A stretch of 64,000 bases of DNA from Brachyspira murdochii DSM 12563. GTDB lineage: Bacteria; Spirochaetota; Brachyspiria; Brachyspirales; Brachyspiraceae. The translations under genes were made by a program, and so were the position numbers. The notes below the pieces were generated by a model. That model was given only the letters and a program-made list of their open reading frames with translations, ran no database searches and was not told the origin of the DNA. The stretch covers positions 2,293,510 through 2,357,509 of the forward strand of contig NC_014150.1 of NCBI RefSeq assembly GCF_000092845.1, given 5' to 3'. Below, in pieces: positions 1-64,000 of the stretch (the first letter of the stretch is position 1; every line of letters begins with the position of its first letter).

Positions 1-26
1 TGATAAAAAATATTTATGCAAAAAAT

Positions 27-62
27 AATAGCTATATAATAAATTATATAGCTATTTTTTTA
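27..62. terminator. Bidirectional intrinsic terminator
   Basis: A perfect 13-bp stem (27-39 pairs with 44-56) with a TAAA loop is followed by a T run on the + strand and preceded by an A run. It can end the minus-strand gene starting at 1196 and any + strand gene entering from the left edge. Confidence 0.8.
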
Positions 63-68
63 AGGCTT

Positions 69-1196
69 TTATATATTATAACTTTTGATTTTTTCTATCC
101 AATTATTATATTCTTCATCAGATATCTCATCTAATATTTTAACATATGGTTTTAATTTTTGATGCGGTTTTGAAAAGTAGCTTATATCCCATTTTATAGG
201 ATTTTTCCACATTCCGTCACTATCCATAATAATGATATGCATTCCGTCTATATCATCAGGTATCTCTTCAGGAGACATATCCCCGTAAAGCATAGTATTT
301 AAATCAAGCTCGCCATTTTCATCTTCTATTTTATAACTTCCGTCTTTTTGCATGGAATATATGGTGTAGTACTGCATATGTGCTTTAGTTTCTACTAACT
401 CATTAGCATAAGAAGTACCAGAAGCTATATTATAAATATTTTCGTCAAACTCATAATTATCTATTCCGTATCTTTTTAATAATCCTTTTTTATATAATTC
501 GGCTTCTAATAATGTTATAAGATAGTATGAGTTGCTCATATCAGAAGCCTCTATAAAAAAACCTCTTTGTGTTTTTTGTGACAACACCAAAATTTTTGTT
601 TTGCAGCATGCTTCTATGGCTATATGAATATATGCTAATGATTTTATATATGTTTCTAAATACTCTATATGATCTATTAAGTCTAAAGATATGAAATATT
701 TTCTTAAATCCTGATTGGAGCAAAGTACAGTCATAAGAGGAGCTATCATCATATCTATTCCAATAAAAGCCTCCAATGATTTGTAGTCAGTTCTGTACAT
801 AACATCTATATTAACACTAGCAATATCATCTTCAGTAATATCATCTTCATCAGTATTATAAAGCTGAGATACATTTTCTATAAACTGGCATGCCTGATAA
901 ATATTTTTCGCAAATAAATTAATAATATTTTTTCCCATTTCTTCATCAGCAATTTCACTGTGAAACACAGCATGTCCTACAAAATTTGCCGCATAATATG
1001 ATTTTAATATATCCATATTATCAAATTCTTTAGATATTTCTGTGCATACATCTAATTCTTTTTCTTCATTACTCTTGATATACTCTTTTAATTTTAAGAA
1101 AGTTTCATTTTGTGATATTATCTTTTTATTTACAACTTCATCAATATTAGCCTTTTTCTTTGCATACTCAATATATTCTTTGACTATACCTTCCAT
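69..1196 (-). CDS. Hypothetical protein, 375 aa, lineage-specific
   Basis: I do not recognise this protein. It is acidic, rich in Asp, Glu, Ile, Lys and Tyr, and has no signal peptide or obvious membrane segment, so it is probably cytoplasmic. The N-terminal ~100 residues look helical. The C-terminal third has runs of acidic residues (a DEDDITEDD-like stretch near residue 115 and a MSPEEIPDDIDG stretch near 310). The ATG at 1196 is preceded by a weak purine-rich site. It is transcribed alone and ends at a strong bidirectional terminator. Length and base use match its neighbours, so it looks like a real conserved gene of the genus, but no function can be given. Confidence 0.75.
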   Translation of the reverse strand: MEGIVKEYIEYAKKKANIDEVVNKKIISQNETFLKLKEYIKSNEEKELDVCTEISKEFDNMDILKSYYAANFVGHAVFHSEIADEEMGKNIINLFAKNIYQACQFIENVSQLYNTDEDDITEDDIASVNIDVMYRTDYKSLEAFIGIDMMIAPLMTVLCSNQDLRKYFISLDLIDHIEYLETYIKSLAYIHIAIEACCKTKILVLSQKTQRGFFIEASDMSNSYYLITLLEAELYKKGLLKRYGIDNYEFDENIYNIASGTSYANELVETKAHMQYYTIYSMQKDGSYKIEDENGELDLNTMLYGDMSPEEIPDDIDGMHIIIMDSDGMWKNPIKWDISYFSKPHQKLKPYVKILDEISDEEYNNWIEKIKSYNI

Positions 1197-1676
1197 AATA
1201 TAAAACTCCTAACATAATATTATATTTATTTATTATACTTAAAAATTTTTATTCTGTCAAAATTTAATTTATAATGAAAAAATATGAATTATTAATTTTT
1301 CATTAGACTTATTTCAAAAGTACTTGACAAGATTTTATACGAAAAGTTTGTAATTTATTTATTATAAATGCAATGTTGTATAAATTATATATTCAAGATG
1401 CAAAAATGCAGTTCTTTAGCCTAATACTGGCTTTGACTTATTAACGGTTCGTCAAAGTTGCTGCGGCAGTACATATGACTTTCTATTGCTGCAAAATAAG
1501 AAGTTGTATGCGGCACAAAGCCCTGCAATATTTAAAATTTAAAGAAATTAATTTTTTACAAATTATAGTTGTTTAGATATATACTAAAATTTAATTATGT
1601 AAAAAGCTTTATTTATGATGATAATTGTTTAGATTTTAATACTTGTTTTTGTTATATTTTATGATAGTATATTTTT
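1197..1676. other. 480-bp intergenic region with a MITE-like left end
   Basis: No gene is visible. From 1302 a sequence starting ATTAGACTTATTTCAAAAGT matches the terminal repeat of the 42252-42503 element (two differences over its 18-bp core). The similarity fades over roughly 130 bp through a short GC-richer patch (1400-1530). A matching right-hand terminus is not visible, so this is a diverged or truncated copy. The promoter of the HAD gene must lie in the last ~100 bp. Confidence 0.6.
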
Positions 1677-2486
1677 ATGAAAAGTTTAGATAAGATAAAA
1701 TTAATAGCAACCGATTTGGACGGTACATTTTTAAATAACGAGAGTGAGATAAGTGATTATAATAAAAAAGTTTTTCAGTATTTAATGAATAATGGTATTG
1801 AAATTATACTTTCCACTGGAAGACCTTTTAACGGTATGCAGCGTTATAAAAATATGATTAATAATGATAATTACTCTATAGTTTTTAACGGTGCTATAAT
1901 TGCTGATACTAACGGAAAATTTATATATAATAAGGTAATAGATGAGGCTTCTTCAAGAGGTGTAGCAAATTTAGTTAATAAGTATAAAGTTTATCTTCAT
2001 GTATACAGCGGAAATAAGTATATAGTATCCGAGCCTGATTTTTATTATGAAAGATATATAGAAAAAGAAAATATTACTGATACAATAATAGGGTTGGACA
2101 ATGTAGATAATTTTGAGTTCAGTAAAATGGTATTTATAGGGGAAAGGGAAGAACTTCTAAGACTTCAGTCATATATAACATCTCATTTTAATGTTCATAC
2201 ATCATTTTCCCATACAAATTTTTTAGAAGTATTGGCTAACGGCATCAATAAAGGCAGTGCTTTAAAATGGCTTTGTGATAAAAAAGGTATTAAAAGAGAA
2301 GAGATAATAGCTTTTGGCGATAATTATAATGATATAGAGATGATTGAATATGCAGGTGTAGGAGTAGCTATGTATAATGGAGAAGAAGATGTTAAGAAAA
2401 AGGCAGATTATGTATGTTTAAGCAATGATGAAAACGGGGTAGGAGAGTTTTTGAATAAGTTTTTAAATTTGAAGATAATTATTTAG
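1677..2486 (+). CDS. Cof-type HAD-IIB family phosphatase
   Basis: This is a haloacid-dehalogenase-superfamily hydrolase of the Cof/YkrA subtype, acting on sugar phosphates or related phosphometabolites in the cytosol. Visible motifs are motif I DLDGT (nucleophile Asp near residue 14), motif II LSTGRP near residue 46, the Lys region around KGSALKWL near 195, and motif III GDNYNDIEMIEYAG near 220. The 269-aa length is typical. The C2-type cap lies between motifs II and III. It is followed directly by a tRNA gene with its own promoter. Substrate cannot be deduced, because Cof-type enzymes are promiscuous. Confidence 0.9.
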   Translation: MKSLDKIKLIATDLDGTFLNNESEISDYNKKVFQYLMNNGIEIILSTGRPFNGMQRYKNMINNDNYSIVFNGAIIADTNGKFIYNKVIDEASSRGVANLVNKYKVYLHVYSGNKYIVSEPDFYYERYIEKENITDTIIGLDNVDNFEFSKMVFIGEREELLRLQSYITSHFNVHTSFSHTNFLEVLANGINKGSALKWLCDKKGIKREEIIAFGDNYNDIEMIEYAGVGVAMYNGEEDVKKKADYVCLSNDENGVGEFLNKFLNLKIII

Positions 2487-2504
2487 AATTTTATATATAT
2501 GGTG

Positions 2505-2532
2505 TTGACATTTTTTTGTTTTATGTTATATT
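2505..2532 (+). promoter_or_regulatory. Sigma-70 promoter of tRNA-Gly
   Basis: TTGACA (2505-2510), a 16-bp spacer and TATATT (2527-2532) lie 15 bp upstream of the mature tRNA 5' end. Spacing and position fit a strong stable-RNA promoter. Confidence 0.75.
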
Positions 2533-2547
2533 ATTGTCAATGTCTAT

Positions 2548-2620
2548 GCGGGAATAACTCAGTTGGTAGAGTTTCTGCTTGCCATGCAGACTGTCGCGGG
2601 TTCGAGTCCCGTTTCCCGCT
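2548..2620 (+). tRNA. tRNA-Gly (anticodon GCC)
   Basis: A full cloverleaf is visible: acceptor GCGGGAA pairs with TTCCCGC, D-stem ACTC/GAGT, anticodon stem TCTGC/GCAGA around loop TTGCCAT (anticodon GCC), and T-stem GCGGG/CCCGT around TTCGAGT. The discriminator base is T at 2620. The 3' CCA is not encoded and would be added by nucleotidyltransferase. A hypothetical reading frame across this region (2499-2687) is not a gene. Confidence 0.97.
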
Positions 2621-2628
2621 CATTTTAT

Positions 2629-2667
2629 ACCCCAGTAGATGGCTATTCTATTGGGGTTATTTTTTTT
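2629..2667 (+). terminator. Intrinsic terminator after tRNA-Gly
   Basis: The stem ACCCCAGTAGA pairs with TCTATTGGGGT and is followed by a run of T residues. It lies 9 bp past the tRNA. Confidence 0.85.
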
Positions 2668-2724
2668 ATTATAATTTTATTAATTAAAGCTTAATAATAA
2701 AGCTTAATAAAGGTATTATTAAAA

Positions 2725-4035
2725 ATGGATATTAAAGATTTGAATTTTGAAACTTCAACCGATGAAAAAGATTTAGTTACACTTAAACTCGTTGTATCAA
2801 AAGATGCTTATAATAAAGAGTTGGAAAAACAAATAGAATATTATAAGCCTAGAGTTAATGTTAAAGGTTTTAGAGTAGGTCATGCTCCTAACAATATTAT
2901 ACTTTCAAGATACAGAGAGGCTTTGGAAGGTGCCGCTAATGAGGTTTTAATAGAAGATGCTTGGAATACTTATCATGATGAGAAAAATGTTAAAGCTTTA
3001 GGTACTCCTAAACTTCTAAACTTAGAAAACAAAGATGACGGACTTCATCTTACTTATGAGTATTACCCTATACCAGAGTTTGATTTGCCTGATTTGTCTT
3101 CTATAAGTGTAGAAAAAAATAAATACACAGTTGATGACAGTGTAGTTGAAGAAGCATACAAATTATCTCTTCAAAGATTTGCTCATTTTGATGAAAGCGA
3201 GTTAAAATCAGAAATAGGCGACAGAGTATATGTTAAAATAGAATTTGATGATGATGAAAATAAAAAATACAATAAAGAATTAACTGTTGTAGCAAGCGAT
3301 GATGAAAATGACAGTATATTTGCAAAAAATGCTGTAGGTGTTAAAAAAGATGATAAAAAACTTCTTAAAACTTATGTTGACGGCAGAGAAGCTACACTAA
3401 TAATGAATATTGTAAAAGTAGAAAAGCCTGATATGAAAGATGATTCCAATGAGGAAGACAGACAAAAAGTAAAAGAATCTTTAAAAGATCATTTAATAAA
3501 AAGAGCAGAAGACAGAGCAAATAGCGAGCTTGTAAATGATACTTTATTCAATAAATTAATAGAATTAGTAAATATGACTCTTCCAAAAGGCTATTATGAA
3601 GAACAATTGGAAAGTTCATTAAATGAATTTGACAGATCTATGTCAAGCAGAGGTATGAGTAAAACTGATTTCTTAATTTCTGTAGCCAAAACTGATGATG
3701 ATATTAGAAAAGAGTATGAAGAGAATGTAAGAAAACAAATAACTTTTGATATGATTATGGCAAAATTAGCTGATACTTATAAAGATTCTATCACAGTTAA
3801 TGAAGATAAAGCTAAAGAATATGCTAATAGAATGTATCAGTATCAAAGTTATATGGGACTTGCTAAACTTCCTAAAGAAGAACAGCAGAATATTATCAAT
3901 TATATAATGCGTGATGCTCAAACTAGAGCTACTTCTGAGGCTATACTAGATTATGTAAAAGAACATGTACAGGTATCAGAAAAAGATGCGGGTAAATTCA
4001 AGCCGGAAGAAAGTGATGTTTGGGGCGGATATTAA
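2725..4035 (+). CDS. tig: Trigger factor, ribosome-bound peptidyl-prolyl isomerase/chaperone
   Basis: Trigger factor docks at the ribosomal exit tunnel and shields nascent chains. At 436 aa it has normal family length. The N-terminal ribosome-binding domain carries the GFRVGHAP signature near residues 50-57 (consensus GFRxGKxP, with His where Lys is usual). The middle FKBP-like domain spans about 150-230 and is weakly conserved (VGVKKDD). The helical C-terminal arms follow and end in an acidic tail. It sits immediately upstream of clpP, the classic tig-clpP-clpX order, so folding and proteolysis genes are linked. An AAAGG element lies about 11 bases before the ATG. Confidence 0.95.
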
Positions 4036-4052
4036 TAGTTAAAAGGATAAAT

Positions 4053-4655
4053 ATGGATTTGGAGAGAAATTATATGACTATACCTTATGTAATAGAGCAA
4101 ACTAGCAGAGGGGAGCGTTCTTACGATATATACTCAAGGCTTTTAAAAGACAGAATTATATTTTTGGGCGGAGAGATTAATGATGATGTTGCTAATATAG
4201 TTATAGCACAGCTTTTATTTTTGGAATCTGCTGACCCAGAAAAAGATATTTCTTTATATATAAACAGCCCGGGAGGAGTTGTTACAGCTGCTTTGGGTAT
4301 GTATGATACTATGCAGTATGTTAAGCCAGACGTTGCTACTTTGTGTGTAGGGCAGGCTGCTTCAGCAGGTGCTTTGCTTCTTGCAGGAGGGGCTAAAGGT
4401 AAAAGATTTGCTACTGCTAATTCAAGAATAATGATTCACCAGCCTTCAGGCGGTTCAAGAGGTATGGTTACTGATATGGAGATACAATTAAAAGAAACTA
4501 TACGCTTGAAAAGCATACTTAATAATATTATGGCTAATCATACAGGTCAGGATATTAAAAAACTTGAAGCTGATATGGATAGAGATTATTTTATGAGTGC
4601 TGATGAAGCTAAAGATTATGGAATAATAGATAAGGTTTTCTCTAGCAGAGAATAA
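4053..4655 (+). CDS. clpP: ATP-dependent Clp protease proteolytic subunit
   Basis: This serine peptidase forms a double heptameric ring and degrades substrates unfolded by ClpX. The catalytic Ser is in [11 protein letters not shown], His in [11 protein letters not shown], and Asp in the MDRDYF segment. The family hallmark [19 protein letters not shown] is near the N-terminus. Two starts are plausible. The ATG at 4053 has AAGGA 5 bases upstream. The ATG at 4074 has a better GGAGAG 7 bases upstream and gives the [10 protein letters not shown]-terminus seen in short ClpPs. The frame is open back to 4020 inside tig, but that start has no support. A strong terminator follows. Confidence 0.95.
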
Positions 4656-4683
4656 TAATATAATTTTTATTTGAAAAATAATT

Positions 4684-4712
4684 AAACAAGGGGCATATTA
4701 AGCCCCTTGTTT
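4684..4712. terminator. Terminator after clpP
   Basis: A perfect 11-bp stem, AAACAAGGGGC/GCCCCTTGTTT, has a 7-nt loop. It separates tig-clpP from clpX, so clpX probably has its own promoter in 4713-4827. Confidence 0.8.
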
Positions 4713-4827
4713 TGAATGCAAGTTTTTTATTTTATTATTGAAATTTATTATTGAAATACTTATATTTTAATATAGAATATATAAACTTAAATGATAATAT
4801 ATTTTTTAATATATAAATTGGAGAGAT

Positions 4828-6063
4828 ATGTCTAAAAAAGGTAATGATAAAAAAGAAGTTTGTTCTCTATGCGGAAGAGAATTAAAAGAATTAAGCCGAT
4901 ATATTGAAGGTAATGAAGGATATTTATGTTCTGATTGTTCTGCTATAGCAAATGACTATTTTAACATGAATGTTCAAAAGAAAAAATCTAAAGAAAAAGA
5001 TTATGAAATAAAAATACTTCCTCCTAAGCAGATAAAATCTTTGCTTGATGAATATGTTATAGGTCAGAATTATGCTAAAAAAGTTTTATCTGTTGCAGTT
5101 TATAACCATTATAAAAGAATAACTCAAAGTGCAGAAGATAAAAATGATGTAGAAATAGAAAAGTCTAATGTACTTTTGATAGGTCCTACAGGAAGCGGTA
5201 AAACTTTACTTGCTCGTACTTTAGCTAAGGCTTTGAATGTGCCTTTTGCTATAGCTGATGCTACTACTGTAACAGAGGCTGGATATGTGGGTGATGATGT
5301 TGAAAATATTTTACTCAGACTTATACAGAATGCTGACGGCGATATAAAATTAGCAGAAAAAGGTATAATATATATTGATGAAATAGATAAAATTTCACGC
5401 AAAAGTGAATCCCGCTCAATTACAAGAGATGTATCAGGTGAAGGCGTACAGCAGGCATTATTAAAAATTGTAGAAGGTACTGTTGCTACTGTTCCTCCTC
5501 ATGGCGGAAGAAAACATCCTCATCAGGATAATTTGCATATAGATACTTCTAATATACTTTTTATATGCGGCGGGGCTTTTATCGATATAGAAAAGTCTAT
5601 TGCTGAACGTACCTCTAAAAAAGGTTTGGGTTTTGCTGCCGAAGTTAATTCTATGGATAATCTTAATTATGATGAGATAATGAAAAATATTTCTACAGAA
5701 GATTTGGTTAAATACGGACTTATACCAGAGCTTATAGGAAGGCTTCCAGTAATAGCTACTTTAGAAGAGTTAAAAGAAGAAGAGCTTTTGCAGATACTAA
5801 AAGAGCCTAAAAATGCTTTGACTAAACAGTATCAAAAATTATTTTCTTATGACAATATAGAATTAAAAATAGATGATGAGGCATTAAAAGTTATAGTGAA
5901 AAAAACTATGGAAGAGCATACAGGAGCAAGAGGATTAAGAGCTTTATTTGAACGTGTTATGCTTGATGCTATGTATGATATGCCTGATGATAATAAAGAA
6001 AAAAAAGTTTTTGAGCTTGATAAAGAATATGTTGAAAGCAGATTAGGTACTGTAAACGAATAA
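4828..6063 (+). CDS. clpX: ClpX, AAA+ unfoldase of the ClpXP protease
   Basis: ClpX recognises and unfolds tagged proteins and feeds them to ClpP. The N-terminal C4 zinc-binding domain is CSLCGREL followed by CSDC (residues ~12-37). Walker A GPTGSGKT is near residue 119 and Walker [10 protein letters not shown] near 184. A pore-loop GYVGDD is near 153. Sensor and arginine-finger segments follow ([10 protein letters not shown], then GARGLR at about 375). The 411-aa length is typical. GGAGAG lies 6 bases before the ATG. Confidence 0.97.
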
Positions 6064-6124
6064 TTTTATATATTTAATTATATTACAAATTAAAAATAAC
6101 AAAATAATTTTTTAGGGAGTTTTA

Positions 6125-6688
6125 ATGTTACCAGTAAATGATTTAAGAAAAGGCGATGCTATAATTTTAGACGGAGAGACTTATTTAGTTGTAGATGCTC
6201 ACTTTCATAGAGCTCAGCAGAGAAAAGCAAATGTAAAAACTAAATTAAAAAATATGCTTAAAGGAAATATGATAGAAAAAACTTTTTCATCTACTGAAAG
6301 TGTTGAAGAGGCTGATTTATCATATAAAAAAGCTCAGTATCTTTATGAAGAAGGCGATAGTTATGTATTTATGATACTTGATAATTATGAACAAGTTCAT
6401 GTAAGTGCTGATATATTAGGCGAGAGTAAGTATTATTTATTAGATAACAGCGAAGTTGATTTACAATACATTAATGATGAAGTTACAGCAGTACGTTTTC
6501 CTATACATGTGGTATTGGAAGTTACTTATACAGAACCGGGTTTTAAAGGGGACACTACAGGCACTACATTAAAACCTGCTAAACTTGAAACTGGTATTGA
6601 GATTAATGTACCTTTGTTTATAAATATAGGTGATAAAATTAAAGTTGATACTAGAGATGACAGTTATGTTGAACGTGTAAATAAGTAA
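6125..6688 (+). CDS. efp: Elongation factor P with non-canonical tip loop
   Basis: EF-P rescues ribosomes stalled on polyproline. Three beta domains are recognisable: KOW-like N-terminus (NDLRKGDAIILDGE), OB domain, and C-terminal OB domain with GDTTGTTLKPAKLETG and the family ending VDTRDDSYVERV. Its 187 aa are normal. The oddity is the domain-I tip loop. An ungapped comparison with E. coli EF-P places AHFHRAQQRKAN against SEFVKPGKGQAF, so the modified Lys34 is replaced by Gln32 and the PGKG motif is gone. The gene therefore probably does not use EpmA-type beta-lysylation. A GGGAG site precedes the ATG. The stop codon overlaps the start of the next gene. Confidence 0.93.
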   Translation: MLPVNDLRKGDAIILDGETYLVVDAHFHRAQQRKANVKTKLKNMLKGNMIEKTFSSTESVEEADLSYKKAQYLYEEGDSYVFMILDNYEQVHVSADILGESKYYLLDNSEVDLQYINDEVTAVRFPIHVVLEVTYTEPGFKGDTTGTTLKPAKLETGIEINVPLFINIGDKIKVDTRDDSYVERVNK

Positions 6689-7251
6689 TGCTTTATATAT
6701 TTACAATTATTTTAGCTTTATTTATATTAATAACTATATTTTTTATAAAAGTTAATTTCTTAATATATACTTTAGCAGCTCTTTTTATAGTTCATATAAT
6801 ATTTACAAAGTCTTTTTATAAAACTATAAAAAAGCTGCTTTATTTAATTCCTTATTTTCTTGCAATATTTATCATTCAGGCATTAAACTCAAGAGGGGAA
6901 TATTATACTATTTTTGGTATTTATCTCGATAAGGTTGGAGTTAATTTCACTATTATTTATTTTATTAGAATAGCATCTGTTCTTTATTTTTTATCAATTT
7001 TCTTTATCATAATAAAAAAATTAAAAGTTCCAAACGGATATTTTTTTGATGAGATGATAAGAATAAGTATTTTTATGAAGATAGTAAGAAAATCATTTTT
7101 TCTTGAGTTCAATAAGATAAGAGATAAAAATAAAAGTTTTAAAGATAAATTAAATTTAATAAAAAATTTATTAGAGAATGTTTATAATGATTCTTTTAGG
7201 CTTTATCCTTATGATAGTTTAATTTCTTATTATAGGAATTTAAATAAGTAA
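6688..7251 (+). CDS. Small multi-pass membrane protein of unknown function
   Basis: The start ATG overlaps the efp stop (TAATG), so translation is coupled to efp. The 187-aa protein has about four hydrophobic helices (residues ~1-40, 48-68, 80-112) followed by a basic cytoplasmic tail rich in Lys, Asn and Phe. The pattern of hydrophobic N-terminal half and basic C-terminal half vaguely recalls EcfT/CbiQ-type transporter subunits, but I see no diagnostic motif and no ECF ATPase nearby. It ends at a convergent terminator. Treat as an uncharacterised inner-membrane protein. Confidence 0.65.
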   Translation: MLYIFTIILALFILITIFFIKVNFLIYTLAALFIVHIIFTKSFYKTIKKLLYLIPYFLAIFIIQALNSRGEYYTIFGIYLDKVGVNFTIIYFIRIASVLYFLSIFFIIIKKLKVPNGYFFDEMIRISIFMKIVRKSFFLEFNKIRDKNKSFKDKLNLIKNLLENVYNDSFRLYPYDSLISYYRNLNK

Positions 7252-7361
7252 TAAAATTGTTTTTAGTTTATTTATTTGATTCTTATTGATTTAAGTAATA
7301 AAAAAAATTATGCATACAGTTAAAAAAGCTATAAATTTAAAAATTTTTAGTATCTAATAAA

Positions 7362-7394
7362 AAAAAGAGAAGATATTTTAAATCTCCTCTTTTT
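7362..7394. terminator. Convergent bidirectional terminator
   Basis: Stem AAAAAGAGAAGAT pairs with ATCTCCTCTTTTT with one mismatch. A and T runs on both sides make it usable by both the + strand gene ending at 7251 and the minus-strand gene ending at 7436. Confidence 0.75.
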
Positions 7395-7435
7395 CAATTT
7401 TTTAATTAAAGTTAATGAAAAATAAATTATAAAAA

Positions 7436-9031
7436 TTATTTCTCTAAATACGAATAATGAAATCTGTATTTAGCTAAAGGATCTAATTTATAGTCTTTAA
7501 GTTTTTTATCAACCATTAAAACATTGGATCTGTAATGTATAGGTATTATAGGCATATCATACATAAGTATAGCCTCAGCATCATGAAGAACTTTCATTCT
7601 CTCCTCTGGATTAACTATATATTTTGAGCTTTCTATAAGTTTATCATATTCTGGATTATTGTATCCGGGATTACTTGGAGCATAGCTCAAATATAGTTCA
7701 AGCATAGTCATAGGATCATTATAATCACCAGTCCATCCGCTTAAAATCATCTGATAGCTTAAATCTCTGAAACTCTGAAGTATGACAGACCATTCTCTAG
7801 GTACTATAACAGCATCAACTCCAATATTTTTCCACATCTGCTGTATAGCTTCTACCATAACAATATTTCCATCATTAGCAGCTAAAACTTCTATAACAGG
7901 ATAATTTTCACCATTAGGATATCCAGCCTCAGCCATTAATTTTTTAGCCTCTTCTATATTTTTTTGATAGTCATTTGTATTAACACTTATATAATCACCT
8001 CCGTTTGCTCTGAACTCTCCTTTATAATCGCTTATTAGAGGCGGTACAAAAGCTCCAGCAGGTATTTGTCCAGCTTTATTTACTGATTCTACTATATAGT
8101 TTCTGTCTATAGCAAGTGCTAATGCTCTTCTTACTCTTGAATCTTTAAATGCTTCATTAGTAAGATTTATTTCAAAGAATGTAGTACCATATGCCTGATT
8201 CATTACTATTAAACCTTCTTCTTGAAGATTTTCTATTTCCTGATTAGGCACTAGTGTAGAGAAATGTATTTGTCCATTTCTTAAAGCGGCTAATGCAGTA
8301 TTTTTATCGGCTACCATAGAAACAGTAATATTTTTAGCAACTAATTTATCTTTATCATAATAGTTGGTATTAATTTGCATTACTATTTTATCATCTCTTA
8401 CTCTTTCAGTCATTTTATAAGGACCATTTCCTATATAGCTTTCTGGTGTCTGAACCCAAGTATCTCCATATTCTTCTATAATGTCTTTTCTTACAGGCAC
8501 AAACATATCAGCAAGCTCTAAAAAATATGCAGTAGGATTTTCTAATGTTATTTCTAAAGTATAATCATCTATTTTTTTTATTCCTAATTCTTCTGTACTA
8601 ATTTCTCCTTTAGATATTTTTAATGCATTTTTTATAGGGGCCATAAGAGAAGCATATGGAGCAGCCGTTTTAGGGTCTACAAATCTTCTGTAGCTGTATA
8701 CAAAGTCATCAGCTGTTACTGGTTTTCCGTCAGACCACTTTGCATTTGTTCTTAAATAAAATATATAACTAAGTCCGTCTTCGCTCATTTTGTAGTTTTC
8801 AGCCATTCCGCCAACTAAATTTCCGTCTTTATCCTTTTTCATAAGACCTTCAAAAAAATGTCTTATATAAACAGTACCAGCACTTGCAGTATTAAGATGC
8901 GGGTCTATAGTAGCAACTTCTCCTCCTAATGATATAACTATAGAATTATTGTCATTAGAAGATGGTTTGGAAGAGCAAGATAATGCTATAAATGAAAGCA
9001 TTATGATAATAAATATATTTTTTTTAATCAT
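7436..9031 (-). CDS. Oligopeptide ABC transporter substrate-binding lipoprotein (OppA family)
   Basis: This is a periplasmic peptide-binding protein of SBP family 5, anchored as a lipoprotein. The signal sequence ends in a lipobox-like IALSCSS (Cys near residue 19). Family features include IDPHLNTAS near the start, the SBP_5 signature around NAKWSDGKPVTADDFVYSYRR (~100-120), and AGYPNGENYP. Length 531 aa is typical. No Opp permease or ATPase genes adjoin it, so it must feed a transporter encoded elsewhere. It is a paralogue of the gene at 9316-10926, with which it shares many blocks, so the pair looks like a tandem duplication with later divergence. Confidence 0.93.
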   Translation of the reverse strand: MIKKNIFIIIMLSFIALSCSSKPSSNDNNSIVISLGGEVATIDPHLNTASAGTVYIRHFFEGLMKKDKDGNLVGGMAENYKMSEDGLSYIFYLRTNAKWSDGKPVTADDFVYSYRRFVDPKTAAPYASLMAPIKNALKISKGEISTEELGIKKIDDYTLEITLENPTAYFLELADMFVPVRKDIIEEYGDTWVQTPESYIGNGPYKMTERVRDDKIVMQINTNYYDKDKLVAKNITVSMVADKNTALAALRNGQIHFSTLVPNQEIENLQEEGLIVMNQAYGTTFFEINLTNEAFKDSRVRRALALAIDRNYIVESVNKAGQIPAGAFVPPLISDYKGEFRANGGDYISVNTNDYQKNIEEAKKLMAEAGYPNGENYPVIEVLAANDGNIVMVEAIQQMWKNIGVDAVIVPREWSVILQSFRDLSYQMILSGWTGDYNDPMTMLELYLSYAPSNPGYNNPEYDKLIESSKYIVNPEERMKVLHDAEAILMYDMPIIPIHYRSNVLMVDKKLKDYKLDPLAKYRFHYSYLEK

Positions 9032-9315
9032 GACATTATCCTCAAATTATAGTTTCTTATCTATTTTAGTATAAAATAATAAAAACTACAAATTTTTTAT
9101 ATAATAATTGCTTTAATAATATTAGACTCATTTCAAAAGTTATTTTATATTTTATACTAAATTTAAGAATTTATCCTATATGTAAAACATAATTAGTACT
9201 ATCTAGCATTATTTTACACTTGTAGTTTTGTGAGGCGTATCAGATATTGAATACGTAAAAATGACAATAAAAATTAACAAACTTAAGAATTTTTAGTATA
9301 CACAACTTATAATTA
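9032..9315. other. Intergenic region between the two oppA paralogues, with a repeat terminus
   Basis: At 9121-9140 the sequence ATTAGACTCATTTCAAAAGT is a diverged copy of the terminal repeat of the 42252-42503 element. No right end is visible. The promoter of the downstream (lower-coordinate) oppA gene is probably in 9040-9120. Nothing else is recognised. Confidence 0.5.
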
Positions 9316-10926
9316 TTAATTAGTCTGCTCCAAATAGCAGTAATTAAATCTATGTCTTCCTAAAGGATTTAATACCAAATCTCTCAAATATGGATATACT
9401 ATAAAAGAATCTGATCTATAATATAGAGGTATAATAGGCATTTCATCTAAAAGTATAGCCTCAGCTTCTTTCATATTTTCCATTCTCAGTTTATTATCAT
9501 ATGATAACTTAGCTTCGGATATTAAACTATCATATTTTGCATTTGAAAAACCAGAGTGATTAACGCCTCCATAGCTTATCATAACATCAAGCATTGTCAT
9601 AGGGTCATAATAGTCGCCAGTCCAGCCCATTCTAGCAATTTGATATTTTTTCTTTGTAAGAGCTAATAATGTAGCTGGAAACTCTTCTTCCTGTAAGTCA
9701 GTATTGATATTTAAATTATCCTTCCACATTTTTTTAATAGCTTCTCCAACTTCATAAAACATACCGGGAGATACTTTTAACTGCAAAGCAGGATAGTTTT
9801 CTCCGTTAGGGTATCCGGCCTGAGCCATTAATTCTTTAGCTTTTATAATATTTTTTTCGTAGCTTTCTGTATCTATATAATTAGAAGATTCATCTCTAAA
9901 AGAATATCTAACACCTTTTACAGCAGGCGGTACAAAAGCACCAGCAGGAGTTTGAGATCCTTTTATTATATTATTAACTATATATTTTCTGTCTATAGCA
10001 AGCGATAATGCCTGTCTTACTAATTTATTTGTTAACGCTTCATTTGTTATATTTAATTCAAGATATATAGTTCCTATTGCATTATTTGGAACAATATATC
10101 CTCCATTTTTGAGATATTCCAACTCATAAGCAGGTGCTTCTAATGCTGAAAAATGTATTTGCCCGTTAGTAATTTGTTCAATAACTTTTACAGCATCAGA
10201 ATTTGACACAAAAGTTATTCTCTTAGCTATTATTTCATTTTTATCATAGTAGTAAGGATTTTCTTCAAATACTATTTTCTCATTTTCTTTTATTTCGCTT
10301 AATTTATATTGACCATTGCAAATATATGTTTCAGGTTTCAGCGTCCATTTATCTCCGTATTTTTCTATAATATCCTTTCTCAAAGGCACAAATATTCCGG
10401 TAGAAGCCAGAAAATCTATGAAGTACATAGATGGAGTTTCCAGTACTACTTTTAATGTATAATCATCTATAGCTTCCGCCCCTAAATTTGTTATACTCAT
10501 AAGTCCCATTCTTATATCTTTTGCATTTTTTATAATTTCCATCATATAGGCATATGATGCATTGATATTTGGGTCTACAGCCCTTCTCCAGCTGTATTGA
10601 AAGTCATAAGCAGTTACCGGTTTTCCGTCAGACCATTTTGCATTTGTTCTGAGATGAAATATATATGTTAATCCGTCTTTTGATATATCCCAGCTTTCTG
10701 CCATACCAGCTCTTATATTATTGTTAGGGTCTGTTTTTGTTAAACCTTCAAATGCATGCAGTATGTATGTACTTACTACACCTATAGAGTTTAGTGTAGG
10801 ATCTATCGTAGCAGGCTCACTTCCCATATTAATGACAATATCTCTTGTGGGATCTATTTCTTCATTATGACTATTGCAGGAAACGATTACAGTAATAATT
10901 AATAAAAAGAAAAAAATATTTTTCAT
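9316..10926 (-). CDS. Oligopeptide ABC transporter substrate-binding lipoprotein (OppA family), paralogue
   Basis: This SBP family 5 periplasmic binding protein has a lipoprotein signal ending VIVSCNSH (Cys near residue 17). Shared blocks with its neighbour include TIDPTLNS, NAKWSDGKPVTAYDFQYSWRRAVDP, IPAGAFVPP-like TPAGAFVPP and AGYPNGENYP. At 536 aa it is full length. It lies about 280 bp upstream of its paralogue with a repeat remnant between them, so they are probably separate transcripts. Differences in the pocket region (for example around residues 400-440) suggest divergent peptide preference. No permease genes adjoin it. Confidence 0.93.
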   Translation of the reverse strand: MKNIFFFLLIITVIVSCNSHNEEIDPTRDIVINMGSEPATIDPTLNSIGVVSTYILHAFEGLTKTDPNNNIRAGMAESWDISKDGLTYIFHLRTNAKWSDGKPVTAYDFQYSWRRAVDPNINASYAYMMEIIKNAKDIRMGLMSITNLGAEAIDDYTLKVVLETPSMYFIDFLASTGIFVPLRKDIIEKYGDKWTLKPETYICNGQYKLSEIKENEKIVFEENPYYYDKNEIIAKRITFVSNSDAVKVIEQITNGQIHFSALEAPAYELEYLKNGGYIVPNNAIGTIYLELNITNEALTNKLVRQALSLAIDRKYIVNNIIKGSQTPAGAFVPPAVKGVRYSFRDESSNYIDTESYEKNIIKAKELMAQAGYPNGENYPALQLKVSPGMFYEVGEAIKKMWKDNLNINTDLQEEEFPATLLALTKKKYQIARMGWTGDYYDPMTMLDVMISYGGVNHSGFSNAKYDSLISEAKLSYDNKLRMENMKEAEAILLDEMPIIPLYYRSDSFIVYPYLRDLVLNPLGRHRFNYCYLEQTN

Positions 10927-11276
10927 TTTTTACAGAACTCCGTAACAAAAATCATTTAACATATAATTTATTATTATAATTAAATATTAGTATAAAGTCA
11001 ATATTAATATAATACATATTTTTTTGTGATTTTATAAAGCGATAATAATTTTATTTATAATGTTTTATATTGTATAGTTTCACAAAAATATTTTTATGCA
11101 TATGTGAAAATATAATTATTAAAAAAATAAAAAATATAAGTTTTCTGTTTGTAAAAATATAAAAAAAATATGTTCAATAATTAAAATTCAATTGACAATC
11201 GAATTTAAATTTACTATACTAGAGTTTATTAAAAAACGATTAATTTTATTCAAAAATATTAAGTGGGGAGTTTTTT
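10927..11276. other. Divergent intergenic region, 350 bp
   Basis: It separates the minus-strand oppA gene from the + strand CoA-transferase operon. It holds the strong promoter at 11192-11220. An inverted repeat TTTCACA (11078-11084) / TGTGAAA (11103-11109) with 18-bp spacing could be a regulator site, but I cannot assign it. No small gene is seen. Confidence 0.5.
11192..11220 (+). promoter_or_regulatory. Strong promoter of the CoA-transferase/acyl-CoA dehydrogenase/flavodiiron operon
   Basis: TTGACA (11192-11197), a 17-bp spacer and TATACT (11215-11220) are near consensus. A GTGGGGAG ribosome site precedes the first ATG at 11277, consistent with high expression. Confidence 0.8.
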
Positions 11277-12626
11277 ATGGATTTTAAAAAGATTTATCAA
11301 GAAAAATTAACTACAGCAGAAGAGGCTGTAAAAGTTGTAAAATCAGGTGATTGGGTTGACTATGGCTGGGTAGTTGCTACTCCAATAGAATTGGACAAAG
11401 CCTTAGCTAAAAGACTTCCGGAATTAAAAGACCTTAATTTCAGAGGCGGAATATTATTTTGGGAGCCTGAAATATTCAAAGTTCCAGATGCTGCTAAATA
11501 TATGACATGGAACTCATGGCATATGTCCGGATTAGAAAGAAAAGCAATAGACAAAGGTTTCTGTTTCTATGATCCTATACGTTATTCAGAAATGCCAAGA
11601 TATTACAGAGATTTGCCAAGAGGCATAGATGTAGCAATGTTCCAAGTATCAGAAATGGATGAAAACGGATATTTCAGTTTCGGTCCTAATGCTTCACATA
11701 TGCAGGCTATGTTAGAAAGAGCTAAATGCGTTATTGTAGAAGTTAATAAAAATATGCCAAGATGTTTAGGTGCTGCCAATATAGGCGGAGAAGCAATTCA
11801 TATTAATCAGGTTGATATGATAGTAGAAGGAAATAATCCTCCTATAGTAGAGATGGGCGGCGGCGGAGCAGCTACAGAAGTAGATAAAACAGTAGCTAAA
11901 CTTATAGTAGAAGAGATACCAAACGGTGCTTGTTTACAATTAGGTATAGGCGGTATGCCTAATGCAGTTGGTTCATTAATAGCACAGTCTGATTTAAAAG
12001 ATTTGGGTGTTCATACAGAAATGTACGTTGATGCTTTTGTTGATATATCTTTAGCTGGAAAAATAACAGGTTCTAAAAAGAATATAGACAAAGGCAGACA
12101 AACTTATGCATTCGGTGCTGGTACTAAAAAACTTTATGATTATATACATAATAACCCAGAATGTTTATCAGCTCCAGTAGATTATACTAATGATGTAAGA
12201 GTAATATCTTCTATAGATAACTTTATGTCAATCAATAATGCTGTTGAAATAGACTTATTCGGACAAGTTAGTGCTGAATCAACAGGATTCAAACATATAA
12301 GCGGAGCAGGCGGACAATTAGACTTCGTATTAGGTGCTTATTTATCTAAAGGCGGTAAGAGCTTTATATGTTTGTCTTCAACAGTAAAAGGTAAAGACGG
12401 ACAATTACAATCAAGAATAGTTCCTAGCTTTGCTAATGGTACTATTGTAACAGATACTAGAGCTAATACTCATTATGTAGTAACAGAATATGGAAAAGTT
12501 AATTTGAAAGGATTAACTACTTGGCAAAGAGCAGAAGCTTTAATATCTATAGCACACCCTGATTTTAGAGATTCTTTAATAAAAGATGCAGAAAAAGCTA
12601 AAATTTGGAGAAAAAGCAATAAATAA
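11277..12626 (+). CDS. Acyl-CoA:acetate CoA-transferase (acetyl-CoA hydrolase/transferase family)
   Basis: It transfers CoA between an acyl-CoA (butyryl-CoA, 4-hydroxybutyryl-CoA or similar) and acetate in fermentative metabolism. At 449 aa it has family length. The N-terminal Ace_hydro domain starts [21 protein letters not shown]. The C-terminal half carries the [12 protein letters not shown] nucleotide-binding block and the catalytic-Glu segment [12 protein letters not shown] (Glu near residue 247), plus [25 protein letters not shown] near the end. It is first in an apparent operon with the acyl-CoA dehydrogenase fusion (65 bp gap), which supports a butyrate-type acyl-CoA substrate. Exact acyl specificity cannot be read from sequence. 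Confidence 0.88.
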
Positions 12627-12691
12627 ATTTGAATATTGATTATCAATTTTATATACTATTAATTAAATAATATTGTTATAAGGAGAAGTAA

Positions 12692-14617
12692 ATGTTTAAA
12701 ACAACAGAAAAACATGAAGAACTTCGTGCCAAAATAAGAGCTTGGGCTGAAGAAGTAGTAACTCCAATAGCTCATGAGCACGACCAAACAGGTAAATTTC
12801 CAACAGAAGCTGTTAAACAATTAGGTAAAGCTAAATTAGATATTATGGGCTTACCTTTTGAAACAAAATATGGCGGAGCAGGATTTGACAATATTGCTTA
12901 TGCTATAGCTGTAGAAGAACTTTCAAGAGTAGACGGCAGTATGGGTGTAATTTTATCAGCTCACTGTTCTTTAGGAAGTTATCCTATCTATGCTTTCGGT
13001 ACAGAAGAGCAGAAGAAAAAATATTTAACTCCGCTTGCTGAAGGTAAAAAAATAGGTGCTTTCGGTTTAACTGAGCCAGAAGCAGGTTCTGATGCAGGCG
13101 GTACAGAAACTACTGCAGAATTAAAAGGTGATCATTATATATTAAATGGTGAAAAAATCTTCATCACTAACTCTATTGAAGCTGAAACTTATGTAGTATT
13201 TGCTGTTACTACACCTGGTATTGGTACTAGAGGAATCAGTGCTTTCATCGTTGAAAAAGGCTGGGAAGGATTTGAGTTCGGTGAAAAATACGACAAATTA
13301 GGTATACGTGCTTCTGCTACAGCTCAATTACTTTTCGATAACGTAAAAGTTCCTAAAGAAAACTTACTTGGTAAAGAAGGACAAGGCTTCAAAATTGCTA
13401 TGCAGACTCTTGACGGAGGACGTATTGGTATTGCTGCTCAAGCATTAGGTATTGCTCAAGGAGCTTATGAAGCTGCTGTTGCTTATTCTAAAGAAAGAAT
13501 ACAGTTCGGACGTCCTATCGCTCAGCAGCAAGCTATTGCTTTCAAACTTGCTGATATGGCTACTAAATTACGTGCTGCTAGACTTCTTATCTACAGTGCT
13601 GCTGCTAAAAAAGACAGACATGAACCTTATGGTACTGAATCTGCTATGGCTAAATTATATGCTTCTGAAATAGGTTTGGAAGTTGTAAACCAAGCTCTTC
13701 AAATCCATGGTGGTAATGGTTATATTAAAGGTGCTTATATAGTAGAAAGAGCTTACCGTGATGCTAAAATTTGTACTATTTATGAAGGTACAAGTGAAAT
13801 TCAAAAAGTGGTTATTGCTGCTTCTATACTTGGTAAAATGCCTAAATCTGGCGGCGGTGCTGCTGCAGCTGGTCCTATGGTTAAAAAAGGTCCTATCACT
13901 GGTGAAAGAAGAAATATCATCTTCAAAGAAGGTTCAGCTCAAGATAAAGTTGACGCTTTAGTAGCTGCACTTAAAAAAGACGGAATTGACTTCTCTGTTG
14001 GTATAGATATTAACACTCCTATAATCAATGCTGAAAGAGTTGTTTCTGCTGGTAAAGGTATTGGTGATAAAGGAAATATGAAACTTGTTGAAGATTTGGC
14101 TAAAGCTGCTGGTGCTGCTATAGGTTGTTCACGCCCTGTTGCTGAAGAATTAAAATACTTACCTATCATCAGATACGTTGGTATGTCTGGTCAAAAATTC
14201 AATGGTAACTTATATATAGCTTGCGGTATTTCTGGTGCTAACCAACACTTGAAAGGTATCAAAAACGCTTCTATAATAGTTGCTATAAACACTAAAGCTT
14301 CTGCTAAAATATTCAAAAATGCTGACTATGGTATAGTTGGAGATGTTAAAGAAATTCTTCCATTACTTACTAAAGCTCTTGATACAGGTGCTAAAAAACC
14401 TGCAGAAGTTCCATACAAAAAAATGAAAAAGATTACTCCTAAGAAAACAATCGAAATACCTAAAATCTATGTATGCAGCGGTTGTGGTTATGAGTATAAT
14501 CCATTCATTGGTGATCCAGAATCAGAAATAGCTCCAGGTACAGACTTTACAGCTCTTCCTGAAGAATGGGTATGTCCTGAATGTAGTGAAGAAAAAGCTA
14601 ACTTCATTAAGGCTTAA
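12692..14617 (+). CDS. Acyl-CoA dehydrogenase / ETF-alpha FAD domain / rubredoxin fusion
   Basis: This is a 641-aa three-part flavo-iron protein. Residues ~1-380 are a complete short-chain acyl-CoA dehydrogenase (FGLTEPEAGSDAGG, GIRASATAQLLFDNVKVP) with catalytic Glu365 in IYEGTSEIQ. Residues ~404-570 match the C-terminal FAD-binding domain of ETF alpha (VVSAGKGIG, GCSRPVAEE, LYIACGISGANQHLKGI, DYGIVGD). The ETF-alpha N-terminal domain is absent. Residues ~590-641 are rubredoxin, with Cys594, Cys597, Cys628 and Cys631 as the Fe ligands. An AAGGAG site precedes the ATG, and codon use is visibly biased to GCT, GGT and AAA with more C-ending codons than neighbours. The fusion allows intramolecular electron flow between acyl-CoA, two flavins and an Fe centre. 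The flavodiiron protein downstream is the likely partner. Confidence 0.93.
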   Translation: MFKTTEKHEELRAKIRAWAEEVVTPIAHEHDQTGKFPTEAVKQLGKAKLDIMGLPFETKYGGAGFDNIAYAIAVEELSRVDGSMGVILSAHCSLGSYPIYAFGTEEQKKKYLTPLAEGKKIGAFGLTEPEAGSDAGGTETTAELKGDHYILNGEKIFITNSIEAETYVVFAVTTPGIGTRGISAFIVEKGWEGFEFGEKYDKLGIRASATAQLLFDNVKVPKENLLGKEGQGFKIAMQTLDGGRIGIAAQALGIAQGAYEAAVAYSKERIQFGRPIAQQQAIAFKLADMATKLRAARLLIYSAAAKKDRHEPYGTESAMAKLYASEIGLEVVNQALQIHGGNGYIKGAYIVERAYRDAKICTIYEGTSEIQKVVIAASILGKMPKSGGGAAAAGPMVKKGPITGERRNIIFKEGSAQDKVDALVAALKKDGIDFSVGIDINTPIINAERVVSAGKGIGDKGNMKLVEDLAKAAGAAIGCSRPVAEELKYLPIIRYVGMSGQKFNGNLYIACGISGANQHLKGIKNASIIVAINTKASAKIFKNADYGIVGDVKEILPLLTKALDTGAKKPAEVPYKKMKKITPKKTIEIPKIYVCSGCGYEYNPFIGDPESEIAPGTDFTALPEEWVCPECSEEKANFIKA

Positions 14618-14652
14618 GTTTAAATTAAATAATAATAATTAGGAGGAAAATA

Positions 14653-15867
14653 ATGCATTGCGTTAGAAAAGTTACTGAAGATTTATATTGGGTTGGAGCT
14701 AATGAACACCGCTTGGCTCTATTTGAAAATGTTCACCCTTTGACTAAAGGTGTTTCTTATAACTCTTATGTTCTTTTAGATGAAAAAACAGTTCTTTTTG
14801 ATACAGTTGACTGGGCTGTTTGCAGACAATTCTTAGATAACTTAGAATATGTTTTAAATGGTAAAAAACTTGACTATATGGTTATCAACCACATGGAACC
14901 AGATCATGCTGCTTCTATAGACGAAGTTTTAATAAGACACCCTGAAACTAAAGTTATTGCTACTGAAAAAGCATTCATGTTTATGGATCAGTTCGGATTT
15001 ACTATTCCAGACGATAAAAAAATACAAGTAAAAGAAGGCGATACTCAAAAATTCGGCAAACACGAAATACTTTTCGTTGCTGCTCAAATGGTACACTGGC
15101 CTGAAGCTATGGTTAGTTTTGATACTACTAATGGTGTATTATTCTCTGCTGACGCTTTCGGTTCTTTCATCGCTTTAGACGGAAAACTATTCAATGACGA
15201 AGTTAACTTCGACAGAGATTGGTTAGATGAAGCTAGAAGATACTATACTAACATCGTTGGTAAATATGGTCCTCATGTACAAAACTTACTTAAAAAAGCT
15301 GGCGGAATCATTGATAAAATTAAAATGTTCTGTCCTTTACATGGACCTGTTTGGAGAAACAATCTTGGATATATCCTTGATAAATACAACAAATGGAGTA
15401 CATATGAACCTGAAGAAAAAGGTGTATTAATTGTATATGCTTCTATGTATGGTAATACTGAAAATTTGGTTGGCGTTTTAGCTTGCAAATTAGCTGAAAA
15501 AGGTGTTACAAACATCGTTATGCATGACGTATCAAGCACCGATGTTTCTTACTTGATTTCTGATACTTTCAAATTGAGCCATATTGTATTAGCTTCTGTT
15601 ACTTACAACCTAAATATTTATCCGCCTATGCATAACTATTTAGATGATATGAGAGCTCTTAACGTTCAAAAACGTAAATTTGCTATCATTGAAAATGGTT
15701 CTTGGGCTCCTAAATCAGGTACTTTAATGCAAGAGTTCATTGAAGCTAACTTAAAACAATGTGAGATTTTAGATGCTCAGGTTTCTATTACTTCTTCTAT
15801 GAAAGCTGCTAACGTTGGAGAAATGGATGCTTTAGTTGATGCTATAGCTGAATCTATTAAAAAATAA
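14653..15867 (+). CDS. Flavodiiron protein (rubredoxin:O2 oxidoreductase)
   Basis: It reduces O2 to water (or NO to N2O) in the cytosol using electrons from rubredoxin. The N-terminal metallo-beta-lactamase-like domain has all expected diiron ligands: H80-M-E82-P-D84-H85, His in MVHWPEAM, Asp in FSADAFGSF, and His in CPLHGPVWR. The C-terminal flavodoxin domain (~255-404) starts VLIVYASMYGNTENL. Length 404 aa fits class A flavodiiron proteins with no fused extra domain. It follows the rubredoxin-fused dehydrogenase by 35 bp with an AGGAGG site, so the rubredoxin domain is the obvious electron donor. A terminator follows. Confidence 0.94.
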   Translation: MHCVRKVTEDLYWVGANEHRLALFENVHPLTKGVSYNSYVLLDEKTVLFDTVDWAVCRQFLDNLEYVLNGKKLDYMVINHMEPDHAASIDEVLIRHPETKVIATEKAFMFMDQFGFTIPDDKKIQVKEGDTQKFGKHEILFVAAQMVHWPEAMVSFDTTNGVLFSADAFGSFIALDGKLFNDEVNFDRDWLDEARRYYTNIVGKYGPHVQNLLKKAGGIIDKIKMFCPLHGPVWRNNLGYILDKYNKWSTYEPEEKGVLIVYASMYGNTENLVGVLACKLAEKGVTNIVMHDVSSTDVSYLISDTFKLSHIVLASVTYNLNIYPPMHNYLDDMRALNVQKRKFAIIENGSWAPKSGTLMQEFIEANLKQCEILDAQVSITSSMKAANVGEMDALVDAIAESIKK

Positions 15868-15893
15868 TAATATAATATAACATATTATTGAAT

Positions 15894-15935
15894 AAAGGCC
15901 GATTCGGGTTTGATACTTGGGTCGGCTTTTTTATA
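15894..15935 (+). terminator. Intrinsic terminator closing the flavodiiron operon
   Basis: AAAGGCCGA pairs imperfectly with GTCGGCTTTT and is followed by T residues. Confidence 0.75.
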
Positions 15936-16005
15936 TAAATGATTTTTTTTTTTTGACGAAAATAATAAATACTAAATATAGGGGATAATAAGGAAATAAT
16001 TTTTT

Positions 16006-17628
16006 ATGGTAAGTATTAAAAGACAAAGACAGATTAAATTATTTTTTATATTATCTATTATATTAATCATAATAATAATTTTATTTTTTACATTTGGATA
16101 TTTTCCTTATGGGCTTCATAAAAAAAATATGTCTGATGTGAAAATACCAAAAGATAGTATCGCATATATTAGTGTGAAAAGCCTTGATAAAAGCATACTT
16201 AAATTTTCTGATTCCATATATGCATATAGAATATCTCATGACGAATCTATGTATGATTTTTCTATTCTTGTCAGAAGTGTAGATGCTTTCGCAAACAGAT
16301 TAAAAACAAATGATAATTTTTTTGTTAAAATGGTTTCAGATTCAATATTAAAAAGAAATGCTGCTTTGCTATTTTGGGGATATAATGGAAAATTAGAAAA
16401 CGCTGAAATTTTTTATCTTTTTGATATAGGAAGGCTTAATACTTTTTTATTAAATGCATTTTTTAATTCCGAAACTCTTACAATAGAAAATAATACTTAT
16501 AATTTGAAGAAAATTAATTATGACGGAAATAGAATATATGCTTTAGACAATGGTGCTCCTTATTTCTTTTTTAGTTTTTATAAGGGTGTTTTAATAGCTT
16601 CTAAAAATTATAATCATATTAAAAAAATTATAGATTTTTTTAAATCAAAACCTTCTGATTTAAATGATATAGCTTTGCTTGATAAAGTAAAAATTGAATA
16701 TAATGCAGACATTTCTTTTTATGTCAACAAAAATCTGTTTGATTATAATAAATGCGAAGGTTCTATTTTATTTGCCCCATTAAAATATTTTGATAATGTT
16801 TATAATATATATGGAAATATTAAACTTAATGACGATAACGGTCTTTGTGATATTTTTGTGGATTATGAGTACGGAGGTTCTGACAGATATTCTCTTTACG
16901 GATTAAATGGGAATATTGATATACAAAATTATCTCTCTAAAGACAGTACTATTATGTATTTAGGTGTAAAGTCATATTTGGCTGGTCTTTATCCTATAAT
17001 ATATAATGATTTGAAATTTAAACATGATAATGAACTTTCTTCTGAAATATTTAATCTATTTACAAAAATGAATGATGTATATTCATTTGGAAGTATAATT
17101 AATGATCTTTATGGAGAAATTGCTGCTGCTTATATAGAATCAAAAAGATCTGAACTTATTTATCCTGTTATTATATTTAATATAGAAAATGATAATTCTC
17201 TTTTGCCTAAATTAGAAATAGCACTTTTAAATAAATATCCTACTCTTATTAAAGGAGAAAGAAGCTATAACAATAATTTTATATATTCTTATGATTTGAA
17301 TAATGCTTCTAATGTACTTTATTATACGTTTATAGGAAGCATATATTTTGCAAGCGAAGATGAAAAGGCAATAGAAACAGTAATTGATAACAGCTACTCT
17401 TCAGAGACTTTGGAAGCATATATAAAATCTCAGACTTCCAAAGATATGAATGCTGATTATATATTTACAATACAGCTTTCTAAATCTCAGGATATATTAA
17501 GAAATTTTGATATACCTCTTAGAACTTGGAGCTATCCTAATAGTATTATAGTGGGTTCTACCATAGGCTCAAATTATACGCATATTAATATTGACTTTAA
17601 GGCTAATTTTAATAGTGTAACTAAATAG
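16006..17628 (+). CDS. Membrane-anchored envelope protein of unknown function, 540 aa
   Basis: A basic N-terminus (KRQRQIK) is followed by one strongly hydrophobic helix (residues ~11-35). The remainder is a large soluble domain, predicted periplasmic. The segment IPKDSIAYISVKSLDKSILKF just after the helix resembles the start of DUF3352-type proteins (a proline, then a hydrophobic beta strand), and the alternating strand-rich pattern continues to the end. The family assignment is weak. No catalytic motif or Cys pair is evident. It lies between two terminated units and ends 81 bp before prfA, so it may be co-transcribed with prfA. Confidence 0.65.
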   Translation: MVSIKRQRQIKLFFILSIILIIIIILFFTFGYFPYGLHKKNMSDVKIPKDSIAYISVKSLDKSILKFSDSIYAYRISHDESMYDFSILVRSVDAFANRLKTNDNFFVKMVSDSILKRNAALLFWGYNGKLENAEIFYLFDIGRLNTFLLNAFFNSETLTIENNTYNLKKINYDGNRIYALDNGAPYFFFSFYKGVLIASKNYNHIKKIIDFFKSKPSDLNDIALLDKVKIEYNADISFYVNKNLFDYNKCEGSILFAPLKYFDNVYNIYGNIKLNDDNGLCDIFVDYEYGGSDRYSLYGLNGNIDIQNYLSKDSTIMYLGVKSYLAGLYPIIYNDLKFKHDNELSSEIFNLFTKMNDVYSFGSIINDLYGEIAAAYIESKRSELIYPVIIFNIENDNSLLPKLEIALLNKYPTLIKGERSYNNNFIYSYDLNNASNVLYYTFIGSIYFASEDEKAIETVIDNSYSSETLEAYIKSQTSKDMNADYIFTIQLSKSQDILRNFDIPLRTWSYPNSIIVGSTIGSNYTHINIDFKANFNSVTK

Positions 17629-17709
17629 TTTTTTATTATCATTAATAGTAGTTGATAAATATAATTATTCATATATAATAGTCATTATTTTGGGAGAGAA
17701 ATTTATTTT

Positions 17710-18786
17710 ATGTCTATAATTGATAAACTTTCTTTGGTAGAAAATACATATGAAGATATAGTGCAGAAACTTAATGATGCAAATATAAAAGATAATAGAG
17801 TTATTCAGGATTTGATGAAAAAAAAATCTGAGATAGAAGATATTGTTGAAGAATACAGAAAATTAAAGACTGTATTAAAAGAAATAGATGATTCAAATGA
17901 GATGATTAATAATCCGGAAACTGATAAAGACCTTAAAGAGATGGCATTAGCAGAAATAGAAGAACTTAATCAAAAAAAAGAAGATATCATAAACTCTCTT
18001 AGACTTCTGCTTCTTCCAAAAGATAAAAATGATGGAAAAAATATAATAATTGAAATAAGAGTAGGTACTGGAGGAGATGAATCCGCTTTATTTGTAGGTG
18101 ATTTGTTTAGAATGTACAGCCGTTTTATAGAGAGAGCTAACTTAAAAATGGAGATAATAGATACAAGTCCTACAGAACTTGGAGGATATAAAGAGGTTAT
18201 ATTTTCTGTATCTGGAAAAAATGCCTACAGAGCATTAAAATTTGAAAGCGGTACGCATAGGGTGCAGAGAATACCTGCTACGGAGTCTGGAGGACGCATT
18301 CATACATCAGCTTCTACTGTTGCGGTTATGCCGGAGGCTATGGAAAGTGATGTTGTTATTAAAGATGAAGATATAAGAGTTGATATATTCCGTTCAAGCG
18401 GTCCGGGAGGGCAGTCTGTTAATACTACGGATAGTGCTGTTAGGATTACGCATTTGCCTACAGGATTGGTAGTGCAGTGTCAGGACGAAAAGAGTCAGCA
18501 TAAAAATAAGGCTAAAGCTTTAAAGGTACTTCGTGCTAGAATATATGAAAAAGAAGAAGCTGAAAGAAAAGCTAAAGAGGCAAAAGAAAGAAGAGAACAG
18601 ATTGGCTCTGGGGATAGGAGCGAAAGAATAAGAACTTATAACTTCCCTCAAAACAGAGTTACTGACCATAGAATAAATCTTACTCTTTATAAATTAGACA
18701 GATTTATGGACGGCGAGATAACTGAAATAACAGATGCTTTATTTAAAAAAGAGCAGGAAGATATGCTTGCCTCATATTCTGATTAG
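17710..18786 (+). CDS. prfA: Peptide chain release factor 1
   Basis: RF1 releases nascent chains at UAA and UAG. The GGQ catalytic motif is in [12 protein letters not shown] (~residue 230), and the codon-reading tripeptide is the RF1-type PAT in RIPATESGG, not the SPF of RF2. Length 358 aa is normal. An AGGAG-less but GGGAGAG site precedes the ATG by about 13 bases. It heads a run of closely spaced + strand genes (18811, 19525, 20965). The RF1 identity means UGA decoding depends on another factor, relevant to the UGA codons read as Sec at 35-36 kb. Confidence 0.96.
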
Positions 18787-18810
18787 TATTTTTTTGATTA
18801 CGGATTATTT

Positions 18811-19503
18811 ATGAAAGACGTAGAAAATATATTCGGTGAAGAAAAGATTATTCATAATATATATGCTAATGAAGATACTATAATTGCTTATATCAAAAGT
18901 TTTGATAATGTTTTATACTGCGATTATTCTTACGGCAGTGATAATGATTATTTGATGGGATTATTTGCTTATCATAGAGATAATAAATATATTTTTGGAG
19001 AGTTCGGCTCTTTTAAAGAAAATAGAGATGAATTAAAACTTGTAGTAAGTGATTATCCAGAAATTATAACCATAGACAGCTATGAGCTTACTAATGATAA
19101 GTTTATAGATTTGCTTAATTTATATAATATATCTATGTGTCAGATGTATTCTTTACTTGGAGAAAGTAAAATAAAAAATATAAAAACAAGTGCATTAAAA
19201 AAAATTACTTTAAATGAATATAAAGAAATTTTTCCGCATAGATATATAAATAACAGAATAAAAATGTACGGTAAGGGTAAATATGAAAGGGCTGCTATAT
19301 ACAATATATTAGATGATTTAGCATACAGATGCCCTTATTGCGGTGCTACTTCTCTTTTAAAAATAATAGATAATAAAGTTAATAATTTTAAGGATGTGCT
19401 TATAAATGAACTTTATAATGAGCATATGGAGAATAGTTTATATTTATGCCGTATTTGTAATTTAATATCCAGAACTCCTAATGATATTATGGATTATATT
19501 TAA
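18811..19503 (+). CDS. Hypothetical protein with C-terminal zinc-ribbon-like Cys pairs
   Basis: I do not recognise this 230-aa cytoplasmic protein. The only clear motif is in the last third, CPYCGAT near residue 172 and CRIC near 213, two Cys pairs spaced like a zinc ribbon. The N-terminal two-thirds are acidic and Tyr-rich with alternating strand/helix character. It lies 24 bp after prfA and 21 bp before the SPASM protein, so all three are probably one transcript. Confidence 0.7.
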   Translation: MKDVENIFGEEKIIHNIYANEDTIIAYIKSFDNVLYCDYSYGSDNDYLMGLFAYHRDNKYIFGEFGSFKENRDELKLVVSDYPEIITIDSYELTNDKFIDLLNLYNISMCQMYSLLGESKIKNIKTSALKKITLNEYKEIFPHRYINNRIKMYGKGKYERAAIYNILDDLAYRCPYCGATSLLKIIDNKVNNFKDVLINELYNEHMENSLYLCRICNLISRTPNDIMDYI

Positions 19504-19524
19504 TAATTTAAAGAGGTATATAAA

Positions 19525-20955
19525 ATGAGTTTTTTAATATTGATTGATAAGTCTTTTGATAATGAGTATTCTAAAGAGTTTGAAAGTGTTTTTTATAATA
19601 AAGCTCTAGTTTTAAAAAATAATTTGAATTGCGATATTAAATATATAGAAAATAATGATCTTGAAAATATAGAAAATTATTTGAATAATATTTATAAAGA
19701 AAGCGGGAATTATGATAATATAATTTATATACCAAGCGACATGCCTCTTTTTAATATTGAAGAGACTATTAAACTTACAAAAATTCATGAAGAAAATATC
19801 GCTTATTTTAGTTACGGAGAGAATTATCCTTCAGGTATTGTTCCTTTTATAATAAGAAGAACAGCATTTGAGAAATTATTTAATATCATAAAAACAAAGG
19901 ATATAAAACCTTCTGAAAATGCTATAAGCAATATAGTATTTGTTGATCCTAATTTTTTTGAAATAGAAATACTTATATCCGAATATGATATGAGATATTA
20001 CAGACTTTATCTATTTGCAGATAGTAAAAGAAACGCTACTCTTATAAAAAGACTTATTGATAATGAAAGCTATAAAGAAATGGCTGATTTAATAAAAAAT
20101 AATACAAGCATAAGAAGAACTTTGCCTTCATATATAGAGATAGATATTAATAACAGACAAAATGTTTTAAACAAATATTTATTGAAAAGTGAAACTATAA
20201 AAACAGAACTTACTAAAGAAGAGAAAAATATAACTTTAGAAGAGTTTAAAACTATTTATAATAAAATATTGAGTTTTTGCGGTGATTTTCATATGTCTAT
20301 AGGAAGCTACTATGAGCCTCTTTTAAATAGCGAATTATTTGATATATTAGACTTTGCTATTCAAAATAAGAATGTTAATATATATTTAGAGACTAATGCT
20401 TTACTCCTTGATAGTGAAAAAGCTAAAAGATTAATAAATATGCAGTCAGAAAATAATAATTTGCATGTTATTATTCATTTAGATACTATAGATGAAAATG
20501 TTTACAATAAAATATATGATAGCGGTGATATAAAAACTATTATGTCAAATATAGATTATTATCTTCTTAGAGAGCCTAAAAATACATATATGCAGATAGT
20601 AAAGCAGAAAGATAATTTTGATTATTTAGCATCATATTATAAATATTTTGATAAATATAAAATAGAGATTATAATGCAGAAATATTATACTTACAGAGGT
20701 ATTATAGATGATAACAGAGTAGGGGATATGGCACCCCTTATTAATACTGGCTGCTGGCATTTGGCTCGTGATTTATTTATAGATTCTTACGGAGATGTTT
20801 ATATTTGCAGATTTGATATTAATAAAGAAAAGAAAATATCTTCCATATACGATACTTCTTTAGAGGATATATGGAGTTCATTAGATAAATATTATGCTTT
20901 AAAAGATTTGGATTTTTGTAATAAATGTGATGAATGGTATTTATATAATTTTTAA
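19525..20955 (+). CDS. Spiro-SPASM-type protein: nucleotidyltransferase-like domain + degenerate radical-SAM + SPASM
   Basis: At 476 aa it matches the spirochaete-specific spiro-SPASM pattern as I remember it. Residues ~1-190 look like a GT-A/nucleotidyltransferase fold (IIYIPSDMPLF near 69, similar to CMP-sugar synthetases). Residues ~235-400 have the TIM-barrel rhythm of radical SAM proteins (NVNIYLETNALLLD, HVIIHLDTI), yet no CxxxCxxC cluster motif exists anywhere. The C-terminus has SPASM-type Cys: C in NTGCWHLARD, C in GDVYICRFD, and CNKC near the end. It may therefore bind one auxiliary cluster without radical chemistry. AGAGG precedes the ATG. Function unknown. Confidence 0.75.
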   Translation: MSFLILIDKSFDNEYSKEFESVFYNKALVLKNNLNCDIKYIENNDLENIENYLNNIYKESGNYDNIIYIPSDMPLFNIEETIKLTKIHEENIAYFSYGENYPSGIVPFIIRRTAFEKLFNIIKTKDIKPSENAISNIVFVDPNFFEIEILISEYDMRYYRLYLFADSKRNATLIKRLIDNESYKEMADLIKNNTSIRRTLPSYIEIDINNRQNVLNKYLLKSETIKTELTKEEKNITLEEFKTIYNKILSFCGDFHMSIGSYYEPLLNSELFDILDFAIQNKNVNIYLETNALLLDSEKAKRLINMQSENNNLHVIIHLDTIDENVYNKIYDSGDIKTIMSNIDYYLLREPKNTYMQIVKQKDNFDYLASYYKYFDKYKIEIIMQKYYTYRGIIDDNRVGDMAPLINTGCWHLARDLFIDSYGDVYICRFDINKEKKISSIYDTSLEDIWSSLDKYYALKDLDFCNKCDEWYLYNF

Positions 20956-20964
20956 TTTATAATT

Positions 20965-21396
20965 ATGGAACATATAGTAGTAAGATATTTAGAGTTTGTT
21001 TTAGCCTGTTATGTTGTTAGATTTTTATCTATAAGGCTAGTATTGGAATTTCAGTTTGTTAAGAAATTTTATTATATGAGAGAGATACTTCCCGGTGTTC
21101 GTAATTGGAATAACAGACTTAAACTTGTTTATTATTTTGAGCTTTTTTCTTTTATTCAAAGTTTATTTATAGCATTATTTTTTATTGTTTTTTTCGAGTT
21201 CGTACCTTTAAAAGATCATATAAAACTAATTATCGGATTTTTAATGTACTCCTCTCTTATAATAGCAGATAAGGCGAGATTTTCTATTATACATACAAAT
21301 TATCCTTATTCACTTTTTATAATGGATACAGCTATATTTTTATTTATTAGCCTATTACAGTTTATAGTGATGGCATTTATGAATGCCACTTTATAA
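20965..21396 (+). CDS. Small integral membrane protein, 143 aa
   Basis: It begins 10 bp after the SPASM gene, so translation is probably coupled. Four hydrophobic segments are visible (residues ~5-30, 50-73, 84-100, 113-140) with a basic loop between the first two. I see no known family motif. It is the last gene of the prfA-containing run. The next gene is convergent on the minus strand. Confidence 0.65.
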   Translation: MEHIVVRYLEFVLACYVVRFLSIRLVLEFQFVKKFYYMREILPGVRNWNNRLKLVYYFELFSFIQSLFIALFFIVFFEFVPLKDHIKLIIGFLMYSSLIIADKARFSIIHTNYPYSLFIMDTAIFLFISLLQFIVMAFMNATL

Positions 21397-21490
21397 AATA
21401 CGATTATAGATAAAAAACTATTTTATTATTTTTAATATATAAAAAACATTTATGTTACTAAAGCATTTATATGCAGTAAACTTTTTTATA

Positions 21491-22477
21491 TTAATTTTGC
21501 TCTATTGTGATAGAAGCACCTATATCCATAGAATGAGTTTTTCCTTTATAGTTAGCTTTTTCAGATATTATAGAATTATCCATAAAAGCATTTGATATAC
21601 TGGCATCTTCAAATATGATGCAGTTTTTTAATATAGAGTTTTCTATCTTTGAGTTTTTTCCTATATGCACATAAGGTCCTATTACAGAATTTTCTATTTT
21701 TACATCCTTATCTATAAATACAGGCGGTATTATAGCAGTATCTTTTATTCCTTTGCTTAATATTTCATGTTTTATGATAGTTTTATTAGTTTCTATCATA
21801 GTGGACTTTTCACCGCAGTCATACCAGCCGTCTAATTTGAATGTTTTAAATATGATGCCTTCTTCTATCATATGTTCTAATGCATCTGTAAGCTGATATT
21901 CATTTTTAGTTTTTATATCATTGTTTATTATATATTCTATAGCTGAAAATAATTCTTTGGAATTTACTATATTGTACATTCCAGTAAGAGCTAAATTACT
22001 TATAGGTTCTTTAGGTTTTTCTACTAATTTAGTTATAACCCCATTATCATCTAAGATAGCAACACCGAATCTGCTTGGATTATCTACTTCGCATACTCCT
22101 AAAGCATTTTCATTTTTGCTTACTATATTTGATAAATTTAATTTGAATATAGTATCTCCTAGAATGATAAATATTTTATCATTATCTTTGATATATTCTC
22201 TTGTAAGGTAGATAGCATGTGCTAATCCCTTATATTCCTTTTGCTCTACAAATGTCAATTTTATATTTTGATATTTATTTGTTAAGTATTCAATCATCTG
22301 ATCTTTTAAATAACCTACTATAAATATTACCTCTTCTAAATTCTCTATAGAAGATATTTCAGTCATAATAAAATCTATAATAGTAGAACCTGCTATAGGA
22401 AGAATTGGTTTTGGTTTTGTAATGGTATGAGGTCTTAATCTTGTGCCTTCACCTGCTGCTGGTATAATAACTTTCAA
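21491..22477 (-). CDS. Sugar-1-phosphate nucleotidyltransferase with left-handed beta-helix tail
   Basis: It makes an NDP-sugar (dTDP-glucose, UDP-glucose or GDP-mannose class) from NTP and sugar-1-phosphate. The N-terminal domain has the signature PAAGEGTRLRPHTITKPKPILPIAG without its middle broken, and metal/sugar-binding IILGDTIF near 105 and DGWYDCGEKSTM near 220. After residue ~250 short hexapeptide-like repeats (VFIDKDVKIENSVIGPYVHIG split across turns) form a small LbH domain. Length 328 aa is typical of RfbA/RmlA-like long forms. Base specificity cannot be read. A strong terminator separates it from the DJ-1 gene upstream. Confidence 0.88.
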   Translation of the reverse strand: MKVIIPAAGEGTRLRPHTITKPKPILPIAGSTIIDFIMTEISSIENLEEVIFIVGYLKDQMIEYLTNKYQNIKLTFVEQKEYKGLAHAIYLTREYIKDNDKIFIILGDTIFKLNLSNIVSKNENALGVCEVDNPSRFGVAILDDNGVITKLVEKPKEPISNLALTGMYNIVNSKELFSAIEYIINNDIKTKNEYQLTDALEHMIEEGIIFKTFKLDGWYDCGEKSTMIETNKTIIKHEILSKGIKDTAIIPPVFIDKDVKIENSVIGPYVHIGKNSKIENSILKNCIIFEDASISNAFMDNSIISEKANYKGKTHSMDIGASITIEQN

Positions 22478-22494
22478 TTTTCAATCCTTAAAAA

Positions 22495-22530
22495 AAATCT
22501 TTTATATATAATAATATATATAAAAGATTT
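22495..22530 (-). terminator. Intrinsic terminator after the DJ-1/PfpI gene
   Basis: A perfect 16-bp stem (22495-22510 with 22515-22530), loop ATAA, is followed on the minus strand by seven T residues. Confidence 0.85.
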
Positions 22531-22556
22531 AATAAAATCAATATAGATTTTGGTAT

Positions 22557-23111
22557 TTATTTTATTAAATTAACTAATAAAGCATTAGCTAATTCTTCAT
22601 TAGATCCTGTTAAGTATTTTACTAATTCCAAAGCAAAAAATACAGTAGTGGCAGGACCCTTAGAAGTAATAACATTGTCATTGCATACAACAATATCTTT
22701 TTCTACATATTCTCCGCCTTTAACAGCACTTTCGCAGCTAGGATAGCAGGTGTATTTTCCTTTTATAACTCCAGCCTCGCCAAGCACTATAGGAGAAGCA
22801 CATATTGCAGCCACTAATTTTTTATCTTCATACATTGTTCTGATTTTTTCAATAACTCTTATATCTGCTTTAAGATTGTTCATTCCGCCGTAGCCTCCTG
22901 CAAGTGCTATAGCATCAAAATCATAATTCATAATTTTTTCTAAAGAAGCATCAGCTTTTATAACTATATTATGAGCTCCTTTTACTTCCAAATTATCAGT
23001 TAATGATGCTGTAATAACTTCTAGTCCGCCTCTTCTTAAAACATCAATGATTGTTACAGCTTCTACTTCTTCAACTCCTTCTGCTAATGGTACTAAAACT
23101 TTTTTTGACAT
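22557..23111 (-). CDS. DJ-1/PfpI (ThiJ) family protein
   Basis: This class I glutamine-amidotransferase-like protein is of the YajL/DJ-1 type, tied to oxidative or carbonyl stress (deglycase or chaperone roles are debated). The nucleophile elbow is AAICASPIVLG with the reactive Cys near residue 104. A Glu typical of DJ-1 is in PLAEGVEEVEA near the N-terminus. Two ATGs are available. The one at 23111 (MSKKVLVPLAEG) has AAGGAG 9 bases upstream, whereas 23117 is only 3 bases from that site, so I chose 23111. The 184-aa length fits. It is transcribed alone. Confidence 0.92.
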   Translation of the reverse strand: MSKKVLVPLAEGVEEVEAVTIIDVLRRGGLEVITASLTDNLEVKGAHNIVIKADASLEKIMNYDFDAIALAGGYGGMNNLKADIRVIEKIRTMYEDKKLVAAICASPIVLGEAGVIKGKYTCYPSCESAVKGGEYVEKDIVVCNDNVITSKGPATTVFFALELVKYLTGSNEELANALLVNLIK

Positions 23112-23190
23112 AATCATATGCTCCTTTTGTAGTATAAAATATTAGCAGCATGATAATATTATATTACTAATATTGCAAGTAATTATATTG

Positions 23191-23775
23191 TTATTTAATT
23201 TTATTAATTTCATCTAAGGCTTTTTCATATCCTAAATCTGCCGATTTCTGTAAGAATTTATTAGATTTTAGTATATATTTTTCTTTTACCTCTGCATCTT
23301 TTTCATGCTTAGAGAGTATATTATAAAGTTTATATAAATCATAATAGGCTATATAGTCCTCATTGTTAAATTCTAATGTGAGTTTTAAATATTTAATTGC
23401 CTTTTTATATTTTTTCTTTTTTCTATAAGCTACAGACATTAAATAGTAAGCATCAGAATATGCTTGATTTTTTATTATTACTTTTTCTAAATCTTCAATA
23501 GCTTTATCATATTCATTTTGATACAAATAAACTTCAGCTCGGTAATAATAAGCATCACTATCATGAGGATATATTTCTATAGATTTATTGTAAGTCTCTA
23601 TAGCTTTTTCATAATTTTCTATTTCATAATAAACCCTTGCTAAATTATGATATGCATCCAAATTATTATTATCAAGCTCTATAACCTTTATTAAGTCATT
23701 AATGGCTTCATCATATTTTTTATTTTGTATATTGTTTAAAGCACTGTAAAAATATTTATTTTTTTCATCAATCAT
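23191..23775 (-). CDS. Tetratricopeptide-repeat protein, 194 aa
   Basis: Nearly the entire protein consists of TPR units: about four tandem 34-residue repeats with the A-x3-Y-x-N/L pattern (LDAYHNLARVYYEIENYEKA, SDAYYYRAEVYLYQNEYDKA, SDAYYLMSVAYRKKKKYKKA). It has no signal peptide and is probably a cytoplasmic protein-protein scaffold. It is downstream of eda on the same strand with an 88-bp AT-rich gap, so it might be read through from the glucuronate operon, though no functional link is evident. It is related in type to the 133-aa TPR protein at 42926. Confidence 0.85.
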   Translation of the reverse strand: MIDEKNKYFYSALNNIQNKKYDEAINDLIKVIELDNNNLDAYHNLARVYYEIENYEKAIETYNKSIEIYPHDSDAYYYRAEVYLYQNEYDKAIEDLEKVIIKNQAYSDAYYLMSVAYRKKKKYKKAIKYLKLTLEFNNEDYIAYYDLYKLYNILSKHEKDAEVKEKYILKSNKFLQKSADLGYEKALDEINKIK

Positions 23776-23863
23776 TATAAATAGTCCTATTTTTAATATA
23801 ATTATTTTTATTTATTATTATATATTAAAAACTATAATATTGAAATTATTAAAAAAATAAGAG

Positions 23864-24496
23864 TTATTTATTTAATTCTTTTATCAATTTAGAAGCCTCT
23901 TCAAATCTTTTTCTAATTTCTTTCCAGTTTTTCTCTTCCATTAAGTTTCTAGGGCAAAGCCAAGAACCTCCGCAGGCAAATACATGCTTATTTTCTAAAT
24001 AATCTTTTACATTATCAATGCTTACTCCTCCTAAAGGCATAAATTTAACACCTGTATGCTGATAAACAGGAGCTATATTTTTTATCCAATTAATGCCTCC
24101 GAATAAACCAGCATGGAAAAATTTTATATATTTATGCCCATAAGCTAAACACTGCTCAAGCTCGGAAGGTGTTGCTGCACCGGGTATATAATTATATTTT
24201 TTAGTTTTAGCATATTCAAGCATAATAGGCTGAAAACCTGGGCTTATTATTATATTAGTTCCCAAATCAAGTATTTTATCAACTTGTTCTGTATTTAAAA
24301 CAGTAGCAGCTGCCCTTGGAAGAGTAGGGTAGTCTTTTGCTAATATTTCTAATGCTTTATATCCGTATTCTGTTCTAAGTGTTAGTTCTATAGAAGGCAG
24401 AAACTCCAAACAAAGTTCGGCTATATTTCTTATCTCTTCTTCATTTTCTACAACCACTACAGGTATAATTTTATTTTGTATATATTTTTCAAACAT
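23864..24496 (-). CDS. eda: KHG/KDPG aldolase
   Basis: It cleaves 2-keto-3-deoxy-6-phosphogluconate into pyruvate and glyceraldehyde-3-phosphate, the last step of the hexuronate route in this locus. The Schiff-base Lys is in GHKYIKFFHAG (near residue 133), the catalytic Glu in the LTLRTEYG segment near 43, and the phosphate-binding turn in LPLGGVS near 162. Length 210 aa is typical. It follows uxaC by 43 bp on the same strand, so it is likely in the uxuB-uxuA-uxaC-eda transcript. Confidence 0.93.
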   Translation of the reverse strand: MFEKYIQNKIIPVVVVENEEEIRNIAELCLEFLPSIELTLRTEYGYKALEILAKDYPTLPRAAATVLNTEQVDKILDLGTNIIISPGFQPIMLEYAKTKKYNYIPGAATPSELEQCLAYGHKYIKFFHAGLFGGINWIKNIAPVYQHTGVKFMPLGGVSIDNVKDYLENKHVFACGGSWLCPRNLMEEKNWKEIRKRFEEASKLIKELNK

Positions 24497-24539
24497 AAAA
24501 ACTCCGTAAAAAATAATAGATAATTTTAATTTATCATAC

Positions 24540-25946
24540 TTAACTATTAAAGTAAATATTAGAATTATTAAAACATATATTTTCTATTATAGTACCTAAA
24601 TATTTAATATCATTAGGCACTTCGCCGTCTTTTGCCCATTTGCCTATTAAATTGCATAGTATTCTTCTAAAATATTCATGCCTTGAATATGAAAGAAAAC
24701 TTCTTGAGTCAGTGAGCATTCCTACAAATAAGGCTAAAGAACCGCTGTTTGCAAGCACTTTTAACTGCTCTTCCATTCCGTCTTTATTATCTAAGAACCA
24801 CCAAGCAGAACCAAGCTGCATTTTACCTTTTATGCCTTCATCTTGAAAACAGCCCATAAGTGTAGAAAGCGGATAATAATCTTTATTGTTAAGACTATAA
24901 AAAATAATCTTTGGAAGTCCTCCGTTATTATTGGCAGTTTTCAATAGTGATGATAATTTTTCTATAATATTAGAATCTCCTACAGAATCATATCCTGTAT
25001 CAGCACCTAATTTTTTAAACATTACTTCATTATTGTTTCTCATAGCTGAAATATGTATCTGCATAACCAGATTTGCTTCTTTATATTTTTGAGTTAATTT
25101 AATAAGTATATATGTTTTGTATTTTTCTATTTCTTCTAAAGACAATTTTTCTTTATTCATAGCCTTTTGGAAAATAGCATCTATATTATTTTCATCATCT
25201 AAATCAAAAGGTACTAATGACAAAGAACAATCGCTTGATACACAGCCTAAAGTTTTAAAATAATTTATTCTATTATATAAAGCTTCAACTAATGATTTTA
25301 TATCTTTTATATTAACAGAACTTGCTTTTTCTAACTTTTTTATATATTCGCTGAAGTCCGGCATTTCTATATTAATAGCCTTGTCTGGTCTGAAAGAAGG
25401 AACTATATTTGTATCAATTTTACCTATTTGAGCTTTTCCTTCATTTATTAATTTATGGTATTCTAAATCATCTATTGGATCATCAGTAGTGCCTATTGTA
25501 TGAACTTTAAATTTTTTAAGAATATCTTTAACTGTCATATTCTGTAATTTTTCATTAGCTTTTTTCCAAATTATATCAGCATTATTTTCATTTATAATTT
25601 CATAAATATCAAAATATCTTTGAAGCTCCAAATGACTCCAATGATATAATGGATTTCCTATTAAATTAGGCACAGTTTTTACCCAAGCTCTGAACTTGTC
25701 ATAATCTTCAGCATCTCCTGTTATAAATTTCTCATCTATTCCATTTGCCCTCATCATTCTCCATTTATAATGATCTCCGTAAAGCCAAATTTCAGTAAGA
25801 TTATTAAATTTTTTATTTTCAGCAATTTCTTTTGGGCTCAAATGACAATGATAGTCAAATATAGGACATTTAGAAGCATAATCATGAAAAAGTATTTTAG
25901 CTGTATCATTGTATAATAAAAAATCTTTATCCATAAAATTTCTCAT
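24540..25946 (-). CDS. uxaC: Uronate (glucuronate/galacturonate) isomerase
   Basis: It isomerises D-glucuronate to D-fructuronate. This amidohydrolase-like enzyme has the diagnostic N-terminus MDKDFLLYNDTAKILFHDYA and metal-site FDYHCHLSP (residues ~32-40). HISAMRNN near 280 and SRHEYFRR near 435 are conserved in the family. The 468-aa length is normal. An AGAGGG site precedes the ATG. It lies between uxuA and eda. A 10-bp hairpin in the uxuA-uxaC gap may set relative expression. Confidence 0.95.
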   Translation of the reverse strand: MRNFMDKDFLLYNDTAKILFHDYASKCPIFDYHCHLSPKEIAENKKFNNLTEIWLYGDHYKWRMMRANGIDEKFITGDAEDYDKFRAWVKTVPNLIGNPLYHWSHLELQRYFDIYEIINENNADIIWKKANEKLQNMTVKDILKKFKVHTIGTTDDPIDDLEYHKLINEGKAQIGKIDTNIVPSFRPDKAINIEMPDFSEYIKKLEKASSVNIKDIKSLVEALYNRINYFKTLGCVSSDCSLSLVPFDLDDENNIDAIFQKAMNKEKLSLEEIEKYKTYILIKLTQKYKEANLVMQIHISAMRNNNEVMFKKLGADTGYDSVGDSNIIEKLSSLLKTANNNGGLPKIIFYSLNNKDYYPLSTLMGCFQDEGIKGKMQLGSAWWFLDNKDGMEEQLKVLANSGSLALFVGMLTDSRSFLSYSRHEYFRRILCNLIGKWAKDGEVPNDIKYLGTIIENICFNNSNIYFNS

Positions 25947-25972
25947 AATATTTATCCCTCTTAATTAAAATA

Positions 25973-26011
25973 AATGCAATACAATTATAACTTTTATAAC
26001 CGTATTGCATT
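25973..26011 (-). terminator. Intercistronic hairpin between uxuA and uxaC
   Basis: AATGCAATAC (25973-25982) pairs perfectly with GTATTGCATT (26002-26011), with a 19-nt loop. On the minus strand a moderately T-rich stretch follows. It may be a partial terminator or an mRNA-stability element within the operon. Confidence 0.5.
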
Positions 26012-26027
26012 AATGATATATGTATAA

Positions 26028-27095
26028 TTATTTACTCATTTTTTCTATAGCTTCCCATAAACCTTGTAAATAAACAGCACCTAATGCTCTGTCATAAAGT
26101 CCGTATCCGGGCATAGATACTTCGTCCCAAATAGCTCTTCCATGATCTGGTCTGAAAGGTCCTTCAAAACCTATATCATAAAATGCTTTCATAATGGCGA
26201 ACATATCCATAGAACCGTCGCTTGATAAATGTGCTGCTTCTTGGAATTTTCCAGGTGCAGTATACTCTAAGTTTCTAACATGAGCGAAGAAAATTTTACC
26301 TTTCAAACTTCTTACTATATCAGGTATATCGTTTTTAGGATTAGAACCTAAAGAACCAGCACATAAAGTTACACCATTACAAGGACTATTGACACTATTA
26401 ACCATTCTCAAAATGTTTTCTTTATTAACTATAATTCTAGGAAGTCCAAATACAGGCCAAGCAGGATCATCAGGGTGTATAGCCATTTTGATATTGTATT
26501 TTTCACAAGTAGGCATTACAGCACTTAAGAAATATTTTAAATTTTCAAATAATTTATCATCATCAACACCTTTATACATTTCAAAAAGCTCTTTTAATCT
26601 GCTGAGTCTTTCAGGCTCCCATCCGGGTAAAACAAATCCATTAGAATTTGAATCAATTTGTTCAAACATTTTTTGAGGATCTATTTTATCTATTACATCT
26701 TGGTCATAAGATAAAACAGTAGCTCCGTCTGGTCTTACTTTTGCTAAATCGCTTCTAGTCCAGTCAAATACAGGCATAAAGTTATAACATACTAAGTTAA
26801 TTCCAGATTTACCTAATACTTCTAATGTTTTTATGTAGTTTTCTATATATTTATCTCTGCTAGGCAAACCTATTTTTATATCATCATGTATATTTACACT
26901 TTCTATGCCGTATATTTTTAATCCGGCTTCTTCAACTTCTTTTTTTAATTTTTGTACATCTTCTTCTTTCCAAGCTTCTCCAACCTTACTGTCATATAAA
27001 GTTGTTATAACTCCTTTTACTCCGGGTATTTGTCTAATCTGTTTTAGAGTAACAGAATCAAAATTCTTTCCAAACCATCTTAAAGTCATTATCAT
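26028..27095 (-). CDS. uxuA: Mannonate dehydratase
   Basis: It dehydrates D-mannonate to 2-keto-3-deoxy-D-gluconate. The signature MTLRWFGKNFDSVTLKQIRQIPGV opens the protein (broken after 20 residues here only by description), with metal-site segments HPDDPAWPVFGLPRI near 225, VTLCAGSLG near 260, and FAHVRN near 285. RPDHGRAIWDE near 320 is a family hallmark. The 355-aa length matches the short UxuA group. I kept the ATG at 27095, since AAGGAG is 10 bases upstream. It follows uxuB by 19 bp. Confidence 0.96.
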   Translation of the reverse strand: MIMTLRWFGKNFDSVTLKQIRQIPGVKGVITTLYDSKVGEAWKEEDVQKLKKEVEEAGLKIYGIESVNIHDDIKIGLPSRDKYIENYIKTLEVLGKSGINLVCYNFMPVFDWTRSDLAKVRPDGATVLSYDQDVIDKIDPQKMFEQIDSNSNGFVLPGWEPERLSRLKELFEMYKGVDDDKLFENLKYFLSAVMPTCEKYNIKMAIHPDDPAWPVFGLPRIIVNKENILRMVNSVNSPCNGVTLCAGSLGSNPKNDIPDIVRSLKGKIFFAHVRNLEYTAPGKFQEAAHLSSDGSMDMFAIMKAFYDIGFEGPFRPDHGRAIWDEVSMPGYGLYDRALGAVYLQGLWEAIEKMSK

Positions 27096-27114
27096 AATAG
27101 AATTTCTCCTTAAT

Positions 27115-28743
27115 TTATTTAATATATTTGTTTAAGCATTCCCTAACAGCATTTACGCCTATTATCATTTCTTTGAAATATTCTTCTATTCTGTTTCCTA
27201 GATTTATTTTTTCATCATATAAATCACAAGCAAATATAATTTTGTTTGATAGTATAGGTTTTAAATTATCTCCTACGCTATTTACATCTTTAAATTTTAT
27301 GTTTTTTATATGTTTCTGCAATTCTTCAAGCATAGGATCAGGGCTTATTTCCATAGTATTGCCATTGTCATCTATTCCCATTAAATATCTAAGCCAAGCT
27401 GCTATTGTTATAGGTATTCCAATTAAAGAAGAGGTATCAAGTCCGTTTTTTACATAAGATTTTAAGGTTTCTCCATATCTGATAGGTATTTTTTGCGAAG
27501 TGTCTGCAGCTATTCTTTTAGGAGAATCTGGTATATATGGATTGACTAATCTTTCTTCGATAACCTCTTTGATGAAGTTCATTGGATTTAAAATTTTAGG
27601 ATTAATAACTACTTTCATACCCTCATCATATCCTATTCTTTCAACTAGTTTTTTTAATAGAGGGTCTTTCATTTCATTATATATAAAATCATAATTTTGT
27701 AAACACCCAAATATCGCCAAAGCTGTATGAAGAGGATTTAAACAAGTAGTAACTTTCATTTTTTCAGAGTTTTTTACAGTTTCTCTGTCTGTAATATATA
27801 CTCCTGCTTTAGTTAAATCAGGTCTGCCGTTTGGAAATGAATCTTCAATAACCAAATACTCCGGCACTTCCGCATTAACAAATCCAGCCATTGGATTATG
27901 TCCTACTTTGAATATCTGCATATCTTCAAGCCCTATACTTTCAAGTTTTTTTGATATAATTTCAGAAGGTCTAGGTGTAATTTTGTCAATCATACTAAAA
28001 GGAAAAGCAGTTTTTTTATTATCTTCAAGATATTCTATAAATCCATTGTCAGCAAAGCCTTTTTTTACCCATTCATTAGCTATTTCAATAATAGAATCTT
28101 TTAATCTATCCCCATTATTAGAACAATTATCAATACTAAGCATTGCTATAGGATAGGCTCCGTTTTTATATCTTTCTAAAAGCATAGCACAAGCAATACT
28201 CATAATATTTTTTGCTTTTTTAGGTTCATTTTCAATATCATAAGCAACTATTTTATTATAATTACCATTAGAATCTTTTATAGAGTAACCTTTTTCTGTT
28301 ATAGTAAAACTTACTATTTGAAGCGAATCTGATATAAATATTTTTTTTAATTCTTCATAATAATTGATAAAATCAGCATGAAGTATATCAGTAATGCTTC
28401 CTATAACTTTTTTATCTATATTCCCATCACTTTTAATAGATGCTAAAAGAGTGAGATTATCGAAAGGCTTATAAACTTTTTCAAGCATTTCATAATCATC
28501 ATCTCTTCCAGCACTATGTGTATCGACAGCTATTATACCAGTATTTATAACATTATCATTTAAAAGAGTATCCGCTATTCTCGCAACAAAACCTCTGAAT
28601 ATATTACCAGCTCCGAAATGAATCCAAGTTGGTTTTTCATTTGTATTTTTTCTAATTTGTTTTATATCATATTTTGGTATTTCTATATTATTTTTTTCAA
28701 AAAAGGTTTTATTGTTTATTAAGTTTTCAATATTAATTTTCAT
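27115..28743 (-). CDS. uxuB: D-mannonate oxidoreductase (fructuronate reductase)
   Basis: It reduces D-fructuronate to D-mannonate with NADH. It belongs to the long-chain mannitol dehydrogenase family. The N-terminal Rossmann segment is WIHFGAGNIFRGF (~residue 36), and the catalytic region is VGHNPMAGFVNAEVPEYLVIED (Lys and Asn of K-x5-N-x2-H type, ~285-310, with the usual order partly altered). Length 542 aa is normal. It is the first gene of the uxuB-uxuA-uxaC-eda unit. A promoter and operator lie 20-60 bp upstream. A potential weakness is that related polyol dehydrogenases share these motifs, but the context settles the role. Confidence 0.92.
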   Translation of the reverse strand: MKINIENLINNKTFFEKNNIEIPKYDIKQIRKNTNEKPTWIHFGAGNIFRGFVARIADTLLNDNVINTGIIAVDTHSAGRDDDYEMLEKVYKPFDNLTLLASIKSDGNIDKKVIGSITDILHADFINYYEELKKIFISDSLQIVSFTITEKGYSIKDSNGNYNKIVAYDIENEPKKAKNIMSIACAMLLERYKNGAYPIAMLSIDNCSNNGDRLKDSIIEIANEWVKKGFADNGFIEYLEDNKKTAFPFSMIDKITPRPSEIISKKLESIGLEDMQIFKVGHNPMAGFVNAEVPEYLVIEDSFPNGRPDLTKAGVYITDRETVKNSEKMKVTTCLNPLHTALAIFGCLQNYDFIYNEMKDPLLKKLVERIGYDEGMKVVINPKILNPMNFIKEVIEERLVNPYIPDSPKRIAADTSQKIPIRYGETLKSYVKNGLDTSSLIGIPITIAAWLRYLMGIDDNGNTMEISPDPMLEELQKHIKNIKFKDVNSVGDNLKPILSNKIIFACDLYDEKINLGNRIEEYFKEMIIGVNAVRECLNKYIK

Positions 28744-28762
28744 TTTATAGCCTCTAAGTTGT

Positions 28763-28804
28763 ATACTAGTATATTAATTTTACAAAAATAATATAAACTG
28801 TCAA
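28763..28804 (-). promoter_or_regulatory. Promoter with GntR operator core, uxuB operon
   Basis: On the minus strand, TTGACA (28804-28799), a 16-bp spacer and TAAAAT (28782-28777) form the promoter. Palindrome core ATACTAGTAT (28763-28772) sits just downstream of the -10 box, about 20 bp before the start codon. It is identical to the core at 33071-33080. The outer arms are less conserved than at the other two sites. Confidence 0.65.
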
Positions 28805-28816
28805 GCAAAAATTATA

Positions 28817-30256
28817 TTATTGATTTTTAGCTTTTATCTCAGCTATAGCTCCTTGTATCTCTTCCATTTTCTCTCTAGTAAGAGGATAGAATCTCATAGC
28901 TATTATATTTAATACCCATCCAATCATAGGAGCAAGGAATACACAAAACATAGTTACCCAGAAAATTCCTGTTGTGTATGGAGTATCAGGAGTAGGCTGA
29001 GTAGTTTTGAAGCCTATCATAGCAATTAAAAGTCCTACTATAGTAGTAGCGAAAGATGATATTATTTTGTCTACGCAGCTGAATAATGTACCCATCAAAC
29101 CCGGAACATATTTTCCAGATCTATAAGTTTCATAGTCGGCACAGTCGGCAGTCATAGGTATAACTATATTAGTAGATATTCCAGCAAAACCCTGCATTAA
29201 TATCCATAATACTATGAATGCTATAGTAAAGAAATTAGGATTTTTAAAGCTCATAGTAGTAGGCTCTCCAAAGATAAATAATAATAATAGAAGAGCAGCA
29301 AATATTATACAGCCTATAGTACCAAATAATAATGCTTTTCTCTGACCCATACGGCTAGCTACAAATTTCATACCCAATATTATTATAATTATACTAGGTA
29401 TACTATATATAGCAGAAACCTCACCGCTTAAAGCATAATTTCCGCATATTATACCGTAAAGCATAACTAATACTATAGAGTTAGATTGTATAGTAACAAA
29501 AAGTTTACTTGTAGAAGCTGCAATTACAAGCATTTGTATTGCTCTGTTTTTTGTTATAACAGTCCAATAATCTTTAAAAGTAATTAATTGAGGCTTTCCA
29601 AGTCCAAAATATTCTGTTCTGTCTTTAGTCCATAATCCTATTATAGCTAGTGCAGATAATACAGCAGATACTATTATAGTAAATATTAAGAAAGTATTAA
29701 AAAACTCAGCATTAAAACCGCCGTATTTTGGTATCCACACTTTAGAGACTACAATCTGCATACCAGCAAATAATACAACATTATAACTTCCGTCAAATAT
29801 TGTAAAATAAGGTCTTTGCTTAGGATCATTAGTAAGACAAGTTTGAGCTGATTTTGTAACAACACATTGTAAAGTATATCCTATAATATATACAGCATAT
29901 ACCAATATAAAGAATAATAATCTCATATTTTCAGGAGCTTTATATACAAATTTGTACATTATAATACAAGATATAATCATTACGATATTTCCGGCAACTA
30001 TAAAAGGTCTGTTTTTACCAAATTTTCCATTAGTTTTATCTAGTAAATAACCAACAAAAGGATCTGTTATAGCGTCCCAAATACGCATAGCAGTAAGAAG
30101 TGTAGATACCAAAACTACTCCCAATCCCAACATTCCAGTGGCATAGTATGATATAAAAAACATAAAAAACATGTATAAATTAGTAGCGGTGTTATTAAAA
30201 GCAAAAAATGCTATCTGCCATATTTTGGCTCTATGATAATTAATTGTATTATCCAT
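28817..30256 (-). CDS. GPH-family (MFS) glucuronide/glycoside:cation symporter
   Basis: A 479-aa inner-membrane transporter with about 12 predicted helices. It has the glycoside-pentoside-hexuronide family motif region RIWDAITDPFVGYLLDKT (~residues 57-74) and NGKFGKNRPF right after it. Loop motifs around MTADCADYETYRSGKYVPGL (~370-390) are also typical of UidB and MelB relatives. The context between beta-glucuronidase and uxuB strongly implies uptake of beta-glucuronides. It follows uidA by 73 bp, separated by a hairpin. GGAGGC precedes the ATG. Confidence 0.92.
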   Translation of the reverse strand: MDNTINYHRAKIWQIAFFAFNNTATNLYMFFMFFISYYATGMLGLGVVLVSTLLTAMRIWDAITDPFVGYLLDKTNGKFGKNRPFIVAGNIVMIISCIIMYKFVYKAPENMRLLFFILVYAVYIIGYTLQCVVTKSAQTCLTNDPKQRPYFTIFDGSYNVVLFAGMQIVVSKVWIPKYGGFNAEFFNTFLIFTIIVSAVLSALAIIGLWTKDRTEYFGLGKPQLITFKDYWTVITKNRAIQMLVIAASTSKLFVTIQSNSIVLVMLYGIICGNYALSGEVSAIYSIPSIIIIILGMKFVASRMGQRKALLFGTIGCIIFAALLLLLFIFGEPTTMSFKNPNFFTIAFIVLWILMQGFAGISTNIVIPMTADCADYETYRSGKYVPGLMGTLFSCVDKIISSFATTIVGLLIAMIGFKTTQPTPDTPYTTGIFWVTMFCVFLAPMIGWVLNIIAMRFYPLTREKMEEIQGAIAEIKAKNQ

Positions 30257-30282
30257 ATTTTGTGCCTCCTATTTTTTATAAA

Positions 30283-30313
30283 GGGCAGGAGAATTATTTT
30301 TAATTTCCTACCC
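30283..30313 (-). terminator. Hairpin between uidA and the GPH transporter gene
   Basis: GGGCAGGAGAATTA pairs imperfectly with TAATTTCCTACCC. On the minus strand a short A/T-rich run follows. It may attenuate rather than end transcription, as the genes are functionally linked. Confidence 0.45.
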
Positions 30314-30329
30314 ATAGTTTTTTCAATTA

Positions 30330-32135
30330 TTATTTTTTGTAATCTAGCGGTAATTTAGTCCATCTGCTTCTTATGTAATGAGCAACTGCTTTAGGCTGAC
30401 GAGTTCTAGTAAATATACCTTTTTTATTTCCGTCTACTCTGAATATTCCTTCAGTAGTTTGGAAATCAGCAAAGTTCCATAACTGCTCGCCTATTATAAA
30501 GTCGTAACTATCAAAAACTTTGAAGTTCATTTCGTAGTATTCGCATTGATATTCCTCACTCCACATAACAGAAGGAAGTTTATGAACACCTGCATAAGTA
30601 TCAGCCCCATATTCTGTAAACATAACAGGTTTGTTCATGTCTTTATAAAGGTTCATCTCTTCTCTGAATTTTTCTTCTGACATGTCTATTTCATAACCGC
30701 CCAAGAAATACCAGCCGTAATATCTGTTTAATGTAATTACATCGCATAGATGCATGCATTTGCATTTACCCGGAGCAGATGCCTGAATAGCAGCAAAAGT
30801 TTTTGGTAAGTTTTGTTTGTCTATACTTTTTGCAAAGTTGAATATATCTTCAAAGTATGGCAAAGCTTCATCTTTGGAAGTGTCAGGTTCATTAAATAAA
30901 CTCCACATAACAACAGAAGGGTGATTCTTATCTCTTGTAATAAGCTCCTCTACAGCTTTTTTATGTATTTCTTTAGTTTTTGTATGTACTTCTTCCAAAG
31001 AGAAATAATCAGCTTTTGAAGCACCCGGATTTAATACAGATCCCACATCGAACATACCAACAGCAGCTATTTCATCTATAATAACTATACCTTCTCTGTC
31101 AGCAGCCTGCATTATCTCTTCACTATATGGGTAATGAGATGTTCTAAATGAATTAGCACCTATCCATTTAATAAGTTCAAAATCTCTTTTTATTACAGGA
31201 GGATTATAACCTCTTCCAGCTGTTTCACTGTCTTCATGTTTTCCAAATCCTGTAAAATAGAAAGGTTTTCCGTTTATTAAGAATTTTGTGCCTTCAACTT
31301 TTATTGTTCTTATTCCAAAGTCAAGATAATATTCGTCTATTAGCTCTTCACCGTTTTTAATGCATGCTTCAAATTTGTATAAATAAGCAGCTTTCGGATT
31401 CCACAATTTAGCATTTTTAATAACTATTTTTCCATTTTTTCCTTCGGCACTTGCTGCTTCTTTTCCTTCTTCATCGTATATTTTTACGAATACTTTATTT
31501 TCACCTGTAGTATGTACTTCGTAATTTACAATTCCGTCACTGCCGTTTATATCTGATAATATATCTATATCATAAATATATTCTTTGTTTGTAACGGTAA
31601 TTTTTACAGGTCTGTTCAAACCAGCATAATTGAAGAAATCAAAAGAAGGTTTGATATATTTTTTTCCTGAAGGTTTAGTTTCTGTGTGTCCGCAAGGCAG
31701 TGTAGTATTGCTAAGCTCATTATTAACAACTACAACTAACTTATTTTTTTCTCCGAATATTCCAGCTTCATTAACTGGAGCATTGAAAGGCATAAATCCG
31801 CCTACATGCGTACATACTTCTTTTCCGTTAATATATACAGCAGCTTCATGTGTAGCACAGCCGAATCTTATATTAACATTTTTATCTTTCCATTCTAAAG
31901 GAAGATAGAATGATGTCTCATACCATATATCTCCGGCATGTTCTCTTATGTTTTTATCTGTAAAAAGATCATTAAAACTAGATGGTACAGGTATAAATGT
32001 TGTATCTTTTAATCCGTTGGCATAACCATTTTTTCTGCCTTCATTGTTTGAGTCTATTTTAAACTCCCACATTCCAGATATATCAACAACTCTTCTTGTT
32101 CTGCTTTCCCTAGGATATAACATAGAATTAACCAT
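30330..32135 (-). CDS. uidA: Beta-glucuronidase (GH2)
   Basis: It hydrolyses beta-D-glucuronides, releasing glucuronate. It is 601 aa with no signal peptide, so cytoplasmic. The acid/base Glu416 is in SLFNEPDTS and the nucleophile Glu508 in FTEYGADTYAG, matching E. coli E413 and E504 in position. The carboxylate-recognising N-x-K element is in DGNKKGIFTR (~570). The active-site loop after AAVGMFDVGSVLNPG is long, as in loop-1 gut enzymes that accept small glucuronides. GGAGG lies 11 bases before the ATG at 32135. An ATG four codons in (32123) is the alternative start. It is co-directional with the porin-like gene 41 bp upstream. Confidence 0.96.
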   Translation of the reverse strand: MVNSMLYPRESRTRRVVDISGMWEFKIDSNNEGRKNGYANGLKDTTFIPVPSSFNDLFTDKNIREHAGDIWYETSFYLPLEWKDKNVNIRFGCATHEAAVYINGKEVCTHVGGFMPFNAPVNEAGIFGEKNKLVVVVNNELSNTTLPCGHTETKPSGKKYIKPSFDFFNYAGLNRPVKITVTNKEYIYDIDILSDINGSDGIVNYEVHTTGENKVFVKIYDEEGKEAASAEGKNGKIVIKNAKLWNPKAAYLYKFEACIKNGEELIDEYYLDFGIRTIKVEGTKFLINGKPFYFTGFGKHEDSETAGRGYNPPVIKRDFELIKWIGANSFRTSHYPYSEEIMQAADREGIVIIDEIAAVGMFDVGSVLNPGASKADYFSLEEVHTKTKEIHKKAVEELITRDKNHPSVVMWSLFNEPDTSKDEALPYFEDIFNFAKSIDKQNLPKTFAAIQASAPGKCKCMHLCDVITLNRYYGWYFLGGYEIDMSEEKFREEMNLYKDMNKPVMFTEYGADTYAGVHKLPSVMWSEEYQCEYYEMNFKVFDSYDFIIGEQLWNFADFQTTEGIFRVDGNKKGIFTRTRQPKAVAHYIRSRWTKLPLDYKK

Positions 32136-32176
32136 AAAAACAATTTCCTCCGTAAATCTATAATTTTATATATTAA

Positions 32177-33049
32177 TTAATCAAAGAATAATTTTGTCAA
32201 GTCAATACCAACTTTAAGTTCAAATCCTAAACCTTTTTTATTTGCTTCAGATGTTCCCATTTTAAATATTCCGCCGTAGAATAATCTAGGTTCAAAGAAG
32301 AAAGTCCATTCTTCTAAGAAGAACTGTAAACGAGGATTGAATCTTATCCAATACCAACTATTGAAATCAGTTTGAGCACCTGATAATATTTTGAATTGTA
32401 TTTCTGGTCTTAAAGCAAACCAATCATTGAAACGCATTTGATAAGCTACTCTAAACTCAGTACCATCATACCAGCCTTGAGTTAATTTTCCTGAATTAGG
32501 ATCATACTGATTTCCTCTTAAATATATATTCTGCTGAGCCATAAATGTTATAGAGTGAGATTTGAAAGCTGCAACATCCGGAAGTTTTTTATTCAAATAC
32601 ATTACAAATACAAAATCTCCTGATGAAGTAAGTCCCAAACTAAAAGTATTTAAGAAATGTACATTTGCTGTTAATTCTAAATAATTAAAAGGATTAGCAA
32701 GATTTTTTCCTGGTCTGTTTCCTTCTATTCTATTCCAACCTGTAAGATTATCATATTGTGCTTGGAATATAAATCCAAATCCCAACCAAGGTACACTTTT
32801 TAATGTCTGCAAATATGTAAGTTTTGTATCAAAATTTTCCATAGTTCTTGCACCTTTAGGATTGCTTCCCAAACCTGTTAGATCTCCTGAAGCATATTCA
32901 ACATAAAAACTTAGCATTTTCATTGAGCCGGGATATACATTGAAAAATTTAAATGCTGGATTTGTTTGCGTATTTGCTGCCTGCTGAGCGAATACTGCAG
33001 AGCTTGCTAATAATGCAATACTTATGATACTAATAAATAATTTTTTCAT
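32177..33049 (-). CDS. Predicted outer-membrane beta-barrel (porin-like), glucuronide locus
   Basis: A 290-aa exported protein with a clear Sec signal (LFISIISIALLASSAVFAQ, cleavage after AFA near residue 21). The mature part has alternating hydrophobic/polar strands, many aromatic residues and a terminal hydrophobic segment ending in Phe (IDLTKLFFD region), as in outer-membrane barrels. I recognise no named family. As the first gene before uidA and the GPH transporter, with an operator at its promoter, it is probably the outer-membrane channel for the glycosides. That role is inferred from context. Confidence 0.75.
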   Translation of the reverse strand: MKKLFISIISIALLASSAVFAQQAANTQTNPAFKFFNVYPGSMKMLSFYVEYASGDLTGLGSNPKGARTMENFDTKLTYLQTLKSVPWLGFGFIFQAQYDNLTGWNRIEGNRPGKNLANPFNYLELTANVHFLNTFSLGLTSSGDFVFVMYLNKKLPDVAAFKSHSITFMAQQNIYLRGNQYDPNSGKLTQGWYDGTEFRVAYQMRFNDWFALRPEIQFKILSGAQTDFNSWYWIRFNPRLQFFLEEWTFFFEPRLFYGGIFKMGTSEANKKGLGFELKVGIDLTKLFFD

Positions 33050-33061
33050 AATAAAAACTCC

Positions 33062-33107
33062 TTTACTAACATACTAGTATTTTAGTAAAATAAAATACCA
33101 TTGTCAA
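33062..33107 (-). promoter_or_regulatory. Promoter and 28-bp palindromic operator, porin-uidA-transporter unit
   Basis: On the minus strand, TTGACA (33107-33102), a 17-bp spacer and TAAAAT (33084-33079) form the promoter. A near-perfect 28-bp palindrome occupies 33062-33089: arm TTTACTAA, core ATACTAGTAT and arm TTAGTAAA, each joined by one base. It overlaps the -10 box, so bound protein would block RNA polymerase. The divergent gntR gene starts 141 bp away, so autoregulation is possible. Confidence 0.75.
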
Positions 33108-33229
33108 TAAAAAACAGAACTTTTTTATATTTTTTATTTATTTTAAATACCTTGAAGTTTATTAATAAATAATGTATGCTTATTTGATATTTTTAATAAT
33201 AAATATTTTTAAGGATATACTTTGACACT

Positions 33230-33937
33230 ATGCCTAAATCTAAAAATAATAATGCAGATAATATTATAGTACTTGAAAGAGATATCAATGAACCTATAGG
33301 GGATTATGCTGTAAGATGTTTAGAATATAATATTATGACAATGAATTTGGTACCTGGTACTTTTATAAGTGAAAAGATTATAAGTGAAATGCTATCAATA
33401 AGCAGAACGCCTATAAGAGAGGCTTTCTCCAGACTTGAGAAAATAAATTTAATAGAGATATATCCGCAAAAAGGTACTATGGTATCATTAATAGATACTT
33501 CTATTGTAGAAGAAACGAGTTTTATGAGAATGGTATTTGAAAAAGAAATAATCAAAATTGTTTGTAAGAATTTTACAGAAAAAGATATAAAACTTATAAA
33601 TAAAAATATAGAAGCATATGAAAAAAATATTAACACTGATAAACTTTATGAACTTCTAGATTTGGATAATGAATTTCATAGAATACTTTTTTTTATAGCA
33701 GATAAAAAACTAACATATAATCTTATTAGGGATTCTATAAAACACTTTAATAGAGTAAGAATATTTAATATGCTGGAAATGGATAGAGGAAGAACATTAA
33801 TAGAACATAAAAATATATTAGAACATATTAAAGAAAAAAATGTGAAAAAACTTCTTTCTTTAATAGAAGCTCATATTACTCATGTAAAAGATGACATGGT
33901 TTTTTTAAAAAGTAAATTTCCTGAATATTTCAAATAA
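33230..33937 (+). CDS. GntR family (FadR subgroup) regulator of glucuronate genes
   Basis: A 235-aa transcription factor. The N-terminal winged helix-turn-helix (residues ~30-85) contains the GntR motif around SRTPIREAFSRLEKINLIEI and the wing PQKGTMVSL. The C-terminal FCD domain (~95-230) has the helical pattern with metal-ligand His and Asp residues (DLDNEFHRILF and EHKNILEHI). It is functionally close to UxuR/ExuR-type repressors by location, inside the hexuronate genes and divergent from the porin promoter. The ligand is likely a hexuronate intermediate (inference). Its stop is one base from the converging kdgK stop. Confidence 0.88.
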   Translation: MPKSKNNNADNIIVLERDINEPIGDYAVRCLEYNIMTMNLVPGTFISEKIISEMLSISRTPIREAFSRLEKINLIEIYPQKGTMVSLIDTSIVEETSFMRMVFEKEIIKIVCKNFTEKDIKLINKNIEAYEKNINTDKLYELLDLDNEFHRILFFIADKKLTYNLIRDSIKHFNRVRIFNMLEMDRGRTLIEHKNILEHIKEKNVKKLLSLIEAHITHVKDDMVFLKSKFPEYFK

Positions 33938-33938
33938 T

Positions 33939-34961
33939 TTATCTTTTTACATCAAGTCCGTCTTTAGATTTCATAAGATTTATAACCTCCTCTTTTGTAG
34001 TTAAATTCCAATCTCCGGGTATACTGTGTTTTATGCAAAAAGAAGCTGCGGCAAACTCTAATATATCCTGATAATCAGTAAATAACTGTATTCCTGAAAG
34101 TATTCCAGCAGCAAATGAGTCTCCTGTACCTATTCTATCGATAATATTTTTTATATAGTATTTTTTTGATTTGTATAAATTATTATCTTTATAGAGAAGA
34201 CTGTATATGTTATTATGATTTGAGTTTATTATTTCTCTTCTTGTTGTTACTGCCATATCCAAAGAGTATTTATCTATTAATTGCTGCATAATAGATTTAT
34301 AATCATTGTCGCTTATATCTGAATCAACATCTATATTGCTCTGTACGCCCAAAATTTTAACGGCATCGTATTCATTAGCAAAAACTATATCAGAATATTT
34401 TATTATTTCGGGCATTACCTCATCTATTCTTTTTCCGTATTTCCATAATTTTTTTCTATAGTTTATATCACATGATACCTTTACATTTCTTTTTTTAGCC
34501 TCTTTCACAGCATATAGTGTAAGATCGGCAGCAGTTTGGCTAATTGCTGGTGTTACTCCGCTTACATGAAAATATGATGCATCTCTAAATACTTTATCCC
34601 AATCAAAGTCTTCTATTAATGCTTGTGATATAGAAGAATATTCTCTGTCATAGATAATATTTGAACTTCTATAATTATTTCCCTGATCTACAAAATATAT
34701 GCCGAGTCTTTTACCTTCCCAAGATATAGCCGAAGTATCAACCTTGTGGCTTAACAGCAACTCTTCAACTTTTTTTCCTATAACATTATCTGGAAGAGCA
34801 GTTACATATCTGCTTTTTAAACCAAATATTGAAGCTAAAACGCATATATTGGCTTCAACTCCTCCAAATGTGGCATTAAGTTTTGATGATTGAAATAATC
34901 TTTCATTGTTTGCTGATGAAAGTCTTAACATTATTTCACCGAAACCCACTATATATGACAT
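33939..34961 (-). CDS. kdgK: 2-dehydro-3-deoxygluconokinase (PfkB family)
   Basis: It phosphorylates 2-keto-3-deoxygluconate to KDPG, joining UxuA to Eda. The PfkB signature GTGDSFAAGILSG (Asp as catalytic base) is near residue 285, and the N-terminal substrate region GEIMLRLS near 7. The open frame starts at 34979, but the sequence GGAGAGAGGA just inside it is a strong ribosome site, 7 bases before the ATG at 34961, giving the family-like start MSYIVGFGEIMLRL. I therefore start at 34961 (340 aa). It is a single-gene unit with its own operator. Confidence 0.93.
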   Translation of the reverse strand: MSYIVGFGEIMLRLSSANNERLFQSSKLNATFGGVEANICVLASIFGLKSRYVTALPDNVIGKKVEELLLSHKVDTSAISWEGKRLGIYFVDQGNNYRSSNIIYDREYSSISQALIEDFDWDKVFRDASYFHVSGVTPAISQTAADLTLYAVKEAKKRNVKVSCDINYRKKLWKYGKRIDEVMPEIIKYSDIVFANEYDAVKILGVQSNIDVDSDISDNDYKSIMQQLIDKYSLDMAVTTRREIINSNHNNIYSLLYKDNNLYKSKKYYIKNIIDRIGTGDSFAAGILSGIQLFTDYQDILEFAAASFCIKHSIPGDWNLTTKEEVINLMKSKDGLDVKR

Positions 34962-34980
34962 AGAATGTCCTCTCTCCAAT

Positions 34981-35026
34981 TATACTGACATACTACTATA
35001 TTAGTAAAATAAATATGAAATGTCAA
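34981..35026 (-). promoter_or_regulatory. Promoter and palindromic operator of kdgK
   Basis: On the minus strand, TTGACA (35026-35021), a 17-bp spacer and TAATAT (35003-34998) form the promoter. The 28-bp sequence 34981-35008 matches the porin operator (33062-33089) at 24 of 28 positions by eye and again overlaps the -10 box, 20 bp before the chosen start. Confidence 0.7.
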
Positions 35027-35057
35027 TAATAAATTATAAAATTTTTTAAAAAATAAA

Positions 35058-35091
35058 AGAGTTTAAATATTAAAAATATTCAAACTCTCTT
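35058..35091. terminator. Terminator after the first selenoprotein gene
   Basis: A 14-bp stem with one mismatch (AGAGTTTAAATATT with AATATTCAAACTCT) has T-rich sequence following it on the minus strand. It ends the minus-strand transcript coming from the ars cluster. Confidence 0.75.
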
Positions 35092-35119
35092 AATTAATAG
35101 ATAATATTTTTATTTTTTA

Positions 35120-35458
35120 TTATATATTTTCTTTTAATAAACTTATTATCTCTTCTTTGCTTAATACCTTTCCATATGAAAGCACTTTATCATCTAAAAC
35201 TAAAGCAGGTGTTGACATTACACCATAAGAAGCTATTTCAGCCATATCCTCTACATACTGAACTATCAAATCTAGTTTAGCCTCTTCAATAGCAGCTATT
35301 ACATTTTCTTCTAATTTTTGACAGTTAGAGCATCCAGTTCCAAGTATTTTTACTCTAGCCTCTACAGGGGACTCTTTATTTGTTTCCTCTTCACCGAAGA
35401 GATTAATGGCAGGTCCTCAGCCGCAGTTTCCGCCGAAAAAAAGATCTTTTAATGACAT
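35120..35458 (-). CDS. Putative selenoprotein: thioredoxin-fold protein with N-terminal C-G-U motif
   Basis: Read from the ATG at 35458, which has AAGGAG 7 bases upstream, the frame gives MSLKDLFFGGNCG, then TGA at 35419-35417, then GPAINLFGEEE, and stays open to TAA at 35120. The total is 112 aa if TGA is Sec14. The body is a small-redox-disulfide-protein/thioredoxin-like domain with active site GTGCSNCQKL (~40-50) and cis-Pro region MSTPALVLDD. Its Cys paralogue (36099-36386) has NCCCGG where this has NCGUG. No alternative start after the TGA has a ribosome site. A stem-loop fitting a bacterial SECIS follows the TGA. A pseudogene or a sequencing error is the alternative. Confidence 0.75.
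35387..35419 (-). promoter_or_regulatory. Putative bacterial SECIS stem-loop
   Basis: On the minus strand, 21 nt after the TGA (35419-35417), stem CTCTTC (35401-35396) pairs perfectly with GAAGAG (35392-35387) around loop GGT, with a possible seventh U-G pair. Bacterial SECIS rules ask for an apical loop about 16-37 nt from UGA with G in the first two loop positions. Both are met. Confidence 0.6.
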
Positions 35459-35468
35459 ATGTTTCTCC

Positions 35469-35580
35469 TTTTATATATTAAAAATTATTCGCTTAAAGGC
35501 TCTTATCAGAGGCTCATAATTTTTAATTCGTTTTATATATTAAAAATTATTCGCTTAAAGGCATAATTTTTAATTTGTTT
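35469..35580. repeat. Tandem hairpin repeats between the two selenoprotein genes
   Basis: Two direct copies (35469-35530 and 35531-35580) share TTTTATATATTAAAAATTAT followed by TCGCTTAAAGGC. Each copy forms a hairpin with a perfect 12-bp stem (ATTAAAAATTAT/ATAATTTTTAAT in the second, 35539-35550 with 35563-35574). The first copy carries an extra ~14-bp insert in its loop. They lie just upstream of the ribosome site of the 35458 gene. Confidence 0.75.
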
Positions 35581-35632
35581 TATAATATTAAGAATTACAA
35601 GCTCTAAAGCTATTATTAAAATTTATATACTC

Positions 35633-35947
35633 TTATAATTTTTCTTTTAAAATATTTATTATTGTTTCTTTACTTAATACCTCACCATATGATACAAGCT
35701 CATCATTAACAATAAGTGCAGGCAAAGTCATAACTCCGTAATATGACATACTCCCCTTACTTTCTGTAAATTTTATAGATAAATCCAAATCCAAATCTAA
35801 TATAGCATTTCTGATATTGCTAAGCATATTTAATGAAGCATCATCATCATTTCTGCCTAATAATAATATTTTTTCTATTTCTCTTTCCTCATCTTCTAGA
35901 GGATCAGGCAAACAGCCTCAGCCGAATTCTATATTTTTTTTAATCAT
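35633..35947 (-). CDS. Putative selenoprotein: thioredoxin-fold paralogue with N-terminal U-G-C and no CxxC
   Basis: From the ATG at 35947 the frame reads MIKKNIEFG, then TGA at 35920-35918, then GCLPDPLEDEE, and stays open to 35633, giving 104 aa with Sec10. C-terminal blocks (YYGVMTLPALIVNDELVSYG, LSKETIINILKEKL) match the two neighbours. In contrast the thioredoxin CxxC is replaced by LGRNDDDASL, so the only redox pair would be Sec10-Gly-Cys12. AAAGGG lies 13 bases before the ATG, a rather long spacing. A 5-bp stem (TCCTC/GAGGA, 8-nt loop) starts about 19 nt after the TGA and is a weak SECIS candidate. A TTG at 35911 just after the TGA is the alternative start. Confidence 0.65.
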
Positions 35948-36042
35948 AATTTTTTAAATACCCTTTAATTCATAATTTCTAAATACATAATATAGGTATA
36001 TTGAAATAATTGCAAATTTAAAATTAAAAAAATAATACAAAA

Positions 36043-36073
36043 AAGGCTTAGATACAATATATATCTAAGCCTT
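36043..36073 (-). terminator. Intrinsic terminator between thioredoxin-like genes
   Basis: AAGGCTTAGATA (36043-36054) pairs perfectly with TATCTAAGCCTT (36062-36073). On the minus strand TTTTGTATTATTT follows. It may end the arsR-acr3-permease-thioredoxin transcript, leaving the two UGA-containing genes dependent on read-through or their own promoter. Confidence 0.75.
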
Positions 36074-36098
36074 AAATACAATTAAGAAGTATGCTTAT

Positions 36099-36386
36099 TT
36101 ATTTTACTTTATCTTTTAATAAAGCGATGATTTCATCTTTTGTAAGCACTTTTCCATATGATAATACTTTTTCATCAAGCACCAAAGCAGGAGTTGACAT
36201 TACACCGTAAGAAGCTATTTGTGCCATATCCTGTACATGTCCGACACTTAAATCAATACCAATTTCTTTTACAGCTTCTAAAGCATTTTTCTCAAGTTTT
36301 TGGCAGTTTGAACAGCCGCTTCCTAATATTTTAATTCTAGCATTTGATGATGAACCACCACAGCAGCAATTTTTTTCTGATGACAT
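36099..36386 (-). CDS. Small thioredoxin-like redox-active disulfide protein (Cys form)
   Basis: A 95-aa thioredoxin-fold protein of the redox-active disulfide protein 2 type. The active site is GSGCSNCQKL (~residues 22-31), the cis-Pro loop is VMSTPALVLDEK, and a Cys-rich N-terminus reads KNCCCGGSSS. Such proteins often adjoin UPF0718/ArsP permeases and are thought to supply thiols or bind the metalloid. It follows the permease gene by 40 bp on the same strand. It is the all-cysteine relative of the two UGA-containing genes downstream and shows what residue the UGA replaces. AAGGAG precedes the ATG. Confidence 0.9.
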   Translation of the reverse strand: MSSEKNCCCGGSSSNARIKILGSGCSNCQKLEKNALEAVKEIGIDLSVGHVQDMAQIASYGVMSTPALVLDEKVLSYGKVLTKDEIIALLKDKVK

Positions 36387-36426
36387 AGTTTTATCTCCTT
36401 TTTTTTATTTTTTTATTATATATTAT

Positions 36427-37437
36427 TTATACAAATAGAAAATAAAAATTATTAAATAAATATCCAATAATTATTATTCCTAAAGTTACTATACCCACAA
36501 AAAGAACAAGAAGCTGTATTTTTACTACCTTTTTTATCATAATAATTGACGGAAGTGATAAAGCAGTAACCGCCATCATAAATGATAAAATAGTTCCTAT
36601 TCCAGCACCTTTATAAAATAAACTTTCAGCTACTGGAAGAGTACCAAATATATCTGCATACATTGGTATACCAACCAAAGTTGCTAAAGGAACAGAATAC
36701 CAATTATTTTTTCCTAGTACAGTATTTATCCATGCTTCTGGTATAACATTATGTATAAAAGCTCCTATTCCAACTCCTATAAAAATATATAAATAAACTT
36801 TTTTTATAGTCTGCATTACCTGATTTTTTGAGTATATAATTCTATCTTTTTTTGTCATAGTCTGTATTTCTACATCTGCATTTGATTTTATATTTTTAAC
36901 AAAATCTTCTAAATATCTTTCCATTTTTAGTTTGCCTATTAAAGTACCTCCTACAACAGCAAGTACAAGCCCTACAATAACATAAGCTATAGCTATTTTC
37001 ATTCCAAACACACTTGATAAAAGTATTAAAGAAGCCAAATCTACAAGAGGTGAAGATATTAAAAAAGAAAATGTCATAGAAATAGGTATGCCAGCAGAGG
37101 TAAATCCTATAAATAAAGGTATTGAAGAGCATGAACAAAATGGAGTAACCGTTCCGAAAAGTGCTGCTAATATATTTGCTGATATTCCATTAAATCTGCT
37201 TAATATTTTTTTGGTTCTCTCTGGAGGAAAATAGCTTTGAATATATGATATACAAAATATGAGTACAGATAAAAGTACAAATATTTTTATAACATCATAA
37301 ATAAAAAACTGTATTACTCCCTTCATTGTTTCTGATAGGGCAAAATTATTTAATATATTGCCTATCAATGTATTGAGCCATTTCATAGATATTATCTGAT
37401 CCTGTATAAAAACAAATATTGATTTTATAACTAACAT
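36427..37437 (-). CDS. Permease of the UPF0718/ArsP family
   Basis: A 336-aa inner-membrane protein with about eight to ten hydrophobic helices. The diagnostic block is FGTVTPFCSCSSIPLFIGF (~residues 95-113) followed by GIPISMTFSFLISSPLVD, and a second repeat-like block is in the C-terminal half (GIPMYADIFGTLPVAESLF). Family members include the organoarsenical exporter ArsP; many others are unassigned. The ars context supports export of an arsenic or related metalloid compound. A soluble hydrophilic loop lies near residues 170-200. It is flanked by the Acr3 gene and the thioredoxin-like genes. Confidence 0.88.
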   Translation of the reverse strand: MLVIKSIFVFIQDQIISMKWLNTLIGNILNNFALSETMKGVIQFFIYDVIKIFVLLSVLIFCISYIQSYFPPERTKKILSRFNGISANILAALFGTVTPFCSCSSIPLFIGFTSAGIPISMTFSFLISSPLVDLASLILLSSVFGMKIAIAYVIVGLVLAVVGGTLIGKLKMERYLEDFVKNIKSNADVEIQTMTKKDRIIYSKNQVMQTIKKVYLYIFIGVGIGAFIHNVIPEAWINTVLGKNNWYSVPLATLVGIPMYADIFGTLPVAESLFYKGAGIGTILSFMMAVTALSLPSIIMIKKVVKIQLLVLFVGIVTLGIIIIGYLFNNFYFLFV

Positions 37438-37574
37438 TTTTATAACTCCTAATTTTATTTTTTAAATTAACTTCTAAACTTTTTGTATTAAAAATATTTA
37501 GAGTAATAACATTTACCATTTATAGATAAAACACTGCATATTGATATTATGTTTTGCATTATTACCCCAATTTA

Positions 37575-38637
37575 TTAATTTTTAAATTTATTTTTTGTTG
37601 CATTTGCTATTTTTACAAGGGTGAGCATTACAGGTACTTCTACTAATACTCCTACAATAGTAGCAAGAGCAGCTCCAGAATTAACTCCGAATAATGATAC
37701 AGCCACAGCAACGGCAAGCTCGAAGAAGTTGGAAGCTCCTATCATAGCAGCAGGAGATGCTATATTATGGAGGAAGTTTTAATAAATAAGCTGCAATATA
37801 AGCTATGAAAAATATTAAAAAAGTTTGTAATATTAAAGGTATTGCTATTAGAATTATGTGTAAAGGATTTGATAATATAATGTTTCCCTGAAAGCTAAAT
37901 AATAGTATTAATGTTAATAATAATCCTATCACTGTTATATTATCAAATTTATGTACAAAAATATTATTGAAATATTCTGTCCCTTTTTTAGTGCATACAT
38001 AAACTCTTGTGGCGATTCCCGCTATTAGCGGTATAAGTACAAACAATACCACAGATAAAAATAGTGTATCCCAAGGTACTGTAACATTTGATATACCTAA
38101 TAAGAATTTTACTATAGGAACAAATGCTATGAGTATTATTAAATCATTGGTTGCTACCTGAACAACAGTATATGATGGATTTCCTTTTGTTAAAGCACTC
38201 CATACAAATACCATAGCAGTACAAGGAGCAGCCCCCAAAAGCACAGCACCTGTCAAATATTCTTTTGCTAAATCCTCAGGTATTATATTATTTAATATAG
38301 TATAGAAAAAGAAAGATGATATAAAAAACATAGTAAAAGGTTTGATAAGCCAATTTACAGCCCAAGTTAAAAAAATACCATTCGGATTTTTGGTAACGTT
38401 TTTTATGCTTTGAAAATCTACACTCATCATCATAGGGTATATCATAAGCCATATTAATACGGCTATTGGTATTGATACATTTGCATATTCAAATTTATTT
38501 AATGTGTTTGGTATTACCTGTAAAAATTTTGATATTAATACCCCTATAATCATACATATAAATACCCACAATGTTAAATATTTCTGAAAAAAACTTATAT
38601 TTTCTTTTTTTTCATCATTATTATTCATATTATCCAT
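37575..38637 (-). pseudogene. Acr3-family arsenite exporter gene, frameshifted
   Basis: Acr3 exports arsenite. The first ORF (38637 to 37765, 290 aa) has the N-terminal helices and the conserved GAAPCTAMVFVWS block (Cys139). It then meets a stop after KLPP. From about 37769 the +1 shifted frame continues without stops to 37575 as [21 protein letters not shown] and [21 protein letters not shown], which is the expected Acr3 C-terminus with the functional Glu. One extra C in the CCTCC run near 37769-37775 would explain it. If the base is real the exporter lacks its last two helices. If it is a sequence error the gene is intact. Confidence 0.85.
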
Positions 38638-38655
38638 TATTTTATCCTCAATAAT

Positions 38656-38979
38656 TTATTTTTCGCATTTGCATTTTGATGTGCTTTCATCATTTTTATC
38701 TGATACTATAGTTGTATAATAGCTTAATAATTTTTCTGCATTTTTTATTCCTTCTTCATTAAAACTATAATAAGTCCATTTGCCTTCTTTTCTTCCTACT
38801 ACAATATTTGAATCGCAGAGTATTTTCATATGATGTGATAGTGTAGACTGTACTATATGTAATTCTTCCAAAAGTTTGCATGCACATATTTCACCATCTT
38901 TAATCATTTCTAATATTTTTAATCTATTTTCATCGCATAGTGCTTTGAATACTATTGAATTATTTTTATAATCTTGCAT
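38656..38979 (-). CDS. arsR: ArsR-family arsenic-responsive repressor
   Basis: A 107-aa ArsR/SmtB winged-helix repressor. The metal-binding element is GEICACKLLEEL (~29-40), close to the ELCVCDL of ArsR, and the recognition helix is QSTLSHHMKIL (~45-55). An additional C-terminal SKCKCEK may add thiol ligands. It is the first gene of the minus-strand ars cluster, 18 bp ahead of acr3, with a palindromic operator at its promoter. It presumably releases DNA on binding As(III). Confidence 0.93.
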   Translation of the reverse strand: MQDYKNNSIVFKALCDENRLKILEMIKDGEICACKLLEELHIVQSTLSHHMKILCDSNIVVGRKEGKWTYYSFNEEGIKNAEKLLSYYTTIVSDKNDESTSKCKCEK

Positions 38980-39013
38980 TTAGTCTCCTGTATTATTTTT
39001 TATTTACTGCAAA

Positions 39014-39065
39014 CATATCGAAATATATCGATATATAGTATAGCAAACATATCGATAATTGTCAA
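39014..39065 (-). promoter_or_regulatory. ars promoter with ArsR-type operator
   Basis: On the minus strand, TTGACA (39065-39060), a 17-bp spacer and TATACT (39042-39037) form a near-consensus promoter. Repeats of ATATCGA-type half-sites occur at 39014-39036 (containing the palindrome ATATATCGATATAT) and at 39048-39057, flanking and overlapping the -10 region. Confidence 0.75.
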
Positions 39066-39149
39066 TGTGTTTTATTATTATTTTATTGAAAAAATAAGAT
39101 ATAATGATATAATTTATCACTAATATATAAGATATGGAGCTTTATAAAT

Positions 39150-40175
39150 ATGCAGGCTAAAAATTTTGGAAACGGTTACCTTTTGTATGAATTAAAAAAT
39201 AAAAATGACATGATATTAAAACTAACAGATATAGGTGCTTCTATAACTGGAGTATTTTTTAAGGATAAAAACGGAAATGAAGTACAGGTATCATTTGGAA
39301 GCGATGATTATTCATTTTACTTAAAGCCTCATGATTATATAGGGGCTTCTGTTGGAAGGGTAGCCAATAGAACTATAAATGCCGAGTTTACTCTTGATGG
39401 GATAACATATAAATTGGCGAAAAATGATAATAATAAACATCATTTGCATGGAGGTACAGAAGGTATTTCATTTAAGAAATTTGATTCTAAAGTATTGGGA
39501 AATAACTCCGTATCATTTACATATTTTTCTCAAAACGGGGAGGAAGGATATCCTGCCAATGTGAATATTGAAATAATATATACTTTAACAGATGATAATG
39601 AAATATTAATAAATTATTTGGCAAGTGCAGATGCTCCTACACCTTTGAACTTAACTAATCATGCATATTGGAATCTTAATGGAGAAGGTGCTATATATGA
39701 GCATGATTTATTTATAGATTCTTTGTTTTATCTTCCAGTAACAGAAGAATGCGTATCAAGCGGTGAGATATTAAAAACAGAAAATACTCCTTTTGATTTT
39801 AGCAAAACAAAAAAAATAGGTGCTGATATAGAAGAAGCAAATGGTTATGATAATTGTTTTATATTCAATGAAAAAAATATCTTGTCATATACAAATGACA
39901 GCAATAATTTTAATAAATTAAGGGCTTCATGCTATAGTGAAAAAACAGGAATATGTTTAGAACTTTATACCACAAAGCCTGCTATGCATTTTTATTCTGG
40001 TAATATGCTTGATAACAGAGAGGTGAGAAATACAGTTTTGAATAAGCATAATGCTTTTTGTTTTGAGACAGAGTTTTTACCTGCTGCTGTTAATTTCCCT
40101 CATTTTCCAAGCATAATATTTGACTCTAATAAAAATTATAATCATAAGACTATGTATAAATTATTATTAAAATAA
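39150..40175 (+). CDS. galM: Aldose 1-epimerase (mutarotase)
   Basis: It interconverts alpha and beta anomers of hexoses. The typical N-terminus is followed by VGRVANRTINAEFTL (~70) and KHHLHGGTEG (~95, catalytic-site His). NLTNHAYWNLNGEG (~170, second His) and the catalytic Glu near the C-terminus in CFETEFLPAAVNFP (~310) complete the site. Length 341 aa is typical. It is transcribed away from the ars operon and followed by a methyltransferase gene 37 bp downstream. GGAG lies about 12 bases before the ATG. Confidence 0.94.
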   Translation: MQAKNFGNGYLLYELKNKNDMILKLTDIGASITGVFFKDKNGNEVQVSFGSDDYSFYLKPHDYIGASVGRVANRTINAEFTLDGITYKLAKNDNNKHHLHGGTEGISFKKFDSKVLGNNSVSFTYFSQNGEEGYPANVNIEIIYTLTDDNEILINYLASADAPTPLNLTNHAYWNLNGEGAIYEHDLFIDSLFYLPVTEECVSSGEILKTENTPFDFSKTKKIGADIEEANGYDNCFIFNEKNILSYTNDSNNFNKLRASCYSEKTGICLELYTTKPAMHFYSGNMLDNREVRNTVLNKHNAFCFETEFLPAAVNFPHFPSIIFDSNKNYNHKTMYKLLLK

Positions 40176-40212
40176 AAAATATAAAAATAAAAAAATATTT
40201 TCGGGACTATTT

Positions 40213-40848
40213 ATGAATGACAAAAAATCAATTATAATAGAACATTACATTGAAAGGGTAAAAGATTTTAATATACCAGAATATCAGGTTTTGGACTGGG
40301 AATCACAAGATGCTCAGGAGGCTAGGTTTAAAACTTTGCTTGAGCATTTTGATATAAGAGAATCTATTTTGCTTGATGTAGGCTGCGGACTTGGACATTT
40401 GGCTGAGTATATAGATAAAAAAAATATCGACACATACTATATTGGTATAGATATAATGCCGGAGATGATTGAAAGGGCAAAAAAGAAAGTTTTTAAAAAT
40501 ATCAATCCTCAATTTATGACTATTGATTTTTTTAAGACTTCTGATATTGAAGATGATTTTGACTATATATATTCTTCTGGTATATTTAATCTTAATCTTG
40601 GCAACAATGAAGAGTTTTTGAAAAATGCTTTAAAAAATTTCTTGATTGCGGCAAGAAAAGGTGTATGTTTTAATCTTCTTGATATTTCCTGCAAAGAAAA
40701 ATATGGAGATAAATATTATTACTATAAAAAAGATGATGTATTTAATATGGTATGTGATATAGTAAAAAATTTGGATTTAAAATGCAAGATAAAAATATCA
40801 GATGAGTATTTATCAAATGATTTTTCTGTGTTTATAGATATGCTTTAA
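40213..40848 (+). CDS. SAM-dependent class I methyltransferase
   Basis: A 211-aa protein with the SAM-binding motif I LLDVGCGLGHLAEYI (~residues 53-67), motif II IGIDIMPEMIERAKKK (~77-92), and FDYIYSSGIFNLN (~117-129) as motif IV-like. The substrate is unknown; related proteins act on small molecules. It is likely co-transcribed with galM, though I see no functional tie. It ends at a strong bidirectional terminator. Confidence 0.85.
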   Translation: MNDKKSIIIEHYIERVKDFNIPEYQVLDWESQDAQEARFKTLLEHFDIRESILLDVGCGLGHLAEYIDKKNIDTYYIGIDIMPEMIERAKKKVFKNINPQFMTIDFFKTSDIEDDFDYIYSSGIFNLNLGNNEEFLKNALKNFLIAARKGVCFNLLDISCKEKYGDKYYYYKKDDVFNMVCDIVKNLDLKCKIKISDEYLSNDFSVFIDML

Positions 40849-40893
40849 TTTTAATAAAAACAAGTAGAATATAATAGATTTTGTATTATTAAA

Positions 40894-40922
40894 AAATAAA
40901 GGCTGTTATCAGCCTTTATTTT
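40894..40922. terminator. Bidirectional terminator between convergent genes
   Basis: AAATAAAGGCTG pairs perfectly with CAGCCTTTATTT around TTAT. A and T runs flank both sides, so it serves the methyltransferase gene and the minus-strand dehydrogenase gene. Confidence 0.85.
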
Positions 40923-40935
40923 GAGTAATTATTTT

Positions 40936-42174
40936 TTATTTGGTTATAGTACGCATGTCTATTACATATCTAAATTTTACCTTTCCGTCTATAACTTTTT
41001 TGTATGCTTCTTTTATAGTTTGAGCATCAGCTTTTATTATCTCAACTGTAGGATAAATATTATTTTCTATAGAATAGTTAAGCATTTCCTGAGTTTCTTT
41101 TATTCCGCCTATTAAAGAGCCGAATAATTTCTTACTGCCATGTTGACCTATCATAGCAGTAAGTGTAGGCATTTTTGAAGTTCTAGGAAGCCCTAATAAA
41201 CACATAGTACCGCCTCTTTTTAGCATACGCATATACATGTTTACGTCATAGTATGATGGTATTGTGCTTATAATATAATTAAGAGTATTATTAACATTTT
41301 TTAAGTCTTCTGCATTATTTACATTAACGTATTTTACTGCCCCCATATTTAAAGCGTCCTCTCTTTTATCTTCTGTGATGTCAAAAACTGTAACTTCAGC
41401 ACCTAGTTTTACAGCATATTTTACTGCCATATAGCCAAGTCCTCCAAATCCTGCAATACCTATTTTTTCTCCCTTTTTCACATTCATATCTTTTATAGGT
41501 GAATAAGTAGTGATACCTGCACAAAGGAGAGGAGCAGCTTTATCAAGTTCGGCATTATCTGGTATAAGTATTGCAAAGTTTTCAGATACTACTATATTGT
41601 CAGAGTATCCTCCTTGAGTTATCTCATTGCTATGAAATCTATCCCTTGAACCATAAGTATAAACCGCTCTATTTAAACAATACTGTTCCAAATTATTCAA
41701 GCAGCTTTCACATTGTCCGCATGAGTTTACCATACAGCCTACGCCAGCAAAATCTCCAACTTTAAATTTTGATGCTTTACTTCCTACTTGTACAACTCTT
41801 CCTACTATTTCATGTCCCACTACAAGCGGATTGCTGCTTGATTTACCTTCAACAACATGTATATCACTATGGCATATTCCTGCATAAAGTATTTCTATTA
41901 GTACATCATTTTCTCCAACGGCATGTCTTGTAAACTCATGATATTTAAAGTCCATATTGGCTGAAACTGCTGCAAATCCTCTTGATTTTACTCTTCCATT
42001 TGCATTGGTTTGTATATTGATTGGGGATTTTTTTAGTTCCTGATTATAAATTATATTAGAATAGCTATTTTGATTATTATTTTCAATATTTATGCTTGTT
42101 TGAGCATTTGATGAATTATTGCATGACAGTACATACAATATTGAGAGTATAGTTATTAATATAGCTTTTTTCAT
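40936..42174 (-). CDS. Zinc alcohol dehydrogenase (YahK/CAD type) with lipoprotein signal
   Basis: The core (residues ~65-412) is a medium-chain zinc-dependent alcohol dehydrogenase of the cinnamyl-alcohol/YahK type. It has catalytic-zinc ligands in AGICHSDIH and VVGHEIVG, a structural zinc site CGQCESCLNNLEQYC, and Rossmann GFGGLGYMAVK. The unusual part is the first ~65 residues: a hydrophobic signal ending VLSCNNSSNAQ, which fits a lipoprotein (Cys near 18), and an Asn-rich linker. The enzyme is therefore predicted to be lipid-anchored outside the cytoplasm, where NADPH is not normally available. A misassigned start is the alternative, but GGAG lies upstream of the ATG at 42174 and no good internal start is evident. 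Confidence 0.85.
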   Translation of the reverse strand: MKKAILITILSILYVLSCNNSSNAQTSINIENNNQNSYSNIIYNQELKKSPINIQTNANGRVKSRGFAAVSANMDFKYHEFTRHAVGENDVLIEILYAGICHSDIHVVEGKSSSNPLVVGHEIVGRVVQVGSKASKFKVGDFAGVGCMVNSCGQCESCLNNLEQYCLNRAVYTYGSRDRFHSNEITQGGYSDNIVVSENFAILIPDNAELDKAAPLLCAGITTYSPIKDMNVKKGEKIGIAGFGGLGYMAVKYAVKLGAEVTVFDITEDKREDALNMGAVKYVNVNNAEDLKNVNNTLNYIISTIPSYYDVNMYMRMLKRGGTMCLLGLPRTSKMPTLTAMIGQHGSKKLFGSLIGGIKETQEMLNYSIENNIYPTVEIIKADAQTIKEAYKKVIDGKVKFRYVIDMRTITK

Positions 42175-42251
42175 TTTTTTATCTCCTTCATAATAGATTT
42201 CTATAATTATATTATATCATTGAAGTAAACTCCAGAGGCAATATTTTTTAT

Positions 42252-42503
42252 ATTAGACTTGTTTCAAAACTATTTGACAACATTAAATATGAAATTATTT
42301 AATTTTTTAAATTAAAAATACTATGTTTTACATGTTGTATAAACTGTTGTTTTAGTATATAAACCTGCAGTCTTTCGCTGCCGAAGGCACGCAGAGCGGC
42401 ACTCTGTGTACTTCGTAAGGGCAAAGCCACAACTATAATTAAAAAAATATTAAATTAAAAAACTATAAATATTAAGAAGTTGAGTTTTGAAACAAGTCTA
42501 TTA
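42252..42503. mobile_element. MITE-like element with 18-bp terminal inverted repeats
   Basis: Perfect terminal inverted repeats TAGACTTGTTTCAAAACT lie at 42254-42271 and, in reverse complement, at 42483-42500. The ~250-bp interior holds a short GC-richer patch (42365-42430) and no reading frame, so it is non-autonomous. Left-end relatives occur at 1302 and 9121. No transposase is in the window. Confidence 0.7.
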
Positions 42504-42526
42504 ATTTGTTAATAAAAATTTTATTC

Positions 42527-42772
42527 TCCCACCACCACACATTTTATATTATAATTTTTATTTGTTGTTATTATATTTTTTTATAAACTTTTACTGTTAT
42601 TATAACGCCAGCCCTGGCTTTATTTAAATTTACAGTCTTTACAACGCACGTTAAACGAAATTCTAAATATAAACTAGTTATAAATTCTAATTTTGACTAT
42701 ATATGAAATTCAGCTTACCGTGCGTTGAATAAAGCCATAAATTTAAAAAAATTTTGGTCGGGATCTAATATA
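42527..42772 (+). repeat. Palindromic intergenic repeat, copy A
   Basis: One of four related ~230-320-bp intergenic repeats. The core inverted repeat is AACGCACG (42643-42650) with CGTGCGTT (42719-42726), enclosed by outer arms GGCTTTATT / AATAAAGCC. The core of about 85 bp is nearly identical to copy B at 43395-43478. Confidence 0.75.
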
Positions 42773-42925
42773 TGTTTTTAAATAATGAAATCTATATAAA
42801 ATTGTAATTCAAATTAAAGTAATAAATTCTAAAGTGAGGAGTTATAAAAATTTTTAAATAAAATTTTAAAATACGAAAAATTATTTATGTTATAATTATT
42901 TATCTTTATCATATAGGAGCTAGCA

Positions 42926-43327
42926 ATGTCAATCTTCAACTATTTTTTAAAAAAGCATATAGACAAATCTAAATTAGAAAAATTTCGTTTAAAAGATTAT
43001 GATAAAGCTATAAACTTTTATGAAGAAGCTTTAAAAGATAATAAAGATTTGAAAATAGATCCAAATCATATTAAATCATATAATAATAGAGGAATGATTA
43101 AATATGATATGGGTTTTTTTGAAGATGCTATTAAAGATTATGATAGAGCAATAGAACTTGATAATAATTATTTTGAAGCTTACTTTAATAGAGCAAATGC
43201 TGAATATAGTTTAAAAATGTATAAAGAGGCATTAAAAGATTATAAAAAAGCTTTGGAGTTAGATACTACTAATAATACCGTCATAGAAAATATAAAAAAC
43301 ATTGAAGATGAATTAGGTTTGAAATAA
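42926..43327 (+). CDS. Small tetratricopeptide-repeat protein
   Basis: A 133-aa protein with about two and a half TPR units after a basic N-terminal segment. The repeats are IKSYNNRGMIKYDMGFFEDAI and YFEAYFNRANAEYSLKMYKEAL (shown here in part), with the typical W/Y-G-Y-A-F spacing. It has no signal peptide. It is flanked on both sides by copies of the palindromic repeat in the same orientation (A and B), so it may be a recently moved or duplicated unit. GGAG precedes the ATG. Partner unknown. Confidence 0.75.
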   Translation: MSIFNYFLKKHIDKSKLEKFRLKDYDKAINFYEEALKDNKDLKIDPNHIKSYNNRGMIKYDMGFFEDAIKDYDRAIELDNNYFEAYFNRANAEYSLKMYKEALKDYKKALELDTTNNTVIENIKNIEDELGLK

Positions 43328-43672
43328 AATTTAATTAACTAAAAAATTTTATTCTAACTTCAACACTAGCTTTATTTAAATTTACAGCTTTTACAACGCA
43401 CGTTAAATGAAATTCTAAATATAAACTAGTTATAAATTCTCATTTTGACTATATATGAAATTCAGTTTACCGTGCGTAGAAAAATATTTTTAAATTTAAT
43501 AAACACTTGGGCGGGTGCTTTAATTTGTAATCAGGCTATAAAAATAATAAAAATTAAAATGTGAAAATAAAACAATAAAATATAAAGGGCGGGATGTAAT
43601 TAAAGCCAAATAAAAAAGAGTAAGGATTTTTTAAGTCCATACTCTTTTTTATTATTATAAATTAATTAAATA
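43328..43672. other. 345-bp intergenic region holding repeat copy B
   Basis: Repeat copy B fills most of it (43362-43600). A terminator-like hairpin for leuS lies at about 43612-43650 (AAAAAAGAGTA with TACTCTTTTTT). No gene is visible. Confidence 0.55.
43362..43600 (+). repeat. Palindromic intergenic repeat, copy B
   Basis: It has the same core as copy A (AACGCACG ... CCGTGCGT) plus a right-hand extension with CTTGGGCGGGTGC and ending TATAAAGGGCGGG. That extension is matched in reverse complement by copy C and in the same orientation by copy D. Confidence 0.75.
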
Positions 43673-46234
43673 TTATTTTACAACTATGTTTACAAGCTTA
43701 CCTTTAACATAAACTACTTTAACAATGTTTTTGCCGTCTGTAAACTGTTTTACTTTTTCGCTTGATAGTGCCTGAGTTTTAGCATCATCTTCGCTTATAT
43801 TAATATCAGCTTCTACTCTGTCCCTTATTTTACCATTTACTTGAAATACTAATTCAAATACATCATCTTTGCAGTACTCTTCATTATGTTCAACCCAGCT
43901 TTCTTCAAGTATCATCTTACCAAAGTTTAATATCTGATAAAGCTCTTCTGTTATATGAGGAGCTATAGGATTAAGAAGTATTAAATATCCTCTTATAACC
44001 TCTTTAAACATAGCATATTCATCATCACCATTTAATTTTATTGATGACATATCATTTAAAAGCTCCATCAAAGCAGCAATTGCAGTGTTAAAATGGAATC
44101 TGTCTTTGATATCTATTGTAACTTTTTTTATAGTTTTATGATATTTTTTATAAAGATTTTTAGCTTCTTTTGATAAGTTATTATAATCAAATGATTTATT
44201 ATTTTTGAATGCCTCTTCATCTTTGTATTTTAGAAATAAGTTCCAAATTCTGTTTAAAAATCTTGCAGAACCTTTAACACCCTCATCAGACCATTCTTTA
44301 TCTTTTTCTGGCGGAGCAGCAAACATAACAAATATTCTAACGGCATCAGCCCCAAAAAGCTCTATAATCTCAGTAGGATCAATACCATTCGCTTTTGATT
44401 TAGACATCTTTTCCATTTTTACTATTATATCTTCTTTTTTTATACCGTCTTTTTCATATGCTTTATTATTCATCTCTTCCTGAGTATAGAATTTTTTTAG
44501 CTCTCTTGATTCATAGCTGTTTGCTAAAACCATACCTTGAGTAAGAAGTCTATTAAAAGGCTCATCTCCTTTGATAAGTCCGATATCTCTCATAAACTTG
44601 TACCAGAATCTTGAATATAAAAGGTGCATACAAGCATGCTCAATACCTCCTATATACTGGTCAACTCCAAGCCAAGCATTGGCAATAGCTGGGTCAAAAG
44701 GCATTTTATCATTATGAGCATCAGTATATCTTGCATAATACCAAGAACTGCATGTAAATGTATCCATAGTGTCAGTTTCTCTTTTTGCCTTTCCTCCGCA
44801 TTTAGGACAAGTCGTATTAACGAATGACTCAGATTTTTTAAGAGGGTTATCTCCAACTGTAAACTCAATATCCATAGGAAGAGTTATAGGAAGTTCGCTT
44901 TCAGGCACAGGAACAATTCCGCATTTCTCACAATGTACAAAAGGAAGAGGATTACCCCAATATCTTTGTCTTGATATAAGCCAATCTCTAAGTTTGTATT
45001 GTACTTTCTCGCTGCCGAAACCTTTTTCTGATGCATAGCTAATTGCTTTTTTAATAGCATCTCTTGTAGAAAGTCCGTTTAAAATATCCGAATTAACAAC
45101 AACTCCGTCTTCAGTATATGCTTCAGTCATGTTTTCGGCTTTCAAAGAATTATCAGCATTCTGTATAACCACTTTTACAGGTATATTATATTTTTTAGCA
45201 AATTCAAAGTCTCTTTGGTCATGAGCAGGAACAGCCATTACAGCACCGCTTCCGTATTCAGCCAAAACGAAATTAGCAGCGTATAAAGGAGCTTTTTCTT
45301 TATTGAAAGGATTAATAACATATCTTCCAGTGAATACCCCCTCTTTCTCATAATCAGTTTTTTGATCTATTTTAGCAGATTTTTTTATGAACTCTTCTAC
45401 AGCATTTTTTTGCTCAGCTGTACACATATCTAAAAGTCCGTCATAATTCCAAGCTATAGCCATGTAAGTAACACCGTAAATAGTATCCGGACGGGTTGTA
45501 AATATAGGAAAATCCTTTCCGTCATCTAAAGTAAAATTAACATAAGCACCAACACTTCTTCCTATCCAGTTTTTCTGCATAGCTATAACATTATCAGGCC
45601 AGTATCCTTCAAGTAATTTTAAATCTGCGTCTAATTGTTCAGCATAATCGGTAACTTTTATATACCATTGTTCTAATTTCTTTTTAGTAACTTCTCCGTC
45701 GCATCTCCAGCAAGTTCCTTCAGGAGTAACCTGCTCATTAGCAAGAACTGTATTACAATGATCGCACCAGTTAACGTCTCCGCCTTTTCTGTATAGAAGA
45801 CCTTTCTCATACATTTTTAATATAAACCATTGTCCCCATTTATAATAGTCAGGTAGACAAGTAGTAACTTCTCTGTCCCAATCATAAGAGTATCCAAGTA
45901 AGTTTAACTGCTCTTTCATGTTAGCAATATTTTTTAAAGTCCATTCTGCTGGGTGAGTTTTATGTTCTATAGCAGCATTTTCTGCAGGCATACCAAAAGC
46001 GTCCCAACCCATAGGATGCAAGATATCATATCCTAAAAGCCTATAGTATCTAGCTATAGAGTCAGCTATAGTATAGTTAGAAACATGCCCCATATGCATT
46101 TTACCAGACGGATAAGGAAACATTTCCAGTACATAGTATTTTTTGTCTGTAGGTTTAGATACTGTTTTAAAAGAATTATTATCTTTCCAGAATTTCTGCC
46201 ATTTCTTTTCAATGGTAGTAAAATTATATTCCAT
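43673..46234 (-). CDS. leuS: Leucyl-tRNA synthetase
   Basis: It charges tRNA-Leu. The class I HIGH motif is in PYPSGKMHMGHVSNY (~40-55), the KMSKS motif in KMEKMSKSKANG (~600), and the CP1 editing domain has TTRPDTIYGVTYMA (~225). The zinc-binding region CEKCGIVPVPE and CPKCGGKA is present. GGAG is 8 bases before the ATG at 46234 (MEYNFTTIEKKWQ), so I start there instead of at the open-frame GTG at 46243. The resulting 853 aa are normal for the bacterial type. Copies B and C of the palindromic repeat flank the gene in opposite orientations. Confidence 0.97.
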   Translation of the reverse strand: MEYNFTTIEKKWQKFWKDNNSFKTVSKPTDKKYYVLEMFPYPSGKMHMGHVSNYTIADSIARYYRLLGYDILHPMGWDAFGMPAENAAIEHKTHPAEWTLKNIANMKEQLNLLGYSYDWDREVTTCLPDYYKWGQWFILKMYEKGLLYRKGGDVNWCDHCNTVLANEQVTPEGTCWRCDGEVTKKKLEQWYIKVTDYAEQLDADLKLLEGYWPDNVIAMQKNWIGRSVGAYVNFTLDDGKDFPIFTTRPDTIYGVTYMAIAWNYDGLLDMCTAEQKNAVEEFIKKSAKIDQKTDYEKEGVFTGRYVINPFNKEKAPLYAANFVLAEYGSGAVMAVPAHDQRDFEFAKKYNIPVKVVIQNADNSLKAENMTEAYTEDGVVVNSDILNGLSTRDAIKKAISYASEKGFGSEKVQYKLRDWLISRQRYWGNPLPFVHCEKCGIVPVPESELPITLPMDIEFTVGDNPLKKSESFVNTTCPKCGGKAKRETDTMDTFTCSSWYYARYTDAHNDKMPFDPAIANAWLGVDQYIGGIEHACMHLLYSRFWYKFMRDIGLIKGDEPFNRLLTQGMVLANSYESRELKKFYTQEEMNNKAYEKDGIKKEDIIVKMEKMSKSKANGIDPTEIIELFGADAVRIFVMFAAPPEKDKEWSDEGVKGSARFLNRIWNLFLKYKDEEAFKNNKSFDYNNLSKEAKNLYKKYHKTIKKVTIDIKDRFHFNTAIAALMELLNDMSSIKLNGDDEYAMFKEVIRGYLILLNPIAPHITEELYQILNFGKMILEESWVEHNEEYCKDDVFELVFQVNGKIRDRVEADINISEDDAKTQALSSEKVKQFTDGKNIVKVVYVKGKLVNIVVK

Positions 46235-46703
46235 AATTAACACTCCGTAGTTTGATACTATTTATTAATAAAAAATTAATTTATTATTTACATATTTTTA
46301 TGACAAAAATTATATTGCAAAACTCTATATTTTTCAAGTGATAATATTATTTTAAATTTATTGCACACTACACTATTTATTTTTTATGATTTTTATAATT
46401 AACTCTCTTAAAGTTTTTACTCAACAATATAAATAAATTTAATAATTTATTATAAACTGCCCACCCTTTATATTTTATTGTTTTATTTTGTAATTTTAAT
46501 TTTTATTGTTTTTATAGTTCAATCAGAAATTTTAGCACCCACCCAAGAGTTTATTAAATTTAAAAATCTACTCTACGCACGTTAAGTGTAATCTTATATA
46601 TAATCAAAATTAGAAAGCACAATTAAATTATATTTTTAATTTCATACTGCGTGCGGTGAATTTAGATATTACAATAGATTTTTATAGAGTTAGTATACAA
46701 ATT
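46235..46703. other. 469-bp intergenic region with repeat copy C
   Basis: It contains the leuS promoter region (46240-46400) and repeat copy C (46457-46680). No coding sequence is visible. Confidence 0.55.
46457..46680 (-). repeat. Palindromic intergenic repeat, copy C (reverse orientation)
   Basis: It begins TGCCCACCCTTTATATTTTA and contains CACCCACCCAAG and ACGCACGTTAAG, the reverse complement of the right part of copies B and D. The core is more diverged than A and B (TGCGTGCGG). Confidence 0.7.
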
Positions 46704-47289
46704 TTATATATTTAAATTTTTACTTAATAAGTATTTATCAAAAAAATTTTTTAATGGGCTTATATAATTATCAGATATGTTCCAAATTTCATTATTTGTA
46801 TAATTTCTTTTATCATCTTTAATTTCTTTTTGATTATATCCTTTTATTGATTCTAAATAAGCATATATTTTTGCTTTGTTTACTGGTATATTAGTATTAT
46901 CCAATTTTTCTATGCATCTTATATAATTATCAAAACAATTCATTATTTCTTTTCTTACAGCAATATTAATAAGCATATTTTCTAAATTTCCGTTATCTTT
47001 ATTATTTGGAAATAAAAATATATCATCATCAGCAATATAATTTTTTAGGTTAATTTTTATATTATTCATAGAACTTTTTATATCATTATCAGCATCAAAT
47101 ATAACAATTAATCTATAATTATCATCAATGTATTTTTTTATATTAATAACTTTATTTTCATTAAAATCTTTACCGCCATTTATTTCTATTTTTATATTGT
47201 TATTTATATAATTATAATGATATTTAATATAATTCTAAAAACTTTTTGTCGGCTTTACCTTCAACTAATATTAAATATTTTTGCTTCAT
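46704..47289 (-). pseudogene. TOPRIM-fold (DUF3226-like) nuclease gene, frameshifted
   Basis: The ATG at 47289 starts KQKYLILVEGKADKKFLELY, the Glu-containing first TOPRIM motif, then hits TAA at 47226-47224. A second frame, open from there to 46704, continues KYHYNYINNN, INGGKDF, the TOPRIM Asp motif RLIVIFDADND and FLFPNNKDNGNLE, and PVNKAKIYAYLESIKG near the end. Restoring two bases in the TATAT tract would give one ~195-aa protein. This fits DUF3226 architecture as I remember it. The ATG is 2 bp after the ATPase stop. It is either a real inactivation, a phase-like slip, or a sequence error. Confidence 0.75.
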
Positions 47290-47291
47290 AA

Positions 47292-48317
47292 TCAGTACCT
47301 TATATCAGAATCATTTTCAAGCAGCTCTTTGATACAATGTGTATCATAGTTATAAGATTGAAAACCTTTAGTTTCTGTATTCACTATATTTATAACATTT
47401 ATAGTATCTTTTATATCTTCAAACTCATCAATAACTATTTCAGATAAAAATTTTAATACTTCATAGCTATGTGTTGTAAAGAACATTTGTATATCATTAT
47501 TTTTGCTTAGATTTAATATGCTTCTTAATAAATGCTTTATAGTTTTATGATGCAAACCATTTTCCATTTCATCAACTAAAATGGTATTATATTTATTTGT
47601 TATTATAGGCAGTATAATAGATAAATATTTTTTTAATCCATCACCCATCAAATTTAATAATACTAATTCATTTATACCATTGATATTAATGTATATATCA
47701 TTTTTTAGTATATTAATTGCTTTTATGTCTTTATTGAAAAATGAAATCATTTTTAGTAATTCTTCTTCATTTTTATTTTTTAATATTTCAATTAAATAGT
47801 TAACTAATAAATTATATTCTATTATATTAGGTATATATGCTTCTCTTTTATTATCTGTATTTTCAGTTTTTCTGTTCATCATAAATATAGTATTATTAAT
47901 GTTAGGTATTGTTATTTTTTTTTCTTCTATGGTATTAGAATGTTCATCAATAATAATTATATTATAATTTAATTCAATATTATCATCATTAATTATTTTT
48001 TCATCTTTAAATATTGGGCTTATATTTATATTATAGCTTTTATTATCATATTTAGTATAATGTAAATTTATATTGTTATTATAGTCAAAATTATGGAATA
48101 GAGTTCGTATTTCAGCTTTATTATCTGTGAATCTATTTATAGCTTTTATATTTTCAATTATCTTGATACGGGATTCTGATAAAGTGAGCATTAAGGCTTC
48201 AAGTATACTTGTTTTACCGCAGTTATTTTTACCTACCAAAAAATTTATTTTTTTTATATTGTCTATTTTTAATTTATCAAAACCTCTGAAATTTTCTATA
48301 TATAAATCTTTAATCAT
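47292..48317 (-). CDS. AAA15/21-type ATPase, partner of the TOPRIM gene
   Basis: A 341-aa SMC/OLD-like ATPase. Its N-terminus DLYIENFRGFDKLKI leads to Walker A FLVGKNNCGKTSILEA (~25-40). Walker B is ILVDEMENGLHHK (~245), followed by the H-loop FFTTHSYEVL (~280). The middle insert (residues ~70-200) is unique and probably recognises a partner. ATPases of this type pair with TOPRIM proteins in PARIS- and OLD/Gabija-like anti-phage modules; here the TOPRIM gene follows directly. A defence role is inferred from this architecture alone. Confidence 0.85.
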   Translation of the reverse strand: MIKDLYIENFRGFDKLKIDNIKKINFLVGKNNCGKTSILEALMLTLSESRIKIIENIKAINRFTDNKAEIRTLFHNFDYNNNINLHYTKYDNKSYNINISPIFKDEKIINDDNIELNYNIIIIDEHSNTIEEKKITIPNINNTIFMMNRKTENTDNKREAYIPNIIEYNLLVNYLIEILKNKNEEELLKMISFFNKDIKAINILKNDIYININGINELVLLNLMGDGLKKYLSIILPIITNKYNTILVDEMENGLHHKTIKHLLRSILNLSKNNDIQMFFTTHSYEVLKFLSEIVIDEFEDIKDTINVINIVNTETKGFQSYNYDTHCIKELLENDSDIRY

Positions 48318-48447
48318 AATAAATCCATAAATTGAGATTATTATTAAATATCGGAGTTTGAAATAAAAAAATTCAGTTTATTAATTTTTATAATTATAAT
48401 TATATGATATAATTATTTTATTATTTTATAAAATTAGAGGAATTAAA

Positions 48448-49164
48448 ATGTATATACTGCCAGCAATAGACTTGAAAAACGGAGAAGTAGTAAGACTTGT
48501 TGAGGGAGATTATAATAATAAAACAACTTATTTTAAAGACCCTTTGGAAGTGCTGGATTTTTTTGTAGAAAGCGGAAGTGAGTATCTGCATGTTGTTGAT
48601 TTGGACGGTGCTAGCGATGGAGAGACAATTAATTTTAAAACAATAGAAAAAATAATAAAAAGATGCAGTTTATTTGTAGAAGTAGGCGGCGGTATAAGAA
48701 ATGAGGATACTATAAAAAGGTATTTAGATATAGGTGTAAAAAGAACTATACTAGGTACTGCTGCTGTTGAAAATATAGATTTTACAGAAAGTATGATTAA
48801 TAAATATAAAGATAATATAGCAGTTTCTATAGATTCAAGAGACAGAATGATAGCAGTAAAAGGCTGGAAAGAGATTAAGAGACATGATTCTGTAGAGTTT
48901 TGTATTAAGCTTGATAAAATGGGTATTGATACTATCATATATACAGATATTTCAAAAGACGGAAAACTTTCTGGTACTAATTTAGAAATATATAAAGAGT
49001 TAAGAGAAAAACTTTACTGTAATATTATAGCTTCAGGAGGAGTTACTTTTGAGGAGGAGATTATAAAATTGAGAGATATGAATATTAATGGTGCTATAGT
49101 AGGCAAGGCTATATATGAGGGGAAAATGGATTTAAAAAATATAATTAATATTTCAAAAAAATAA
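48448..49164 (+). CDS. hisA: 1-(5-phosphoribosyl)-5-[(5-phosphoribosylamino)methylideneamino]imidazole-4-carboxamide isomerase
   Basis: HisA carries out the fourth step of histidine biosynthesis. It is a TIM barrel with catalytic Asp8 in LPAIDLKNGE and a second Asp in TDISKDGKL (~residue 168). Phosphate-binding Gly motifs are VGGGIRNEDT (~80) and IASGGVTFEE (~195). The 238-aa length is normal. No other his genes are in the window, so it is detached from the rest of the pathway here. GAGG precedes the ATG by 7 bases. The closely related HisF is excluded by the HisA-type N-terminus PAIDLKNG. Confidence 0.9.
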   Translation: MYILPAIDLKNGEVVRLVEGDYNNKTTYFKDPLEVLDFFVESGSEYLHVVDLDGASDGETINFKTIEKIIKRCSLFVEVGGGIRNEDTIKRYLDIGVKRTILGTAAVENIDFTESMINKYKDNIAVSIDSRDRMIAVKGWKEIKRHDSVEFCIKLDKMGIDTIIYTDISKDGKLSGTNLEIYKELREKLYCNIIASGGVTFEEEIIKLRDMNINGAIVGKAIYEGKMDLKNIINISKK

Positions 49165-49191
49165 TTATATTATTTTGCAGGTATATTTCTT

Positions 49192-50148
49192 ATGAAAGAT
49201 ATAATGGAATTATTAGAAAAGTGCAGAAATACAGTAAAAAATAAATTCACTATAGAAGAAATAGAAAAAATAGAAGAGAGCGATAATTTTATAAAAGCTA
49301 TGATTGAAACTAATAATTTTAATATTTTTTATAATATGCTTAATGAAGATTATTCAAAAATGTTATTTGAGAAAATAGTAAGATACAGATATATGCTGTC
49401 ATTTTACAGAGATGTTCATATGAATTTTAAGAAAGAAGTATTATTTAGTTTTAAATACGGAGTTATTTCTGTGTATGATTGGATTATGAAGATGATTTCT
49501 TTTTTAATTTTTGATAGGAAATATTATCCTAAAGAAATAGGAGCATTTGCCTTATTTCATATATTTAAGATGAATCAATATAATGTTTTGGATATTTTTG
49601 AAGCTGCTAATGATAGTATTGTATTTGATGTAGGGGCTTGGAAGGGGGATACTGCTTATTTCTTTTCTAAAAGATGTAATAGTAATGCTAAAATATACGC
49701 TTTTGAGCCGGATAAAAATGCTTTTTGTACTTTAAAATCGATAAGAGAAAAATATAATTTGAGTAATGTTATACTTGAAAATATTCTTTTTTCTAATAAA
49801 AATGAGACAGTTGATTTTATATCTATGACTCCCAATATCCCTTCTGTTAAGATGAGTGCTGTTACAATAGATGAATTTGTAAAAAATAATAATATAGAAA
49901 GAATAGATTATTTAAAAATGGATGTTGAAGGTGCTGAGATGAATATACTTAAAGGGGCAGTGAATACAATTAAAAGTTTAAGACCTTCGCTTGCTATTGC
50001 AATTTATCATGGAGGTGAGCTTTTTATGGAAGATTTTTATAAGGTTCCAATATTTATAAAAGAGATAACAGAAAATTATGAATATTATATAAGAACATTT
50101 GCTCCTTGGGGCGGCGAGACAGTGATTTTTTGCAAACCTAGAAAATAG
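49192..50148 (+). CDS. FkbM family methyltransferase
   Basis: A 318-aa protein with a C-terminal SAM-dependent FkbM domain: motif I VFDVGAWKGDTAYFF (~residue 145), motif II IYAFEPDKNAF (~170), and the FkbM signature YLKMDVEGAEMNILKGA (~235-250). The N-terminal ~130 residues are helical, rich in Glu, Ile and Lys, with no clear family. FkbM enzymes often O-methylate polysaccharides or lipid sugars. It begins 28 bp after hisA, and no link in function is evident. It may act in surface glycan decoration. Confidence 0.85.
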   Translation: MKDIMELLEKCRNTVKNKFTIEEIEKIEESDNFIKAMIETNNFNIFYNMLNEDYSKMLFEKIVRYRYMLSFYRDVHMNFKKEVLFSFKYGVISVYDWIMKMISFLIFDRKYYPKEIGAFALFHIFKMNQYNVLDIFEAANDSIVFDVGAWKGDTAYFFSKRCNSNAKIYAFEPDKNAFCTLKSIREKYNLSNVILENILFSNKNETVDFISMTPNIPSVKMSAVTIDEFVKNNNIERIDYLKMDVEGAEMNILKGAVNTIKSLRPSLAIAIYHGGELFMEDFYKVPIFIKEITENYEYYIRTFAPWGGETVIFCKPRK

Positions 50149-50259
50149 AAAAAATAATAAAAATATGTTATACTATTATAGCAGAGCTTACTAATTGATG
50201 ATATTGACTTTTTATAAGTATCTTATAAAATCAAACTATATATTTAGGAGATTAAATTT

Positions 50260-50766
50260 ATGGCAAAAAGAGATATGATAAACAGCGTTATAGGAGACGG
50301 CTCATCATTTAAAGGCACTTTTATTGTTAAAGGTTCTTTTCAAATAGACGGCAAATTTGAAGGTGAATTGAAAATAGACGGTCATTTAGTTATAGGTCCT
50401 AACGGTAAAGTAAAAACAAGTACAATTATTACAGAAAGTATTACAATAGCAGGCACTTTGATTGGAAATATTGATGCCAGAAGAGAGGTAATATTAATAG
50501 AAACAGGAAGAGTTTTAGGAAATATAGAAGCTCCTAAAATAGATGTAGGCGAAGGTGCTGTTATACAGGGTGAAATGACTATTACAGGCGGTCAGAAAAA
50601 AGATATTTCAAAAGTTGTTGAAGAATCGTTTACCGGAGTAAAAATAGAGGATAACTCTTTTGATACTAGTAATACTTCATCTGTTAATTTAGAAAGTAAT
50701 AATACATCAGCTGCAGAGAATAATAGCTTTAACAGCAATTCTCAAAACAGCAGCAGTATTTTTTGA
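50260..50766 (+). CDS. Bactofilin (polymer-forming cytoskeletal protein)
   Basis: A 168-aa bactofilin. The DUF583 core (residues ~5-125) is a right-handed beta-helix of short repeated strands such as SFQIDGKFEGELKIDGHLVIG and TESITIAGTLIGNIDARREV. The tail after 130 is Asn/Ser-rich and disordered. Bactofilins polymerise without nucleotide and shape cells or position wall enzymes; in spirochaetes they matter for helical shape and motility. An AGGAG site precedes the ATG. It is followed by map after only 19 bp. It ends in TGA, showing TGA is a genuine stop in this genome. Confidence 0.92.
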   Translation: MAKRDMINSVIGDGSSFKGTFIVKGSFQIDGKFEGELKIDGHLVIGPNGKVKTSTIITESITIAGTLIGNIDARREVILIETGRVLGNIEAPKIDVGEGAVIQGEMTITGGQKKDISKVVEESFTGVKIEDNSFDTSNTSSVNLESNNTSAAENNSFNSNSQNSSSIF

Positions 50767-50785
50767 TTGATAAAGGTATATAAAA

Positions 50786-51580
50786 ATGGCTATAAAAATA
50801 AAAACTCCAGCTGAAATTAATTTAATGCGTGAAAGCGGTCATATATTAGCTAATGTATTTAAAGAAGTGGAAAAGATTGTTCAGCCGGGTATTTCAACAA
50901 AAGAGATAGATAAGTTTGTGTATGATTATATAAGAAAGCATAATGCCAAACCTTCATTTAAAGGTTATGGTAATCCTCCTTTCCCCGGTTCTATATGTTC
51001 TTCTATTAATAATGAAGTAATACATGGAATACCGAGCAAAAAGAAAATATTAAAAGACGGCGACATAATAGGTCTTGATATAGGCGTATATTATAAAGGC
51101 TATCATTCAGACAGAGCATTTACTTTTAAAGTAGGAAATGTATCTGAAGAGGCTTCAAGGCTTATTGATAAAACTATGGAGTCATTTTTTAATGGTGTTA
51201 AACAAATTAGAAATGGTATTCATTTGGGTGATGTTTCTTATGCCATACAAAAAACGGCAGAAGATGCAGGTTATTCTTTAGTAAGAGAGTTTCAAGGTCA
51301 TGGAGTAGGTGCTAATTTGCATGAAGAGCCTGCTGTACCTAATAGAGGAAAGCAGGGTACTGGACCTATACTTAAAACTAATATGGTTATAGCAATAGAA
51401 CCTATGGTTAATATGGGACATCATGCTATACTTATAGAAGACGATGATTGGACTATTATCACTAGAGACGGCTCATTATCCGCACATTATGAACATACAG
51501 TAGCTGTAAAAGAAGATGGGGTAGAAATACTCACAGCTTTGGAAGATGATGAAATAGTAAAAAAGTATATGAATAGTTAA
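50786..51580 (+). CDS. map: Methionine aminopeptidase, type I
   Basis: It removes the initiator Met. A 264-aa pita-bread enzyme with metal ligands in LDIGVYYKGYHSD (two Asp, ~103 and ~114), EFQGHGVGANLHEEPAVPN (His ~177), VIAIEPMVN (Glu ~210), and AHYEHTVAV (Glu ~241). It has no N-terminal zinc finger extension. It lies 19 bp after the bactofilin gene, likely co-transcribed. AAAGG-type site before the ATG is weak. Confidence 0.96.
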   Translation: MAIKIKTPAEINLMRESGHILANVFKEVEKIVQPGISTKEIDKFVYDYIRKHNAKPSFKGYGNPPFPGSICSSINNEVIHGIPSKKKILKDGDIIGLDIGVYYKGYHSDRAFTFKVGNVSEEASRLIDKTMESFFNGVKQIRNGIHLGDVSYAIQKTAEDAGYSLVREFQGHGVGANLHEEPAVPNRGKQGTGPILKTNMVIAIEPMVNMGHHAILIEDDDWTIITRDGSLSAHYEHTVAVKEDGVEILTALEDDEIVKKYMNS

Positions 51581-51669
51581 TATATTTAAAGCAAAAATTA
51601 TATAATGTAAAAATTATATTATACCGATAAATATTTATATAATAATATTTATTTTGATGTAGCTTATTT

Positions 51670-52500
51670 ATGAAACGTATATTTTTAATATTTAATATAT
51701 TGGTACTTAGCACTTTATATGTATATGCACAAGGTCAGTCGCTTAATGTTCCAAACAGAACAGCTGATACAGTTAGAACTGCTACAATAGATACAAATAT
51801 GTATAGTTCATTATTTAACGGAAAATTGGAGCCTGCTTGGGTATATATAGGCGAGGCTAAAAGAGCGATATATAACGGTGATATTCCTTATGCTTTATAC
51901 ATTATGAATAAAACTGTAATGTATTATCCTGACAGTGCTGATGCTCATTATTTTTTGGGCTTAATATATGAAAAAGAAGGCGGTAATCCTGCAGAGCAAG
52001 GCGGTGCTGCTTCTTACCGCTTGGCTATAGAAGAGTACAGAAAGGCCATTAATTTAGCTACTAATCTTACAATACCTGCTTACAAATTGGACGCTTATTT
52101 CAGTCTTCTTTATATTTATGAAAAGTTAATCGATGAAAATAATTATGCCAATATAGAAAAAGAAATTATTGCTATGGCTGAAAATACTTATATAGCGAAA
52201 GAAAAAGGAAGAATATATTTCAGATTAGCAGAGCATTACGGCAATAGAAACAGAGGTACAGCTGTAATTGATTATTACAGACAGTCTTACCTTAATGGAT
52301 ACAGACAAAAATTATCTCTTTTTAGAATGTCTTTAATTTACAGAAGAATGCGTAATTATGTTCAGGAAAAAGAGACTTTGACTCTTGCAAGCAAATATAG
52401 TTTTGATAATGTAGAACCTAGTAATTTTGAAGTAGAAAAAGCCATAGTTCAAAGATTAGAGGCTTTGAAGAATGTCAGAATACCTAAAAAATTGAATTAA
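51670..52500 (+). CDS. Exported TPR-like protein, 276 aa
   Basis: An N-terminal signal peptide (MKRIFLIFNILVLSTLYVYAQG, cleaved after YAQ or similar; written here in part) is followed by an alpha-helical domain. TPR-like helix pairs are seen at AWVYIGEAKRAIYNGDIPYA, DSADAHYFLGLIYEKEGG and YRLAIEEYRKAINLA. The rest is helical. It is probably periplasmic, and may be a scaffold in the envelope. No partner is apparent. A terminator follows immediately. Confidence 0.75.
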   Translation: MKRIFLIFNILVLSTLYVYAQGQSLNVPNRTADTVRTATIDTNMYSSLFNGKLEPAWVYIGEAKRAIYNGDIPYALYIMNKTVMYYPDSADAHYFLGLIYEKEGGNPAEQGGAASYRLAIEEYRKAINLATNLTIPAYKLDAYFSLLYIYEKLIDENNYANIEKEIIAMAENTYIAKEKGRIYFRLAEHYGNRNRGTAVIDYYRQSYLNGYRQKLSLFRMSLIYRRMRNYVQEKETLTLASKYSFDNVEPSNFEVEKAIVQRLEALKNVRIPKKLN

Positions 52501-52518
52501 TAGTATTATATATAAATG

Positions 52519-52551
52519 AGGCAGTGATAATTTTTTATCATTGCCTTTTTA
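52519..52551 (+). terminator. Intrinsic terminator
   Basis: AGGCAGTGATAA (52519-52530) pairs with TTATCATTGCCT (52535-52546), with one G-U pair, followed by a T run. Confidence 0.8.
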
Positions 52552-52632
52552 TTTGCATAAATATATATTGTTAAAAAGTCTTTATTATATTATTATATAC
52601 CAATTCAAAATAATAAAAATAGAGAAATAAAA

Positions 52633-53565
52633 ATGAAACCGATTATTTTATCATTAATGCTTTTATTTATATCAGCATTATTTTTATATCCTCAGGAAAA
52701 TGAATTAAATAATAATAATGAACTAAATTATCTATCAGATGATTATACTTTTACTAATCCTTTTCGTATATATAGTGTTGATAAATATTATATGGGCTGG
52801 CAGGATCCTAGGGCATTTATAGGACGTATATTATTTGGAAAAAATTTTAATGTAGAAAATAATTTATCGCTTATAGCCCCAGATGCTAATTGGGATTTTA
52901 AATCGATATCAGTATATGTAGAGGGCCGCCTTGCAAGTGAGATAATGTTTTACAGAAATAAATATTTTTCTGTAGGTATGGGCGGAGCTATGGAGATATC
53001 TATACTTGGAAGAAACAGCGGATTATTTGATGTATATGATTTTTCAGGGCAATTTATGGTATTTGCCGACCTTTGGCTTCAGAATCTTGTAGGCATTAAT
53101 ATGAAAATAAGATTTATACCAATGTATCATCAGTCAACACATTTGGTAGATGGTTTTAAGGGAGATACTTCAATAAAAAGCGGAAGCAGTTATGAATTCG
53201 CCTCTATAGCAGTTTATTATTATATTAAAAATTTCAGTATATATTTGGGTTCTGAAATTTCATATAATGCTGTAGGAAACAGTCCTCAATTATTTAGAAT
53301 ACATACAGGGCTTGATTATAGATTTCCTTTATATAAAGATCAAATCAGCTTAATAACAGGCATAAATATTGCAGCTATTTTGGACAAAAAAGATAGATTA
53401 GGTCTTATAAAAGATCCTTGGCATGCTGCTGTTAATTTCGGACTTGGTGTAGAGTTTTACAGATATGCTGTAGCTTTGAAAGTAGGATACGGTAAGCCTA
53501 GAGGGGCTTCAAGCTATTTTGGTTATGAGACTAAAGTGGGACTTGAAATAAGTTTATTATTTTAA
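52633..53565 (+). CDS. Predicted outer-membrane beta-barrel protein, 310 aa
   Basis: A signal peptide (PIILSLMLLFISALFLYPQ) is followed by a mature protein with alternating strands rich in Tyr, Phe and Gly. Turns include GVEFYRYAVALKVGYGKPRG near the end, and the last strand finishes LEISLLF with a terminal Phe, as in outer-membrane barrels. I do not recognise a named family. It has no neighbours in an operon, being flanked by a terminator upstream and 220 bp of non-coding DNA downstream. Confidence 0.7.
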   Translation: MKPIILSLMLLFISALFLYPQENELNNNNELNYLSDDYTFTNPFRIYSVDKYYMGWQDPRAFIGRILFGKNFNVENNLSLIAPDANWDFKSISVYVEGRLASEIMFYRNKYFSVGMGGAMEISILGRNSGLFDVYDFSGQFMVFADLWLQNLVGINMKIRFIPMYHQSTHLVDGFKGDTSIKSGSSYEFASIAVYYYIKNFSIYLGSEISYNAVGNSPQLFRIHTGLDYRFPLYKDQISLITGINIAAILDKKDRLGLIKDPWHAAVNFGLGVEFYRYAVALKVGYGKPRGASSYFGYETKVGLEISLLF

Positions 53566-53787
53566 TTTCTTTTATAAAATAAATATTTTTATTTGTATAT
53601 TCTTAAGTATATTATAATATAATAAATATTACTAAAAAATACTATATAAAGTAAATAATATTTGAAAAATTAATAATTTATTAAAAAAATTTTATTATTT
53701 TTTATTATTTTTGCTAATAAAATAAATAATGTGTTACAAAAATCGTTTATATATGTTAAATTATAGTTAAATAAATGGAGGAAAATT

Positions 53788-54462
53788 ATGGCTACATTAT
53801 TTGATATAATAGGTCCTGTGATGATAGGTCCTTCAAGTTCGCATACCGCTGGAGCTTGCCGTATAGGAAAACTTGCCAAAAAAATTTTGGGTGAGGACGT
53901 AAAAGAAGCAAAAATTTATCTTCATGGTTCTTTTGCTTTAACTTGGAAAGGTCATGGTACGGATAAGGCTATTTTGGCTGGGCTTTTAGGATTTGAAACA
54001 GATGATCCTAGACTTAGAGATAGTTACAATCTTGCTGAGAAGGCTAATCTCAAATATGAATTTATACCTACAACTTTAAGAGATGCTTTTCACCCTAACA
54101 GTGTTTATATTGAAGCTAAAGGGGAAAGTAATGAGATTAATATTTTAGCTTCATCTATTGGAGGAGGTTTGATAGTATTAGATAAGGTAAATGGTATAGA
54201 GGTTCATTATAAGGGTGATTTTCCTACTATTGCTATAGTTAACAAAGATATACCTGGTATTATTGCTCAAGTTACTTCTATTATATTTGAAAATGATATT
54301 AATATTGAAAATATGAATGTAACACCGCAGTTTGAAGGTCCTAATAAGGGATATGCTATTATTGTTATAGGTATGACTGATGTTATATCTAAAGAGATAG
54401 AAGAAAAAATAAGAAGTATAAAAAATATAAGGGATTTTGTATTTTTGGATAAATTGTATTAA
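53788..54462 (+). CDS. sdaAB: L-serine dehydratase beta subunit
   Basis: The beta part of the two-component, iron-sulfur L-serine deaminase, which yields pyruvate and ammonia. The N-terminal signature FDIIGPVMIGPSSSHTAGA (~residues 5-23) is diagnostic. The C-terminal ACT domain is TIAIVNKDIPGIIAQVTSII through to the end (~148-224). At 224 aa it has normal length. GGAGG lies 8 bases before the ATG. It is followed by sdaAA after 55 bp. Confidence 0.95.
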   Translation: MATLFDIIGPVMIGPSSSHTAGACRIGKLAKKILGEDVKEAKIYLHGSFALTWKGHGTDKAILAGLLGFETDDPRLRDSYNLAEKANLKYEFIPTTLRDAFHPNSVYIEAKGESNEINILASSIGGGLIVLDKVNGIEVHYKGDFPTIAIVNKDIPGIIAQVTSIIFENDINIENMNVTPQFEGPNKGYAIIVIGMTDVISKEIEEKIRSIKNIRDFVFLDKLY

Positions 54463-54517
54463 AGAGTATTTTTAGATATAGATAATAAAAAAATATATAT
54501 ACGGAGAATAATATAGT

Positions 54518-55399
54518 ATGGATATAAAATCTATAGAATCATTGGTAGCTATGGCTAATGAACAAAATAAAAAAATAAGCGATATAGTAATAGATATAGA
54601 AGCTAAAGCCCAGAAAACGGACAGGCAGTCAATAATAGATAAGATGACTAGTTATTATGATATAATGAAAGAGTCTGTTGAAAATGGGAAAAGAGATAAA
54701 TTTAATTTTGTAACAGGTTTGCAAAATGAATGTGTTGATATAGTAGAGAAATTTTATAAAGCTAAAAAAAGTATATTAGGAGAGACTGTAGGTGAGGTAG
54801 TAACTGCTGCAATGGCTGTTAGCGGCTATAATGCTTGCATGGGTAAAATTATAGCAGCCCCTACTGCAGGAAGCTGCGGAATAATGCCTGCGGTACTTAC
54901 AGTATGTGAAAATAGAGGATACAAAAAAGAGGATATCGTAAAATCAATGTTTACTGCAGCTGGTCTTGCTGATATTATAGCACAGATTGCTACATTTGCA
55001 GGTGCTGGCGGCGGCTGTATGGCTGAATGCGGAAGTGCTGCTGCTATGGCTTCATCTGCTTGTGCTGAGATTATGGGCGGAACTCCTGAAGAATGTGCTC
55101 ATGCTTTTGCTTTATCATTATCGGCTGTGCTTGGTCTTATATGCGATCCTGTGGCAGGATTTGTTGAGGTGCCTTGTATGGGTAAGAATGTTATGTCTGC
55201 TGTTCATGCTATTGTATCAGCTGAGCTTGCTTGTGCAGGATTTAAGAGTGTTATACCTCCTGATGAAGTTGTGCTTGCAATGAAAGAGGTTGGTGATGGT
55301 ATGGACGAAAGATTTAAAGAAACTGCTAAGGGAGGACTTGCCAATACTCCTACTGGGCGTGCTATTGCTGAAAAACTTTTGGGAAGAATAAATAAATAA
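54518..55399 (+). CDS. sdaAA: L-serine dehydratase alpha subunit
   Basis: The catalytic subunit that holds the [4Fe-4S] cluster. Cys residues fitting the cluster lie in APTAGSCGIMPAV (~125), and later in GLICDPVAGFVEVPCMGKN (~210-228). The Cys/Gly-rich MAECGSAAAMASSACAE segment is at about 168-184. At 293 aa the length is typical of the separate alpha chain of anaerobes. Together with sdaAB it lets the organism ferment serine. A terminator follows. Confidence 0.96.
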   Translation: MDIKSIESLVAMANEQNKKISDIVIDIEAKAQKTDRQSIIDKMTSYYDIMKESVENGKRDKFNFVTGLQNECVDIVEKFYKAKKSILGETVGEVVTAAMAVSGYNACMGKIIAAPTAGSCGIMPAVLTVCENRGYKKEDIVKSMFTAAGLADIIAQIATFAGAGGGCMAECGSAAAMASSACAEIMGGTPEECAHAFALSLSAVLGLICDPVAGFVEVPCMGKNVMSAVHAIVSAELACAGFKSVIPPDEVVLAMKEVGDGMDERFKETAKGGLANTPTGRAIAEKLLGRINK

Positions 55400-55416
55400 T
55401 ATTTATAAATATTTTT

Positions 55417-55446
55417 AGGTCTGCTGTATTTGGCAGACCTTTTTTA
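55417..55446 (+). terminator. Terminator of sdaAB-sdaAA
   Basis: AGGTCTGC pairs perfectly with GCAGACCT, followed by seven T residues. Confidence 0.88.
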
Positions 55447-55695
55447 TTGATTGTTTATTTTAATAGTTATTAAGTGGTTAAAAAAAACTGGTATTTGTTT
55501 TTGAGCAGAGTTTGTGCAGGCATCAGTTTTGATTAAGTTAATATAGTGTTATGACAAAAGTTAGTAATACATTTGCAAAAGCGTGAAATTTACAAAATAA
55601 AAAATTAATTATTAAATAAGTATAATATAATTTCTTGATATAATGTATAAGTTATGTTAATATATTAATATACAATAAGCTGTACGGAGATTATT
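55447..55695. other. Intergenic region before the ankyrin lipoprotein gene
   Basis: AT-rich, with no coding frame or repeat copy that I can see. A promoter for the 55696 gene is expected in the last 80 bp. Confidence 0.4.
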
Positions 55696-56670
55696 ATGAA
55701 AGTTATCATGCTATTATTTTTGATGTTTGTACTGTCATGCTCACAAAATTCTAATATTAACACTGATAGAAATACGCAGACTGATGAAGATGCTGTTATA
55801 GATGATAATATAGTTCATGATATGTCTTTAGAAGAGGCTTTAGCTGAGTATGATGAGAGACCTTGCATTGACATAATAAAAAATTTGATTTCTTCCGGTA
55901 ATATTAATAATACTCTTACAGAAACTACAAATATAGTAAATACAGAAGATACAGAATATGATCTTAGCGTTACTTTTGATGAGGGTACTACAGCTTTAAT
56001 GATAGCTTCTTACTATGGATATGCTGATTTGGTAAATGCTCTTATACAAAATAATGCTGATGTAAATTTAAAAAATAAAAGAAATTATACGGCACTTTTA
56101 TATGCTACGGATATATGGGCTAGACAGGGTATTGGAATATATGACAGTAATTATAATGTTGTTGAGCTTTTAGTAATGAATGATGCTGATATTAATGCTG
56201 TTAATAATTATGGCTGGAGTCCTTTATTTTTTGCTGCTGACAATTCTAATTCTGATATAGTTGCGTTTTTATCAGATAATGGGGCTAATATTAATTTGGT
56301 ATCTGATGAGGGAATAACTCCTCTTTTAATAGCTAATGATGTTGAAAGTGTGAAAATTTTATCTAAAACTACTAATATAAATAAAGCTAATGCATCAGGG
56401 GTAACTCCGTTAATAGCTTTTTCAGGACGCGAGATATCAATAGAAGCTATTAGTATTTTGCTTGAAAATGGTGCTGATGTTAATAAAATAGATAAAGACG
56501 GAGAGACTGCCCTTTCTACCGCTATAGAAAATAGTAATTTTGAGGCGGCTTTGCTTCTTATTAATAATAATGCTAATCCTAATTTGGCTAAGAAAAAAGC
56601 TAAAGAACTTGCGGGTATTGCAAGAGAGTTAGGTGATGAAGAGGTGGCTTCTATATTGGATAAATATTAA
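55696..56670 (+). CDS. Ankyrin-repeat lipoprotein
   Basis: A 324-aa predicted lipoprotein with signal LLFLMFVLSCSQNS (lipobox LSC, Cys near residue 15), then an acidic, Asn-rich linker to ~residue 95. After it come about six ankyrin repeats (GTTALMIASYYGYADLVNAL, NYTALLYA, GWSPLFFAADNSNSDIVAFL, GITPLLIAND, GVTPLIAFSG, GETALSTAIENSNFEAALLL). Ankyrin-repeat proteins are numerous in Brachyspira. It is membrane-anchored outside the cytoplasm, probably for protein binding. Its partner is unknown. Confidence 0.9.
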   Translation: MKVIMLLFLMFVLSCSQNSNINTDRNTQTDEDAVIDDNIVHDMSLEEALAEYDERPCIDIIKNLISSGNINNTLTETTNIVNTEDTEYDLSVTFDEGTTALMIASYYGYADLVNALIQNNADVNLKNKRNYTALLYATDIWARQGIGIYDSNYNVVELLVMNDADINAVNNYGWSPLFFAADNSNSDIVAFLSDNGANINLVSDEGITPLLIANDVESVKILSKTTNINKANASGVTPLIAFSGREISIEAISILLENGADVNKIDKDGETALSTAIENSNFEAALLLINNNANPNLAKKKAKELAGIARELGDEEVASILDKY

Positions 56671-56675
56671 ATATT

Positions 56676-56703
56676 TTGACAATTTGGTTTATTTTGCTAT
56701 ATT
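56676..56703 (+). promoter_or_regulatory. Promoter of the 56755 gene
   Basis: TTGACA (56676-56681), a 16-bp spacer and TATATT (56698-56703) lie about 50 bp before the ATG. Confidence 0.65.
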
Positions 56704-56754
56704 TATTACATATAAGTAAATATAATAAATTTATAATATTACGGAGTTTTTATA

Positions 56755-57093
56755 ATGTTTGACAACAATGTTCATTATATAAGAAAAGAGTTAGAATCAA
56801 TCTATACTATTATAGTAGAGAATTTAGGAAAAGAATTGCTTAATACTGAAATCAGACGCTTGGAATATGAGCCTAAGATGGATAGAATTAATATTAATAA
56901 CTTTATATTTATAAGACTTACTTTTGAAAATGAATATGATCATAAAGAACTATACTATGATATATATATTGAAGATGAAGACGGACATGATGTTGAGAGA
57001 GCTTTAATTAGTGTGGAAAAACCTTTTTCTAAGGTTGTTGATAAAATAGATTATTTGGTAAAATTAAATTATCAAGCTAATAATGATGATTAA
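56755..57093 (+). CDS. Small acidic hypothetical protein, 112 aa
   Basis: I do not recognise a family. The protein is acidic and Asn/Asp-rich, with no signal peptide or membrane helix and a mixed strand/helix look (INNFIFIRLTFENEYDHKEL). It has its own promoter and a GGAG site before the ATG, and a strong terminator follows. Size and composition fit a genus-specific cytosolic protein. Confidence 0.7.
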   Translation: MFDNNVHYIRKELESIYTIIVENLGKELLNTEIRRLEYEPKMDRININNFIFIRLTFENEYDHKELYYDIYIEDEDGHDVERALISVEKPFSKVVDKIDYLVKLNYQANNDD

Positions 57094-57170
57094 TAGTTAT
57101 TATTGTATTCAATAAACTTTTATCTTTAAACTTTTAATTGATTTAAGTGGTTAGATGAAACTTTATATAA

Positions 57171-57204
57171 AAAATAAGGAGGCACAAAAGCCTCCTTATT
57201 TTTT
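57171..57204. terminator. Bidirectional terminator
   Basis: AAAATAAGGAGGC (57171-57183) pairs perfectly with GCCTCCTTATTTT (57190-57202), placed between convergent genes. Confidence 0.9.
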
Positions 57205-57228
57205 ATATTATTTTGACAGCTATTTTTA

Positions 57229-57930
57229 TTAGTTTAATGCTTTAGTAGAAAGTACAAATTTATCTTCTCTGTATCTTTGAGTATTTCCGCTTATTATATC
57301 TGTTAATGCTTCCATTACTTCTTTTTCACTATCACCATCAACTATATATAAAGTATCTCTGTCAACTAGGTAATATCCTTCATATTCTGTATCATTATCA
57401 TATCTTTCTTTATTTTGAACTATGCAGGCATTTCTATTTTTTTTATCATCTTGAACATTAAGAGTAACATCGTCAACCCATACTAATGTAGAATATTCAT
57501 CTCTTCCGTCAATTCTTCCATTTTCATATTCTCTTTTACATATTTCAGATGCACTATTGAATAAGATAAACTCTTCTTCAGTTTCTAATCTTCCGTCATC
57601 ATAATCTTCTTCAGACTGATACCAAGTAGTAGAATATAGTCTGTCTAATAAACTGTATCCTTCAGGAGTTTGAGTATTTCCAGAAGATGTATTATCATTT
57701 GCTGAAGATGTGTTATTGTCAGATGTATTATTTGCTTTAACAGATGCATTTATTGCTAAAGATTGAGTTCTTCCGTCCCAATTAGCCAATAAAGTACCTT
57801 CTTTAACATTTTTATCATCGCTTGGGACTATAGTTGTTAATGGTTTATCTCCTATTGTAGGAGCTTGATTGCTGTTACAAGAGACTACTAACGCAGATAA
57901 AATACTTAATATTAATATTATTTTTTTCAT
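57229..57930 (-). CDS. Lipoprotein of unknown function, 233 aa
   Basis: A signal sequence with lipobox-like ALVVSCNSN (Cys near 18) predicts a membrane-anchored lipoprotein. The mature part starts with a Ser/Asn/Thr-rich linker (SSANDNTSSGNTQT) and continues with a folded part (LLDRLYSTTWYQSEEDYDDG to the end) resembling the lipocalin-like or META-like small domains common in spirochaete lipoproteins. No catalytic residues can be named. It is a single gene. Confidence 0.75.
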   Translation of the reverse strand: MKKIILILSILSALVVSCNSNQAPTIGDKPLTTIVPSDDKNVKEGTLLANWDGRTQSLAINASVKANNTSDNNTSSANDNTSSGNTQTPEGYSLLDRLYSTTWYQSEEDYDDGRLETEEEFILFNSASEICKREYENGRIDGRDEYSTLVWVDDVTLNVQDDKKNRNACIVQNKERYDNDTEYEGYYLVDRDTLYIVDGDSEKEVMEALTDIISGNTQRYREDKFVLSTKALN

Positions 57931-58200
57931 AAATATTATGACCTCATTTTATTATTATTTTTAATATAAGTATAACATAATTTTCAAAAAAGTGTAAAAA
58001 AAATTTATTTTTAGTATTGTTTTTTAAATTTTTTTTATATATTTAATAACATAGTAAATTATAATTACATAGTTGTATGATTATATTATCTAAAAAATTA
58101 TAAAAAATAATAGTTTTTATTATAATGATAATAATTATTTTTGACAATTTTTTATATTATTCTATAATAAATTAATTAAATAATATATAGGGGTATTAAG
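57931..58200. other. Divergent intergenic region, 270 bp
   Basis: AT-rich. It holds the promoter of the RCK gene (58141-58168) and presumably that of the lipoprotein gene on the other strand. Nothing else is recognised. Confidence 0.4.
58141..58168 (+). promoter_or_regulatory. Promoter of the RCK-domain gene
   Basis: TTGACA (58141-58146), a 16-bp spacer and TATAAT (58163-58168), near consensus. GGGG lies about 9 bases before the ATG at 58201. Confidence 0.75.
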
Positions 58201-58887
58201 ATGCTGCAGTATGCCGTTATAGGTGTAGGAACTTTAGGTAAGGCTTTGATTAACAGGCTTATGACAAAACCTTCCATTGAAGTATTTGCTATAGATAATG
58301 ATATTAACGAAATAGAAGCTATAAAAAATAATGTAACTCAGGCTATGAGACTAGATTCTACTCAGAAAGAGGCATTAGAGGCTATTGAAATTAATAAATT
58401 TGATGCTGTTATACTTACGATAGGTGAAGATATGATGACAAGCATATTAACTGCTTTGCTTTTAAAAGAACTTAATGTTAAAAATATTATAGCCAGATAC
58501 TCAAATGAAAAGCATAAGGCAATACTAAGTATGATAGGCATAACGCATTTGGTAAGCCCTGAAGAATCTATGGGTATACATATAGCAGAGCAGCTTGAAG
58601 TAGGCGATACTGTTTTGCTTTATGATTTAACAGAATATCATTCTATAGTGGAGTTTCCTGTTCATGGAGGATTGGCTGGAAAGAATTTTAAAGAGCTTGA
58701 TCTTAGAAAGAAATATAAAATTAATGTTGTAGCAATAAAAAAAGAGACGGTTGGTATATTGGGGGAAAAAAAGGTTGTTGTAGACTGTACTCCAGATCCT
58801 GATGAGCCTATGGTAGAAGGCGATATATTAATTATTGCAGGGCATGATAAAGATATAGAAAAAATGAATAAAAAGATGTCTGAATAA
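58201..58887 (+). CDS. TrkA/KtrA-type RCK subunit for potassium uptake
   Basis: A 228-aa cytosolic regulator of a potassium transporter. The RCK_N Rossmann fold starts YAVIGVGTLGKALINRL (~residues 4-20), and ends at about 135; residues ~140-225 are the RCK_C (TrkA_C) ligand-binding domain. The single RCK unit is of KtrA type. No KtrB/TrkH membrane partner is nearby. It overlaps nearly with the DUF2905 gene (2 bp gap), so the two are one transcript. Confidence 0.9.
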   Translation: MLQYAVIGVGTLGKALINRLMTKPSIEVFAIDNDINEIEAIKNNVTQAMRLDSTQKEALEAIEINKFDAVILTIGEDMMTSILTALLLKELNVKNIIARYSNEKHKAILSMIGITHLVSPEESMGIHIAEQLEVGDTVLLYDLTEYHSIVEFPVHGGLAGKNFKELDLRKKYKINVVAIKKETVGILGEKKVVVDCTPDPDEPMVEGDILIIAGHDKDIEKMNKKMSE

Positions 58888-58889
58888 TA

Positions 58890-59105
58890 ATGAATACTCA
58901 GTTTGCTAAGATTTTTATAGTTATAGGAATAATATTTGTAGTTATAGGCGTACTTTTTTTGCTTAATATAAAAATTCCTTTCGGTAAACTTCCCGGTGAT
59001 ATAGTAATAAAAAAAGAGAATTTTACTTTTGCATTTCCTCTTATGACAAGTATTATAGCTAGTATTGTGCTTTCTTTTATAATGTGGCTCATTTCTAAAT
59101 CCTGA
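58890..59105 (+). CDS. DUF2905 small membrane protein
   Basis: A 71-aa protein with two membrane helices (residues ~7-27 and ~46-68) and the hallmark PFGKLPGDIVIKKENFTF between them. This motif defines DUF2905. Function is unknown. It begins 2 bp after the RCK gene, so it is probably translationally coupled. That pairing may hint at a membrane role linked to ion transport, but the family is found in many contexts. Confidence 0.85.
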   Translation: MNTQFAKIFIVIGIIFVVIGVLFLLNIKIPFGKLPGDIVIKKENFTFAFPLMTSIIASIVLSFIMWLISKS

Positions 59106-59247
59106 TAGTTATTTTGCTATATTACTAAACATGTACCAATAGTATCAGCTTAAAAACTTGAAATTATTTTTACTAGTATATCATATGGAAATCAATAAAA
59201 AGCATTATATCAAAAATCTAATTAAATAAAAACATAATATTTTTAAC

Positions 59248-59276
59248 TTGATTATATACTTTTTGTATACTATAAT
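59248..59276 (+). promoter_or_regulatory. Promoter of the phosphohexomutase gene
   Basis: TTGATT (59248-59253), a 17-bp spacer and TATAAT (59271-59276), 38 bp before the chosen ATG. Confidence 0.65.
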
Positions 59277-59313
59277 TTATATATAGAATTTTTAAAAATT
59301 AGAGGTGTGTATA

Positions 59314-61005
59314 ATGGAACAAGAAGTAAAAGCAAGAATTGATTCATGGCTTAATGGTCCTTATGATGAAGAAACAAAGAAAGAAATTAAAGCATTATTA
59401 GATTCAGGAAATGAAAAAGAATTAACCGATGCATTTTACCGAGATTTAGAGTTTGGTACTGGCGGACTTAGGGGAATAATGGGAGTTGGTACTAACAGAA
59501 TGAATAAATATACTGTAGGAGTTGCCACTCAGGGACTTGCTAATTATATATTAAAGCAAGGAGGAAGCGATTATAAAGTTGCCATAGGATATGACTCAAG
59601 AAATAATTCTGATGTATTTTCAAAAGCTGCTGCTGAGATACTTTCTTCAAACGGAATAAAAGTTTATTTATATGATGATATTCACCCTATTTCGCTTCTT
59701 TCTTATGCTGTAAGAAGTTTAGACTGCATTGCTGGAATAGTTGTTACTGCAAGTCATAACCCTAAAGAATATAACGGATATAAAGTTTATTGGACTGACG
59801 GAGCTCAGGTTATACCGCCTCATGATAAAAATATAATAGATGAAGTGTTAAAAGTTAAGCCGGAAGAAGTAAAAATGGGAGACGCTTCAAAAATTACTAT
59901 AATAGGAAAGGATATTGAAGATAAATACATGAATGATTTGATGGGGTATTTAGTTAATCCGGATATCATCAAAAAACATCATGATATAAAAATAGTTTAT
60001 ACTCCTATTCATGGTTCTGGATACAAAATGGTTCCTATGGCATTAAGAAAAGCAGGATTCACAAATCTGACAACATTAGAAGGTGCTCAGCCTCCTAATG
60101 GAAATTTCCCTACAGTTGAATCTCCTAACCCAGAAAATCCTGAAGCATTGCAGATAGCTGTTAATAAAGCAAAAGAAATAGGTGCTGAACTTGTTATGGG
60201 TACTGATCCAGACTGCGACAGAATGGGATGTGCTCTGCTTACTAAAGACGGAAGTTATATGTATCTTACTGGTAATCAAATAGGATCCATAATGGCATAC
60301 TACCTCATTACAAACAAAAAAAATATTAAAAATCCATATATAGTAAAAACAATAGTAACTACTGAACTAGCTAGGGCTATTGCTGATGCTAATAATGTTA
60401 AGATTTATGATGTGCTTACTGGCTTTAAATGGATTGCTGATGTTATAGAAAGAGATAAAGAAGGAACATATTTATTCGGATTTGAAGAGAGTTTCGGTTA
60501 CTGTATAAATTCAAATGTACGCGATAAAGACGGTGTTAGTTCTTGTTTGATGCTTGCTGAAGTACTTGCTTACTGTAAAGATAATAACATTACTTTAGCT
60601 GATTATTTAGAAAGTATTTATGAAAAATATGGATACTTCTATGAAGAGACTATATCAATTACAAAAAAAGGTGCTGACGGAGCTAAAGCTATAGCTGATT
60701 TAATGACTTACTACAGAAACAATTTACCTAAAGAAATTTCAGGCGTTCAAGTAGAGACTATAAGCGACTATGAGAAAAAAGAAGTTTATGATAATACAGG
60801 TAAAAAAATAAAAGATATTACTCTGCCAAAATCTAATGTTCTTCAATACATACTCGCAGATAAAACAAAAATTACTATAAGACCTTCTGGTACTGAGCCT
60901 AAAATAAAATTCTATTTTGAAGTTTGCGTAAAAGAAAGTAAAGATAAGAGACTTAATATAGCAAGAGAAAAAGTAGCTAATTTCAAAAAGTTTATCAAAG
61001 AATAA
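59314..61005 (+). CDS. Phosphoglucomutase/phosphomannomutase
   Basis: An alpha-D-phosphohexomutase that interconverts hexose 1- and 6-phosphates. The active Ser is in GIVVTASHNPKEYNGYKVYW (~residue 148), the metal loop is GTDPDCDRMG (~residue 297), the sugar-binding loop GFEESFGY (~393), and the phosphate-binding loop RPSGTEPKIKFYF (~530). At 563 aa it fits the long PgcA-like group. I start at ATG 59314, for AGAGG is 8 bases upstream, rather than the open-frame GTG at 59305. It could supply glucose-1-phosphate to the nucleotidyltransferase at 21491. Confidence 0.93.
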   Translation: MEQEVKARIDSWLNGPYDEETKKEIKALLDSGNEKELTDAFYRDLEFGTGGLRGIMGVGTNRMNKYTVGVATQGLANYILKQGGSDYKVAIGYDSRNNSDVFSKAAAEILSSNGIKVYLYDDIHPISLLSYAVRSLDCIAGIVVTASHNPKEYNGYKVYWTDGAQVIPPHDKNIIDEVLKVKPEEVKMGDASKITIIGKDIEDKYMNDLMGYLVNPDIIKKHHDIKIVYTPIHGSGYKMVPMALRKAGFTNLTTLEGAQPPNGNFPTVESPNPENPEALQIAVNKAKEIGAELVMGTDPDCDRMGCALLTKDGSYMYLTGNQIGSIMAYYLITNKKNIKNPYIVKTIVTTELARAIADANNVKIYDVLTGFKWIADVIERDKEGTYLFGFEESFGYCINSNVRDKDGVSSCLMLAEVLAYCKDNNITLADYLESIYEKYGYFYEETISITKKGADGAKAIADLMTYYRNNLPKEISGVQVETISDYEKKEVYDNTGKKIKDITLPKSNVLQYILADKTKITIRPSGTEPKIKFYFEVCVKESKDKRLNIAREKVANFKKFIKE

Positions 61006-61027
61006 TTTATATATAATTAACTAAACA

Positions 61028-61058
61028 CAAAAAGCCTCATTATTTAATGGGGCTTTTA
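61028..61058 (+). terminator. Terminator after the phosphohexomutase gene
   Basis: AAAGCCTCAT pairs with ATGGGGCTTT (one G-U pair), followed by an A/T-rich run. Confidence 0.75.
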
Positions 61059-61077
61059 TATATTTTTAACTTTATTC

Positions 61078-61400
61078 TAACTCCCCGCCCATTTTAGTTT
61101 GTAATTTTTATTTGTTATTATTGTATTATTTTTCTTTATTAATTTTTACTGTTATTATGACGCCCGCCCTAGCTTTATTTTAGGTTACAATCTTCACAAC
61201 GCACGCAGAGTGAAATTATAAAATATAAGTTAATTTTGAATTCTAATTTTAATTATATATAAAATTCAGCTAACCGTGCGTAGATAAAGATTTTTAAATT
61301 TAATAAACGCTTGGGTGGGTGCCATAATTTTTAATTAGACTATAAAAATAATAAAAATTAAGATTTTAAAATAAAACAATAAAATATAAAGGGTGGGGTA
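61078..61400 (+). repeat. Palindromic intergenic repeat, copy D (longest)
   Basis: It spans left arm CTCCCCGCCCA, the ACGCCCGCCC block, the core (ACGCACGCAG ... ACCGTGCGTAG) and right arm CTTGGGTGGGTGCC ending TATAAAGGGTGGGG. The ends are roughly inverted, so the whole unit can fold into a long imperfect hairpin. Confidence 0.75.
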
Positions 61401-61428
61401 TGAGAATAAAATTTTTAAAATATGAAAA

Positions 61429-63519
61429 TTATTCATCTTTCACTATTCTTGATTTTAGATAATTAGCTTTCAATATAAATGCTTCATTTTCTCTATAAAA
61501 AGTTTCTTTTGATATTTCGTCTTTAAGTAAAGAACGCATTTCATCTTTAGCCTTACGCATTATCTCTTTATCTTTTATTATGTTTCCAAGTTTAAAATCT
61601 GGAAGTCCGCTTTGCTTATCTCCTAAAAACTCTCCAGCCCCTCTCAATTCCAAATCTTTTTCTGATATTTTAAATCCGTCAGTAGTTTCGCATATTATAT
61701 TAATTCTCTCTTTTATAATGTCATTAAGCTCGCTGTGAAGTATAAGATAGCAATATCCTAATTTGTCGCCTCTTCCCACTCGTCCGCGTAATTGGTGAAG
61801 CTGAGATAAACCAAAACGCTCTGCACCTTCTATAAGTATTGTTGTAGCATTTGGGTTATCAATACCCACTTCTATTACAGTAGTTGAAAATAGCACTTTT
61901 ATTTCACCGCTTGCAAATCTATTCATTATATATTCTTTCTCTTCATCTTTCATTTTTCCATGTATTATTTCTATTTGGGTATCTGAGAAGTATGTTTCTT
62001 TTGCCCTCTGAAACTCGCTTGAAAGAGTAATAAAACTAGAATCATTATTTTCTATTAGAGGAAAAACAACATATCCCTGTTCTCCTTTTGATATTCTGTT
62101 TTTTAAGAATTTGTAGCAATGATCTCTTTCATAAAGCTCTTTATACTTAGTAAGCACACCTTTTCTTGAACTAGGAAGAGTTTTTATAATAGACAGATCT
62201 AATTCTCCAAATAATGTTAATGCAAGTGACTGAGGAATAGGAGTGGCAGTCATAAGAAGATAATCAACATTTTTACCCTTTGATAATAATTTATTTCTTT
62301 GGGCAACTCCAAATCTCTGCTGTTCGTCTACTATTGCATAAGAAAGATTTTTAAATATTACTTCATCATATATAATAGAATGCGTTCCTACTAATATATT
62401 GCTTTTACCTTCTCTAAGTCTTTTTAATAAATATCCTCTTTCACTTTGACTTACAGAAGATGTTAGTATATCTATTTTAATAGTATCTTCAAGTCCTGCC
62501 AATTTAATAAGTTTCTTAAAAGTATTATAATGCTGCAATGCTAATATTTCAGTAGGTGCTAAAAATGCTGTCTGAAATCCAGATTCTGCTGGTATTAATG
62601 CAGTTAAAAATGCCACTATAGTTTTGCCAGCTCCAACATCTCCTTGAAGAAGCCTGAACATTTGCTTTTTGGAAAATAAATCGTTTTTTATTTCTTCTAT
62701 AGCATTTAATTGATCTTCAGTAAGTTCAAAAGGAAGAGCAGATTTTACTTTTTCAAGCATAGTTGAAGAATTATATCTTTCATCTTTTATTAAAATATTA
62801 GGTCTTCTCTCACTTAAATGTATATACTGAAAAGTTAAAAACTCTTCAAAAATTAAACTCTCTCTAGCCTCATCAAGAGCTTCAAATGATGTAGGAAAAT
62901 GCATCTCTATAATGGAGGAAACAAAACTTTTAAGCCTGTATTTTTTTTTTATCATGTTTGGAATATCATACTTCATGTTCTTTTCAAATACTTCAAGCTC
63001 ATCTACAATCAAAGTTCTTAATTTTTTTTGCGAAAGCCCTTCAGTAAGAGGGTATATTGGAACTATCTTTCCGTATGATAATGCATTTGAAGAAGGCTTT
63101 TCAAACTCAGTCATTCTGCATTGAAGTTTCCCCCTGTTTCCTCTTACAAACTTTCCAGTTAAATATAATTTAGCACCTTTAGCAACTCCTGCAGGAAGTC
63201 TTCCGCCGTAAATAGGTACTTCGCATATTGCAGCCCCATCGGTAACTATAACTAAAGGCTTATTTTTATACTGAAAATTAAAAGAGGATATATCAAGAAC
63301 TTCTACATATACAACAGAAGTTTTTTCTTTATTTTCTAATGCTTCATGAAGTTTCAGAGTTTTTCTTCTGTCATCATAGTCTCTTGGAAAAAAAGCTATT
63401 AAATCATATAGTGTTATTATTCCTTTTTTTGCCAATATTTCTGCGTATTTAGGACCTACACCTTTTGAAAATTTAATGCTTTTAGTAAAAATTTCTTTGC
63501 TGTAATCGCTTTTTTGCAA
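61429..63519 (-). CDS. recG: ATP-dependent DNA helicase RecG
   Basis: RecG remodels stalled replication forks and Holliday junctions. The N-terminal wedge domain (GVGPKYAEILAKKGI, ~20-35) has the family HhH-like start. Walker A is LQGDVGAGKT (~300), the DEAH-box variant is AIVDEQQRFGV (~395), and motif VI is HQLRGRVGRG (~590). The C-terminus has the RecG signature DGFKISEKDLELRGAGEFLG. It is full length at 696 aa. The DUF1232 gene is 22 bp upstream on the same strand. Confidence 0.96.
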   Translation of the reverse strand: MQKSDYSKEIFTKSIKFSKGVGPKYAEILAKKGIITLYDLIAFFPRDYDDRRKTLKLHEALENKEKTSVVYVEVLDISSFNFQYKNKPLVIVTDGAAICEVPIYGGRLPAGVAKGAKLYLTGKFVRGNRGKLQCRMTEFEKPSSNALSYGKIVPIYPLTEGLSQKKLRTLIVDELEVFEKNMKYDIPNMIKKKYRLKSFVSSIIEMHFPTSFEALDEARESLIFEEFLTFQYIHLSERRPNILIKDERYNSSTMLEKVKSALPFELTEDQLNAIEEIKNDLFSKKQMFRLLQGDVGAGKTIVAFLTALIPAESGFQTAFLAPTEILALQHYNTFKKLIKLAGLEDTIKIDILTSSVSQSERGYLLKRLREGKSNILVGTHSIIYDEVIFKNLSYAIVDEQQRFGVAQRNKLLSKGKNVDYLLMTATPIPQSLALTLFGELDLSIIKTLPSSRKGVLTKYKELYERDHCYKFLKNRISKGEQGYVVFPLIENNDSSFITLSSEFQRAKETYFSDTQIEIIHGKMKDEEKEYIMNRFASGEIKVLFSTTVIEVGIDNPNATTILIEGAERFGLSQLHQLRGRVGRGDKLGYCYLILHSELNDIIKERINIICETTDGFKISEKDLELRGAGEFLGDKQSGLPDFKLGNIIKDKEIMRKAKDEMRSLLKDEISKETFYRENEAFILKANYLKSRIVKDE

Positions 63520-63541
63520 GACTTCGTTTTCCTATTATATT

Positions 63542-64000
63542 TTATTTATCATTATCATCGATTATTTTATATTCTACTTCAGTAGCCGAATTATTTTCAT
63601 CTGCTTTATTTTCTATAATTTCAGATGTATCAGTATTATCTTCGCCGTATTTCCAAGCTTTGTATTTATTTAAATCTTCAGAGAAATATTTTAAGCATAG
63701 TCCTATTATAAAAGCATCGTCCAGCAATCCAGCTATAGGTATAATATCAGGTATTGCATCTATTGGCATTATAATATATATCAAAGCTCCTGCTATTGAA
63801 GCAATAGTTTTCCAAGGTATATTTTTATAGTTTCCGTTAATGTAATCTCCTATCATATCTATCATTAATTGTATTTTATCTAAAAATTTAGAAAGATGTG
63901 CTGATGATGAGAGATTTAGTATTTCTTTTGATTTAGCAAATATAGATTTAAGTTTATCTAATGTAATGTCTAATGAGAATTTATCCCATAATTCTTTTGC
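63542..64000 (-). CDS. DUF1232 (YkvA-like) membrane protein, 5' end beyond the window
   Basis: The DUF1232 core is IYIIMPIDAIPDIIPIAGLLDD (residues given in two parts: IYIIMPIDAIPDI and IPIAGLLDD) followed by a hydrophobic segment. An ATG at 63865 would give 107 aa, but the frame is open without a stop from there to the right edge at 64000, reading KELWDKFSLDIT, SKEILNLSSSAHLSKFL before it. The true start is therefore outside the window, and this is a partial gene. It precedes recG by 22 bp. Confidence 0.8.
   Translation of the reverse strand, partial: AKELWDKFSLDITLDKLKSIFAKSKEILNLSSSAHLSKFLDKIQLMIDMIGDYINGNYKNIPWKTIASIAGALIYIIMPIDAIPDIIPIAGLLDDAFIIGLCLKYFSEDLNKYKAWKYGEDNTDTSEIIENKADENNSATEVEYKIIDDNDK

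Follow-up and report, generated by a model that had tools for sequence, protein, structure and literature searches.

A predicted thioredoxin-like selenoprotein with a U-G-C tail and without CxxC in a three-gene cluster beside arsenic-type genes of Brachyspira murdochii

The window analysed here, a stretch of 64,000 nucleotides of the Brachyspira murdochii DSM 12563 genome (NC_014150.1, positions 2,293,510 to 2,357,509), carries three clustered thioredoxin-like genes on the minus strand, together with genes for an ArsP_1 family permease, an ACR3 arsenite transporter and an ArsR/SmtB family regulator (Table 1). The middle gene of the cluster, Sec.1, starts with the ATG at 35947, has an in-frame UGA as codon 10 (35920-35918) followed by GGC TGT, and remains open to 35633. 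On readthrough the product begins with MIKKNIEFGUGCLPDPLEDE..., and LGRNDDDASL stands where the neighbouring proteins have CxxC. The frame with its sequence and translation and the replacement of CxxC agreed with the first-pass annotation of this DNA, as did the AAAGGG site (35966-35961) 13 nt from the ATG and the hairpin of 5 bp with an 8-nt loop at 35903-35886. In many relatives, GGAGG is located 6 nt upstream of the Sec.1 ATG. The product matched PF13192 (Thioredoxin_3, Pfam) over residues 40-101 with 37 bits (cut-off 24.8), while the TIGR00412 model (MTH895/ArsE) gave 40.5 bits, under its curated cut-off of 62.

Table 1. Features of the Sec.1 locus and its surroundings (positions within the window).
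Feature	Position	Strand	Remarks
Sec.2 thioredoxin-like selenoprotein gene	35120..35458	-	C-G-U, CxxC intact; UGA 35419-35417; hairpin about 35402-35386
Sec.1 thioredoxin-like selenoprotein gene	35633..35947	-	104 residues, UxC tail, without CxxC
Sec.1 SECIS-type hairpin, UCCUC-UAGAAGAU-GAGGA	35886..35903	-	5 bp, 8-nt loop; starts 14 nt after UGA
UGA codon 10 of Sec.1, predicted selenocysteine	35918..35920	-	UGA kept in 23/23 orthologues
AAAGGG, weak ribosome-binding site	35961..35966	-	13 nt upstream of ATG 35947
Promoter-like element TTGCAA...ATATACCTATATTATGTAT upstream of Sec.1	35983..36015	-	core in 23/23 upstream regions, small variations; putative function
Cys paralogue (third gene)	36099..36386	-	CCCGG tail, CxxC; UGA instead in four other genomes
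ArsP_1 family permease	36427..37437	-	PF03773, 217 bits
ACR3 arsenite transporter	37765..38637 (wider span 37577-38637)	-	TIGR00832; frame broken before C-terminus
ArsR/SmtB family regulator	38656..38979	-	PF01022, NF033788

The Secmarker paper of 2017 (PMC5330540; section 'A novel selenoprotein family' and Fig 7) described three clustered PF13192 genes in the Brachyspira genomes analysed there: two UGA genes with candidate SECIS elements in both, one of them a 'Sec.1' without CXXC, and one Cys copy per genome. The finding of Sec.1 is therefore real but already known. The genus, the three-gene PF13192 cluster, the UGA in an N-terminal extension and the loss of CXXC are common to the published protein and the present one, and the larger genome set used here confirmed the described Sec.1 as real and makes its predicted function testable. 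This set differs from the published description in its variable gene content and in the UGA found in the third copy of four genomes. The other details added here are the compensatory SECIS changes, the mirrored tail, a probably ancestral CxC, the conserved upstream element and the arsR-acr3-arsP setting. In two reviews (PMC9312934 and PMC13188914), the entry 'Thioredoxin-like selenoprotein Sec.1' is given as CxU and that for 'Sec.2' as UxC; these labels seem to be exchanged with respect to the 2017 text, and the CxxC-less protein of this locus is UxC. Gene callers halting at UGA truncate or miss genes of the Sec.1 type, as also pointed out in PMC5330540.

The genome of B. murdochii, a 3.24-Mb single contig, has a tRNA-Sec scoring 60.2 bits (threshold 47), which is adjoined on the same strand by the selA ORF and then selB. 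Here selB and selD were assigned with TIGR00475 and TIGR00476, respectively, and selA by reading of the ORF between tRNA-Sec and selB. SelB was above the cut-off in all 26 genomes of the genus and tRNA-Sec above the threshold in 25 of them, the exception (G021) being an incomplete assembly.

Orthologues of Sec.1 were present in 23 of the 26 genomes of Brachyspira, a genus of gut spirochaetes, with protein identities of 62-95%, the closest named relatives being Brachyspira innocens (95%) and Brachyspira sp. G79 (94%). TGA was located at the same codon in 23/23 of them, and none had TAA, TAG, TGC or TGT at this position. The F-G-U-G-C motif around the UGA is invariant, and the ATG is likewise kept in all orthologues, often behind GGAGG. 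CxxC is absent from all 23 of them. The pN/pS ratio for codons 2-9, before the UGA, was 0.54 in frame and rose to 1.83 and 5.55 when the frame was shifted, with variable sites at seven of the eight third positions and at three of the eight first and three of the eight second positions. For the nine codons past the UGA, the ratio was 0.17 in frame versus 1.10 and 2.19. The UGA might instead be a true stop, with the protein beginning at the TTG at 35911, from which a 92-residue frame is open, and with the nine upstream codons being a leader peptide or noise. This codon is indeed TTG in 13 orthologues and ATG in 2, but it is TTA in 7 and TCT in 1, and these 8 of 23 exclude a conserved start there. 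The in-frame constraint before the UGA, the upstream ATG with its frequent GGAGG, the invariance of FG-U-GC without any TAA or TAG, and the paired hairpin described below also stand against a true stop, which we regard as extremely improbable; initiation downstream of the UGA was rejected on the codon and constraint evidence. The annotation had held that the UGA is hardly a chance stop, and its retention in every orthologue together with the upstream constraint bore this out. Neither of the contrary findings it had named, a lack of Sec machinery or initiation after the UGA with unconserved codons upstream, was made: the machinery is present, the upstream codons are conserved and the later start is not. 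From these comparisons, the UGA of Sec.1 is almost certainly read through as selenocysteine.

No Sec.1 was found outside Brachyspira, all 14 loci detected in the species-genome collection belonging to this genus. The homologues inspected outside the genus keep CxxC and have tails with Cys or no tail, and the non-genus match G311 has TGA solely at the end of its frame. As a separate observation, Sec.1 of G009 is cut by an early TAG (L054:4986-5273), by either decay or sequencing error.

The hairpin following the UGA was examined in an alignment of 23 sequences, 16 of which are distinct. RNAalifold recovered, unprompted, exactly the structure proposed in the annotation, with all alignment cells paired and both outer pairs seen as C-G, U-A and U-G, indicating compensatory changes. 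The percentage paired and the covariation score were equalled by 0/500 shuffles, and slid controls showed 51-73% pairing, where the counts come from related sequences and the events are not independent. The stability of the hairpin was unusually high relative to randomly drawn synonymous codings of this peptide (median p of 0.03 across the 23 genomes), with non-significant results in G018 and G002 and borderline ones in several other genomes. The hairpin of Sec.2 was also fully paired in RNAalifold and nearly invariant, and the comparative support for a SECIS element is therefore better for Sec.1 than for Sec.2, the reverse of the ranking given in the annotation. The third paralogue has a hairpin (CCUUC-AGUU-GAAGG) in its UGA copies and mostly none at this place in its Cys copies; against recoding, this hairpin alone was non-significant (p about 0.37).

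Exchange between Sec and Cys, which the annotation had suggested looking for, was not seen at the UGA position of Sec.1 in any of the 23 orthologues but was found in the third paralogue, within the tail homologous to that of Sec.1. The corresponding codon of this paralogue is Cys in 14 genomes tested and UGA in G002, G011, G014 and G020, where the copies read SCGU (L049:5798-6124, L052:4073-4399, L055:5520-5837 and L060:4323-4640). When the family is aligned, Sec in Sec.1 is matched by Cys in Sec.2 and vice versa, giving UxC in one protein and CxU in the other. Most of the Spirochaetota homologues inspected beyond the genus keep CxxC and have Cys-rich tails such as ACSCGGSC and CCCNCNC. Because Cys homologues in other Spirochaetota carry tails of the CSCGG or CCCNC type, the N-terminal CxC/CxU/UxC tail looks ancestral, and Sec.1 would therefore have lost the CxxC of its domain rather than relocated a pair.

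All three paralogues occur in 16 of the 26 genomes, only Sec.1 and Sec.2 in 5, only Sec.1 and the third gene in 2 (G014 and G018), a lone Sec.2-like gene in 1, and no paralogue in 2. Every genome having Sec.1 also has at least one CxxC paralogue. The element upstream of Sec.1 is retained even where the adjoining genes differ, and in several relatives it has inverted arms (ATATAC...GTATAT). Its core has a single exact site genome-wide, and its matches with two mismatches numbered 10 against 5 in a reversed control; as this is not far above the control, no regulon is claimed, and a role as a genome-wide operator was discarded. With this conserved element and its usual location directly 5' of Sec.2, Sec.1 could be thought of as a translated regulator, in which selenium-dependent readthrough of the UGA is coupled to Sec.2 expression and the protein itself matters little. 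However, the entire domain is conserved as protein far past the UGA, the order of Sec.1 and Sec.2 is inverted in G002 and G020, and the two genomes with Sec.1 and the third gene only lack Sec.2, which makes such a regulator very improbable. A frameshift close to the end of Sec.2 in G002 (L052:4522-4818) reflects decay or a sequencing error.

An AlphaFold model of Sec.1, built from the family alignment with Cys replacing Sec, gave a thioredoxin fold with pLDDT of about 95 over most of residues 26-104, and the fold is thus retained without CxxC, a point that the annotation had raised for checking. The N-terminus containing U10 and C12 was disordered in the model. The annotation had described U-G-C as a pair moved to a flexible N-terminus; the flexible tail agrees with the model, but the move does not agree with a CxC tail of ancestral appearance. 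The top PDB match of the model in Foldseek was MTH895 (1ilo), with an E-value of 1.4e-3 and a TM-score of 0.75 by target length. The C-terminal domain of Sec.1 thus resembles MTH895/ArsE (TIGR00412) in both fold and sequence, whereas Sec.1 differs from it in the absence of CxxC, the score below the family cut-off and the extra N-terminal tail with selenocysteine. Taken together, we consider Sec.1, with a probability of roughly 0.7, to be a selenoprotein of a PF13192 cluster of the MTH895/ArsE type ('redox-active disulfide protein 2'), in which a SECIS-guided Sec10 forms part of a mobile U-G-C that might exchange with CxxC paralogues.

For this reading, SelB and tRNA-Sec would decode the UGA at codon 10 as selenocysteine, guided by the hairpin 14 nt downstream, and the resulting Sec-Gly-Cys would sit on the disordered N-terminal tail of a complete thioredoxin fold lacking CxxC. 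The U-G-C may form a reversible selenenylsulfide or may bind a soft metalloid or a thiol-bound substrate, and it could be reduced or exchanged by the CxxC-bearing Sec.2 or Cys paralogue. Having lost CxxC and retained the G-V-M-T-L-P (cis-Pro-type) loop, the domain might act as a docking platform. The tail probably acts in thiol or metalloid chemistry on behalf of a CxxC paralogue, while the specific mechanism by selenenylsulfide or metalloid with exchange by CxxC paralogues is proposed tentatively.

The genes adjoining the cluster bear on the kind of chemistry. In most genomes the cluster lies directly after arsR and arsP, and neighbours of the arsR-acr3-arsP kind suggest thiol chemistry involving arsenic or soft metals. 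Members of the same protein family were reported beside arsenic-resistance-type genes in ars operons elsewhere (PMC2963123); those instances had CcdA, thioredoxin and mostly ArsC, and the account of them there does not mention selenocysteine. A literature search for ArsE, ArsF and ArsG yielded no more than a passing mention. These neighbours and the reported ars operons argue against regarding Sec.1 as a general redox selenoprotein, acting for example on peroxide or in protein selenenylsulfide/disulfide exchange, with the ars genes being incidental. Such a general role is nevertheless a serious possibility, somewhat short of an even chance, as Sec.1 and Sec.2 have their own upstream element and are also retained in genomes whose arsP is missing, broken or far away. 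Five pilosicoli-type genomes have the Sec.1-Sec.2 pair away from the arsP block, with intervening genes in the 4 examined; G017 keeps both genes with a mere remnant of arsP, and arsP is broken in G010. The loss or distance of arsP in genomes keeping Sec.1 argues against a strict partnership with arsP. Both genomes without the cluster also lack a close arsP orthologue, one of them (G003) being a fragmented assembly. A more specific proposal is that Sec.1 is a non-catalytic thioredoxin-fold carrier that uses its mobile selenol-thiol tail to move a substrate or metalloid to the CxxC paralogues and the ArsP-type permease, in a mirrored-Sec/Cys relay of two to three selenoproteins; this we consider unlikely.

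The open frame of acr3 in B. murdochii has 296 codons, versus 348-361 in most of the relatives having acr3. G021 likewise has a split frame, no acr3 match was obtained at the locus in several genomes, and intact copies are found in the genus. The region before arsR (38980-39100, minus strand) contains repeated stretches of the CGATAT type, a possible ArsR-type operator.
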